DNA from: Telopea speciosissima
Lineage: Eukaryota; Streptophyta; Magnoliopsida; Proteales; Proteaceae
Assembly (NCBI RefSeq): GCF_018873765.1
Contig: NC_057924.1
Coordinates: forward strand, 9,300,001 to 9,364,000
Direction: 5' to 3'
DNA: 64,000 bases
Shown here: piece by piece, positions 1 through 64,000 of the stretch
Numbering within the stretch: position 1 is the stretch's first letter
How the letters are laid out: each line of letters begins with the position of its first letter
Translations under genes and position numbers: made by a program
Notes under the pieces: generated by a model
Seen by the model: the letters and a program-made list of their open reading frames with translations, nothing else
What the model was told of the DNA's origin: nothing
Databases searched by the model: none

Positions 1-309
1 ATCCTCGAGCTTCTGCTGGGACTCTTCGTCGGTATCGACGGATTGGTCAACGGAGCCCCAATCAGCACCATAGAGGACGCTGGTGGGACGCACGTGAAGC
101 AGGATCACGGCGTCACCGGGGCGAAGGTAGTTCTGCACAGCCCATTTAACGGCAAATGCGCTTTCGTCGCTGAGATCAACGGCGATGGCGATCCGCCGAT
201 GGGCCCCGGAGGTGGGTGTAGAAGCGGATGATAGTGGAAAGCGTGGTGAGGACGGTTGGATGGTGGGAACCGGACGGTCGGATTCCGTCGGACTTTGCTT
301 CGAAAGCAT
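1..309 (-). CDS. PHOS32/PHOS34-like universal stress protein, 5' exon (partial)
   Basis: The minus strand opens at an ATG at 309-307 and stays open for 103 codons to the left edge. After a Pro/Ser/Thr-rich N-terminus of about 40 residues comes the start of a USP fold: RRIAIAVDLSDESAFAVKWA, then a short stretch ending LLHVRPTSVLYGADWG. This order (disordered phospho-rich tail, then the first beta strand of the USP domain with the VDLS motif) is that of Arabidopsis PHOS32/PHOS34, nucleotide-binding-type stress proteins phosphorylated after microbial elicitation. The rest of the USP domain, including its C-terminal glycine-rich loop, lies outside the window, so completeness cannot be judged. The start is chosen because it precedes the Ser/Pro tail and because other minus-strand frames here give no family match. 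The promoter would lie to the right, between 310 and the MULE that begins at 592, so that element sits within about 280 bp of the start codon. Confidence 0.85.
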   Translation of the reverse strand, partial: MLSKQSPTESDRPVPTIQPSSPRFPLSSASTPTSGAHRRIAIAVDLSDESAFAVKWAVQNYLRPGDAVILLHVRPTSVLYGADWGSVDQSVDTDEESQQKLED

Positions 310-837
310 TCCGGATGAAGCAGAGAAAAATCGAGGCGTCTAGGCCTTACCGGGTTTGGGGAGATCTTTTGTTTTGTTTTCCCTTTCTCTTCTATTATCG
401 TCTTTGAATTTTCGTTCTCTTCCTTCGTTTGTCGTTCTGCTTGAGTTGGTCTGCGAGAGCAAACTATGTTTGAGCGCAACCGAGACGCGGAGGGATCGAC
501 AGAGAGGTATTGGCGAGTGCAGTTTAGAGAGGTTTCTTTTTTTGCCGGGGAAAGCCGCCTAACCCGAAGGGATAATTACTCTTTTTTTCTTGGGTTATTT
601 CCAAATGCCCTCCTGAAAATGGTCAAACTTAAAGTTGCCCCTCTGAACTTTTATTAATTTCACATGTACCTCTACTTTCCAATCTAAGTACCACTATAGT
701 CTCTGCCGTTAGACAGAGACGTTATAACATAACGGATCCCAGTTTTTGAACTTCGATGGACCATTCTACCCCTGAATAGGATAAAATGACCAAAATGACC
801 TTACCTGGAAAAAAAAAAAAAAAACCTACAACTCTCC

Positions 838-1990
838 TTTGGCACTTCTTCTCGCCGTTGGAGCTCTCATGGCTTGTTGTCCTACAATGGAAGCGGCCAC
901 ATCCAATTTTTCTTTCGCAGATAACTTCGATATAATGTGGAATGAGAGTCATTTCAAGACCTCTGAAGATGGGAAGGTCTGGTACCTCTCCCTCGACAAT
1001 AGTACAGGTACAGAGAGATGAATCTGTGTTTTGCAATTGGGTCTTATTCTTTGATTTTTGTTATTGAGATACTGTTTGTGTTTTTGTCTCTGAGAAAACA
1101 GGTTGTGGGTTTCAAAACAAAACAGAGATACATATTTGGGTGGTTCAGTATGAATCTCAAGCTTGTTGGAGGCGATTCTGCTGGTGTTGTGACAGCCTAT
1201 TATGTAAGTTAAATCTACATTGGATTTCTACTTTGTGAGTTTGTGGTAATAATTGATGAATGAAGAGGTAATCGAAATCTGGAATTGCAAATGTGCTCGG
1301 ATTTGGGAGCAGGGCCAACGAGGGATGAGCTAGATTTCGAGTTCTTAGGGAATAGAAGAGGGGAACCCTATTTGATACAGACGAACGTTTACCAAGATGG
1401 AGTTGGGAACCGTGAGATGAGGCATATGCTCTGGTTCGATCCAACTGAGGACTTCCATTCCTATTCCATTCTCTGGAACTCTCACCAGATTGTGTAAGTT
1501 TCTACTCCCTAATCCCAAAAAAGAGAATTTTTTTTTTCACTTAATTGATGTGAGATTTTTTGGGGTTTCAACAAAACAGGTTCTTCGTCGATGCTGTGGC
1601 GATAAGGGTTTTCAAGAATTCAGATTCATTAAACAACACTTTCTTCCCTAACGCGAAGCCCATGTACATCTTTTCCAGTATCTGGAACGCTGATGACTGA
1701 GCAACCAGAGGTGGGTTGGAGAAGACGAATTGGACATTAGCTCCATTCGTGTCCACATACACAGATTTCAATGGCGATAGTTGTCAATGGCAAGACCCAT
1801 ACCCTGATTGTGTCTCCACTACCACACAACAATGGTGGGATCAATACGATGCTTGGCATCTCTCTGACTCTCAGAAGAAAGATTACGCTTGGGTTCTCAG
1901 AAATCTCGTCATCTACGATTACTGCCAAGAACAAAGAGGTTCCCAACCTTGCCACCGAAGTGTTCTTTGAGTCCATGGCCAAGAGATGAT
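838..1990 (+). pseudogene. Captured XTH (xyloglucan endotransglucosylase/hydrolase) pseudogene
   Basis: Four exon-like blocks, about 838-1007, 1102-1203, 1291-1493 and 1580-1990, together encode most of an XTH similar to the Arabidopsis XTH6/XTH7 type, a cell-wall enzyme that cuts and rejoins xyloglucan. Visible landmarks are NFDIMWNESHFKTSEDGK, the GH16 catalytic box [19 protein letters not shown] and WWDQYDAWHLSDSQK. The intron positions fit the family, so a genomic copy rather than an mRNA was captured. It is broken: one extra A in the caaaac run near the start of exon 2, an AG to AA change at the acceptor before 1291, a TGA in place of Trp in the NADDW motif near 1699, and a frameshift near 1940. 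The signal peptide is poorly preserved at the left end. Both ends run into the MULE inverted repeats. Confidence 0.88.
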
Positions 1991-1992
1991 TC

Positions 1993-2160
1993 CAAATGGG
2001 TTCAATCAAAGGGGTTTGTAGGTATGATTGCAAATGGGTTGATAGATACCTGCAACTCATCTTCCCCAAATCCTTGCAAATGGGTTCAATCAGAGGGGTT
2101 TGCAGGGATGATTGCAAATGGGTTGAAAGTTACCTACAACTCATCTTCTCAAATCAATTT
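1993..2160. repeat. 84-bp tandem duplication inside the XTH MULE
   Basis: Two adjacent copies, 1993-2076 and 2077-2160, both begin caaatgggttcaatca and share ctgcaactcatcttc-like ends. A reverse-complement piece (gaagatgagttg) follows at about 2163-2177 and could fold back on the second copy. The block lies between the end of the XTH copy and the right inverted repeat. Confidence 0.75.
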
Positions 2161-2417
2161 GGGGAAGATGAGTTGCAGTTTTTTTTTTTTTTCAAATAAG
2201 GGCATTTTTATCATTCTACCCTATCAAGGGGTAGAATGGTCCATCCATGTTAAAAAACTAGGAACCGTTATAACATAACGGATCTATCTAACGGGAGGGA
2301 CTATAATGGTATTTAGTTTGAAAATCAGGGGTACATATGGAATTAGTAAAAATTCAAGGGGGCAACTGTAAATTTGGCCATTTTTAGAGAGACATTTGAA
2401 AATAACCCTTTTTTCTT

Positions 2418-5145
2418 TTATCCGTTTTCAGCACGAGAGCTTCGTTGAGGTTGACGCCTGACGGAAGGAAAAAAAAAATAATATAATTAAATGCATACGT
2501 GGAAAGAATTAACAATTGCGTCATTGCGTGTGGTGTAAGGAATTTACACACTGCATGTCTGTAATAGAATCTCCATGCATGACATTAACATAGGGCGCAC
2601 GTTCTCTGTCTGGAGCACATCTAGGCGCAGGTTGCACCTAGACACATGGGACGGGATAAAGGCGGGGTTGGGGCAGACTGGTCATTTGCCCAACCCCATG
2701 TAGTGATATGTTTGGATACTTTTTTCTATCTTTGAATCTTAAGGTTGTGTTTGGTGAGCATTCTCAATCAAAAACACATTTTGAGAGGAGAGAAATGGTG
2801 TTTGGTATGCATTCTTGTTCTTGGATCTCATAATGCATTAGAGATTGCGATCCATTCTATAACAAGCTCTCTAAGACATACAACATTTTTGTTCTTGGAT
2901 CTTTCAACAAGATCACATTGTTTTGCATACGAAATCTTCAAAAGCTTGACTTTCAATGGCAGTCGGAGCTACAGTCTTTTCCCATTGTTGTCAAAGCATC
3001 AGTCAACCTGTCTACCTCACCAATTGCATTTCTTCACTCCTCTCCATTGCTTACTTCCTCCTCCACTGTTGGCGTGACAAGATCCGCACTACTGCCCTCT
3101 TCTCGTTGTAACCCTCTCTGAGATCGCCATCATAGTCTCTGGATCACTTCATTTACTTTCTCATATTATTTTGGCATCAATTTTGTCAAACTATCAAACG
3201 ATGGAGCAACCAGCCCAGTAGGAGACCCTAGATCACCACTAAGATCATTGAGATGAAGAGCAAGTTAATGACTATAAGGTACCAGGTCAAAGTCAGACAT
3301 GAAACCGACGTTCGACGACATGTCGGTGAAGCTGCAATAGAAATGGAGACAGGCGCTGAGGACTCAGCTAACCTAAAACAACAACAACACCAGCGATGAA
3401 AATTTTTCATGGAGAAATTCATTTAGGAATGCATTCTCAATCCCAATATAAATATATGCTCCAAACTAATCCATTTGGTCGCAAGGAGAATGAAGGGAAG
3501 GGAAGTTTTCAAACCTAGAAAATAAATTTTTGTAATCGTCACTTCACATGATCTCCAAAGCACTCTATATTTGGTAATTAAATTTCATTTTATTTTACAT
3601 CAAAATCCTTGGATTTGAAAAGTAAAATTAAAATCAAGGCAAGAGATCATTGTCTGGTCATGTAGCGCCTACACTAGCGCATGGACCAACGAGAGCGCAC
3701 GTAGGGGCATCAATATATATGCGATTTTTTTATTTCATGGGGGGTAGGATTGTATTTTTGTGTGTTCGTGTCTGGGTGCAAGAGCCATACGACCATCTAG
3801 CATTTTTTTCCGTTAAAAATTATATGTAAAAAGTATCATTACTAACTAGGACTAAGTTTGCCTTTAGCCACGGTGAATGATAATCCATTCAGTGATGTGG
3901 GTTCATATACACATAGGCGGTTACAGGAGCATATTTTGGGGAATATACTAAAACCCATAGGGTTTTTTGAACCTTAGGATGGTGGCAAAACATTAAGGGG
4001 GGGGGTGTGTGGAAAACTTCGTCCTACTAAATATGGTAAGAATTTAATTAATTTGTCCAATGAAAGTAATGATTACAAAATTTTACCATTTAGATTTGGA
4101 AATTTTCACTTAATTAATTTTCTTTACAATCAAACGGATCCAAAGGGAAAATGATATACACACATTCCCTCACATTTTTCTCACTCTTGGCAATCTCTGT
4201 GATGTACCTAAATAAGGCTCTCCAATGCTTGTGTGATGCGTGGTAGAGCACTAGAGCCACAACTGCATGGAGCAGCCCTGAACCGCCAGTAACACCCGCG
4301 CGGTACCCGATCGACCTGGATTGGGAAATATAGTTATAGAATGATACAATCCCCACGTGGAAAGCAATACCTATCCAAATCCTAATATATCGCAGTTAGT
4401 TAGTGTTGCAATCCTACAAGGAAACTATACCCCCCCATTGCACGGTAATATGGATCACTAACGGTACTCTTACCAAATACACTTTCATGATCAAGATTTC
4501 CTACCAAGGATGAATGTTTGCAATCTAGGACTCTCCATCACCGCCTCTACATACAGCCCACACTATAAATACTCGGGTATAGATCGTAACGATCATCTTG
4601 AATTCTAATAATTTATTTGTTGTTAAAGAGACCTAATTTAAGCATCAGAGAGTCCCCCGCTGGAGAAGTCCAGCTCTCCCGTGCTTGTTTGTTCCTCCTT
4701 GCAGGTTCTATCTAACGGTTTCTTGACGCAATACTCCAACACTATCCTCCCGATTATATGATTTCCATGTAAATGAATAGTGAGGTATCATTCACATAGA
4801 TGAGACTCGGATCCAGTCCAGTGTGCATACAACTGTTGAAAGCATTTGTGCATGCACCTAGCAGAGTGCCTCCAACCGTTGGATGCACGTTGAAGATAAT
4901 TTCTTTCCTTCTTTTTTTTTATTTTTTTTTATTTTTATTTATTTTTTTTAAATTTTAGTCAACTAGAAACGAGTTCAGGAACAAGACCTCCTCCCTACCG
5001 CCAAAATATGTTGGAATAATACTACGTGATTGTACCTGGAATCCTGGGATGGAATATATCATTGAATTATTACCCTTATATTTGAAGCACAACTCATCGT
5101 CACACTAGTACGTGTGTGTTTGCATGTTTCGATTTTCAAAAGGAT
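2418..5145. other. Intergenic DNA, no gene seen, with MITE fragments
   Basis: No protein of a recognised family was found in either strand. At 2600-2700 there is a degenerate copy of the gttctctgt...acacatggg palindromic family also seen at 54.65 and 57.66 kb. At about 3642-3790 lies a degenerate copy of the tggtcgcatg...ccaatg...gagcgcac family seen near 7.83 and 41.16 kb. A segment starting at 2745 (gtgtttggtgagcattct) resembles the end of the small element at 58.28 kb but has no clear partner end. The rest is AT-rich sequence. Confidence 0.5.
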
Positions 5146-6170
5146 TCTGTCCAGCACCTTGCCCGGGCTGCATGTGTAGCGCCAGACTTGGTGAGGCGTG
5201 AAAAGACCTCCTCACCCCTGCTCGGGCAAGGCGCTCAGGCAGGGGTGAGACTAGGGGTGTCAATTTGGGACCGGAACCAGGAACCGTCCCAATACCGTCC
5301 CGCTAAAACCCAGTACCGGACTAATGGGACGGTACTGGTATCTGATTTTGGTATCGAATGATAAATGGGACGGGATGGTTCTAGGACGGGATTCCCAATG
5401 GGACCAGTACCGAAATACCAATTAGGTACCGAAACTACTAGTACCGTTTAAAAAGAAAAGAGTATATAAGATCTTTTTTTTTTTAAAAAAAAAAAAAAGG
5501 GTATAAGAATTACGACTCATTAAGGTTTCACTAATTGCCTTTTGAATACGAAGAGGAACAACAGGTCAACAATCGTAGCTTGAAGTCTATCTTCACAGAA
5601 CCTGCTACAGTGCTACTCCCTCGACCAACTGCATTTACCAGGTTCTTCCTCTTCCTTTTTGCACAACGGGATTCTTCCATTTTGTAGGACTTCTCTAGAT
5701 TTAAAAAAATGAGAAGCTTATTACATGTGATCTTAGGGAGTTTTTTTTTGGTAATAGTGATCTTAGGGAGTTTGAAGTTTTAAGATTACATAATTTAAGT
5801 TGCTTTATAAAAACTTAAAAGCAGTAGACAACTTAGATTTCATGATAGTGAAAAAATTCCACAACACTAATAAGCCCGTCTCGTTAGAAACAATTAAACC
5901 TCTTCCCCCTTTTTCTACAGTGCTTAGAACCGTTTAAGAACCGATACCGTCCCGTCCCGCTAGTAATCGGGATTGGGATCTAGGTTTGGTCCCGTTAACT
6001 AAATGGGACGGTACTGGGATTGGCACTTTTGGTACCGGTACCGGTACCTTCCCGTCCCAAATACTGGGAACCGTCCCAATTGACACCCTTAGGTGAGATG
6101 ATCTTTTCACACCTCACTGTATCCGGAGCTGCACATGCAGCCCGGGTAAGGTGCTGGACTCGAGCCGAGT
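5146..6170. repeat. Palindromic MITE-like element split by a hAT insertion
   Basis: The left arm at about 5149-5243 contains tccagcaccttgcccgggct. The right arm at about 6092-6164, reverse-complemented, contains tccagcaccttacccgggct; both continue with gcatgtg and a gtgaggtgtgaaaaga-like stretch. The hAT element at 5252-6091 sits exactly at the centre, so the outer element was about 180 bp before being interrupted. Confidence 0.65.
5244..6099. mobile_element. Non-autonomous hAT-like element, about 840 bp
   Basis: The left end taggggtgtcaatttggga (from 5252) pairs with the right end tcccaattgacaccctta (to 6091). The flanking 8-bp repeats are ggtgagac (5244-5251) and ggtgagat (6092-6099), 7 of 8 matching. 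Subterminal DNA is rich in gggacgg/ccgtccc motifs in both orientations. TIRs of the taggggtgtcaa type with 8-bp duplications are typical of plant hAT elements. No transposase is present; the interior is AT-rich. Confidence 0.8.
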
Positions 6171-6189
6171 CCATTTGAGTTCCACTTGC

Positions 6190-7043
6190 CCCACGCTTAA
6201 TTAGTAAGTTCGGGAAGAGCAATTGAACGGAATCGGATACGTTCGGCAATTAAACGGACTAGACAGCAATAATACTTTTCAAAAATCCGGTGTAATAAAA
6301 CGCATATGGTAATAATAGGATACGTGTTTAATACGGTCGTTCTATAAGCAAAAATACAAGCATATATTCACTAAGTAATAGACATGCATCACCTAATAAA
6401 CAAAATAATAGTATATAGACAATGATTTTATCAAAAGAAACCTCACAACTAAAATAAACACAATATAATATCCCCTATTACATCTCATCAGATTATCATT
6501 TAACAAATCAAAATATTAATAAAAGTATCTCATACGACATAAGAAAAGAAAATAAGACATAATGTGTTCTAGAACTCAATTCTAAGATGAGCTCACATCA
6601 ATGAACTCATCTCTAAGATGAACTAACATCACCAATGGAAGTTCATTTGCCTCTGCAATCACCAATTTACCTAGCTGCAATTAACCGTCTACCTGAATTG
6701 AAATGAGAACAGAGATGAAGAAGATGAATGGAATGTGGACAGTCAACGGCTAGGGTTTGAAGAAAAGAAGACCAAAATCGTATTATGCAAAGGTTTTGTT
6801 TTGTGTTTTTTCTTCTTTAAGTTTTGAGTGTTTTTTTTTTTAAACAAAATTAAACTTAAATTAAAAAATATTAAACGCGTTTAATTCATGTTTAATACAT
6901 GTATAATACGGGTGCACTTAAAAAATGAGTATTTTACTATATATATGAAAATATATGTTAAAATATATTTTTTTGAATTAAACGTTCGAATATGTGTATA
7001 ATATGCGTATTATACGCGAACTTACTAACTAAGGTCCCACGCT
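6190..7043. mobile_element. Non-autonomous TIR element with 8-bp duplication (hAT-like), 838 bp
   Basis: Identical 8-bp repeats cccacgct lie at 6190-6197 and 7036-7043. The ends are taattagtaagttcg on the left and, reverse-complemented, accttagttagtaagttcg on the right. The interior is very AT-rich with repeated taatacg and ttaaacg motifs and no coding potential. The TIR does not match the taggggtgtc family found elsewhere in the window, so the superfamily call rests on the 8-bp duplication alone. Confidence 0.65.
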
Positions 7044-7831
7044 GAGTTCTCTTCCTCTCTTTCCGACTTTCCCCATTGAATTATATCTTATTGAAATCAA
7101 TTTCTTATTTTATTTTTTTCTTCATTTTATTTATAATTCAAATTTATTTTATATTTGGTTATTAGATTATGGGCAGATTTTCACATCCCCTCCCTTTTTA
7201 TGTACCCTTGAAATCAAACTTAGTCGCATGGATTTCTACAAGGATTGATGTGAAATTGGAAGGATTAAGTTGAAATCTGCCAAAAATGAAGATAGAAAAG
7301 GCATATAGATTTGCTCTTTTTTAAATGCTTTTTTATGAGATAATGTTCTTTGTGGGGAACAATCCCTCCCCAACACCCCTCTTTTATCTCTCTCCTTTTC
7401 ATGTGTATGGTCTATATGTGCACAGGAGAGACACAGAGAGGTGCGCTCTCCCACAAGACATTTTTTATTCAACAATATTATAGATTTAATAATTGTTAGA
7501 AAATCAGGTTTTGATTTGGATGTCACCTAAGTTGAATAAAAAAAATCATGAAACCTAGTCAAGAGTTGTGAAGGCTCGCCTATGATAAAGAAATGACTAA
7601 ATCAAGTATGACTCTGTTCGAGTTTTCATTGACTTGGTGTTCATGCCCAAGTCATTTGAAACTCTTAAACTATAAGTTAGGTCTACAACAAAACGAAACC
7701 TTCTAATTATTGTCCATTGTCTTCAATATTAACCTTTTTTTTTTTTTCTCACATGTGAAGCAATCATAGCCTTAGTTCCCCTCCCCCCACTCATAGAAGG
7801 AGAAGAAGGAAGATAATAGTAAAATAAGAAA
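7044..7831. other. Intergenic DNA, nothing recognised
   Basis: AT-rich sequence with T-rich and A-rich runs. No coding region, RNA gene or paired repeat was found. Confidence 0.4.
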
Positions 7832-7975
7832 GGGCAAGAGATCTCTACTTGGTCGCATGGTATCTACACAAGCGGTTGGGCCAATGGGTGAGCATGCTTG
7901 GAGGCAGAGGCGTCATCTCACGGTGCCCTATAAGAGGGCGTAGGAAACACCACCAAGTAGAGATCTTTTTCCCGA
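7832..7975. repeat. MITE-like palindrome with agatctctacttggt ends
   Basis: The left end gcaagagatctctacttggt pairs with a right end that reads aaagatctctacttggtgg on the opposite strand. Internal ggttgggccaatgggtgagc recurs in altered form near 3.66, 29.19, 41.16, 50.80 and 57.51 kb, which makes this the best-bounded copy of a family with about six members in the window. Confidence 0.6.
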
Positions 7976-8467
7976 TAAGAAAAGAGGCTTGATCTGATTA
8001 TGATTCTTGAAATTACGTCCTTTTTTGGTTTTGAGGTAATTTCCCTTCACCCATGGCAAAAGAGGTAATCTTTCACCGTGGGCATTAAAAGGGGTGGGAT
8101 GAGGACAATAATGAGCGTGGGGGCATATTCGAACTTTCATTCTATAGGTGGGAGTTTTAACAACTGTCAGATTGTGGGTGGCGAAAACTTATCCTTTTTT
8201 TTATGAAATTGATTGATAGTGTTAACCATGGATGGTAGTCTAGGGGTGTCAACCGGCTGGCCCTGACTCTTGACCGGTCGGACTTAATTGGGCCTTGACA
8301 TCTGAAGCCCAACAATGTGACTTAATTGGTCTCCCAAACCCAACATTGTGACTGACCAACTAAATGGTCAATTGGTTGTTGAGCGTAACTGGCCTCGCTA
8401 GAAAAGAAAGGGAAGGGGAAAAAGTTGAAGTTTGGTTTGTGCATGCGGGGGCGACAGGATGACCAGC

Positions 8468-8608
8468 CCCCTTCCTCGAATTTTTATCCGCTGCTGTGAG
8501 CATCGTGTGGTGCAGCAATGGTAAAGTGTGCATAGTGTGTACTGCTGTTGTATGATACGATACGCACAGCAGCGTTGCAGTTACAGCAGTGGATAAAGGT
8601 CCCCCTTC
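8468..8608. repeat. Palindromic MITE-like repeat
   Basis: Outer arms ttatccgctgctgtga and tcacagcagc-like sequence (gcagttacagcagtggataaa) are inverted. Internally gcatcgtgtggtgcagc is countered by gatacgcacagcagcg. It resembles the element at 41357-41498 in layout. Confidence 0.5.
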
Positions 8609-9471
8609 CACCGACCGTTGCAAGAGAACAAGCTTAGGGAAGCTCTCAAGGAGGATATGAAGATAGGTGTCTGGTTAAAATGCAAGATATGGATTTTGAG
8701 TCCTCCAATCGAGATGGGAACTTTGGCAAGTCGAAATCCCTCACTATTAACCGAACCTTCGAGACTTGAAGACTCCATTCCTGATCGATCGACCAACCAT
8801 TTTATTGCAGTGACCGACTTCGCCAACCTTTGGGGTCTATGATCAAAGGACCAGTGGTTACTGCTCAAACCATCATGGAGATCTCAAGATCTCATCTTAG
8901 CTTCACTTTTATTTGAAGGTCTCTGTCAAGGAGCCCCTCTTCCTCCACAGTTACTGCAAGTGGTGAATCTTTTCCATCTCTATCTCAATTATCATGCCGA
9001 CAAAGCCATTCACTGCAAGAAACATAGTATTCACTCGCAACATAGAAAACTACAAAACCTTATGAACTTTTCCAACTATGTTCTAAGTAAGCCTTCTCTT
9101 TTAGTTGTCGATACGGTGTTACTGAAGAAGATACCATATATTCTAAGTAAGCTATCTCTTTTCCCCTCTCTATTTTACGCCGACGGTGCCATCTCCCTTG
9201 CTCGTTCCATAAGATCCACTATTTTGTGTTAAGCCGAATGTCCATAGCCGTTTTTTTGTAGTTGAGAGAGAGAGAGAGAGAGAGAGAGAGGGCAACACCG
9301 GCAATTTGAGGGTTATGATGAATAATCATGGACTTGAGAGTGAGAAAGAGATACAAAATAAAGGTTTGGTGTGTAGAGTGTATTAAAGTACTTAATTATA
9401 TAGCAAATTTATATTACTAGTCCTATATGTAGATGATAAACTAGGGAAAGAAAACAATGCTTGATCGTGTG
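8609..9471. other. Intergenic DNA with a (GA) microsatellite, no gene seen
   Basis: No recognised protein. A (ga)n run lies at about 9265-9290. A hAT-like left end, taggggtgtcaaccggctgg, occurs further left at 8241; a possible partner end lies at 13258-13269. Confidence 0.4.
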
Positions 9472-9712
9472 GTTTCTATTAGGGGTGTCAATAAAGCCCG
9501 CTCGGCCCGAACCGGCCCTGAGCCCGGCCCGGACCCGACCCTGATTTTTCAGCCCGAAGGGTGGGTCAGGGTTTAAAAATTGCTTGACCCTAGCAGGGTC
9601 GGGTCAGGATCGGGTTTAAGCCTCGGATTAAGCCCGACCCGACCTTGTATTGTTTATAAGCATGTTTATATTTTTTTATATATACAATATATACTTATAT
9701 AGATATTTATAT

Positions 9713-11255
9713 TTATTTATAGGGAAAATATCACGTACCTCCCCTGAGGTATGACTTATGTACACTTTCACCCGTGAGGTTTGGAAAATTCCACGTACCT
9801 CCCTTGCTTTTCAAACTAAGTAACAAAAACACCCACCTCGTTAATTGTAGACGTTAAAGGTTAGATTTTTTATGTAAATGACCAAATTACCCTCATCTTC
9901 TTCCCCAAATCGTTTCTCTAAAACATAAAACCTTAAACCCATTTAAGGGTTTCAAAACCCCAATGCCGCCTTTAGCGGCGGCCAAACCAGAGGACCGACG
10001 CCCTAAATGTTATTGGCGAAGGATTGCCGTGTTTCAGCGACTGCGATGCAGACATCAGATCCCCATGAAAGTGGGCGTAGAGCACTAAGAGAACAGCTTC
10101 GAAGCCTACAAAAGATGGGGTTGGATCGTCGGACGCTGCAGATACGATGCGAGAGAGATAGACTCCTGCGACGAGAGGACTCAATCACTGCTCTGCAAAT
10201 ATCACATAATGGACTTGATATGAAAAAAGAACGCCAATCAGGGTTCATAGAAACCCTAATTCGTTCTAATTCGAAGCTTACTTGTTGATAAATTAGTCAA
10301 TCATAGAAAACAGAAGAGACAAGAGTCAAGAATAGATTAATGGATACAAAGTATACAAACAGACGAGAAGAGAAAAGAAAAGAAATCTTTCTCTCTTCTA
10401 CAGTGGCGTCTTAAGATCTGACAAGGGTAAAGAGTGACGAGGGGGATTGTGGGAGCATGGTTGCAGTAGGTATGGAGCAGAATCGGCGGAATTGAGAATC
10501 ATGAGAATCAGGATCTTCGAGTTCTGTTCAAGATGTACAAAGCCAAAATCGAATACAAGCCTCTTTTTCAAACCAGCCAAACTGAAAACCAAAATCCATT
10601 CGGTTTTTATTTGATTTTCATTAACCTCATTAGAGAACTCCTCCACCAATTCTTTATCCTTCTTCTGCATCTTCCAATCCAACCTCTCCGAGAAAGCAAA
10701 CATCGTCTCCTTCTGCTCCTGGTTGCCGTCGTCATTGTCGTTGCTGCAACTATTTGATGAAGAAGCCTCACTCTCCTTGGCCTGAGATGCCGGTAACTGT
10801 ACACGTTACTGAATTAATGGTGGCCGGAGACCTGCAGTAGGGTTTTTCACGATTCCTGTTTTGGCCGCCGCCACAAAATGGGTAGCAAGTTGCATAAATT
10901 TTTTTTTTTTAAAAGCAGTGAAAGGAGGGTCGCGGCACAGAGGTGGGAACCATTGTCATGGTTCTCTTCCTCAGTCGGATCCTTCGCTGGATTCCTTAGT
11001 TGCCGGAATCAGCTCCTGCTTTCACGTTTAGGATTGAAGGGTTTGATACCCTAAATGATTTGGGAAAGAAGATGAGGGCAATTTGGTCACTTAAATAAAA
11101 ATTCTAACGTTTAACTTCTACAATTAACGGAGTGGATGTTTTTGTTACTTAGTTTGGAAAGCAGTGGAGGTACGTGGAATTTCCCAAACCTCATGGGTGA
11201 AAGTATACATAAGTCATACCTCAGGGGAGGTACGTGATATTTTCCCTTATTTATA
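9713..11255. mobile_element. MULE with ~195-bp TIRs nested in the hAT element
   Basis: Left TIR 9722-~9918 starts gggaaaatatcacgtacctc; the right TIR ~11054-11246 ends as its near-exact complement. Both contain the motifs gaggtatgacttatgtac and acgtaatt-like DNA followed by agatgagggcaatttggtc on the inner side. The 9-bp target duplication ttatttata is identical at 9713-9721 and 11247-11255. No transposase was seen. The interior contains a short homeodomain fragment (10621-10724, minus) and other unidentified sequence, so it qualifies as a Pack-MULE. Confidence 0.88.
10621..10724 (-). pseudogene. Captured fragment of a zinc-finger homeodomain (ZF-HD) gene
   Basis: The minus strand reads QEQKETMFAFSERLDWKMQK, then KDKELVEEFSNEV. 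This matches helix 1 to helix 2 of the plant ZF-HD homeodomain, where the family has QEQKEKM..FAE.LGW..QK.DE..V..FCNE. The rest of the homeodomain and the N-terminal zinc-finger dimerisation domain are missing, and the flanking codons are unrelated. It lies inside the MULE and has no start of its own. The match is short, about 33 residues, but several conserved positions coincide. Confidence 0.65.
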
Positions 11256-13303
11256 TTATACTTTTTCTTTATCCTAACACTAAAGAAATGAAAAATAATA
11301 AAAAAACACTCAAAACCCTCAAATCCCTATATCACCCCATCTCTGCTCCTTCACGCCGTTTCTACAATCTTCTCCAAATCTTCTCCAAACGAAACAGCCT
11401 AAATCCGTTCTCTTTCCCTTCTGTTTCCCTTCTCTTTCACTTTTCTTTCTCTTCTCTTTCCCCCTTCTCTTTCCCTTCGGCCTTCCATCTTCCCATTGTG
11501 CAATTTCTGCAAATTATCCCCACATCGAAAAATAATAGGGAAGAATCGTTGAACCTGAAGGAGTTTTGAAGTCTGAAGGAGTTGAACATCTGCAGCTTCG
11601 AAGGTGATGCTGGAAGGGAAGTTGTAACAGAACCCTTTGTGATGTCTGGATATCTGGAATGTTGGATTAGCTTCATCTATCGTTCTCGTTTGGACTTTGG
11701 AGGAGAAGGCTGAGGAGGAGAACTGCAAGGCAAGTTTGGACCAATTAGGTATGTCTGATTGTTCTTCTTCTTGTGTATCTCTCTCTTGGTTTTGTCCCTC
11801 GCTCTCTTCTCTTTGCTCTTTCTCTTTTTTTTTTCTTTTCATTGGGTTGAACCCTAGAAGGGTTTAATCGAAGTTTTAGAGGAAAAAAAGGGGTGGTGGG
11901 CGTTTTCGTTGGGAATCGACAGTGGTTTTTTTTTTTTTTTAAAGTCAAATGGGTGGGGTGATTTTCAATGAAAATTGAAGAGGTTATCTGGTTTGGGGTC
12001 AAGTAATTAGATGGGAATGAGAGTCGAAGGGAAGAGTGTTTTGCTATGGAAGTCCAGGGTTTTTGTTTGCTTGTTTGTTTGTTCGCTGTTATAGGCTTAC
12101 AACAGGGGGTAATAAAAGGAGAATAGGTTGTTACTGTTGGAATCGGAAGGGGGTTGGGGAGATGGGGCTGTTGTAGATAAATTTTTTTACAGCTCTATGT
12201 GGCAGAGGCCAAAGGCATGGAGGTGTAGAATGTAAAATAGAGATCTCTTGAACTTTTGAATTAATGGATGGAAACGGATACATACCAAATCCAGGTCTTT
12301 TCTTAGATAATTTTTTTTCTTAAATTTATTTTGGATTATTGAATATTTTTTGTGTGGCTTTTAGGAACCCGACTTTTGGGTTAGTGTGATGGTATGAACA
12401 TGTTTGATTTTATTACTGAGGACTTGTAGTACTGCTCTTATTTTTCTTCTTGTAATCCATCTTCTATCTTTTGATTTTCACAGTTTTTCTTTCCCTATTG
12501 CATTTGTACATAATTAAGCTTAGAAAGGAGCAAAATGGAGAGAAATTTCAGATCTCAAGCTAACGAGATTCATTGAGTGCACTGTTTATAATCTTTTCAT
12601 TTTTACTGCTTTAAATTAAGTTAAAATATTTTACTTGCAAGAGGTGGAATATGACAATCGCAGTGCAGACAATTTTAAAAACTTACAATCTGATCAACTT
12701 TGGCATAGTAAAAATTACAGGCATAACAACCATTTTAAAAAAAAAAAAAAAATTAAAGTCAAGTCAGTTCAGGGACAGGGTCAATCAGGGCCAACCCGAC
12801 CCTATCAGGGTCAGGTCGGGCCGGGCCGGGTTCGAGAAAAACCTGGTAGGGTCGGGTTAGGGTTGAGGATTTCTTGGCCCCGCCAGGGTTGGGTCGGTCG
12901 CGCGGGGTTTAGGTTAAGACCTCTAGGGTTAGGGTAGGGTCAGGGTTTAGGCAGGCCCGGCCCAACCCGACCCATTGACACCCCTAGTTTCTATGTCTAG
13001 ACACAAGAACGTGCAAAATTACCTCCATCCTCTTGTGAAATAAAAAACCCATCCATATTGGTGTCGCTACATGTGCTCTCTTTGTCCCCCATGTTGCTGC
13101 AACGAGCCAGAGACTACATGACTAGACAAAAATCTCTTGTCTTGTAAATTGATATTATAATATGTTTGTTGGCCTCGGTTGGCATTTGGCAACCAACAGT
13201 TTCACAATCAAGACCCCTTAAGTAGGTCCATTCAAGTCTACCGGTATGGGCCAACTTTTGACACCCTTAGGTGGTAGGACAGGCATAAGAAATTTTTTTT
13301 TTT

Positions 13304-14748
13304 GGGAAATTTACACATACCACCCCTGAGGTTTGACGAAAGGATATTTTCACCCCCAGTTTTGGAAAATTCTACGTACCCCCTGAGGTTTGTAAACGGT
13401 AACAAATAAGCCCATTTCGTCAATTCATGACTAACACTGTTATATATTAGACTTGAATTGACGGAATTGCCCTTCTAAGAAGAATCCAAAAAAAAAGACG
13501 GTGAATGGACAAAATTATCCTTACAAAGAAAAAAAAAAGGGAGTTTTTTTTTTGCTCCTCGATCGCTTCTCTACTTGAATCCCCAATTCGAGCTCCCCTC
13601 CCTCCAATGCCATTGGAAATCTGGGAATCGGAGAGGAAATATTGAATGGTTGGGAGGGAATAAGGAAAACCCTATCGCCAGTCATGGAAAGTTGGTTGCT
13701 GGGTTCATCAGAACAGAAACGACATTACAAGGATCCAATCAGCCTCAAAACATTTTCCTCCACTCCCTAGCCCTCTGCCCTTGACTCATTTAGGCTTTTG
13801 ATTCTTTCCAAATGTTCTCCATTCACTTTCAACCCTACCATGAACCAGAACAGAAACGACATTATATCTTTTATCAAAAAAAAAACCCAACTCTGAAAAA
13901 ACAGAAGCCCTCTTGTGTGATTCGATTTCCCATTGCAAACCATAAAATGGACGCCATCTTGTCCAATGAGATTAATTAATATGGGCAATTGCTAATAATA
14001 CCAAAATCCCTCTTCTCCTTCGAGCGGCAACCGATCAAGTTATAGATACAAGCGTTCCGGAGAAGAATGAATTGAACACTCTGAAGGCAAGTGGAAGAAT
14101 GCGAGAGGAGAATGATAGAAGAAAGCGGTAATTTAATTCGCAAGGAAAACAAAATAAGGTTAGGGATTTGATCTTTATTTCTTGCCAGATTAGAATTCTT
14201 TCTCTAATCAAGTGGATCGATCCGGGTCAATTCTACAGGTGCCGCTGATGAGATTGATTATCCATTACTGGGTTTTTTTCGATCAAAAAAGAGAAAAATA
14301 AGAAGGTCTCTTAGATTACGATGCAAGACAACCAGCACAGGTGGAAGAGGAAACCATGAAATCGGAGAGTAAAGAAATGGGTTTCGAATCCCAATTTTTG
14401 AGTAGAATTAAAACCCTATTTCTCTTTTCTTTATTTTCTCATTCTTTTTAACTCTCGATCGCTTCTCTGCTTGAATCCCCAATTTGATTGGGGAAGATGA
14501 GTTACTTGCAGGTTTTGTTTCCCTTTGTAAGGGTAATTTTGTTCATTTACTTTTTTTTTTGTTTTTGGGTTCTTCAAGGGCAATTCCATCAGTTCAAGTC
14601 TAATTTTTAACAGTGTTAGTCATGAACTGACAGAATGAGCTTGTTTGTTTCCGTTTACAAACCTCAAGAGGGTTCGCAGAATTTTCCAAAACTGGAGATG
14701 AAAATATCATTTCGTCAAACCTTAGAGGTGGTGTGTCGTAAGAAATTT
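13304..14748. mobile_element. MULE-like element with ~230-bp TIRs
   Basis: The left end reads accacccctgaggtttgacg and the right end, reverse-complemented, accacctctaaggtttgacg. Similarity runs inward past gacggaattgccctt / gacagaatgagc to the inner arm ttatccttacaaag. The arms span about 13304-13535 and 14517-14748. The outermost bases and the target duplication are blurred by poly-T on the left, so the exact ends are approximate. The interior contains a partial internal direct repeat (gatcgcttctctacttgaat near 13561 and 14458) and no identifiable captured gene. Confidence 0.7.
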
Positions 14749-15243
14749 AACACATAGGTAAATGATATTGTGAAGTGTTGATATAATATCCATTGTATCC
14801 AAGAGTTAAAGTTACCATTTGACACATATTTGTGAAAATCACTTGTTCACCATATTTAGTAGTAAGGATCGATGAAGGAGACTACACTTTCCATGAAGAT
14901 CCTCAAAGATTTTATATATCTAGATTAAGATCATAATCGTACATGATCTGATGATCGGTCAGTTTCATATCAATTCCCGATTTTTGACGATTCCAATTTG
15001 AATCTGGCGATCCCTGATTGATTCGCCAATTCAGTGACTTGTGGAGCCCACGGGGTATGTCAATGTACATAGGCTATGACTCATGGGGGCCCATGGGCCA
15101 TGACCCGTGAAGTCTATTTCATCCAGGCTTCTTCACAGTACCGCGCGAATTTAAAAGAGGGAAAAGGAACAGAGACGAAGCTGAAATACCAGTGGGATTT
15201 AGGGCAAAACCTAAACGTGGAATTTGGAAACTCTCTCGAAACA

Positions 15244-18200
15244 ATGGAGAAGGGGATGATAAGTGTGGACCGGTGGAGCGATCAAAGCCAGACTTATTTC
15301 TTGACTCATCTCCATGCAGATCACACAAATGGTTTGTCTTCCAACTGGAGCAAGGGACCAATCTTCTGCTCCTCTGTCACCGCCGAGCTCTTTCCCGTTA
15401 AATTCCCTGGTTTCAATCTTTCCCTGCTTACGGTTTTGGAGATCGGAATTTCACATTTGCTTTCTTTGGTATCTCGCTCCACCGGATTGGAAACTTCTGT
15501 TCAGGTTACACCCATTGATGCTCACCATTGCCCTGGTACGTCACTTTCGCTCCTGAATTGAATGGTGTTCCACTTGCTGTGATTTAAGTTCTTTTTATCT
15601 GTTTGCTTGTGTTTATTAGAAAGAGGGCTGGGCGTGGAAGAGAAGGGATAGTGTATGTTTCTTTTATGGGTCAACTGTGTAATACTTTGTTATCATCTGC
15701 AGAACCGATTTCATTTTTTTTACGAAGTTCTTTTATTTATGAATTTTTTTTTTCAATTGGGCAGGTGCTGTCATGTTCTTATTTCGTGGTGAATTTGGAT
15801 GTGTCCTCTACACTGGTGATTTCCGTTGGGAATCAACCAGTGAAAGGGCACATTTGGGGAAGAACACACTCCTCAATGCTCTAAGGGGTGATAAAGTGGA
15901 CTTCATTCACTTAGACAACACTTACTGTAATCCATTGTATTCCTTCCCTCCTCGTGAAGCTGTTGCCCAGCAGGTTCACTTCCATCCATGTTCATTTATT
16001 GGTACATATGAAAGTATGATATTTTGGCAAAATGAATTCTTTGGTGACTCTGTTAATCATATGGCAGTAGAATATTAAATTCATGTCATGAACAAATCGT
16101 CGAATGTCCAACATTAAGCAATTTGTGTCAAGCAGTCCAGATGCTTGTAGTAACATTATGATTAAGCAAAAAATTTGTTTTATGTATGGTTAAAATTCTA
16201 ATTTAAAAGTGGCACTTGCTATATCATAATTTGTTATAAGTAGTCGAACCACTTGGTTTCTGGAAAATATTTTTATACACAAGAAATTCTTTGTTTATAG
16301 ACGTATTGATTATATTAGGACTTACCTGTCAATCAAAAGCTTGACTTATATACCCATGCTGCCGGTGTAGGAGGAGTCTCCCATGGCACACCAACGGCTG
16401 CGTAGGACAGTATTGTCAGCAGGAGGCCCACAATGGTCTAGGAGGAGAGAGAAAATGAGTAAAAAAAAACCTTTGAGAGGGCACTGTCACTGAGTGCCCG
16501 ATTTGTATTGGTATGACCAGAGGCTGATCCAATATTTTTTTTTGGTATGTCACTAGCTGATCTATGCACATTGAGCCCAGGTTTGTAAAATGAACCAAGG
16601 AGAATCTTTTTCATTATAGATTTCATATCAAATGGCCTTGAACTCTGAAATTTTTATTCTTTTTTGCTATTGCATGCTCTAACATACTTCAACTGGAAAA
16701 AAAAAAGTAAAATAAAAATGCGGATTAAGTGATTTGGAGGTGGATGGAATCATTCCTTCAGTTTGGGTTCATCATTGAACAATTTCAAGGTGTTGTTGTT
16801 CCTCTTGAATCCATTCTTTGCCTGTTCTTTTCAAGGTTTAAGGGTCAGCCATTGCTTGGATTGACAGTGGCTGACCAAATCAGGATCAGTCAGGCCATTC
16901 AATCATGATCCCTTGATTCTTTTTTTCTGAAAGGTAACAAACTAGCATGAATACATGTTAAGTCCAAATTTTTTTTTCCCTTGAAGTTTGTTCATAAGTT
17001 GAAGTTGTGAGGACAGATTCTTCCTGTTATGACTAAAAATCCCCTCTATTTATAAATTGTTTCTGTTTTACACGATTCTAATTTAAATTCCAGATTGATC
17101 CTTTCCTTCAAATGAATTTACTGTTCGCCTTTCCCAAAAGGCCTGAACTGTCCAGAAATTACGAAATGGACATTGTTCAATTTATTTGAGATTTAATCAC
17201 TTATTGTTGGCCCATAGCAACCTTATTACGGTTTTGGATTCCTAGGTTGCACCAGATCCTTAAATCCTTGCTGGTTATTGGTCTTCGGCTATATTGGATT
17301 ACTTGTCTTCCTTTTTTGTTTTCATAATATTCTTCCAAACGGTTATTTTTTTTTTCTTATAAAATATGACATTGTACCATCCTCACAAGGATTGGTGAGT
17401 TGAGTTTATTTGTTTAATAAAACAAGACATATTGTTATATTTTTACTATATTTTTGCCTTTTGAAATAGTTTATGTATTTACTAAACTTCCATTTTGTGT
17501 CAATGGGACAAAATTTTCAATAATGTGTTGCTTGGTGACAAGGTGGTTTGCTGGATGGTGTCTAGTCTATACCTGATGTTTAAAGTGACTGCAGGGGCAA
17601 CTAGGTGGTTAGGTGTGATGTGATTTACATTTATAGAGGTTTTAACTTATATAGAATGCTTTGTTTAAGATTATAACTTATAATTGATAGTTGCATGTTA
17701 GCTTGAGTTGGTGGACATATGGTATTGCAATTTTTTTTAAAAAAATTCAGAATAATGAAGATTCAGAGGGAAATATCTTATGGAGCTAGGAGTCAATTGT
17801 AAGTTCTCAAAAATAGAAATTTACATCAATCAATTTGATGCAGTTGCATTAGTCATTAATCTCATATGAGGCCTTTGCGCGAGGTTGGGAGGCCCATAAG
17901 GTGCTAGTGGCAGTCCAATGAGCTTAAATTGACCTTTGGATAGTTATATCATAGGTTGGGGCTGTTGGGCCTTTTAGTTTTTGGGGTTTCACTGTAATTG
18001 GGCCTAATTTATAGGCCCCATAAAGTGGAAATAAAGTTAGTACACTGGATTAGTAGTTAAGTATTTGAGTTAGAGTAGAATACATAATAGATAGAATTCT
18101 GTTTTGACTTTATTTACTTTATTGAGTGTGCAAGTGTGATTAGGAGTTCTTTTCTGAGTCAATTTAGGAATTTTAGAAGGTCTTTATATATGCAATACAC

Positions 18201-21200
18201 TCCCATCAAAATAGATGATTTGAGTAAAGAATAGTGATTTAGTCTTGGCGCTATTCAGCAGTGTATACGGTATGGTTATCCCATACATGATTTCTTCTTT
18301 TCTTTTATGTTCTCTTCTTCTCTCTTCTTCCTCCCAAGTAGATCAATCTCATCTCTCTTCCCTCACCTTGCATCGATTTGATTTCTTCCCTTAAACACAC
18401 AGCTTCTTCTTTTATCTCAGATCTGATCACAGATTTGATCAATGGGCCTGCTTGCATCTGAGATCCATAATCTGGATTTTTAGATTGCATTATAATTAGA
18501 GTAAGTCTATCAAAAAATAAAATCCTAGGTGACTTGTTAGTGATGCAGATCTAAATGCCTACTTTTGTTGAGACTTGAGTTCTTTTATTTCATGTTTTTA
18601 AGTTAGTTCTCTTATGTTTTAAGTGTTTTAAGTTTGGCCCAGTTGAACTGGTGGTTTGTTTGGTTTAGTTTAAGATAGATATTTTATTTCTTGTCTTTTA
18701 TTTAAAATTTGGAGAGGGTGGACCTCGGTGCAACGGTAAGGTTGCTCCATTGCTACCTAGTGGTCGCGGGTTCGAGTTGGGAAACAGCCTCTCTGCGAAG
18801 CAGGGTAAGACTGTGTACACTATGACCCTCCCCAGATCCCACAGTGGCGGGAGCCTCATGCACTGGATACACCCACTTTTGTATTTAAAGTTTGGATCCA
18901 TGTCCTTTTTGAAGAGCACTTAAGATGTTAAAAAGGAGTGTTGAGTTGTAATAGGAGTCAGCTAGGGGGTTTCCTAGTCAGACTCTAACTTGGATTTTTG
19001 ATTGCCTTATAAATAAAGACCAAGGGCTGGACATTAGCCCATGATTTTATCTTCAGAAAAAAACTGCTGTTGCTCTCTTCTATGCCTGAAGAAACCCTTG
19101 TGTGTGATCAAGGTTGGCCGGTGTTTGATCCAACCAACCACCTTGCGGCGGGAAGCCCTGGTGCTCTACTCTCTATTCTATCCTCTCTTTAAGGTACTGA
19201 TCAGTTACTCTAATTCTCTGCAATTCTGTATTACTGTTTAAAATTCTTCAGTCCTTCAACATTATAATTGTTAATTGGAGGTGAGTTTCACTCCTGATCT
19301 AGATTCTGTTTTCAATACTCTTCAATCGATATTATTGTCTGTCAGAATCTGGTTTTAATTCTTGATTCTGTTGGCTAATTAGAACAGTCCTACTCATACT
19401 AGGATTGCTTGACTGGGGAGTTTTACAATGCTGATTTTGAATCTGTTGATAGAATTCTGCAATTGATTTTTTTCTCTCTATCATCTTCTGTCTTCAAATT
19501 CAGATTCTACCAAGTATTTGGTACAGTCCTATCTCAAGTAGGATTGCACTTCAAGGATCTTGAACCTGAAATCGATTTACCTATCTGCTGGTTTGTTTAA
19601 TCTGAAAGTATCATTGCCTACTCATAGTCTGTTGATTTATCTAAATCTGAAATCTGTTCTTTGATCAGAATTTTAGATTGACAGTTTTGCCCCTTTCCTA
19701 GTCTTACTCGGATTTCTCTACATTCTAGATCCCACCATTGGATCTTGCTGAAACTTTCACTAAAGGTCACCCTATCTATTATTAGAACTGGACCTGAACT
19801 TTAGGCTAATCTGGTGGTTTGATTTTGTTATATGAAATTTCTCTGGATCTGGATTTTGTTCGCTGAATATGTGATTCTGTTAAGCACTGTTTAATCCCTT
19901 CCACTACTACATTAGTCAGATCAATTGATTGGTCTTGCCATGGCATTTTAAGAACATTTACATACAGTTGAAGTTTGTGAATAATGAAAAGATTAAAAAA
20001 AGGAGAACATAATGTTGTCAAGAATTGAAAATTGTTCCTTCTCATTAGAGGAAAACTGACAGCAATCTATAAAGCAGATGTTTCTTAGGTGTAGAAAATA
20101 ATGTTCTCAAAGAAATGAAATGAATAGAAGTTATGTAATTTAGAACCTTAAAGAAGTTGATCTATGCATTTTCTTCTTTTAATGTAAATTATATTTCTTA
20201 GATATAAATTACAATGACATGTTTCGCAAATACCTCTTCTTGTAAACCCCATTTCAACTGCCAATTATGTGCTTGGACATGAAACTGTCAGTGTAGTTCC
20301 AACATACATTTGGGTCTTACTAATTGATTATCTTCTTTGTGCCTGGTTGACAGGTTATTGATGTTATTACCTCCCATCCTGAACATGACATAATTATTGG
20401 GATTGACACATTGGGGAAAGAAGAACTTCTAGTTTGCATTTCACAAGCACTTAAGATAAAGGTCTACTTACATCCCTTTGTTGGATAGGAGGATTTATGT
20501 TTATAGATATCATAACTGAACATGTAATACTTGTGCAAGAAAATTGGCATCAAGCAGTAAGCCTGCTTTGGTAGTGGGTTTTATACTTATATGCCCAATG
20601 TATTGGTCTTTCATAGGACAATTCTTGAACAAGGATTACTATGTGGCCCCAATGATCGTCCTTCCCCCCCTTCTACTTCATGTTTGTGACCTTGGCCAAT
20701 GGTCTTGTAATGGTGGTCTAGGACTAGACTATTTCTGTAGCACATCTATTTCCTCTAGATAACGGCTATTGCTAGAACTTATTCCCATTAGAACAGGCAT
20801 TATCCTATCATTTAGTACCATAATGACATTCTTGTATCTGTATATTTTTTCTGGTAGAATTAATAATTCGTTGTCAATTAAGTTTATGAAAGGGCAGTGC
20901 TATTAGAGTTTTTGCTTGGGGCACTACATCTTTGATTCTAGACACTGGTGTAGGATGTGAAAATTAGTTTAAGCAGATATTGTAGTATCTATAGCACTGC
21001 CCTGCTATAACATGTCACATTTTAATAATGAAACAACTTTTAAATCTAAACGTTACTGCTGCAACTTGTAATTGAAAAAAGAACCGGAGAAAAGCTTTTG
21101 ACCTCTTACATTTCATTCTATCAAACTTTGGACCTTATTTTCTAGCTAATCTTTTCAGTTTGATTTGATTTTTTTTTCCAAGTTCCTGATTAGGAGCTCA

Positions 21201-22115
21201 CATTTAATGGGATAAATGTACTCCTTGATCCTTATTCATTGTGAGGTCACATTTTCATGTCAATCATGGATTTTATGTATAATGATGATGATTCTGAGAC
21301 AATGTTTATGTATTGAGAGAAGAAACTAAAACTTTTGTTTTGTTGGCTTTTAACTCCGTGGTTTACTTACAATTCTCCTGTGACGTTCTCTGAAGATTTG
21401 GGTGTGGCCAGAACGCTTGCAAACGATGCACCTGCTTGGATTTCATGATATCTTCACAACAAATACTTCTCTTACTAGGGTCCGAGCTGTTCCTCGTTAC
21501 AGTTTTAGCATCGACACTCTCAAGGGATTTAATACTATTCGCCCAACAATTGGAATAATGCCCTCTGGTCTTCCTTGGGTGGTGAGATCCATCAAAGAGA
21601 ATGGTGATTCTCTTGCTTCTCTTCCAGTTTCCCACGATATTAGAAACAAGGTGAACGTAGATGTTTGGGCTCATGTGAATGGAAGTCAGCTGAATGAAAA
21701 GCCATGCTATGCCCAAAGGCTTCATAATTACATCTTCTCACTACCATACTCTGATCACTCATGCTACCATGAAATACAGGAGTTTATTCAGCTTGTCCAG
21801 CCGGCCAACATGAGGGGTATAGTTTCTTCATTATTTTGCGAATCTGATCCTATGTACCATTTTGGCCACCTTTGTGTTACAAATCAACTACATGAGCAGT
21901 CATTCAAGAAAGTCAGAAGAGGGGAGGTAAATGGAAGTGACAAAGCTACCCAAAACAAGTCTATACTTGGATTTGAAAAGAACCTTCAGACAAAAGCTAA
22001 GAGAAAGAAGACAATAAAAATTGGCTTCTTACGTGTTCATCTGCGAAGGGTAAGTGTTCTCAGACGAACAAGGCGTGGTGCAAAGCTTGCAGGAGTTGAC
22101 AGTACTACTGATTGA
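15244..22115 (+). CDS. SNM1B/Apollo-like metallo-beta-lactamase DNA repair nuclease
   Basis: Four exons: 15244-15535, 15765-15973, 20354-20461 and 21396-22115, all with GT/AG borders and compatible phases, give about 442 residues. Exon 1 starts MEKGMISVDRW and holds the metal-binding box HLHADH; its end carries DAHHCPG. Exon 2 carries TGDFRW, the next metallo-beta-lactamase aspartate motif. Exon 3 (HPEHDIIIGIDTLGKEE) and exon 4 (VWPERLQTMHLLGF, then VPRYSF and LPYSDHS) form the beta-CASP part. This order matches the plant At1g27410-type homologue of human DCLRE1B/Apollo, a nuclear 5' exonuclease in cross-link and telomere-end processing in animals; its plant role is inferred from family. Intron 2 is 4.4 kb and contains an Au SINE. 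An upstream in-frame ATG at 15076 exists, but the family start is MEKG. No breaks were seen. Confidence 0.88.
16233..16345 (+). repeat. Dispersed direct repeat, copy 1
   Basis: About 110 bp sharing gaaccacttggtttctg, cttatacaca-like and gtattgattata with 23652-23760. Roughly 80 percent similar by eye. Same orientation, 7.4 kb apart, so the pair brackets the last two exons of the Apollo-like gene. Confidence 0.65.
18700..18896 (+). mobile_element. Au SINE inserted in intron 2
   Basis: Plus-strand SINE at 18714-18882: gagggtggacctcggtgcaa, then the tRNA-like B box gcgggttcgagttggg, gcctctctgcgaagcaggg and the tail gcgggagcctcatgcactgg. This is the Au SINE consensus order. Near-identical 14-bp duplications, atttaaaatttgga and atttaaagtttgga, flank it at 18700-18713 and 18883-18896. 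Confidence 0.88.
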
Positions 22116-22915
22116 TCAGTTTTGAATGATGAGGATGTTGGTTTGCATTTGGATATGAGCAAGCTCAGATGTGCTGTGACAAGTAAGCCGTAGTGTAAAA
22201 GATTGATGAAACTGACAGTATTATTAGTCAGGGTTGTATGCTAATATAGAAAGTGCACCCATGTACAAATATGGCATATGCCAGCTGGATTTTGAATAAT
22301 TGAGTTTCACCTGAAAGTTAATCTGTGTGGATTTAATTCTTTAACAAATCACAATTTGGAGTAGCTTGCCTACACTAATAATTTTGTTCACCTATAAACA
22401 GCTCTGTTTGAATGTGGAGTATTATGCAAGCATGTTAAAGGATCTGTCAAAATGGATCTCAACCTTTGTCTCAACCTTTGTAATGTCTCCCATGAACTCT
22501 CTCTCCCCACAATGATAATGTATCTGAAGTCTTCATTTTGAGATACACGTTCAACAAACCTATATGGGTTTTGAGTTCCCAAGACACCCTTCTCTTGAGT
22601 GGCCCTGCACTGAAAATCACTCTGTTCTGCTGTTGTCCTGCTCTTCCATGTTGGCCATTTCTTTATTTTAGAGGTGTCACCAGGCCACTGTTTTTCATTG
22701 GTCCATCCCTGTCCTTTTTTATTACTTGAATTATGATATCCAGATGCTTGACTACAATTCTACCTATTTAATCCATTTATGAATAATAACAGGGGATTGT
22801 AATGGACCAGTCTGTATGCTATACCTGAGAAATACTCTACAGCAAACATTGATATGGTTGTTTTGGAGTAATGGCATACACTATGAGTGGTAAGGTCAGA
22901 TATCGATGGGATGAC
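22116..22915. other. 3' flank of the Apollo-like gene, nothing else recognised
   Basis: AT-rich sequence without a family match. The 3' UTR of the Apollo-like transcript presumably lies in the first few hundred bases, but no polyadenylation signal is clear enough to call. Confidence 0.35.
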
Positions 22916-23330
22916 TTAAGGAATAGGGGTTGAAGATGACGGTAGAGTAGGGTAAGGGATAGAGAACAATAAAACCTGAATCCTTTTGACTTTAGTTTGA
23001 AGGGAATACAAGAATTTTAGTAGCCGTATCATGTCGCTGTTATCTGATTCAAGTATAACATGGGAAAAATTAGCCTCTATGGCTAACACCATTTCAAGTT
23101 GAATGGACAGAGCTTCTCCAGTAAGGACAGTAAGGACATTGTCAAATAGGGATGGATCTGAAACAGCAAACACTTGAGCACCTTCAATTTCTAGCAATCA
23201 CTCCAAGACCTCCAGTAGATGCATTCAAAGAGAGCGCTGCATCGCAATTAATCTTCATGAATCCCAGGCTTGGGGGAATCCAGTGGGTAGCATTCACTTG
23301 CTGTTGAGACTGTGGATGATCGAACTTGTT
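22916..23330 (-). mobile_element. LINE-derived RNase H remnant
   Basis: The minus strand encodes HWIPPSLGFMKINCDAALS, then TGGLGVIARN, and after a frame change GEALSIQLEMVLAIEANFSH followed by VILESDNSDMIRLL. This is the RVT_3/RNase H layout found at the C-terminus of plant L1-type LINE polyproteins: an Asp in the first strand, Glu in helix A, Asp in the ESD motif. It has a stop after VIARN and a frameshift, and no reverse transcriptase remains around it, so it is a fragment. A decayed host gene with the same domain is the alternative. Confidence 0.65.
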
Positions 23331-24092
23331 AGTTCATAGGATTATTTGCATTCCAATATTCAGAGAAGTAGCCTTGTTTCTTGTTGGACATTATAGTCGA
23401 GCCACTTTAGATCAAGTATCAATTTATGTATTGATTGCATTATTTCTTATGTGAGGTATTTTGAAAATGAGTTTAGATGGTTATCTTTGTAAAAGACAAT
23501 GGAGATGGATTTATTACAAAACAATCATCTCATTGGCATACAGAAGAATGATAACTTGTTTAATATTATGTATGTATGGACCGAAGAGTGAATTTTAAGC
23601 TTATAAAAATATATTTTGAATATTATTAGGTAAGAAATACAGGAGATATTAGTTATAGGTGGTTGAACCACTTGGTTTCTGATAAATATTCTTATACACA
23701 GAGGTCCTTTATTTATAGAAGTATTGATTATATCATGACTTGCCTTTTCAACCATAAGTGTACTTTTTCTGTCTATTTTGTAGAATCAACCAGTACCCAT
23801 TTGGGGCAGCCATAGAAGATTGTTCAGAAGTCTATTAGGCACAGCCAAACATCTAAAGGTTGTGAAGATGACCATCAGTTAGAACATTATTGAGGATTCT
23901 TTTCTGCTCCAGCCATTCATGGAAGGGAGAAGGAAGAACGAAAACCCCACATTTGCTTCTTTGAGTGGGTTAGATGATGAGAACACTTTCATTGAACCTA
24001 ACCCCTCAAATCATACAGGTGACCAGTCATTTCATTAATATTGACTATAGAACACCTTTGTTGCATCATTTCCCTGCAAAATGATACCCCTT
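23331..24092. other. Intergenic DNA with a dispersed repeat (23652-23760)
   Basis: The only structure seen is the second copy of the repeat at 16233-16345. No coding sequence recognised. Confidence 0.4.
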
Positions 24093-24164
24093 GGCCATTC
24101 TTGATTTCTCTCAAATAAGAAGTTTGAAACTAAAAGGGTCTTTCTACTATGTAGCTTTAAGCAG
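24093..24164 (+). repeat. Direct repeat, left copy, flanking the UGT pseudogene
   Basis: Shares ttcttgatttctctcaaata and agggtctttctac with 25611-25684, same orientation, about 70 bp long. It ends some 35 bp before the first recognisable UGT codon. Confidence 0.8.
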
Positions 24165-24200
24165 TCTACTCAGTGCTACTCATTGTGAAACCCGTTGAAC

Positions 24201-25470
24201 CCTCGTCTTCCCCTTCCCTTTCCACCCTTCCCTCCCACCTGACGTAGAAAACGTCAAGGACATCGGCATCCATGGCAACCTCTTCATCATCTCTGCCCTC
24301 ACCTCCCTCCGCGAACCCATCACCAACTGGTTCAACTCTCACCCGTCCCCACCCATAGCCTTCATCTCCGATTTCATCTTGGGCTGGACTCACCACCTCG
24401 CTTCCCAACTCAGCATCCCCCGTGTCACCTTCTACTCCTCCGGCGCTTTCGTCTCCTCAGTCATCATCACTCTGTGCCACAAAATGGGTTCTCTGCATGA
24501 TCAGCCCTTTATCTACTTGCCTCATTTCCCAAACTCTCCTTCCTTTGCGTTCGATCACCTCCCATCCACGCTCCGCCTTTACAGGGAATCAGACCCCGAT
24601 TGGGCCCACTTTAAGGATGGCCTCATCGGTAACTCCCTCAGCTGAGGATCCGTCTTCAACACTTTCAATGCTCTCGAAGAGATCTATCTCCGTCACTGGC
24701 AGCAGGAGATGGGTCGTCCACGTATCTGGGCCGTCGGCCCATTGATGAATCTGGACTGTACTGGTCCAAGCCCAACCGACCGTGGTGGGCCCAGTTCGGT
24801 GCCGACTGATGCTGTGCTGACCTGGCTCGATGGCTGCCCCGATGATTCTGTGCTGTTTGTGTGCTTTGGCACCCAGTTTTCTCTGGGGAAGCCACAGGTC
24901 GAGGCGATTGCCGCCGGGCTGGAGGGGAGTGGGACCCGTTTCATCTGGTCCGTCAAGTTGAGCGATTCAGGGGAAAACTCGGGCGAGATTCTCACTGGTT
25001 TAGAAGATCGAGTGGGTGGGAGAGGACTGATCATCAGGGGATGGGCCCCGCAAGTGCCCATATTGAACCACTGAGCCGTGGGTGGGTTCTTGACTCACTG
25101 CGGGTGGAACTCGGTGGTGGAAGGGATCACGGCGGGTGTGTGTTTGCTGGCGTGGCCGTTGCTGGCCGACCAATTCATGAATGCGAGGTTGTTAGTGGAG
25201 TACTTGGGCGTTGCCCTTACGGTTGCAGAGGGCATCGATGCGGTACCAGACTCGGTGGAGTTGGCTTGGATCATATCAGAATCGTTGAGCGTGACTCGGC
25301 CTGAGAGGGTCCGAGCCATGGAGCTGCGCTCAGAGGCTTTGGCCGCAGTGCAACAAGGTGGAAGCTCTTGGATTGATTTAGATAGATTTGTGAAGGATTT
25401 GTCTGCACTTGGGCGAGAGGGCGGGCCTTACTACCGTAGTGCAATGGCATGGTTGCTCCATTGTGATTAA
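24201..25470 (+). pseudogene. UGT89-like UDP-glycosyltransferase pseudogene
   Basis: One reading frame from about 24201 encodes a family-1 glycosyltransferase from TLVFPFPFHPSLPPDVEN to SSWIDLDRFVKDLSAL, close to the UGT89 group that glucosylates phenolics and flavonols in the cytosol. Landmarks are AFISDFILGWTHHLASQL, the hinge RPRIWAVGPL and the PSPG donor-binding box (about 25039-25170: WAPQVPIL, then THCGWNS, then the final DQ). It is broken: the first 60-70 residues including the catalytic His are missing, and two in-frame TGAs interrupt it, at 24643-24645 (expected Trp in NSLSWGS) and 25072-25074 (expected Arg in the PSPG box). The two stops fit G-to-A and C-to-T changes respectively. 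The last ~18 codons are supplied by an inserted Au SINE. Confidence 0.88.
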
Positions 25471-25560
25471 GGAGAGGTTACGGATTTGAATTTCAAAACA
25501 GTTTCTCTGTAAAATAAATAAATAAGACTGTGTATATTATGACTAGATGATAATATGTCA
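25417..25560 (+). mobile_element. Degenerate Au SINE at the 3' end of the UGT pseudogene
   Basis: It begins gagggcgggcctta, followed by gttgctccattgtga, gtttctctgtaaa and gactgtgtatattatgact, in the Au SINE order. It is well diverged and lacks a clear tail. It replaces the natural C-terminal end of the UGT reading frame. Confidence 0.7.
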
Positions 25561-25610
25561 GAAAATATAATATTATTAATTGGAAAATCTTATTGTAATT
25601 ATTTTTCCAT

Positions 25611-25684
25611 GGCTATTCTTGATTTCTCTCAAATAAAGAAGTTCGAAACCAGAAGGGTCTTTCTACCATGTAACTTCAAAGGAG
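25611..25684 (+). repeat. Direct repeat, right copy, flanking the UGT pseudogene
   Basis: Matches 24093-24164 over about 70 bp (ttcttgatttctctcaaata, then agggtctttctacc). Confidence 0.8.
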
Positions 25685-26055
25685 TTTATTGTTAAGACTT
25701 GCCACATACAGCAGGGAAAGCCTAGATGATGCATTTACTCTTTCTTCAAATAAAAACTGAAACACAAATAGATTTATCGTTTATATCCATAAACAAAAAT
25801 CAGAGGTTAACCTTTTGAGATAGGTGTGTGGTTTGTGTGATTACACTCTCATAAAAAAAAATCAGATTGGATTTGGTTAGTCATTGGTTGATCTTGTGCT
25901 GTTGGGGGTACAATATCATGTAATCCGTCGCTTGCATTTGTGGGGGTTCGAGGGCTACCGCCTCCGAGAAAATTCTTTTAGGGCTACATAGGTGTTTTGG
26001 TAATATGTGCTTATGTAGGGTTCAGGTATATATTTTTAGGGAAGTAGTTTCTTGT

Positions 26056-26201
26056 CTGGGAGTGTGGCCTACGCCAGCGCTCCCATGTGTCTATCTCTCT
26101 CCTCCTCAAAACAAGGGGGCAGAGGTGTCTTTTCAAATGAGGAGGAGAGAGATAGACTCATGGGAGTGCTGGCATAGGCCACCGCCACACTCTCGTACAG
26201 A
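26056..26201. repeat. Palindromic MITE, family A copy 1
   Basis: Left arm gggagtgtggcctacgccag pairs with right arm ctggcataggccaccgcc followed by acactc. Inside, atctctctcctcctcaaa is countered by gaggaggagagagat. A second copy lies at 58983-59113 with the same arms. Confidence 0.8.
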
Positions 26202-26833
26202 GAACTTTCTCCCATATTTTTATTGTGAGATGTTTTTTTTTTTGAGTAAACATCTAGTAGACCCCCTGAGGTTTGTTCACCTATCTTGTAGCCCCCCCAT
26301 TAGTTAAAACCTTACTTATAGACCCCCGAGACTAACGGAATATCTAATCCGTTAGAGTGAACAAGTTAAGTGATGATGTCAGCTGGACATAACTCTAGAA
26401 ATGGCCAAAATACCCTCATGGATTGGTTGTCCTAAAGAATACTCTTCTTTCCTCTTTCGTTCTACTACTACGGTAGCCATTGCCGCTTATTCGAAGGTAG
26501 CCATTGTCGTGGATCAAAGATCTGGTTTCCCCCCCCCCCCCCCTTCATTTTCCTGGTTCACTCACCCAACTTTGAATCCACGTCTCTGTAACTCAGAAAT
26601 GAAAAAAAAATCATGCCTTTCCGCAGAAACAATTGAAGCTCACAGTAATATCAAGCGAAAGCTCTAAAATCTTAACATCTAAATTTGCTTCTATCTGCAA
26701 ACCCTAAACTCTGCCATGTTTCCAATCTAAAGCCCTATGATTTGCTTCAAGTCTTCATTCTCAAGGACGCCAACATTTTGATCATACTGGAATCGGTAAT
26801 TCCTTCAATTTGATGTCGTACAAAAAGATCAAA

Positions 26834-27046
26834 TCAATTCAGTTTACACCCCTCCCCCTGTTCATTCTGGCACTTGGGCGAGTCGAAGCTCATTCCTAAT
26901 TTGCGTAACTCCAGAATCTCGCTCAATTCATCCGAGGTCGACCCTAAAGATGATGAAAAAGGCGATGATGACGAAGAAGAAGAAGATGGAGCATCAAATT
27001 TGTCCATGGCAGGTGCATCTTGAATAAAATAAAATAATCTATCCAA
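26834..27046 (-). pseudogene. Captured DREB C-terminal fragment
   Basis: The minus strand reads AMDKFDAP, a run of Ser, then TSDELSEILELRKLGMSFDS. Group A-4 DREB proteins (TINY-like) have a serine run followed by DEL.EIVELP.LG..., so this appears to be the C-terminal half of the same gene whose AP2 domain lies at 27419-27611. The expected acidic/aromatic C-terminal end is missing. Confidence 0.65.
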
Positions 27047-27119
27047 AATTTCTCTGTTTCACATCCTTCATGCAATTCTGTGTTTTCCTTTCTCTGAAAG
27101 GGGAAAAGTTTTTTCTTCC

Positions 27120-27370
27120 AACAATCTTGTAGCCATAATATACCCTACTCTTCAACAACTTGAAGGTGAATTAACTGAACTGGCGGACAAGAATGAGAAA
27201 GGTGAATGTCCTGAAATTTCAGGAAGGAAGAGGGCAGAAGAGAGGTGGAAGCTTTCCAACAAGGATCTAGAATGAGAGGATGAATATGGGATTTGTATGG
27301 AAGCTTGCACCAAGATGGTCTTGCCCAACTGTGGTCACTCCATGTGCATCAGCTGCTTTCGTGATTGGTA
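27120..27370 (+). pseudogene. Captured RING-finger E3 ligase fragment (AIRP2-like)
   Basis: The plus strand encodes IYPTLQQLEGELTELADKNE, and then, after KLSNKDLE and one TGA, EDEYGICMEACTKMVLPNCG followed by HSMCISCFRDW. This matches the C-terminal RING of plant AIRP2-like ubiquitin ligases (CGIC.E..TKMVLPNC.HS.C..C..DW). The first zinc ligand Cys is Tyr here, an in-frame TGA lies just upstream, and the second half of the RING after DW is absent. It is not a working gene. Confidence 0.75.
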
Positions 27371-27418
27371 ACTGCTGAATCCATATTCAGATTAACTCTC
27401 TTCCAGCCAAACACCAAC

Positions 27419-27611
27419 TACCTTTTATGCTCAACGTCGCCACGTCGTGGGCTCTGGCAGCCATTTCTGGGGTTGGAAATGTGCCCAACCAGATTCTTGA
27501 TTTCTTGCGAGGGTCCCTAATTTTAGAAACCCATTTGCCCCAATTGCGCATTCGAACTCCTCTGTAAATTGGGTGTTTGCTGCAATCTCTCATCCTCTTG
27601 GTTTTCTTCAC
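27419..27611 (-). pseudogene. Captured AP2/ERF (DREB A-4 type) domain fragment
   Basis: The minus strand reads [20 protein letters not shown], then [24 protein letters not shown] in two blocks, then LSIKG. This is the DNA-binding AP2 domain of DREB-type factors, with WVS and the Val/Glu-type DREB surroundings. The preceding KKTKRMRD and a looser serine-rich N-terminal part extend to about 27700. After SIKG the frame leaves the family, so the domain is cut just before its last strand (the AxLNFP part). It is separated from its C-terminal half by the RING fragment. Confidence 0.85.
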
Positions 27612-28154
27612 TTTTGCGTCTTGTAATTTGATCTGTTGCGTTGATGGGTCTCAGATGAGCATAAGAAGGGACTGAGATGAACCAAGTGAGGCATGAGAAG
27701 ATGGAGACGATGAGAAATAGTGGCCACTGCTCTCTGTTTCTGAGTTCTGCATTTCTGCCATTGCGATACCCCAATGGAAGGTTCCTTCGAAGGTCTTTGA
27801 TATTCCAACGTCGGCCATCATATCACAAGATCTGCCAATAGAAGAAATTCAAGCGTCGGCCTGCACGACGATGTAGCTTCTGTCTAAATTGAGCCCTAAA
27901 TTGTTATTTCAAGAGGTTGGAGATGAAATAAGGGTACAAAGGTAATTTTAATTTTGGTTTTTTTCATTAAAGATGTATAAGGGTATTTTTGACATTTAAT
28001 ATGCTGACATCAGCACTTAACCTGTTCACTCTAACGGAATAGGTATTCCGTTAGTTCCAGGGGTCTGTAAGTAAAGTTTTAATTAATGGGGGGACGGCTA
28101 CAAGATAGGTGAACAAACCTCAGGGGATCTATTAGATGTTTACCCTTTTGTTTT

Positions 28155-29990
28155 TTTTTAATAATTTGAGAGGTGTGAGAACAAGTGGCTGTAACCTATT
28201 TTCCACGTACTGATAGTGAAGTAGGTCTCTCACCTGGACATATTTACTCTCGTGAGATTGATGTTTACAAATTTTTCGTTTTCTTTTCTACATCATTTTA
28301 GATTCTTGATTTTCTACATGTGTTGGGGTTTACCCAAGGTACGTGAGCCCATGGGTACGTGCTTCCCTTCCACTATTTGAAACTTCCATTCTTTTTTGCT
28401 CACAAAGACTGTCTTATTTGAAAAAACCTACATTTTTAGGAGGGTGCCATTAATGCAATTTACAATGGAGAAACATTTTGGAACAATGATAAAGTGATAA
28501 ACCTTAAACAAGACTACCTTTGTGAGTTAGAGAGAGGCAGAATCACTGTGCAAAGACAGTGCAATTCAGAGCAAAATGAGAAGAGACCAAATCTGGCCAC
28601 AGAGCAATACACTTGCTAGATCTGCTGAAATGAGAAAAGGGAATAGATTCAAAAGAGTTACAAAGCATGTTAATGTCACAAAAGAATGAGAATACTTCAT
28701 GACTTCATGAAGGATCAAGGAGTCCCTGAGATGGCTTCAACAGAGTCACTTTCTAGCATCAAACGGCCAATTCCTATGCCGCAGTTGAAAGGTTGAAACA
28801 ATTTGAGACAATCTTCAGTCTTGATAAAGAAAATGTCAAGAAAAGAAATGGCCAGAAACTCAAGAGTCCAATTGACTTCATTATTTTCTTAACCATGTTT
28901 ACATGGCAAAACTAGAATCAAATCTTAAGAGACCACAGTTATAAAAATCCGATCAAAATCGGCTGGAATCAATCGACATGGGATTCCGAATTTCCGAGTA
29001 ACCTCAATTCTTGCCTTCTGAGTTTTGTTGTGAGTTTCAGTCAAGTTTGGTCGATTCCGGCGGTTCTGAATTAAATCAAATCAGAATTGATAGAGACAGA
29101 GATACAGATCCTGAAGCTGATTCCGAGTTTATAAATATTGTAAGAGACATTAAAAAAAAGAAAAAGAACAAGAGAACATTAACTGATCTATGTAGCCCTT
29201 GCTACACCAACGTAGGGCCAATGAGAGTGCACACAGAGACATTGGTTTGAATGAGATATTCGAATTTACTTGGGTCTGTATGGTCTTTTTGTATACTCCT
29301 GTGTCTGTTGACAAGAATCACACAAACGGTTAACATTTTTTTTTCCCATTTTCTAAAAAAACCAGAAAAAAAAAGCAAAGGGGATGTTATATTGTTATAA
29401 GGGTCTATGGTTAATCTATGGAGTCATGTGAATGGATAAAGATCCTCTCCAACCATCAATCTAATGGCAGGGAGGATTTGGACACAGATCCCCAAGTGTT
29501 GGCAGTGTTGGGATGCATGTCCAAATCCTCTCAGTTGTTGGATTGGTGATTGGAGAGGAATCAGACGCCCAAGTAGTTGGAGAGGATCTGGACCATGAGT
29601 CTGGTCATTCCATGAAATCACCCAAGTCTTTTGCTGTTTATTTTACGACTGATATTACTATGTAATAATGATTTCACTTACACTGTCGTGTATGAAAATT
29701 TTCTTCGATTTAATTTTCAATAGTTTAATTCGTAACGTCACCCAAAAAAAGTTTTCTAGGGTGAAGGGGACCAGCCAGTGACTTTGCCTTTGAAACTCTT
29801 GTCAATAATGATTTCCTTTCCTATTGTGTCAAGGACTGGGTCAACCATCGATTATGAAAACGGGACCGAATAGGGTGAACCACTCAATCTAAATTTGAAT
29901 GAGATGCTTAATCTTGATTACCAGCTAGACTTGGTGGGTTGGGCTTTTCCATCCAGGTTGATTAAATTAGACTCCAAAATTTAACAAGTG
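28155..29990. other. Intergenic DNA with degenerate MITE pieces, no gene seen
   Basis: At about 29185-29320 lies a copy of the ctacaccaacgtagggccaa family. At about 29436-29610, imperfect inverted arms (gatcctctccaac and gttggagaggatc) suggest another small palindromic element. Nothing else was recognised. Confidence 0.4.
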
Positions 29991-30467
29991 GTTATTCTTA
30001 AGGTTGTCAATTTAGAATTAAAATCGTTTATAGAATCGGTACCATATTGAATTACCCATATCATATCTTATCGAATACAATTTGATATGATAATGATATG
30101 GGAAAATGGTATCGTACTTGCTATGGTATGATATCGGTATGGAGGTTGATACCAACTGTACATATCGATATCGTATCGAATTATCGAATATTGGTACCAT
30201 ATATATATATATATATATATGAATTAGCATACTAAATATAATATCTTTCATACTATATATACTAATTTATATATATAATATATAACAAATACCATACTAT
30301 CGTACTATATACATACCGAATAAAATCATATATTGAACGATCCTATATGGTATGATATGATATTGATATGGAAAAATGGTATAGTATTCGGTACAATATG
30401 GTATTGATATAGGGTGTTTGGCTTCGATACGCATCAATACTATATCGATTGACACCTTAGTTATTTT
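29991..30467. mobile_element. Non-autonomous hAT-like element, 461 bp
   Basis: Left end taaggttgtcaattt (from 29999) pairs with right end cgattgacacctta (to 30459). The flanking 8-bp repeats are gttattct and gttatttt (7 of 8). The interior is full of tatcgatat/ggtatcgtat-like motifs and an (at)n run near 30198-30220. Confidence 0.75.
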
Positions 30468-31568
30468 AGACCGTTTCCTCTCCATTCAAAGGTTAGAATA
30501 GATATATTGTCTATCTACATGACAGAATAGAAGTCTTGTGACATTTAGAAAATAAAAGACTAATAATTTGTATTATAAAAACACCAAGAAAAGGTTTGAG
30601 GTAGGGAATGTTAGCACATCTAGTTCTATATCTCTTCTTTTCATATAAAATGATCTAATTGCGCTCCAATGTATGTTAATATTTTGTCACATTTCATTGA
30701 GACACTATACTATGCCACTTGCTTAGAGACATCTCTGTCAAATATTTAAGTCATATCGATATCAATTCTTGACCGATCATCTCGTATTGTCATATTGATG
30801 GATAGACATGGAGTGGACAAGGGTAAAATTGAATTAAATTTTTTTAAAGAAAATAGGGGGTAAACCTTATCAGGACCACTAAAATATTCACTATATTCAC
30901 TGATGGTTATTTATGAATTAAAATAAAAAATGAATTATTCCATTTATTTGGCTGAGAACCCAGTTAGCAGAAAAGTTCCAACAATCGTTGTAGCAGCAAA
31001 AAATTTTTTCACTCTGCAACGGCATAGCCTCCGTGATTGAAGGTCATAAAATGGTATGTTATGTTATGGTGGAAGCTTCCTGAGTGCGCTTAACACTGTT
31101 CCGTCGCGCACTCGCGCAATACCATTTTTCTCCACAGAGGCAGAGACTATTCTTGTGTTGAAGAAGAAGAAGAAGGTCAAATCTTTTGTCACTACTCCAT
31201 TTTGTCTCCTAGTCCTGAAAGTCTTTCCTACGGCCAGACTTCATTTTATTTCCGTGTAAACGAGGAAACGTGGACTTCTCTTGACTCCAAGAAAGGGTAG
31301 TGCTAAGCCCGTAGGTAGGACAGAGGCGACGATGACACCTCCCTTGTTCTTCCTGTTCTTCCTCACCCTTTATTTATTACAATATTTATTAAGATCCCAT
31401 CAACCAGTGTTGGGTGGGTAGATCTTTCCAAAGCCTCGTACTCCATCTTCAAATATTAATTTTTGCGAAAATACGATGAGAAATTACGCAGGTGGTTGTT
31501 ATTGATTCCATTCCAACCTCTTTTCTTCTTCTCCTCCAGTTCTACTAAAATATCTAGCTTCTGCAAAA
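30468..31568. other. Promoter-side flank of the lectin receptor kinase, nothing recognised
   Basis: AT-rich sequence becoming T/C-rich toward 31500, as is common for plant 5' leaders. No clear TATA box or other gene could be assigned. Confidence 0.35.
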
Positions 31569-34073
31569 ATGGTGGATTCAAGAAACAGGGTATGGTTCTT
31601 CATCTGTGTTCTGTTTCTCTGTTTTTCTCTTAACAGCCGTCTCTGTATTGGAGCTGGAGCTGGAATTCTGTCGGTTGGTGAATCTATTTCTGGAGATCAG
31701 ACCATAATCTCCGAAGGGAATGGGAATTTCGAATTGGGTTTCTTCACGAAAGGTAAGTCTCAGAACTACTATGTTGGTATCTGGTACAGAAAGATAACGG
31801 AGAAGACCGTCGTTTGGGTGGCAAACAGGGATAAACCCCTCTCTGATAAGTATGCCTCACAACTGAAGTTCTTAGATGATGGGAATTTAGTCATTCTCGA
31901 CCCATCCAAAACCCTTATCTGGTCGACAAATTTGACCTCCACAACCTCGAATTCTACCGAGGCAGCACTTTTTGATTCTGGAAATTTTGTTTTGAGAAAC
32001 GTGTCAAATTCCTCTGACTTCATTTGGCAGAGTTTTGATCACCCAGCTGATACTTGGTTGCCTGGTGGAAAGATTGGGCTTAATAAACGCACCAATAAAT
32101 CACAGCTCCTCACTTCATGGAAGAATTCAGAGGATCCCGCTCAAGGTCTCTTCTCTCTTGAGCTAGATCCTGCTGGAACCAGTCAATATTTTATATTGTG
32201 GAATGGTTCTGTTAACTACTGGTCTAGTGGGACTTGGGATGGTCATATTTTCAGCTTAGTTCCTGAGATGAGAAGTAATTATATCTACAATTTCTCCTAT
32301 GTTTCGAACGAGAACGAGAACTATTTCACTTATAATTTATATAATTCCACTATTATCTCTAGATTCGTCATGGATGTGTCGGGGCAGATCAAGCAGCTTT
32401 CTTGGCTTGATGGTATCGGTTGGAATTTATTTTGGGCGCAACCGAGACAGCAATGCGAGGTTTTTGCTCTTTGCGGGGGTTTCGGAGCCTGCAATCAGCA
32501 AGCTTCGAGTTCTTGTGGGTGTTTGCAAGGTTTCAATCCACGTTACCCAACAGATTACACAACTCTTAGTGATTGGTCTGGTGGGTGCGTGAGGAATACC
32601 CAACTGCAGTGTATGAATAATGCTTCTGTAAATGGGGAGAAAGATGGGTTCTTGATGATAGGCAATATAACATTGCCCGAAAATCCACGATCTTTGGCAG
32701 TTGAGAGTACCCAGGCCTGTGAATTGGCTTGCTTGAACAACTGTTCTTGTAATGCTTATGCATATGATGGTGGCTGCTCAGTGTGGGAAGGAGATCTCAT
32801 GAATTTGCAGCAACTCTCAGATGGCGTCACTGGTGGAAAGAACCTATATCTCAAACTTGCTGCCTCTGAACTTCGGAATTCGACTTCCGGAGGTAATAAG
32901 AATGGATCAGCTACTGGTGCTATTGTGGGGGCTGTTTCAGGGGCAGTAGCCCTCTTGGGTCTTGTGGCGGTGCTATTATGGGTCTTATGGCAGAGGAGGA
33001 ATTTCGTTGGACGTTCGAAGGTGGAGGGTTCGTTGGTTTCATTTACGTACAGAGATTTACAGAGTGCAACCAAGAACTTCACTGAAAAGCTGGGGGGAGG
33101 AGGGTTTGGTTCTGTTTTCAAAGGAACATTGCCTGATTCCACTGTTGTAGCTGTGAAGAAGCTTGAAAGCGTCAGTCAAGGAGAGAAGCAGTTTCGAACT
33201 GAAGTAAGTACAATTGGGACCATTCAACATGTTAATCTTGTTCGCCTCCGTGGCTTCTGTTCTGAAAGTACTAAAAGGTTGCTGGTCTATGACTTTATGC
33301 CAAAGGGCTCTTTAGATTCCCATATGTTTCATAAAACAAGGGACTCTGACGTTTTAGACTGGAAAACAAGATACCAAATTGCAATTGGGACGGCTAGAGG
33401 ATTAACTTATCTGCATGAGAAGTGCAGAGACTGCATCATACACTGTGACATCAAACCTGGGAACATTCTTTTAGATGCTGAATTCTGTCCCAAGGTGGCT
33501 GACTTTGGCCTAGCCAAGCTTGTTGGTCGGGAATTTAGTCGGGTTCTGACAACCATGAGAGGGACCAGAGGATACCTCGCACCAGAGTGGATTTCGGGTG
33601 TCGCCATTACAACCAAAGCTGATGTTTACAGCTATGGTATGATGCTCTTTGAGATTATATCAGGGAGGAGAAACTCCGATCAACCCGATGGTGAGAATGT
33701 TGGTTTCTTTCCTTCTTGGGCAGCAACCAAAATCAATGAAGATGGAGAAATCCTTAGCCTTTTAGACTACAGGCTAGAAGGTAATGCTGATATTGCAGAA
33801 CTGACCAGAGTCTGTAAAGTTGCTTGTTGGTGCGTCCAAGATGAAGAAGCTCATAGGCCATCAATGGGGCTGGTGGTTCAGATACTTGAGGGAGTAGTGG
33901 ATGTTAGCGCACCTCCCATCCCTAGAACTCTCCAATCTCTCGCGGAGAACCATGAGCACATAGTTTTCTTTGCTGAGCCTTCTTCAAACCAGAGTTCGCG
34001 AGCACGGAGTCCCTCCCCTGGTACTTCCTCTCAGACCAAGAGCACTCCATCATCCACAAGTTCCAAGGCATGA
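31569..34073 (+). CDS. G-type lectin S-receptor-like serine/threonine kinase
   Basis: An intact single-exon reading frame of 834 residues encodes a plasma-membrane receptor kinase like Arabidopsis At2g19130. Order: signal peptide about 1-28; bulb-type mannose-lectin domain about 32-155; S-locus glycoprotein region about 200-325 with a Cys-rich segment; PAN-type domain about 340-430; membrane span about 452-475; kinase about 505-785. In the kinase the glycine loop is LGGGGFGSV (508-516), the ATP Lys is K530 (VAVKK), the alpha-C Glu E545, the catalytic loop HCDIKPGN (625-632), DFG 645-647 and APE 671-673. Cys instead of Arg before the catalytic Asp makes it a non-RD kinase, and Gly replaces the Glu usual in HCDIKPEN. 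A Ser/Pro-rich tail follows. The single exon and length are usual for the clade. No break was seen. The ligand cannot be told from sequence. Confidence 0.96.
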   Translation: MVDSRNRVWFFICVLFLCFSLNSRLCIGAGAGILSVGESISGDQTIISEGNGNFELGFFTKGKSQNYYVGIWYRKITEKTVVWVANRDKPLSDKYASQLKFLDDGNLVILDPSKTLIWSTNLTSTTSNSTEAALFDSGNFVLRNVSNSSDFIWQSFDHPADTWLPGGKIGLNKRTNKSQLLTSWKNSEDPAQGLFSLELDPAGTSQYFILWNGSVNYWSSGTWDGHIFSLVPEMRSNYIYNFSYVSNENENYFTYNLYNSTIISRFVMDVSGQIKQLSWLDGIGWNLFWAQPRQQCEVFALCGGFGACNQQASSSCGCLQGFNPRYPTDYTTLSDWSGGCVRNTQLQCMNNASVNGEKDGFLMIGNITLPENPRSLAVESTQACELACLNNCSCNAYAYDGGCSVWEGDLMNLQQLSDGVTGGKNLYLKLAASELRNSTSGGNKNGSATGAIVGAVSGAVALLGLVAVLLWVLWQRRNFVGRSKVEGSLVSFTYRDLQSATKNFTEKLGGGGFGSVFKGTLPDSTVVAVKKLESVSQGEKQFRTEVSTIGTIQHVNLVRLRGFCSESTKRLLVYDFMPKGSLDSHMFHKTRDSDVLDWKTRYQIAIGTARGLTYLHEKCRDCIIHCDIKPGNILLDAEFCPKVADFGLAKLVGREFSRVLTTMRGTRGYLAPEWISGVAITTKADVYSYGMMLFEIISGRRNSDQPDGENVGFFPSWAATKINEDGEILSLLDYRLEGNADIAELTRVCKVACWCVQDEEAHRPSMGLVVQILEGVVDVSAPPIPRTLQSLAENHEHIVFFAEPSSNQSSRARSPSPGTSSQTKSTPSSTSSKA

Positions 34074-34977
34074 AATTTCTGAATCTGGGAAGGAGTTCTT
34101 AAGCTGTTTGCCCATTCAGTCCAGAGAACAATGTATTTCCGCAGTTCTACGTCAAATCGTAGAACTATAGTCTCAGCTGTTTTCTTTAGTTTCTATTTAC
34201 CATGTTTCTATGCTCTTGACTGGAAGGCTTTGCTTCCTTTTTTTTTGTTCCAGCTATGTTACTGGTCACAAATACTAGCTAGAAATACAAATTAGCAGGT
34301 AATAACAAAATTCACTTCTATCATCCCTCTACTTTCCTTTTGCTTTTTTCACTTTAATTTTTGCTTCCTCTTTTAGGGATAATTTTACTCTCTTTTAAGT
34401 GAATCAAACTCTGAAGTCCTTTTCAAATTGTTGATAGATTTCTAATCTATATTTCGATATAGAAACTAGAATCACATTGTTGATTAGAAAATGATCTACT
34501 TGATTCTGATTCAAGGGTTGAATGCTTGATACATGCTTTTCATTGAAGAGCCAGTTAAACCATCAAGCTGTTCTCAGAAATCCTAGATCTTTAAGTATAC
34601 ATTAGCTTCACAAACAAAAGTGTTGTAGTGCAACTATCAGAGGAAACATCTGAAATTCTGAATAGAACTATAGATTAATTTAGGCCACTTATCAATATTA
34701 AAGTTGTTTGCTTTGGATTACATATGGATGGCATGCCTATTTTCTTCTTCCAGTATCATATCATACTTCTAGAAAATAATGAGATCAATCAATTTAATGG
34801 AGCTTCCTTACACCATCAATGTCTTTAACTTTAGGTCAGTTCCTATATTCTAACTTCTCATTTGGAGAGGGGCAATCACATGAAGCAACTCTTTCTCTGC
34901 AAATTGGTGAACAATTACAGAGCCTTCTTTCATTATCATACAACCATGTATTATGTATATTAGAAAACCAGACAAAA

Positions 34978-35042
<65 letters not shown>

Positions 35043-35156
35043 CTACATCCAACTATTCAGGTTTGTTTAAGAGTTGCCAATTTCAAGTTGGGAACTTGAA
35101 CTCAAACCAAATGAACAAGTGACTCAAGTAATCTGCTTTGGGAAAAAAAGTCCACC
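34074..35156. other. 3' flank of the receptor kinase with a (GT)n(GA)n microsatellite
   Basis: AT-rich, no gene recognised. A compound (gt)n(ga)n run lies at about 34979-35037. Confidence 0.5.
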
Positions 35157-35357
35157 ACCAATCCTTCTGAACTAAAAGGGTGTACCCAGTGCACGAGGCT
35201 CCCGCCACTACGGGGTCTAGGGAGGGTCATAATATACGTAGTCTTACCCCTGTTTTCGCAAAGTGACTGTTTCCAGGCTAGAACCTATGACCACTTGGTC
35301 ACAATGAAGCAACTTTACCATTGCACCAAGGCCCGCCCTCACCAATCCTTCTGAACT
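35157..35357 (-). mobile_element. Full-length Au SINE with 17-bp target duplication
   Basis: Minus-strand SINE at 35174-35340. Read on the minus strand it starts gagggcgggccttggtgcaa, then atggtaaagttgcttcattg, a degenerate B box (ataggttctagcctgg), and ends gtgcactgggtacaccc. The perfect direct repeats accaatccttctgaact at 35157-35173 and 35341-35357 show a target-primed insertion and fix the ends. It is the best-preserved SINE in the window. Confidence 0.93.
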
Positions 35358-35923
35358 ATTGGATCTTAATTGAATCAAGAGAGCCGGCTCACAATTGTAT
35401 CCACTGCTCATATATTTGCCTTCACTCAATCCTTGTGTACTTTCATTCACATGTTGCACCTTTAACTTTGAATGCCAAAGAGGGCTTTTCACATGGAACA
35501 ACTGCAAACCTTCATGGCAATGACCTCTAGACCTTTTTTCTTTTAATTATTATTAAAAACAGAAAATTGTTGCAGACATCGAAAGGATAATCACTTGACC
35601 TCTAGACTTGATTTGGCTATGAATTTTACTCCAATTACAAATTTCATTTTGCTAAACAAAACAAACCAAATTGTATGTCAATAGATATAAGATTGTAAAT
35701 GGATCAGATACAAACCATTTTTTACAGTATTGAAGGTTATACTTAGTTTGTTTTCTTATCTATCATATGGCAGTTTGAGATGGTGGCCTGGCATTTTTTT
35801 AATTTTGAATTGCTGCCATCTATCAACCATTGGATCTCGACATTAATTCCACGTAGCGGCCTGTGAGTTGAGCGCAGTACGATGGCCGCTCAACCTCAAG
35901 CCGCATAGGATCCAAATCCTTCA

Positions 35924-36125
35924 CTGTATCGAATTTTTATCGTATATGGTTCCCTGACCGGTACGGTTCCCTAGTGCCTCTCACAAGAGGAGGGTGGACC
36001 CCACCCGCCACCACCTGGGCAGAGTGTTCGATCCGGTGTCCCGGGTGGGTCCCACCCCCCTCTTGTGATAGGCACTAGGGAACTGCACCAGTCAGGAACC
36101 GTAGACAATAACGATTCCACTGTAT
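35924..36125. repeat. Palindromic MITE, about 200 bp, upstream of the TPR gene
   Basis: Left arm ggttccctgaccggtacggt, then ctagtgcctctcacaagagg; right-arm complement ggttcctgactggtgcagtt, then ctagtgcctatcacaagagg. The arms meet around a GC-rich centre at about 36015. It ends about 270 bp before the start codon of the TPR gene. Confidence 0.8.
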
Positions 36126-36398
36126 CACATCCAATCGGGTTTTTATCTTTCCTTGTCTGAATTAAAAAGCTTGTGCTCCAAGAGACTGGACAGAGAAATG
36201 AGCAATCTCAACCCAAACTTTTCAGTTAAGACGGTTTATTGGTAGAACCGTTAAAACGGTTGACCAAGCATTTTACGGACTTTTCCGTTAAAACAGTTGA
36301 CCAAGCCAATTTACAGAACCACTACATTCACTACACTCCATTCCGCTCTGTTTTTTTCCTCTCAAGTCTCACCAACAGAAACATACTCTATATCTCTA

Positions 36399-38486
36399 AT
36401 GGCATCGTCTTCGAGATCGATGTCGACGACAACGATGATGACAAGAAGAGACAAAGTCCATTCGATCTTTGACAAATTCGATATCAACCGTGACGGAGGC
36501 CTCAGCCGCGATGAAATGGGTGCCCTCGTCACTGCTGCCAACCCAAACGTCAAGTTCAGCTCTGATCAGATTTCCGCCATTGTTGATGAAGTTTTCCGAT
36601 TGTATTCCGATTTCATCGAAAACCCTTTAACAGGTCTCACCTTCAATGGCCTTCTTCGCACCTATGATGACGGCGCCGGCGACGTTGATAAGGATTTCTC
36701 AACATTCTTTCCTTCCTCTGATAAGGTCATCTCCACAACCCAATTGGATGCAAACCTTAGGGTTGCACCTGCTTGGGCTACTAAGTCGCCCAACCATGGT
36801 GTAAAGTATGAGAATATATGGAAGCTTGTCGAGGATCTGGAGATAGTTATCAGAAGGAGAATTAAGGCTTGTACTTATGGTCACAACGAAAAGAATAGGG
36901 TAGAATTTGATGATAAGAAGTTCTTCTGGGATGAGAATTGTACCGATTTCAGGACACTTTTGAAGGAAGTGTGAGAGATTCGGATTGCCATTGATCGGAA
37001 TTTGGATTTGTCAAGGGAAGAGGCTTTTGATCGGCATATGGCGATTGCACGGACCTTGGATGATTATAAGCTTCATACAGAGGCACTTCAGAGCTTCCAG
37101 CGCGCAGCGGATTTGAGCCCGATCGATGATGTTTGGCCGCATTTCAGGTTAGGCAATTGTTTATACTTGTTAGGGAGGTTGAATGAGGCTAAGGTTAGCT
37201 ATATGTTGGGTCTGGAGTTGGCATCAAAGATTACCAATTCGAACAGGTGGTTGGAACTGTTGCCATCGCTACACTTCAATTTGGGGATTGTTTTGCAAGG
37301 AGAAGGGATGTTGCTCAGTGCAAGTGAGCATTATCGTGAAGCCGCAATTCTGTGTCCAACACATTATCAGGCTTTGAAGCTCTTGGGGAGTGCATTGCTT
37401 GGATTAGGGGAGTATAGGGCAGCAAAGAAGGCATTGGAGGAGGCAGTGTTGTTGAACCCAAAATACGCAGATGGCCATTGTGATCTTTGGTCAGTTCTTC
37501 ATGCACTGGGGGTGGCTAAGAGGGTAATTTGGAAGTTCAATAGGGCCATTGATCTAAATCCCACCAGACATTGGGATACGATGTACAAATTTGCTCGCTT
37601 GTTTGAGTATTTTGGTTTAGAGTTTAGGGCTGCAGAGATGTATCTGAGAATTATGGGGATTCAGATTCAGCCAAACCATTGGCAAGCCCAAGTGAAGCGA
37701 ACAATCTCACTGTTCAAAGCAGGGGAATCTGCAGATGCAAATAATTTGTTGTGGTTGTTGTGGGAGGTCCTCAAGAAGACAAACAGGGTTCAATTATATG
37801 ATACAATTGCATATAAGAAAAATCAAGGTGGCCACTTGAGTACATTGGCTAAGATAAAGAAGGGTTTGGCAAATGGAGTGGACGTGATTGTCATGAAAGC
37901 ATTTGGGAAAACCGCAAGGAGGGAGTGTCTTGCCGATGCCCTTCACATCAGGGACTTCCAGAGGATCACTGGACTTCATCGATGTGATGTTTCTCTTCTG
38001 AATAAGGAGAGTGAGGAGCCAGAGAAATCAATAGAGAAGGCAGCAATAGAGGTGATTTTACGCAAGTTGCTTCACTTTCTAAAACTAGAAGCTTTTCTGA
38101 GAGCAGTTAAAGCAGTTAACCAACAAGTTTTTTCAGTCTTGGATGCTACCAGTTCTGGGAGAGTGGACTTAGGCATGTTCTATGCTTTCATTGCTCCCAT
38201 CTGTGCTGGGGAACCAAGGAATCGCAAGCGGGCGGCCTTTGATGCTCTGTTGTGGCGCTCGAAGAATAAGGGTCAAGGTGTAATCAGAAAGGTTGATGCA
38301 TTAATCTACATGAGATACTTGAGGCTAATTTATTTCCCTTCTCAAGGATATAGTGACCAACTGGTAGTACATGTAGAAGAGGAGAACAAGATGATTTCAT
38401 TCCCTGAGTTCCTCCAAATATTTGATGATGACCAATGGCGCTTCTACATCATCTTGAACACTTTGATGAAGCTTGAAACCCGTTGA
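36399..38486 (+). pseudogene. EF-hand/TPR protein (At1g05150/At2g32450-like) with one in-frame TGA
   Basis: A single-exon frame runs from ATG 36399 to 38486, about 694 codons, interrupted only by a TGA at 36972-36974. The first 191 residues hold one canonical EF hand (DINRDGGLSRDE) and the family motif GLLRTYDDGAGDVDKDF. After the stop the same frame continues with SREEAFDRHMAIA, then TPR repeats (ALQSFQRAADLSP, LNFxLGIVLQGEGM-like, HYREAAILCPTHYQALKLLG, EYRAAKKALEEAVLLNPKYA) and the family C-terminus GRVDLGMFYAFIAP to WRFYIILNTLMKLE. The family is a plant calcium-binding TPR protein of unknown role, about 800 residues, so this copy is shorter. The last TPRs are more diverged than the rest. 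A young pseudogene is the simplest reading; a sequencing error, or two separate proteins, remain possible. Confidence 0.75.
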
Positions 38487-39520
38487 AACCCATGACAGGA
38501 TCCATCATGGTAGGCATTTTTGTGATGCATGATCTCTCACTTCAGCCTTTGTATGACTTGTTATAGCCATGGCAATGTTCCTTCTAAAATTAAGCGAGAA
38601 CAGTACGGATTTAAAGAGTACTGGAGTGAGGCTAAAGTAATGAAAGATAAGTTCAAAGCTATTTTGATGACATTATATTGAAAACACTATTAAAGAACCT
38701 TGACCATCCATCTCACTGGTTCCTTTCCTTTATATCACATAGATTTTAATCTACCACTCATATTCATTTCACTTGTCCAAATAGACAGACTAACTAGGTA
38801 GTCATCTCTGTTAATAATTTATGAATTGGATCTTATGAGACAATTCTTTACACAGCATAATTAACTATCAGAATTCTCTTTTTACTTTTTGCAAAAAAGC
38901 CATAGAAAAATATTGTTTTGATGTTCTATATCAGCTTTTAAATGTTTTGTATTGAATGATGTGAACAATTTTTATCTCTGTTATATGTAAATGATCATTC
39001 TTGAAAAATGGTGGTAACCTCTCCCCTTTTGCTGCAACTCAATTGATAAAGTTCTTATTTGGGACTCCCTTGAATCATCATTGGGTTCGCTCCCTGTGTA
39101 AAGCTATAGCTTCCAGGAGAGCTTATTTTTGGTAAGCATTTTCTAACCTTGTCTACATTGTTTCTAACACCCTATTAAGGGGCTTTTCGTTGTCTAATAA
39201 TCTACCTATTTACGGTGTTTTGCCACATCCTCTTATAGTATCACTCCCTGAATCTCTTCAAGTCTCATAAGTGAGTAGATGAAGTCGTACTTTCTAGGAC
39301 TTCTATAGCTATGAACAGCTCTAATCATCATAAAGGAATAGTGTTTTTAATGTCCTTTACCTCAATAGTGCCTACTGAGCTCTTGGCTGAAAGTTTAAGA
39401 TCTCATCGTTATATTTAGATGAAGTGGAGTGGATCAAACAGGTGGTGTGTGCAGTGAGGGTTCTAGACTTAAAAGGTAACGATGGCAATTTTTATTTTTA
39501 TTTTTTGAATTGGGAGCTTT

Positions 39521-39562
<42 letters not shown>

Positions 39563-39593
39563 TTTTTTAGGGGGGGGGGGAATAGGGAGGGGG
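38487..39593. other. 3' flank of the TPR gene, (AT)n microsatellite near its end
   Basis: No gene recognised. An (at)n run lies at about 39527-39560, followed by a run of G. Confidence 0.45.
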
Positions 39594-39700
39594 AAGGTAC
39601 CAGCCAGGAGACTCGAACTTTACCTGGTGAGCATGGGCATGAAGCACACCACAGCTCACCAACTGCACCAGGCAGCTGTTGGTACGATGGCAAGTTATTA
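39594..39700 (-). mobile_element. tRNA-derived SINE, not the Au family
   Basis: Read on the minus strand: tggtgcagttggtgagctg looks like a Pol III A box and aaagttcgagtctcctgg like a B box, about 50 bases apart. Downstream on that strand come C-rich sequence and the (at)n run at 39527-39560, which would be its tail. No target duplication was found, so the ends are approximate. Confidence 0.5.
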
Positions 39701-40433
39701 TTAGTAGATTACATGCAACCTATGAATATAGGAGAAACTATGGCGTGCACACTTCATATGTTTTTCAGTTTGTTTGGTCTAAGTGTAATCTTTGGGGTTG
39801 GTCTGAAGGACTATGAATGCAGCATGGGCCCAACAACTTGAGCCCGAGCATGGCCAGCACCATTTTTCCTTGGCTTGGATTGGGATTTAAAGTTTGTGGA
39901 CTGGGCTTGAGTTGAAAACGTGAGTCCAGGCGGACTAGGTTAGGGTTGAGGCCTCGTCTAGACAAGCCTAATTTAGTTGCCTTTCGCTTATATATATACT
40001 AGCAAACATGCACATGCATATGCACGTGTAACCATATGCTCGGGGAGAAAGAAATATGAAGGAGGCAAAATTGTGGAGAAAAGGTGTTAAGAAGCTTTTT
40101 CAAACATAGAAAGATTTCCAACAAAATACCATAGGAATTGTGAGGAAAAAAACAAGAACACGATGAAAAGAACCAAACACTTAATAACATCAAACAAAAG
40201 CATACCAACATAAATTGAGAATAAAAATATAAAGAGAGTCATAAAAAACTCGAAACAAAATAAGAGAATGTAGTGTTGAATCTTGAAAGAACCACGAGAT
40301 AAAGCGTGAAAAATAACTTAAGTAGTACTTAAATATCACAACATTTCTTACTTATTTACCATGGGATATCATAAATTTTAAGTTCACGTCTCTTTTTATG
40401 TTGTAACTAAAATATCACAAAAGTGAGAGTTTC

Positions 40434-40493
<60 letters not shown>

Positions 40494-41340
40494 CCCATGA
40501 GTATAGGGTGAGTACGTGTATGATGTCACTTTGGTGACATCTATCCTTTTCCATGGCGCCGTGGTGGATTACCATGGCGTCATTCTCTGGGCGTGACATT
40601 ACCAGGCATATTTGAGCTTTTTTAGGCCAGGGAAGGTGAGCAATACCTCTTTTAACATTTGGTAAAAGGGTCTTATAAGTCATTTTTAAGGATGTCAGGA
40701 TGATTTGGCTTAGATATAGGGGCAAGAATCCTTATTGAGAGAGATATCGATGTCTGTCTGTGTCCTATTGTCATCATCGTCGGGGGGTGACAAAATTCAG
40801 TGTCTACACCACCGAAAGAGGCAATGACATACTACTGTAACAGATAGTGAATAAGACGAACAAGAAGACGAGAAATGAAGAAACTAAATGTCGTTGCCAC
40901 AGTTAGGCTGGAGGAAGAAGACAACCACCAATCCCCTTCCTCGGGGCTTCAAGGGTAAAATTGTCCAAAAAAATATGTTGTTGATGGTAAAACACTCTTA
41001 CCAAAAGGAAAAAAAAATGGTAAAGCACTATATTGGTTAATTTGGTAAAAGGAAACTCAACTTTGTCTAATTTTGTCAAACCAAATATTAGGTGAAAAAC
41101 CCAAAAGTGTCTAATCTCGTAATTATCTCTTAAAAAAACCTGAAAAGGGGTTTTCTGTAAGGCTGCGTGGTCCCTACACCAACATAGCCAATGAAAATGC
41201 ATGCATTGGCATCTAAGGGAAGGGGTAGAGTGGTCTTTTCCGTGGCCACCTGAGAGGACGTAGGTGGCGCTGGCGACAGCGTTCTAGACTCTCTGGACTT
41301 TTTGAATTTTGAACAAAGAGGTTTTTTTTTTTTTTTTGGT
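39701..41340. other. Intergenic DNA with a long (GA)n array and MITE pieces
   Basis: A (ga)n array of about 48 bp lies at 40441-40489. At about 41155-41285 there is a copy of the ccctacaccaacatagccaa family also seen near 7.83 and 57.51 kb. No gene recognised. Confidence 0.5.
40441..40489. repeat. (GA)n microsatellite, about 48 bp
   Basis: Uninterrupted ga repeat. Similar shorter arrays occur at 9265-9290, 35000-35037, 47073-47096 and 63763-63787. Confidence 0.9.
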
Positions 41341-41356
41341 AGAAGAATTAGAGGGC

Positions 41357-41498
41357 TTTAATAGGGACTTTAATCCACTGCTGTACTCATCGTGCGGCGA
41401 TGTTGGTGCCATGTGTGCATAATGGGCCCCACATGACACACATGGCACTTGCAGCGTCGCACGATGAGTACAACAACAAATAAAAATCCCTTTAATAG
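41357..41498. repeat. Palindromic MITE, about 140 bp
   Basis: Left arm ttaatagggactttaatcca and ctgtactcatcgtgcg face right arm cgcacgatgagtacaacaac and aaaaatccctttaata. The centre contains gccatgtgtg/cacacatggc. The related element at 8468-8608 has a similar layout. Confidence 0.75.
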
Positions 41499-41512
41499 GG
41501 GGATAGGGATGG

Positions 41513-42387
41513 GGATAAGTAGGGGTGTCAACTCTAGGCCTGGCCCACCAGGCCCGACCGAGCCCGCCCGGTTAAAGCCCGGCCCAATTACTAAATGTGT
41601 CGGGCTTAAGCCCGACATATTTAGTAATTGGGCGGTCCCGGTGTGGGGTCCTAGCTCGTCGGGCGCCCGATCGGACCGATCGATTCCAGGCTCGACCAAG
41701 ACCGCCCTGTTGCAGCCCGACCCAGCCTGACCCTTTAATTTATAAACTTGACCTCCCCTTCCCTCCAAATTTCCTTTTTCTTGTTTGTTTTTTTTGTTGG
41801 TCTTTGACATTTATTGGTTAGATTTAGATACACTTAACGTAGGTGAGATGCGGCTTAGTTTTAATTTTTAGATCTTACTTTGTTAGATGGGCTTCTATTT
41901 GGTGTTGTGTTACTATTTTTTTATTACCCTCTACTTAGTTTGTTAGAAGTGTTTCTATTCGGTGTTGTGCTGCTATTATTTTTTCCTATACTTACTTTAT
42001 TAGATGTGTTTCTATTCGGTGTTCTGCTGTTATTTTAGTTGGGATAAGTTTTATTTGATTTTGAGTTGAGGTGTACAGTGAATGCCAAACGGTGTGATGG
42101 TTTGAACATAATTAAAATTCTGGTTGCATGTCAATTAGTAAGCCCACACCGTTTAGAGACCGTTTAGAGTTGAACGGCTCATTAGCCCGTTTTAGACCCG
42201 GTTTAGGTCCGTTTAGCCCGATTAAAGACCGAACATCGACCGACCGAAATGAAACCGTACCATGCCCGCCCAAGGCAAACCCGAATGCCTAAACGGTCGG
42301 ACACGGTGCAATCTACAAAATTGGTAAGGCCTGGCTAGGCCCGACCGAGACCGACCGAGCCCGACCAGTTGACACCCCTAGGATAAG
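41513..42387. mobile_element. Non-autonomous hAT-like element, about 860 bp
   Basis: Left end taggggtgtcaactc (41520) and right end agttgacacccct plus a (42380). The 7-bp repeat ggataag flanks it at 41513-41519 and 42381-42387. Subterminal DNA is dense in gcccgacc/ggtcgggc motifs. No transposase. It ends about 370 bp before the NOSIP-like start codon, close to that gene's promoter. Confidence 0.8.
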
Positions 42388-42502
42388 CCCCAAGGTGGTT
42401 TCATCAAAGAGTTGTCACTGGATCTTCCTATGTTCAAAATAACGACCGTCGGATTCGAATCCAATTTAACTCCATGCAAATAATCACGGCGGATCAGAAA
42501 CT

Positions 42503-42510
42503 ATATAAAC
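42503..42510 (+). promoter_or_regulatory. Candidate TATA box of the NOSIP/CSU1-like gene
   Basis: The octamer tatataaa lies 243 bp before the ATG at 42753 in an otherwise mixed-composition stretch, at a distance that would leave a 5' leader of about 210 bases. No transcript evidence is available. Confidence 0.4.
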
Positions 42511-42752
42511 CGCCGCATAGCGTATGTACGAGAGTACTTTTACTGAAATTCGATAACGATTAGGATTGAAACACTCAAAGCATACTCTGGTTCCGATCCC
42601 GATCCGATCAACTCCTTTCCCAGGTCGCAAGTCCTAATCTCTAAGAGTGGATTTTAGATTTTTTCGCTCTTTTTTTTTTGCCCTTTTCTAGTCTTCTTCT
42701 TTGGGATCCCTTTGAAAATTTGTCTTAATTGCAGTGCTTAGGGTTTTCAGAG

Positions 42753-45700
42753 ATGCCGCAGCGACATTCGAAGAATAACAATGATCTTGCTTTCTTTACG
42801 TACGATGAGAAGCGAAAGCTTGGATACGGAACTCAGAAGGAGAGGCTTGGCAGGGATTCGATAAAGCCCTTCGACGCCTGTGGCCTCTGTCTGAAGCCCT
42901 TAATCGATCCTCTCTGCTGCCAGAAAGGTCACGTCTTTTGCAAGGAATGCATACTTGAGTGCATGTTGGCTCAAAAGAAGGACATTCAAAGGTCGGTTTT
43001 TGCTCCTAGTTAAACTGTTGGATTTCACTGGGTTTGCCAATTTGCTTTGTCGATTGTTTCATCCATTGTTTATATATATTTAGTTGCTTCGTCTATGGCA
43101 ACAATTATTCATCTTGGTCTTAATTATGAACTTTTTTGAATTAAAATGTTGCTTGCGGGAGTCGTTTGGTCTCTCGAAATTGGATTGCTGAGATTATTAT
43201 GTATCTCCATTTATGGAATACTTGCCTAACAAGGGGTGTTCGGGCCTTCAGGCTAAAAACTGGTCCTTTTGTTCCAAATTGAACTGAAGATACAAAGTTG
43301 CAGTTTTTATGCTTCCTTTCCATCACCTTCTCTTTGAAGACAAGTAGGAGTGTACTGTTATAGGGCTTTTCCGTGGTTGAATCTAAAGCTGCAGCCTGCA
43401 AGCATAATGTATATTCGGTATCAGAATGAGAAAGGAACTGACATTAGGATGTCAGTAGTGGTATAAATTTGAGTTATTTGATGAGCTATGCAATTGTCCT
43501 TGTTGATTCAAAAGGAAGATGAATAAACCACGGGTATTCTTCCTCGTATTGGATCTAAAAGATGTTCTTCTAATTCTCAAATTGATGTACCTGTTCTCCG
43601 CTACACACTAGAATTCCTTAACATTTCATCTCCAGTACAGAACCCCTTGGCTCTTTGATGTGACCTCTTGGAGTACATTTTTCAATCTTCTAATATTCCG
43701 GTTATCTTTCAGCTCTACTGCACCCTTCTTTTGTGGTACCCAAGTATTGCCTTGGCAGGGGCTCAGGTTAGAGTTGAATTAACTTCCAAAGGCAGAGTAG
43801 TTAAGGGACAATGTTTACTCAAGGCGCAAAGGCCTCCTGTCACCTAAGGAATGAGGCACACTCTTTTGACAATTAAAATACTCCGAGTCCACATCCTACA
43901 TAAGGTAATTATAACATGCATTTTCTATGAAGAAAAGGCCTTACTATTACATACTCATTGGGGGGTGGGGGCAAGTGTTAGCCCTTCAAAGGTTTAGAGT
44001 TGGGGCTTTGGCATTCTTCGTCCTGATCTACAACCAGCCTGTGATTGAGATGATTTACAATCAGCCCGTAGTTCTCTTTGCTGGAGCAGAGGAGTGCATG
44101 CTATGTAGGGGTAAGGATTTTTCAGCTTGCTGCATGGATTCTTTAAATCTAAAGAATCCATTCTTCTCCTGGAGCAAGACTCTATCTAGATCTCATTTCT
44201 CTGACTGTGACTAGAGAATAGTTTGGAAGAGGTGTTGGTATTAATTGGATCTGGGCTGTGCTGGCATAGATTGTCTAAATTTCCAGATACGGTATGCACA
44301 GCAACAGAAGCAAGAGCTTCAAAGGGAAAAAGGTCCCAATCCATAAACGCCTATGTCAAAGTAGGTGTAATAATTCGTATTACCATTTACCATTGTGACA
44401 ATTATTGGTTTTTGAATATCAAATTATTGACTAAAGGGGATAAAGGCAATTAGCAACTCATATACTCAAGGCAGATTAAAAGTTAAAATTTATTTGAAGT
44501 ATTAGATTCTAGTACACAATCATAAGTCTACATGATATAATTTAGAGTGTAACATCAGATGAACAACTAGCAAACCATTGATAAAGTTAGCAAGCCGTGT
44601 CCATACATCATTCTTCAAAGTTCAAAACATCAAATATCAGGCGAATGGCCCAATAATATAAAAGTAACCAGATGATTAGAAAAAAAGGCAATCGAAGTTA
44701 ATATCCGAATGGAGCTCCAACTGTTGCTAACACTTGCAAAAAAACATGTTTTGTCTCCTTGAATTGCTTTGTGCCTGGGGATGTGCTTCAATGCACCTTA
44801 TTAAGACCTCAAAATAGGCAGATTCAAAATGCAACTTAGAGTGAAGGCGTTCCCAGTGCACAAGGCTCCCGTCTAAGGGTGTCAATTTGGGAGTCAACTG
44901 CGAACTGTCCTGGAACCGACCCATCCCATTACTAAATGGGACAGTTCTGGGAGCTGATTTTGGGACTGATTATTAATTGGGAGAAGTTTCCCAACGGTCT
45001 AGAACTGGAATAGCTGGTACCCATTCAAGATGCATATTTTCTTATCTAGGGTTATTTAGTACTTAATAGTTATAACTTATATAAGGCTTATGATGCAATT
45101 ACAAAGAAAAACTAATATTAATGTGTCAAGAAAAACTTATATATTGAGTGTTTGAGACTTGAGTACCCAAAACCGATAAGGAACTAGGACCGGGTTATGT
45201 TGTAATTACAAAGAAACACCTATATACGGGTGTTTTTAGACTTTGAGTGCTAAGAATTATTAAGGAACCGAAACCGGACCGACCTGTTATTAAATGGGTC
45301 AGATCCTAGTTTTGGGATCGTTTAGTATGTTGGATGTGTTTAACAAATCCATTAATGAAATGTTTATTTGTGTTTATGATTGCATGACATTAATTATTTG
45401 TGGTTTGCCATAGGTCTCCACCTAATATTTGTTCATGGCTAAGGATGGACTTGGGCATTCCATTCATATAATCGTCATATTGTGTGCCCTCAGGAATGTT
45501 GATTTCGAGACACAAGTGTGAATGTACATATTGTGTGTACATTGGACTTGATCATATGAGAATTTGAATGGATCACTGTCAGTTTTTTTAAGGACAATGA
45601 TTCTCATTAGTGGCTTTAGATTTGTCCCTAGACTTGAGAGGTCCTTATTGTTGCAGCTAGGCATTATGGGTATTGGTGTACTAATGGTTGGAGTCTCCTT

Positions 45701-48700
45701 GACTATATATCGGTGTGAATGCGATGGATTCATAGTGTTTGATTGATTGACGAAAGAGATTCTCAACAAGGAATCCACTTACCCACGGGGAGAATATCTG
45801 GGAATGATTGGATGAAAATCAGGATTGTCTTAGACATGAGAGATCCTTATCATTGCACCTAGGCATTATGGGTTTTGGTGTACCAATGGTTGATGTCTCC
45901 TTGTGATGTAGTCCTAGATTGGTAGATAATACAACTAGGAGCCAGTAATCAGGATCTGCTATGAACTGGTAAATCGGGTAGGCCAAAATTGGGATTTTGG
46001 TCAATTTAGGGTTAGGGTTTAGTGGAACCTAGAGTTTGATGGTAGGGTTAGGCTAAGTTGATGTAGGGGAGTCTATTAGTGAAGGTTACGTTAAGTTTTA
46101 ATGGGGAAAGTGTGCTGAAATTGAATTGCAGCAATTTAGGGTTTTTGGAAAGAGAATAATGATGGAATCTAGGGTTTAGGGTTGTCTGTTGGGGTTATAA
46201 CCAAGATCGAGTTTCCCACTAGGTGTGAGGGAGATTCGGTCCAAGTTTGGGTGGATTTTGATGGCCTGATGTAAAGTTATGATGAAATCACAGAATTAGA
46301 AAGTAGAAGAATGAAAATAGAAACTTAGGGTTTCAGACTAACCAGTCACCAATTGAATATCAGATCTGGAATGAGAAGAGAAGATAATGCTTGCAGGCTG
46401 TGCTCCAAACCCAGATTTAATAACTTGAAGTAGAATTCAGAAGATGCAGCAGCAGGAACTTGAAGAACAGGCAGATCGAGTTCTCCAATGAAGCAAATCA
46501 AATTTCAAACACTGCTGTGGACTGATTCTTCTTCAAACAGAATTCGAGTAGCCTTCTTGGAGAACTGAAACAATCACCAGCTTTGTTGAAGATGTTCTTG
46601 AACCTTTGCAGAGAGATTCCAGTAATAAGATTGAGTCTTCAAGAGATCGGCTGGGCAGAAAATAGAAGCTCGTTGTGGAACTGATAGAGTGCGGGATGGG
46701 AATAGGACAGATATCTCAGGATTCTTCCATGCTATAAGCAAACTTTGTATGCATTCAATCGTGGGCTCAACTGAGCAATTACAACTATATTTATAGCCAC
46801 AATGGCTGGACATAGAAACTAAAATCAAACTTAAACTAGGACTCAAAAGTAGAACTAGGATTCAAAGCTATCTATCCCAATTAGGATTACAACTCCAAAT
46901 AGAACTCAAGTAAAAGACTGAATAAACTCTAAACCTAATCTCACGATTTAGTGCTGGTGTAGGGGAATCACTACACCTACACTGCTGCCGGTGTAGGGGA
47001 GAATCCCTACACCTGTGGCTGGGTTTAGACAGCCGATTTACATCACCCTGACCCACTTCCCCGCAGGAAGAATATGAGAGAGAGAGAGAGAGAGAGACCG
47101 TTCCCCGTAGGAAGAATATGAATAGAATTCCATAGACCTGGGTGGTGACAGATATGTGGGGAGGGGAAGGAGAACTGATGTAACAACAATGAAAATGCAA
47201 AAGGAAAAGAAGAAGTTCGAAGCTTCTTCTCTCTTCTCTTGGTCATTCTCTTGTACAACCGACTTAAACAAAAAATGAAATAAAAAAACAAGGATTCTTG
47301 ACCAAAATTTTAAATGCAAGGTATTCTGAGTGAACTTTTATGTTGAATGAACTTGAAAGAGATAGGGTCTCTGTTTCTGTTTTTGCTTTTTCAGTTGTCA
47401 TATGTTGTGGCAGTGACTCAACTCTTGCTGTTTACTTTTCATGATTTTTGGCGAGCCTTATTGTTATTATCTGCATTTACCATTAATTGTTAATGTTATT
47501 CTTGATTTGTAGGAAAAATGGATGAATTCTATAGGCTATTAATTTGTAGGAGAAAATGAATTGTTCTTCAAGCTTTTTTTGTTTTAATTTCTTATCATGA
47601 ACAATTATTAGGATTAGGCAAGAGAAAGTTAACGAATCAGTTCACCTCACTGAAAGTACTTAAAAGAGGTCTGTCTGATATGGACTTATTTTTGTTATCT
47701 TTACCTTCTCCTGTGGTGTAAAGTACTTCTATACTGTGTTTTTACAAGTATTTCTGATGGTTTTAGAGTTATACTGCATAGAAAAAATCAGTACCCCCAT
47801 GAAGAGTTGTTGCAGTCCATTAAATATTCTCAGGTTTGTATTATGAAATCTTCAATACCGACCTAATGCATAATCAAACTTTATACTCTCCTGTACTAGT
47901 CTACCTCATCAACTCTCCTATACTTATCTGTGGAAATATTCCACCTCCATCACCCCCTTATTTACCTGTCAGGAGAAAATATCATTGTCTGTCCACCCAT
48001 CCTGCCGATTTGACCAGAAAATGCACAGATGGCAAATGGTGATGTACTTCAGAAATACTTTTCTCCTATTGTCTCCATTTTCCAATTGTTGAGTGGATCC
48101 AAAAACTGATTGTTACTTACCAAGGTTTGCATGGGGTTGGGGGGTATGCTACACAATCTCTATTCTCTGTACTCTATCATTTAGTCATTGTGTACTTTAC
48201 GACTGTAAACTCCTTGTAACTAATTTAAAGCGTATTACGTATGCTTGCGAAGGAATGGAAAGGAGTCTTGATTGATGGGGTAGGCTTTCTCACTTAAGCA
48301 AAACGCCAGGCTTTTTCCGTAAAGCCAAAGTGCTTCCTATATTATCTCTCGTATCTCTTCTTATCTTCCTTATCCGATTTTCTCTCTTCCGCTTCTTCAA
48401 TATTTCCCTTATATTTTCTCCTTTCTCTTATCCTCATCCGCCAACTCTACAAGGCTAATTCTTCTCAATCTCCAACTGCACCCTTGCACGTATCACTGAT
48501 ACTGGCTGCTACATTAATATTTGTTATTAACTGCATGTAGTCAGCACCTCCCCTCCCCCAACCAAAAAATTCCATATCAACAATGCAGAACATGTAGTTG
48601 TTTTGTACTAGTAAATGAGTTTATCCCACCTTCATTACCCGCCTAATTTGTATATCTGGGAAAAAGGTGGTTGTTTCTGTCCTATCCTCAAACACATGGC

Positions 48701-49818
48701 AAAGGGTAGTAACTTCCTTGAAATACTTTCTCCTAATGTCTCCACTTTTCAATTGTTGAAGGGACCCAACAAGTGATAGTGGCTGTTACCCAAGTATTTA
48801 TTAGTTATTACATTGAGTCAATGCAGAACAAGGGAACCCTGCATTTCTGAGAGGCTCTCTAGGAAATAGGAATCTTGATAAAAATGAATGCATGCTTCCC
48901 CAAGTTGAGAAACTGGAAACACTTCTCTCATGATTTTTTACTGCGGTTTCAGAAAGTGGAACTTGTACTTCAATGAATGGTGTAATTTTATGGTAAAAGT
49001 TTATAACGATGCCTCATAATTTATTTCCATTTTGCGGTAAAAATGGCTCTGATCCCTCTGAAATGCCCTGTGCTTCTTAGTTGAGTGCATGCAATACCCA
49101 TATAATTTCCTTATACCCTGATGAAGGGTTCTACTCTGGCAGAAAGCTGGCTGCACATGCTGCCCAACAGAAGCAAGAGGAGGAGGAAGAAGAAGAGAAG
49201 TTAATGCTGCAGAAGGCTAGAGAGCTTGATGCCTTTGATCAGCAAAATCATGGTGCAGTGCCTCAATACAATGACAGGAATTATACCAGGGACAAGAATG
49301 GTTTCCATGGGGCTAACAGTGTGAAGGTCACATCATATGAAGAGGAAGCCCTTCGCAACATGAAAGCATTTTGGCTGCCTTCTGCAACACCGGAAGCTCC
49401 GGTCAAAGTGGAGGCCCCCTCCACTGATACTGTCTGTCCAGAAGGCAAGGAGAAGCTCAGGCTTAAAACCCTATTCCCCATCCACTTCACAGAGGAGAGT
49501 GGTGAGGAGAAGAATTACAATCCTCTGGACCGGAGCTTCATTTGTCCTAGCTGCAAGGTTACTCTGACCAACACACTGACACTCGTGGCCCTCAATACAT
49601 GTGGGCATATCTTCTGCAAGAAGTGTGCGGATAGGTTTATGGCTGTTGATAAGGTCTGTTTGGTATGCAACAGAGGGTGCAAAGAGAAGAATCTAGTGTG
49701 CCTGGAGAAAGGAGGTACTGGGTTTTCTGGCCATGGGGATCGGTTGGAGGCAACAGATTTTAAGCATTTGGGTAGTGGTTCGGGCTTGGGACTGGTGAGA
49801 CCTGCTGCGAAGACTTGA
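42753..49818 (+). CDS. NOSIP/CSU1-like RING E3 ubiquitin ligase
   Basis: Two exons, 42753-42991 and 49143-49818, join in phase (codon AG|A for Arg) to give about 304 residues, the length of Arabidopsis CSU1 (310). Exon 1 starts MPQRHSKNNNDLAFFTYDEK and carries the split U-box/RING half: CGLCLKPLIDPLCC followed by GHVFCKECILE. Exon 2 has an acidic coiled stretch, ARELDAFDQQNHG, NGFHGANSVK, MKAFWLPSATPEAP, a second zinc module CPSCKVTL, then CGHIFCKKCADRF and CLVC, ending LGSGSGLGLVRP. Both halves match the NOSIP family. In Arabidopsis, CSU1 targets the light-signalling repressor COP1 in seedlings; that role here is inferred. The single intron is 6151 bp, unusually long for this window, and contains a truncated Au SINE and a hAT end. 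Confidence 0.93.
44846..45320. mobile_element. hAT-like end inserted in a truncated Au SINE
   Basis: The Au SINE 3' end, gcgttcccagtgcacaaggc followed by tcccgtc, stops at 44872 where taagggtgtcaatttggg begins. The next 450 bp repeat gggac/aaccgga motifs like those of the hAT element at 5252-6091. Neither the right hAT end nor the other half of the SINE was found, so both are fragments. Confidence 0.6.
45610..45903 (+). repeat. Tandem duplication, ~80-bp core, ~213-bp period
   Basis: gaggtccttattgttgcagc and ggcattatgggtattggtgt (from 45637) recur as gagatccttatcattgcacc and ggcattatgggttttggtgt (from 45850), each ending with tctccttg. Confidence 0.75.
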
Positions 49819-50858
49819 ATCATGCAAAAGAAAAAAAAGATGATCCCGTGAAAAGATATTTGCATTGATGACATTTCGTTGTAACTTAAAATCTCCTGCT
49901 AATTACTCCTTTCATTTCTCTGTTGTGTGCAAGGTTGTACTATCGCAATGGGGTACAGTTAATGAGAGTATTTTTACCAAATGACATTCTCATATAGGAT
50001 GGTTAATTAAGAAGTTGTTAACTTTATTTTTTATTACTTGTTCTTATTCTCAAAAGTTATTTAACGCAATGGTAATCTCATCATTTCACATTGGCAAAAA
50101 CAACTATAGTTTTCAAAAATGTTCTAATGATGAGTCACTTTCAAGTTGTTTTGGAAAACCTTTTCTACTCATGACTAAAATTACTTTTGAGAGTAAGACA
50201 AGGCAAAAAAATAATTACTTTAGTTTTGTATATATATCTCTACTTTTGGTGGTGTTTTCGATGCTCTCTCATAAGGCATCGTGAGATGATGCCTCTACCT
50301 CTTGAGTAGAATTTAAATTCGACAAATCCCTCCCTCGACTCTATGGAACCTTACTCTCATCAGCTCTACGGAACCTTATTCTCATTTCTGGTTCTCTGAT
50401 TCAAACAATTAGATGATTTCCCTCCTTATGCACTTATCCGACTAGGTCGGTTGGTGCAACAATTCCATGAGGGTGGTCGGATGTAGAAGAAGATATGGGA
50501 GGTGCTGCGCCAATGGATGCGCATCGATACAAATCCCAAACTCGTTGTCCTGGAGAATAAGAGGTGGAAAGTCAAGTATCTAATTCGAATAGTAAGGATT
50601 TCTTTCCCTGGGCAACTATCCTTATCTTCAAAAGAAGCAGGATCTCTGGGCGCACCCTTCACAGTTCGTTCGAAGAGATAAATTACTTTAGTTTTGTATA
50701 TATATATCTCTACTTTTGGTGTTGTTTCCGACGCTCTCTCATAAGGCATCGTGAGATGATGCCTCTACCTCTTGAGTAGATACCCGGCCACCTAGGCGTG
50801 CTCACCCATTGGTCAAGACGCTTGTGTAGAGACTATGCGACCAAGTAGAGATCTCTTG

Positions 50859-50898
<40 letters not shown>

Positions 50899-51100
50899 AT
50901 ATATTGTTAAGATAGGGGTATAAAAGGGTTTTCAAAAATAATTTGAAAGTGATGTATTATTATGTCTATCATAAAATTGGAATGGTATGTACATTTTTTC
51001 GAGGACACATGTGAAATGACACTATTGCCCTCATTTGAAAAAAATGTTCTATTAAAAGGACAAAAAAAAAAGTTAAGATTACACATATACAGGCAAAAGT
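49819..51100. other. 3' flank of NOSIP-like gene with a 100-bp direct repeat
   Basis: A block starting aattactttagttttgtata at 50212-50309 recurs at 50681-50781, both ending gatgatgcctctacctcttg. The 370 bp between them carries no recognised protein. At 50785-50865 lies a half copy of the agatctctacttggt family (7832-7975), followed by an (at)n run at about 50863-50894. Confidence 0.6.
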
Positions 51101-51956
51101 TTATTTGCTTGGGCTACATGGTTTGGATGTGCACTTGGCATTGTTATTCCACCTGGAGATGATCCTTCCTTGCATCAGTTGATTCGTCAATGAGATTCAT
51201 TTTCTCCATCATATGATACGAAGATAAGGAGATGGATGATTTCTCATTGTACTTTTATTTTTTGGAATTTATGGGAAACAAGGAATGATGTGGTGTTTGG
51301 GCGTTGAACTTGGACTCTAGTGGAAGTAATTCATATGTCCCTTTTCGGCTTTCAATGAGCTCTCAAATGCTCAACCATCTATTTCTATCCAAGCGGATTC
51401 ATCAATTTTCTCCAATGTTGTATCATCCTGGACCACTCTTCCTCTTGGTGAGGTGAAGATCACTTGTGATGCCAGTCTACAACCAAACTCAACAGTCGGT
51501 GGTCTTGGTATCATATGTCATGACTGTCATGAGAAACCTCTTCATGTTGTGTCCATTCCCATGGCTTTCAATGATTTTGTAGATAATTGGCCATAAGAGC
51601 ATCACTATTGGAGGCTATTTCGAAGGGTTTTGTTCGTGTACAATTGGAGTCTGGCAACAAGAGCATCATCAATTATCTTCAGGGAGGTTTATTTTCTTCA
51701 CCGTTAAACCTCAAACCTATTTTGGAAGATATTGTTTATATGTCCTCTTGTTTGGAAACATATAGTTTTCTCTTTATTCCAATGGAGAATAACAGCTTGG
51801 TTGACTGACTCCTTGGCATGGAAGGCCCTATCGATGACGTGTACGATATATAGTATGACCTATTTCCGATCCATGGATCCTGGAGTTTTGTAATCTTCAA
51901 CCATGAGTTTCCATGTTACTAAATAAATTGCTATTACCAAAAAAAATAAAAATGTC
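51100..51956 (+). mobile_element. LINE 3' remnant with RNase H domain and A-rich tail
   Basis: Broken frames encode FWNLWETRNDVVFG, then KITCDASLQPNSTVGGLGII, and AIRASLLEAISKGFVRVQLE followed by SGNKSIINYL. This is the typical end of plant L1-type LINE polyproteins: a Trp-rich linker and an RVT_3 RNase H domain with the Asp and Glu positions visible. Stops and at least two frameshifts break it. It ends in an A-rich tract (ccaaaaaaaataaaaa at about 51937-51952), as expected for a LINE 3' end. The reverse transcriptase is absent, so it is 5'-truncated. Confidence 0.8.
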
Positions 51957-53324
51957 ACATCTTCCACAGTGCGCTGACAAGTGAAGTCAATTGTTTCACT
52001 ATGACATTTTTGGCCATGCTTTCATTCATATTGTTCAAAACATTCAGGGTGGAGTGAGAAATTTCACAAATTAAGATTATTGTACCAAATCTCTGCCCAG
52101 GTCCCCCTCCCTCCCTCCCTCTCCAGTTACAACTCCTTCTCGCCTGCATGCCCTTTGCTTCTCCATCTACGACTTCGGGAGCTGCCAAGGCTCCGCTTTG
52201 TGACAACTTCACTAGACGGTGAATTGAATTAGTTGAAGAGGAGGGTTAGTGCGAGAGATGCTGAAGAACTAGTGATGAAAAGCCTAAGCTTGAGTGTGAA
52301 AGGGGGTAGCTTTGTGAGGAATTCATAGCTTTCAGCGATCGCAACCACATCAAAGATGGCTGGAAAGTGAGCTTGCTAAAAGATGGGGTCAGGAGCAAGG
52401 GCAGTGTCACAATAGTTGGTCAGGGGCGAGTGCTATGCTGGCTGGTAAATTGATGCTACTTGTTAGCATTCTTGGCCACCGGAGATGGTCCTTCCTCTAT
52501 TTTTTTAAAAAAAAAATTTGATCTGATACCTCTTGATCGATGAACGATTCAATCGATATGAAACATTCTATGCAAATATGTTGTTTGATCGATTGCCTGA
52601 ATCTGAATCCAGGAGTAGAGGGGCCAAACATACAGAGGTAGAGTCTTCGAGAGCAAACAAGATATACAGAGTTCAAAGACCTAAGAGAGATTCGTCATAA
52701 GGGTTACTGTGGATTTTTTTATATGGGTAACTGATACTCAAGTGATGCTTTGCAACCCATTTTGTATAGTGGGTTTTATTTTGGATCTTTGGCGTTTTTT
52801 CTCATAACGAATACACTATGAGGAGTATTACTTGAACTTTTTGGATCTTAGTATAAGTATTCACGTTGAGTTCCATCTGGATTACAAAGGGCGGGAGGAG
52901 GCAGAGGGGAAGGGGGGTTGGCAACAAGAGTAGAGGTCAGGGGAGGACGTTGAGAGAGCATGGAAGTTGGGAAGGTGATGCAAAGGGAAGGGAGAGACCA
53001 CTGTAGATATATGGTACAGTGTTCTTGGTTTGTCAAATTTCTATAATATCCTCAATAAATTGAATAAATTAATTTCAAAATTGCATGCAAGTACTCCTCA
53101 TAAGACTCAGATTACTGTAACACCACCCTTGTAAAATGTCTCATATACTCCCCCTATTTTTTGTATTTTCCCATAATGTCCATCCTCCAAGGCATGAAAT
53201 TGCACACTGACCATGTAGCAAATCCTATCCCTATAGCTCGAGTTCATTTTTGAATCATCAAATACAAAGAGCTGTACATGGGGATCTGCTTCATATAAAT
53301 GTAGCATGCATTCACCAAGTGCCA
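51957..53324. other. Intergenic DNA, nothing recognised
   Basis: Contains a (ccct)n stretch near 52100. No coding or paired-repeat structure found. Confidence 0.4.
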
Positions 53325-53566
53325 CCAATGAGGGGAAAAAATCCTCTCCAATTCCCTAAAAGTGCAGTGCGGTGCAGTTCGGGGCTGATAACTCGACAAG
53401 TAGGAGATGCTAAATCCAACGGTGCCAAGGTCGAGAAAGAAAAAAAAGGGGTCAATCAAGCTCGACACCGTTAGATTTAGTATCTTCCACGTGTCAAGCT
53501 TTCAGCCCCGAACTGCACCACACTGCACTTTTAGGGAATTGGAGAGGATTTTAATCCGCCAATGAG
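53325..53566. mobile_element. Short MULE-like MITE, 226 bp
   Basis: Arms of about 58 bp: left aatcctctccaattccctaa followed by aagtgcagtgcggtgcagtt; the right-arm complement is nearly identical. The direct repeat ccaatgag is perfect at 53325-53332 and 53559-53566, and a ninth base differs (accaatgag, gccaatgag), so a 9-bp Mutator-type duplication is likely. Confidence 0.78.
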
Positions 53567-54348
53567 TGATGGAGCATGGTTCGTTCAATAGGGACAAGAG
53601 AAAAGAAGAGAGAGAATGCGATGGAATCTAGGGCTTGCGACACACATTTTCCTCAGGACTAAGTTTCTCTCCACCCATAGAGGACAGTTCACAAACCCCT
53701 CCGAGGGGTTTAGTATGTTCCCAAAATGCCCTCCCAAAATCCTTTCTCACCCTCTCTTGCCCCATGGTGCATGGGTTTCCACTCTCCATTCACCCACAGT
53801 GGAGGAAAACTCGATCCCTTTGGAACTATAAATATAGTTGAAAGTTCTCTTTTCCTTTTTATTGATGGGAAGATCGAGATCTTCCTTTTATCTCTAAATG
53901 TGGGTGAAGGGAAATTTGGTTCAAAATTTTTAAAAATAAATGTTTAAAGAAACATGTTCATGTCATTGTATTGTCTCCACACTACAACAGCTCTCGGTGC
54001 TTCTATACCGTAAATCACATATTTATCATTTTGTGCCGATATGAGACCTTTTTGATTGATTGTTAGATCTATTGATCTGTCTTTTTTTGTACGAAGAAAT
54101 CTATTCACCTTGCTGGATCAAAAAAGGCGTTACAATGTTCATGAGATTCCCTGGAAAGGGGGGCTCCCAGATGCAACTCAAAGGAATGGAAATGGCCCAT
54201 TTATAGATATTATGGGTCCATCCATTCTCAGACCTATTGATATGGACAAAATTACAAAAGGAGAAAGAGGATTTCAGAATGCAAAAGTACAGATCTATTG
54301 ATTACTCTCATCTTTAACTTTCTGGAGAGTTTTTGTTTATTATTTTTT
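53567..54348. other. Intergenic DNA, nothing recognised
   Basis: An 81-codon open frame at 54056-54301 has no family match that I recognise and no codon-level signal of being real. The rest is AT-rich. Confidence 0.35.
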
Positions 54349-54509
54349 TTAAGGGGAGGTTTCATACACGGTCGTGTAAACCGTGTATGTGAGAGGGTCT
54401 CTCACAAAGAGTTGAAAAAGTCATAAATCTCCACCCATTAATTAATGCTTTGAAACTCCCACCCTCTCACATATACGGTTTACATGACCATGTATAAAAA
54501 CTTTTCCCT
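54349..54509. repeat. Palindromic MITE, about 160 bp
   Basis: Left arm catacacggtcgtgtaaacc and gtgagagggt; right arm accctctcacatatacggtt and tacatgaccatgtat. The loop contains gagttgaaaaagtcataaat. Confidence 0.7.
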
Positions 54510-54647
54510 TTTTTCAATAATGAACATAAGAAAATTTTAAGAACAAAGAATATACAATGTGCATAACATGCAGAGTGGCAGAACCTCAGTTCACCTAGAT
54601 AGATGGTGAGCCACATTCATAGCAGCACCTCATAATTTTTATGGAAA

Positions 54648-54820
54648 AATGTTCTCTGCATTGGGGGTGCACGGTGTATCCAGACACATGGGGGTGGGCA
54701 AAATGACCGGTCAACCCCCCTTGAATGACCGAAATGGCTGTCCTATCCCGCCTTGCCCCACCCCACCCCATGTGTCTAGGCACAGCCTGCGCCCCCGTGT
54801 GCTCCCAGGTAGAGAACATC
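54648..54820. repeat. Palindromic MITE, family B copy 1
   Basis: Left arm aatgttctctgcattggggg and cagacacatgggggtggg; right-arm complement gatgttctctacctgggagc and tagacacatggggtgggg. A second copy lies at 57656-57782. Confidence 0.75.
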
Positions 54821-55390
54821 ACCCCGTTACCAAGTCTTTTCAACTTTAGAAATAAATTATTGAATGTCAAACAGAACAGGAAAACACTTTCATGGCCAAA
54901 TAATTGTCCTCAGATTTTGAATAAGATTAAGCAGCAACATAGAGAGTCCACGCCTCTACTGGGTTTGTATCCAATGTTGCTTTGACCCATGGAAGAAGAC
55001 TTCTGGCTTGTGTCTCCACCTCACCTTCCATTATACCATAATTTAGTTTAATAAATATAAACTAATTTTGAAAAATAACATAAGAAACCCACTGTTTGTA
55101 TCGATCCACTGATACAAGATCGGTTAGAAATCGATATCGATTTTCATCGATACCAATACGAATCCGCAGATCAGATACCGATTCCTCAAACCATGATTGG
55201 CACTGGAATTGACCGTTCTAATTTGACCAATCCCAATCTAACTGATTCTAGGGCTTTTCGATCCATTCCGAATTGGATTGAAATTAGGACTGTTGGAGGC
55301 TGATTCTGCTTCCTTCGGATCAACTTTTAACATATTATTGGCAAGAGATTTTTCTTTCAGTGGAATGTTGTTCTTGGGGGTAGATTTTTG

Positions 55391-55578
55391 GATCCAGATC
55401 TTCTACGGTGCGTTGCTCGTAGCAGCTTGTGCGGCGCAGACTGGGTCGTGCACGCAATGACTGTCTTATCCCCATTCAGGTAAGACGTTTGGACAGAGAT
55501 AAGGCGATCATTGCGTGCGTGGCTCAGTCTGTGCCACTCAGACCGCTACGAGCAGCGTGCCGTAAAGGATCTGAATTG
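55391..55578. repeat. Palindromic MITE, about 190 bp
   Basis: Left arm atccagatcttctacggtgc, gttgctcgtagcag and gcacgcaatgactgtcttat; right-arm complement tcagatcctttacggcacgc, tgctcgtagcgg and cgcacgcaatgatcgcctta. Confidence 0.75.
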
Positions 55579-55745
55579 CAGATTTTTACGTAGCTGCCGG
55601 CAGTTTTCATGTGAAAGATTATTCGCAAGATGGGCCAGAGATCAATTTGGTGCGATATGTTATTTTGGGTCATGCATGAGTCATGCTCATTACTTATGAT
55701 TCACTGCCTATCTCACTCTCACAGTCACAATTCACTGTTGCCCAT

Positions 55746-56169
55746 CACGAGAGTAAGGGTGTCACTTGGTCGGTTCAGGCCGGTTAGTTCAGATCGAATC
55801 AGTTTTGATAAGGACGAATTTGATTTTGGTTCGGTTTGATTTGATTTTGGATTTTTATTGGTTCTATCGCTTGATTTTAGTTTCGGTGTAGTTTGACTTA
55901 TAAATATGTATATAAAATTATAAGAAAAAAATACGATTTTTAATGAGATTGAGCTGGTATCGAGTTCTTATTTGGTTATATATATATATATATCAATTTG
56001 GTTTTAGTTCAATTTTCCACCCGATTTTGATTTCGGCTTTAGGCTAAATCAGTTACGGTTTGATTTCAAGTGTGCAATATTCCAGCCCAAAGCTGATCCA
56101 ATAAGGATCGATTTGGTTCGATTCAAACTCTATCGGTTTGGGCTTGGGTTTGACACCCCTACACGAGAG
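55746..56169. mobile_element. Non-autonomous hAT-like element, 408 bp
   Basis: Perfect 8-bp repeats cacgagag at 55746-55753 and 56162-56169. Left end taagggtgtcacttgg (55754), right end gtttgacacccct plus a (56161). The interior repeats ggtttgatttgattttgg-like motifs and has no coding potential. Confidence 0.9.
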
Positions 56170-57500
56170 GATGGACTTGGAAAATGAGTGTAACTTTCAT
56201 ACTTCTAATTTGATTTGAACTTTCCTCCAACAATGGAGTGCAGGGGTAAGAATGGAATCTGTGATTGCAACCAGAGAGGGGCTAATTGGGTAAATTCATA
56301 CGAAGAAAAAAAAAAAAAAAAAAAATCAAACAGCGCATCTAAAGAGAACAAGACATTTTGCCTAAATTCATACAAAGGAAAGTTAATCCTTATCGCTTCA
56401 TCAATAATTATAATAATAATTCGCTTAATAATTAATTAATTATTATTATAATTAGGCCGTTGGGCGACCCGTGCAAAATCCAAGCTGACTTCAGTCCACA
56501 AAGGCATAAAGGCACACGCCAAAGCAGGGCGTACAACACCATCTAAGGTCTGTTTGGATAGTTGATCCATTTCTATTTCTATTTCTATTTCTAATTTTTT
56601 TTTCTTGAAACTTGAGACTTTGAGAGCCTGGGACCATTCTACTGTCCACTAAATATTATTTATGCCCCCACCCCACCCTTTCCTGTTTCATGGTGTTTTG
56701 AATTCCCGGAGCCTCACAGGGCATATGATGGTGAGCTAGTTTGACAATCATTTTCTGATAAGCTATTTAAATCTAATTATATATATTTTTAATTTTTGGT
56801 AGGGGAGATATCTAAATCTAATTATATCACTATCATTATGATTAATTATTCTTGTGATACCATAATCATTCTTATTATGAAAAAAATAAAGCTTTTGGTG
56901 GTAGAAGATATATCACCTCTTAAAGGGCTTACTCATTGTTGTCGTGATCATTAGACTAATGGTTCTTCTATATTTTGTAAGGGAAAAAGATCCCCATAGC
57001 AACGGGCGATAATGTGGAAATCCTTTTAAGTTTTCTCATATTCCCTAATCAATAATTTCTCATGCTGTGATTGATGTGGTGAGAAAGATTCTTTAATATT
57101 GACGGCGTGAAAAAGCCTCTTATTTTTCAATTAAGAATTTATATTTGAATATATAATTGAAATGGACACTTGATTTTTCTATTATCAAATGAGTTTTTGT
57201 TTATTGTCATTTTGTTGCCACCAAAGAGGGACCGGGACAACTAATAATAAACTAAAGCTGGTTTGGCTCCTTATCTCATTACTATTTATTCTGAAAAGAT
57301 CATCCATGTGCAATTGTGGGCTGGATGAGCAATAATACATCCTTGGCATGGTTGGTTGTTAATGACTCATCATAACCACTAGGGCAGCCAACAAGCATTA
57401 TCCATTCCATTCCTTGGGGATAGGGGGTGGTGGGTTTTGGATTTGGATCATTGGATGGATGGATGGATGGATTATAAAGAATAAAGTTTGGGAAAGGGCT
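56170..57500. other. Intergenic DNA, AT-rich, no gene seen
   Basis: A short (ggat)n run lies at about 57452-57472. A gtctgtttggatagttgatc stretch at 56549 resembles a Tourist-type MITE end but lacks a partner. Nothing else recognised. Confidence 0.4.
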
Positions 57501-57504
57501 TGTT

Positions 57505-57782
57505 GTCAGGTTGGGTGGTCCTTACGCCTACACGTGGCTAATAGAAATGTGTACGCAAGCATCTAAGTGTGGAGTGGTCATTTCACTATCCAAAGTGAGA
57601 GGACATAGGGAGCACTATCAAGCAGTATTCTTTTATCCTTAATTTTTTTTGATAGAATGTTCTCTGTGTTGTAGCGTAGCTTGTGCCCAGACACATGGGC
57701 AGCCTGTGTAGGGGGCAGGGTGGTCATTACGCCCACCCCCATGTACCTGGGCGTAGGCTATGCTGCGACACAAAGAACAGCA
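57505..57782. repeat. Two MITE copies side by side
   Basis: 57505-57625 is a copy of the ccttacgcctacacgtggct family (see 41155). 57656-57782 is family B copy 2: gaatgttctctgtgttgtag with acacatgggcag on the left; complement gctgttctttgtgtcgcagc on the right. Confidence 0.65.
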
Positions 57783-58281
57783 CCCCAATTTTTTTAGCAG
57801 ATTGATTAGTTATATAAACTTTTAAAGACCCAGTTTTTATTAATCTAGGGTGAAGGAGATATTTTTAAAACTTTTGCCATTAAATTACATTTGAGTTATC
57901 TATATTTTTTTTTGGTAAAAAATAACTTTCGCCATTCAAGTAAGTGTTAACTTAACTAAGAAGGCTTTCTTTTAAAAAGCCAAGTTAGTGGTTAGTAGGC
58001 ATTGGATAACTCTAGTGATAGGATCAGAAACTTTTTGGTGCTAATTTTCCAATTAAGTTGACATGCGTCAATAAATAATAAAAAAGGCATGAATGAAACC
58101 CTACACGGTAGCTACATATTAAAATATTAAATGGGCCGAAAAAAGAACCCTTAACAACCAGGCACAAGGTTCCTACACGGACAGTGATTTCATAGGTGTT
58201 TACATAGTTATGCCATGCCACAAATCGATTTTATGGACTAAGTAAACCCAATATCCTTTTTTCACATGTTAACTTATAATC

Positions 58282-58422
58282 CGGCAGCATTTGGTTTGCA
58301 TTTTTTGAATGCATTTAAAGTCGATTTTGCATTCTCAAATCATAAAAATAGTTGTTTTTATTATTCGAGAATGTAAAATCGTCCTTGATTCCATTCCAAG
58401 AATGCATACTAAACACAGCCGG
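58282..58422. repeat. Small TIR element (MITE), about 140 bp
   Basis: Left end cggcagcatttggtttgcat and right-end complement cggctgtgtttagtatgcat. Inside, tcgattttgcattctca faces tgagaatg-like sequence (cgagaatgtaaaatcg). No clear target duplication; the end resembles Tourist/PIF-Harbinger MITEs but the usual TWA was not found. Confidence 0.65.
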
Positions 58423-58982
58423 AATTAACTACTTGACAATACCAAACATTAAACAAATCCAAAAAGATAATGGGACTAAAAGGATTTTAGGTGTCAAGAA
58501 TCAGGATCAGATCGATCATGATCATATCATTGGTATTGGAATAGATGAGGGGGAAAATAGTATAAAAAGATCCCATATCAATATTTTTTGAGGGGCAAAA
58601 TGGTCCAATCAGGAAGAGGGGGAAATGGTTTAAAAATTCATATCAATATTTTGAAGGTTAAAATGATCCAATCTACTCCAAAAGAATCAATTTGTGTCGG
58701 TACATGAAAAGGTTTATGATTGAGTTTGAAATTTGTTTTCTTTGGGAGAAAGTTCTATGTGGGGACAGAGGAGTGTGTGCGACAGTGGGAGGTGAAATGA
58801 TTGCCTCACCCTCATGAAAGTTGCCCATTGATACCGCTGCATGTGCTTCCATTGGCCTTGTGCATGCATAGGGGCTACACTCCTCCACATAAAATTCTTG
58901 CATTTTTGAAAGAGATTTGATAGTGATGGACAAATCATCTCTCTATGGCAAAATAAAACAATGGAAAGTAGTTTTCAGCCTC

Positions 58983-59113
58983 GGAGTGTAGTCTATGCCA
59001 GCACTCTCATGTGTTTGTCTCCCTCCTCTTCAAAATAAATGAGAGAAATGTCTTTTCATATGACAATGAGGGATAGACTCATGAGAGTGCTGGCGTAGAC
59101 CACACTCCCCTAC
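58983..59113. repeat. Palindromic MITE, family A copy 2
   Basis: Left arm ggagtgtagtctatgccagc; right arm gctggcgtagaccacactcc. It shares the tgtctttcatatga-type centre (gtcttttcatatgacaatga) with the copy at 26056-26201. Confidence 0.8.
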
Positions 59114-59529
59114 AAAGTTGTCTTTCTCTAAGGACTTGCTCATACAAGGAGGGAGGAATCTCTCCAGGGTTTGGAAAAGTAAGGGATGTAGTTCCAAATG
59201 GACTTGATCCGAATACCAAAACCCGGGTTTGAGAAAATCTAAACAAACCAATGACGTGGCGTCACGGGCACCGTCAAATACGGTGATGAGCACGTGATCC
59301 CCATTAAGGAACTTTTATTCCATTATTATTGCGCGCCAATCTTATTCCCACGCAGTCTCTGAGGCTCTCAGGACAGCAGAATCACCACCGTCCGTCTCTA
59401 TCAGTGTATCCCTCGCTTCCTTCCTTGAAGAAAGAATTAAAAAGAAAAAAGTCTTAAAAAAGAATTAGTTTTTCAAAACAATAGTTTACTGTTAATGTAA
59501 TTAAATATTGGATGGATTAGACCGTACCG

Positions 59530-59536
59530 TATAAAG
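59530..59536 (+). promoter_or_regulatory. Candidate TATA box of the PLAC8 gene
   Basis: tataaag lies about 320 bp before the start codon in the pyrimidine-poor stretch before the leader. Weak on its own. Confidence 0.3.
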
Positions 59537-59856
59537 AGGAGTAATGGATATTTCAGAAAACCAGAACAGAATTTCTCTTTTTGTTCTCATCATAAAAAAA
59601 AAAAAAACAGAACAGGATTAAAACATGGAGAAAATGGCCATCGTTCCGTGATGGAATGTTTCTATTTCTCTTTCTTGAGATATAAACCTAAATCCTAATC
59701 CCAATAGGAAAGCACAGGTAGAGAAGAAGTTAAAGCTTCGTTCCAAGTTCCAACCTCCTTTTCTTTGTTGTTAAGGGTAAGAGCAAAACAAGAGAGGAAA
59801 GAAATTAAAATTTGGGTGATTGAGTTTCTCTTCTTCAGAAGCTCAGACCATCGATG

Positions 59857-61578
59857 ATGGCGGATTCCGAGGAAAAGCCCATTAATGGAGTCGAAGAGAA
59901 AGGAGAGGATACATTCATGGAAGGAGTTACTGTGTTGGATTTTGATATGCTTTGTGCAACTGTGGCATTGCAGACGCAAGGGTTTTCGAAGGAGAAATGG
60001 GACAAATTGGAGGAAAACATCCATGGAAACGGTATGGAGATTGGTGGAGTCCAAAGGATGTGGGAAGGTGAAGTCCTTGATTGCTTCGTAGACCGTCGAA
60101 TCGCCATCGAAACGGCTTGGTTAGCTTTCCATTTTCCCTCTGCCCTCTTCCTTTTGTTTTTCTTCCACGTTTTCCATTTTCTCTCGCATATATGCTTTTG
60201 TAGCGATTCGTGCCCGGCTCCTCTTGTTTTTGTGTTTTCTCTCTTCGACGCTCTCCCACCTCGTCGCCTTCTCTCTTCTTTTGGGAGAATGGGAGAAGAG
60301 AGCTGTTCTGTTATGGAAGGCCATTTTGATTGCGGGGGCTAGGATTTCAGTGATGAGTTTTCAGGGTTTATTTCCCTAATAATTGAAATTGAGGTAATAT
60401 TTACTCTCTTATCCATTCCCTTTTCATGGAATAAACTTGTGAAGGAGGAACCTTGTGATTTTGGAAGTCAGGAAGTGGCTTTCCTTCTCGCGCTTTATGC
60501 CGCATATATGGCAACAAAGATCTAATTTTTCCAAACCAGAATTGCCCTCTCTAAGGCACCTATCTTTGACACAACAGTGTTGACGACTTCTCTGTCTACC
60601 CAGGAACGAGGATTTCGGGGAACAAATGAATACCATGTTGTGACACATTTACGTAGAACTTTGCACTGTTAATCTTCTTATGTTGTTATAATTTTTTTGC
60701 ACAATTGATGGTATATTTTGATCTTGCAGCTGCCCATGCTACAGATTCGGGAAGAACATGGGAAGAGCTGGTTTTGGTTGTGGTTTTATTCATGTAAATA
60801 TATTCTCTTTGAACCCATATGATTGTTTCTTTTCCTTATTCTTTTTCCAATTTTGTAATTTCAGGAAGTTAAAGAATTTAGACTTAATTCCGTATTATTA
60901 GAGCCATGTGTATGCATAGGATCAATCTTCTAGGAAATGGAGTGCAAGAATTTGACATATGTTGTATACTATCCATTTTCTGTATCACTATCTGAAAGTG
61001 GGGCCCTGACTCCCACCTAGACATGATATATGGGTCTGTGAATTGTCAAACTGGTTCCAGTTTATTTCAAGTCAGTCAACCTAGGTCAACTAATATCCAA
61101 CTGATTAATTTTTTAATTTTCTCAACCACATACTGCCCTCACTTGATTCAGTCTGAATCATCTTATCTTTTAGAGTGTTTCTCGTGGTCCATATGGCTAT
61201 TGTTCTTAACATACAAATCCAACTTATTGTTGCAGTGGGTCAACTCTTTTTCTTTGGGGTCTGGTTAGTATCGGTGCTATAAAAATTGTTATTACAAGCA
61301 CCATAAAATATATAATTTGAAATTGCACTAATCGGAGAAACTAAAATTTTTTACCAGAAATACTAGTACATGTTGTTCTTGAACAACTAGTGAATTAGTT
61401 TTGCCTTTGGCAGGGAGCTGTTTATTTTGTTCTTGCCGTCACTGCTCTTCTCAACTTGATTGCCTTTGCTGTCACCATGCGGCGCTGCTTTCTGTATTTG
61501 GTACTTGCTTTCATAATTTTGGCTGGAACATATTTGGGTTTCTTCCGTACACAGATCAGGAAACAGTTCCACATAAGG
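59857..61578 (+). CDS. PLAC8-family membrane protein, first three exons (3' end not in window)
   Basis: Exons 59857-60119, 60730-60793 and 61414-61578 splice with GT/AG borders and matching phases. Exon 1 gives MADSEEKPINGVEEKGED, VLDFDMLCATVALQTQG and RMWEGEVLDCFVDRRIAIET. Exon 2 gives CCPCYRFGKNMGRAGFG. Exon 3 encodes two hydrophobic spans (VYFVLAVTALLNLIAFAV and LYLVLAFIILAGTYLGFF) and RTQIRKQFHIR. This is the order of the plant At5g41390/At1g63830-type PLAC8 proteins. In relatives the next exon begins GSDSSLDD and carries the second Cys-rich CCPCC-type motif; it was not found in the 2.4 kb to the right edge, so it is likely beyond the window. An ATG three bases earlier (59854) is an equal alternative start. 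Function is unknown; some PLAC8 relatives affect cell size or metal transport. Confidence 0.85.
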
Positions 61579-61968
61579 GTAAGCATTGGTATCCATATCT
61601 ACATTCTTTTTTATATATTTATTTTAGTTTACAATCTATATGACACAACTTAGTGCTGATTGAGCTGAGGAATTTTTCTATTTGTGCTTCATTGGTTTCT
61701 TTTCCAATATTATTCCATATGCCATGGATTCAGTTATAGTAATTTCTCAGATGGTTTTCCAATTGTTTAATTGAAAACGTGCATGCATAGCTCTGAGGTG
61801 ATTATAGCTCATAACTTCAATTGATGATCCTCACAGATGTTGAAGCCAGGAATTGTCTCACATTTATAGATGTTGACCTGATGGGGGCTTGAAAAGTATA
61901 CTAACACTCTTGATAACGTATCATTGGAAGCTTTTCACACACAATAAAATAATAATAATAATAAATAA

Positions 61969-62097
61969 AAGCGTACACAGTGCACGAGGCTCCCACCACT
62001 GTGGGGTCTGGGGAGGGCCATAATGTATGCAGCCTTAACCCTGCTTTTGCAGAGAGGCTGTTTCCAGACTCGCCCCGTGACCACTTAGTCACAATGG
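61969..62097 (-). mobile_element. Au SINE, 5'-truncated
   Basis: On the minus strand it runs ccattgtgactaagtggtca, cggggcgagtctggaaacag and cctctctgcaaaagcagggt, ending gtgcactgtgtacgc followed by a (ttatt)n-like tail. The first ~35 bases of the consensus (gagggcgggccttggtg...) are missing. Confidence 0.85.
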
Positions 62098-63177
62098 AGA
62101 AGAAGAAGAGAAGATGAAAATTAATACCATTGGAAGAGCAAATGAAAAGAAGTAATTAGTTTGTTTTTGAGTAATTATGGGAACGTGGTTCTTTCCCGCA
62201 TCCTTTGGGACATATGCTATTTGGTACCCTACTCACCCAAACTCATTTAATCTGTGTGGCATTAGCAGTGTACTTGAAATTGTGGGTGTTTTAAATATTG
62301 AAAAGAGATAGATAGCTCTGAAAGCCCAAAGATGGCAATAACTCATGTAAGTATTGCATGCTGAATTTCAAGTAATGGGCATCTGAATGCCATCCTCACT
62401 ACTGTCGATATGAAGGTATATATCTGGCTTCGTAGGGTGGGAAAGTAGTGATTTACTTGTTTGTTTTGCCTTGCCAAATGGTTTCTCCGAAACAAATGAA
62501 GTTTTAGCTATTTTAGGAGTAACCAGCATTTCTTTGAGATGTTTACTTGCAGTTGTTGTTTCACTACTAAGGGAGTATTAGATGAATAACCTTAAAAGAT
62601 CTTGTTGGTTGTTTAATCTTACCTGTCTGACCTCTAAAGTGAAATTAATTGCAACCATCTTCGCTCTTAAGGTATGAGCTACACTATTAGGGACGGTAAA
62701 GAAAGCCAATTCATGTTTCCTGGGTCTTGTAGAGTTGTAGAGACCTCAGGCCTGCTACTGAGAATGAATCTTAAAGGAAGAAGAAGAAGCCCTAAAATTC
62801 TTATATCTGAATGCTCGCTTGCTCAAGCTTCCCAGATGCCGATTTTACTGGAATTGCATCATATTAGGAAATCATTGGAATATACATTTCACACCTTGAA
62901 ATCTTGGATAAAAGTCTTCCCATTATATAGACTCATTTCTGAGCTTATTTTGCTCTGTTTAACCTTCATCTGAACTCCTTTTGCACTGCTATTTAGCATG
63001 TAACTTCATATCTGTGTTATATTTTCTGTCTGTCTCCAAGGCTAGCACAATGTGGTTTTTTGGCAGTTCTACAATCCACTTTGTCATCCCAGTCTGATGT
63101 TAGACTACCCATTGCCAATGAAATGAGTCTTCTTTTAACTTACAACTAAGTCTTGTAAAGAACTTACTTTAATCATC

Positions 63178-63440
63178 GCTGTTCACATATGCTGATACTT
63201 TTATTGGTTTCATCCGCAAAATACAATGAACTGACAAAGAACAAAATCTGCTAGGGGACTAGGAGCAGCAGCGATGTGGTGCTGCATGCATGGCTGGATC
63301 TGGGGATTATAGTGGGTCCCATTGTGAACTGATAGAACTTACTGTTGTCATTGCTGTTCAAATTGCATGAAATATGCTGATACTTTATTGGTTTCATCCG
63401 CAAATAATATTGAACTGACAAAGAACAAAATCTTCTAGGA
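63178..63440 (+). repeat. Tandem duplication, ~170-bp period
   Basis: gctgttcacatatgctgata through ggtttcatccgcaaa to gaactgacaaagaacaaaat, followed by ctgctagg, recurs about 170 bp downstream with a small insertion and ends cttctagga. Confidence 0.8.
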
Positions 63441-63763
63441 TGTCTTTGGTATCAATCCTTGAAAACCATTCTTGCTTTTCCTCAAAAAGAGATTTTAGAA
63501 TGGTTTCTGAGTTGGAAAGAAATGGTTTGGCTACATGAGAAAAAGAGAAGTAATACCCTTTCCTCCAACCCTGCCAAAAAGATAAAAAAAGAAAAAGAAA
63601 AAAGAAGAAGAAATATTCCTATCTAACTTATTCTAATATATCCATGATAGAAATCCTATTCTGATGGTGTTGATAACCATGCTAAAGAAACAAGGCCAAA
63701 GACAAAGATACTAATGTTGGAGTGACTGACTCAGACACTACACGCAGGATGCAGTCGCTGCCT

Positions 63764-63794
<31 letters not shown>

Positions 63795-64000
63795 TTGGAG
63801 AGTGAAGGGGAAAGAAGGGACAGAGAGATTTGTTGAGACAAATAGGGCATGGGAAGCCGTGAATGGCCTGTATACAGTGGAATACCTGTGCATACTGTCA
63901 TTATTTTCCAACTTTCTTCACTACTTGCATGGACATCTCACTGAGAATTGCACCAATCGTTCGAACATTATGGTTAAGTATTTTTCCTGATGCTTAAAAC

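Follow-up and report, generated by a model that had tools for sequence, protein, structure and literature searches.

How did a fragment of a RING gene come to lie between two parts of a DREB gene, in the opposite orientation, within a single transposon? This arrangement occurs in the window, the whole stretch of 64,000 nucleotides of Telopea speciosissima DNA that was analysed (C9, 9300001-9364000). The original prediction had read it as a Mutator-like element (MULE) in which two host regulatory genes are fused. We searched the genome for the donors of the cargo, for copies of the element and for relatives of the acceptor. The features of the locus are collected in Table 1.

Table 1. Features of the element and its target-site duplications, in positions of the window
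Feature	Position	Strand	Details
Left target-site duplication, TTTTTTTTT	26235..26243	.	8/9 bases equal to the right one; T-run, weak here
MULE-type element	26244-28145		two inverted ends of ~140 bp, 89% match
Left TIR, starts GAGTAAACATC	26244..26383	+	89% inverted match to 28003-28143
MULE-own left subterminal sequence	26384..26559	+	common to L031 and L032, divergence directly after GGTTC
Third captured fragment, 280 bp	26562..26841	+ (gene-sense)	92% to C10:51560783-51561062
Filler of ~20 nt, third fragment/DREB joint	26842..26861	.	in neither donor
DREB C-terminal block	26862..27026	-	95% to C3:17.059 Mb; donor residues ~135-193, 12-bp deletion
AIRP2-like RING fragment	27026..27402	+	95% to C8:5942109-5942485, 19 differences in 377
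Inferred RING exon	27133-27367	+	from reading frame and AG/GT; intron 3' end before, next intron 5' end after
Filler of 15 nt, RING/DREB joint	27404..27418	.	absent from RING donor; DREB donor match poor at best
DREB 5' flank tip, start codon (27752) and AP2 to about residue 111	27419..27772	-	94% to C3:17059209-17059561
Stop triplet in DREB part	27651-27653	-	common to the copies
MULE-own right subterminal sequence	27771..28002	+	matches C7:5849766 (77%), C1:76398496 (74%), others in part
Right TIR	28003..28145	-	inverted match to left TIR
Right target-site duplication, TTTTGTTTT	28146..28154	.	pairs 8/9 with the left one

Ends and class of the element

A MULE with paired terminal inverted repeats (TIRs) had been predicted at 26244-28145, and this was confirmed. 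Positions 26246-26383 paired with 28003-28143 at 89% over 141 columns, and the mismatch between the two ends that would have spoken against a MULE was absent. The MULE-own parts of the element comprised 26244-26559 on the left and 27771-28145 on the right. PMC3310237 gives TIRs of 100-500 bp and target-site duplications (TSDs) of 9-11 bp as MULE features, and the element lay within both ranges. The C1 sister copy of the element had a perfect 9-bp TSD (TTTTATTTA, 9/9). The two sides matched at 8 of 9 bases in the window copy and in the C7 and C8 copies, and at 7 of 9 in the C3 copy. A scan of eight other loci of the family with the exact end motif gave TSD pairs of 9/9 in the relatives L023, L026 and L034, and no TSD pair in the five loci L019, L024, L028, L033 and L031. 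The ends of L031 are one base off the scanned motif; by reading, its TSD was TTTTCCTTA on both sides (9/9).

Host gene fragments from three donors lay between the TIRs, and the parental genes were located outside the element at C3:17.059 Mb, C8:5.942 Mb and C10:51.561 Mb. No transposase domain was found in the pieces searched with Pfam. The element is an amplified non-autonomous three-donor Pack-MULE.

Donors of the captured fragments

The DREB blocks, predicted on the minus strand on both sides of the RING piece, were traced to a donor at C3:17.059 Mb with a 242-codon intronless frame and an AP2 domain (E 9.7e-16); a paralog of this donor with 83% identity was present on C7. Both blocks were collinear in this one gene, and 70 donor bases were missing between them, at the RING site. 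The AP2 domain of the element was recognized by Pfam above the cut-off (E 1.9e-14), and the C-terminal piece gave no Pfam match. Although an AP2 block was indeed present, the predicted limits of 27419-27611 were too short and missed the ~47 first codons and a little of the 5' flank; the block extended over 27419-27772. The C-terminal block likewise existed, but its limits had to be corrected from 26834-27046 to 26862-27026.

The RING fragment was truncated in the middle of the domain. Pfam assigned the half-domain to zf-C3HC4 above the cut-off (E 6.2e-5), and eight other RING models remained below theirs. The plus-strand, AIRP2-like character of this piece was as predicted, whereas the range 27120-27370 was replaced by a block at 27026-27402 with an inferred exon at 27133-27367. 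This block ran beyond both inferred exon ends into donor intron sequence. Since the exon kept its intron edges, DNA and not mRNA was copied, and a retroposed origin of the piece was ruled out. All seven candidates scored for the RING block were accounted for by five element copies, the C8 donor and an 82% paralog on C3, and none of them adjoined the DREB donor (C3:17.06 Mb). An adjacent RING and DREB arrangement outside a MULE, which would have undermined the prediction, was thus not seen among the seven RING matches. The two genes were also ruled out as neighbors in the host genome, their donors being on C8 and C3.

The two predicted donors were therefore found to be distinct, but the description of two host regulatory genes had overlooked a third donor on C10. 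The third fragment originated from 367 to 88 bases upstream of the inferred ATG of a DUF1681 (NECAP-type) gene, whose 174-codon open stretch matched PF07933 (E 3.3e-54). A search with this fragment gave nine matches, of which all but three short ones were examined.

Copies of the element in the genome

The 823-Mb genome was searched with a query of 2,001 bases around the element, and 40 of 341 candidates were scored, so the counts are lower bounds. At least 90 matches to this query were obtained, and beyond the donors and paralogs they were mainly TIRs and adjoining sequence. Besides the window copy on C9, full-length copies were found on C1 (92%), C3 (90%) and C8 (89%). The C7 copy was shortened and lacked 26456-26857. 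The C10 copy, without RING, was broken into two pieces 3.7 kb apart in opposite orientation, and its breaks fell within both DREB blocks; it is situated at C10:12.57 Mb (L018:1925-2556 and 6214-6665). Including these two damaged copies, the element was present at no fewer than six places. The C9, C1, C3, C8 and C7 copies differed pairwise by 4.4-9.3%, with C3 and C8 forming the closest pair. The order of the parts and the joints were identical in all copies that still hold the parts, indicating that the chimera was assembled only once, before its spread. The C7 copy was considered as an ancestral form preceding the third fragment, but MULE-own sequence (26456-26559) was missing from it as well, so a deletion is simpler.

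All six copies covering this position had the stop triplet in the DREB part, five of them in the frame set by the start codon. The C10 copy had a 1-base insertion before the triplet and a different stop in frame a few codons earlier. The common stop indicates that the DREB cargo was already broken before the spread. The original prediction had also pointed to decay, from a TGA, a missing zinc ligand and truncated domains. All of these were present, but the TGA and the Cys-to-Tyr change at the zinc ligand were private to the window copy (one of five), with CGA and TGT in the four other copies holding the RING piece. These two lesions are thus silent on the state of the element at its spread. 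Elsewhere, the RING piece was interrupted by a stop in C8 and had lost single bases at two sites in C3, and in C1 and C8 the Trp codon that ends the exon was missing.

Relatives of the acceptor and formation of the chimera

L031 (C7:5.85 Mb) and L032 (C1:76.40 Mb) had subterminal sequence in common with the element on the left as far as GGTTC (26559) and on the right beginning at ~27771, and their interiors differed. This divergence makes the breakpoints of the acceptor visible. L031 (L031:3923-6629) had TIRs of the same family, a 9-bp TSD and a Senescence_reg fragment (PF04520, E 7.1e-11). L032 (L032:3497-5098) contained a DUF4005 fragment (PF13178, E 5.3e-12); its 9 kb gave no TIR, and it is a relative by its subterminal sequence on both sides. 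The interiors of seven relatives were translated, and five frames from four of them (L031, L032, L033 and L026) were searched with Pfam, leaving out L019, L020 and L034. One of the two L031 frames and the L032 frame matched, and the L033 and L026 frames gave no Pfam match. These fragments show that uptake of other host DNA has occurred among the relatives no less than once, and probably a second time.

Two further loci of the family were inspected. In the family member L026:255-1789, the TIRs are far longer, pairing at 90% over 327 columns, and the 9-bp TSD is perfect. A relative at C3:43.09 Mb was considered as an autonomous member and rejected; the long frames there look like those of a Ty3-type retroelement, as named by reading. 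This Ty3-like retroelement (L029/L030, C3:43.092-43.106 Mb) lies next to a further TIR-family member, or inside it.

The joints in the element were short. Two extra bases separated the MULE sequence from the third fragment, one base was common to DREB and RING, and two bases (CC) overlapped between DREB and the MULE on the right; the remaining two joints contained the fillers listed in Table 1. Such joints look like the products of repair by copying with template switches. In the reading that we prefer, with a probability of about 0.93, a non-autonomous element of a host-DNA-capturing Mutator-like family lost its interior, the gap was refilled from three donors, and the chimera was then mobilized in trans and spread. 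The loss would have occurred between 26559 and 27771. Genomic DNA of three unlinked genes, namely the upstream stretch of the DUF1681 (NECAP-type) gene, DREB and the RING exon flanked by intron edges, would have been copied into the gap and the pieces joined via overlaps of 1-2 bases and fillers of 2-20 bases, with gap repair by template switching as the probable route. A MURA-type transposase made elsewhere would then have carried the finished chimera to at least six places, and the window copy would now be an inert, decaying passenger.

Order of capture

The original prediction had offered two orders of events, a DREB gene captured first with RING placed inside it later, or a single gap repair, and both fit the arrangement. 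In the former case, DREB would have been taken up whole, and a later internal break would have been patched with RING, with the loss of 70 bases of DREB. The collinearity of the DREB blocks, with only these 70 donor bases and the 12-bp deletion missing, argues for such a patch. However, no DREB-only element was found among the strong matches (14 of 14 candidates scored: as strong matches the six copies, the donor and the paralog, and beyond these six weaker ones at 70-79%). The C10 copy does carry DREB without RING, but it is broken inside both DREB blocks. A RING-only element was likewise absent from the seven of seven candidates scored for RING.

The differences fixed between all copies and their donors also bear on this order. 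They amounted to 0 of 139 in the DREB C block, 7 of 351 in the DREB N block (two element-side, four donor-side and one unresolved) and 10 of 373 in RING (nine element-side and one donor-side); the third fragment had 10 of 275, counted unpolarized with no paralog used. Element-side changes were thus in excess in RING (9/373) over DREB (2/490), with P = 0.012 in a Fisher test that was unplanned and chosen after the counts were seen, and the unpolarized fixed differences (10/373 versus 7/490) gave P = 0.22. Four of the ten fixed RING changes lay in the intron edges and six in the exon, where five fell within 22 bases (27134-27155) and, by reading of the codons, three of the six were silent. By these counts, the RING piece seems no younger than the DREB piece, and the prediction of a later RING is not favored by them. 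A younger piece would be expected to show the opposite of this excess, provided that its template was not already divergent; either a variant form of the RING gene that differed slightly or careless copying would account for it. We put capture of DREB first and RING later at somewhat less than even odds.

In the latter case, each of the two broken ends would have copied the same DREB gene, one from either side, with the left end first copying the DUF1681 stretch, and RING would have served as the bridge. The joints are common to the copies holding them and consist of 1-2 base overlaps and short fillers, as such a repair would leave them. Intermediates holding only some of the fragments did not turn up among the element copies and the strong cargo matches, so the steps were not seen; this too is consistent with one event. 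The unequal fixed divergence of RING and DREB, on the other hand, suggests templates of different history, but it is not decisive. A single repair event comes close to an even chance in our estimation.

Coding capacity and possible RNA function

The open reading frame has not been kept. Five of six copies have the early DREB stop in frame, the sixth has a frameshift and another stop, and RING is cut in mid-domain. We saw no sign of a functional fused protein, which is also unlikely given coding pieces on opposite strands and the early DREB stop.

The element might instead have been kept for an RNA acting on the donors, such as antisense or small RNA directed at the DREB gene, or for the use of a spliced RING exon. 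On the plus strand, the DUF1681 upstream piece comes before the RING exon and the intron edges around it, and DREB lies antisense, an arrangement that would suit this role. However, the RING is truncated in mid-domain, and the copies carry lesions of their own at 4.4-9.3% pairwise difference, and we regard such a role as improbable. A specific regulatory cassette, in which the host upstream piece would drive a plus-strand transcript containing the RING exon and running antisense through both DREB blocks, appears very improbable. If it did exist, as many as six loci would yield small RNAs tuning the donor DREB gene and perhaps also that of RING.

Comparison with known Pack-MULEs

The element shares long TIRs, a 9-bp TSD, host gene fragments and amplification as a unit with plant Pack-MULEs, as described in PMC3310237 and PMC13317346, and like them it had no transposase domain in the pieces searched. 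It does not differ from them in kind, but with three donors, one of which is split by another in opposite orientation, it is more intricate than a single capture. The tomato PM-ZIBP family (PMC3310237) is also an amplified Pack-MULE family and has AT-rich 9-bp TSDs; unlike the present element, it contains one parental gene fragment and tandem TIRs in most members. In Oryza, putative MULE-derived genes with two or more parental genes are given as about 5-10% in most species in PMC4858842, so several parental genes in one element have a precedent. In comparison with those cases, one donor here supplies only upstream DNA, the coding pieces lie on opposite strands, and DREB has an early stop.

Animal multicopy Pack-TIRs have been explained by template switching followed by transposition (FoSTeST, PMC8277862). 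There, too, overlaps of 1-2 bases or short inserts occur at the joints, and the chimera is amplified afterwards; the same paper leaves open whether FoSTeST applies to plant Pack-MULEs. The present case bears on the formation of plant Pack-MULEs, a question that PMC8277862 calls worth exploring, because related species could show whether one event or several steps took place. Among the ten titles listed out of 1,013 papers, we found none on a Pack-MULE with DREB, RING and AP2, which is no proof of absence from print. With one of its three donors interrupted by another, this Pack-MULE is a detailed case of a known kind and not a new gene or system. It is unusually complete, in that a single genome shows the donors, the acceptor relatives, all joints at a resolution of a few bases and the later spread.

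Neighboring sequence

A short palindromic element (26039-26213) lay directly to the left of the MULE, with inner arms of 45 nt that were 93% complementary, and a relative of it with 84% identity was found at L027:3097-3240. At a distance of 3.4 kb to the right of the MULE, an 855-codon open frame (31506-34073) reads like a putative lectin-type receptor kinase.
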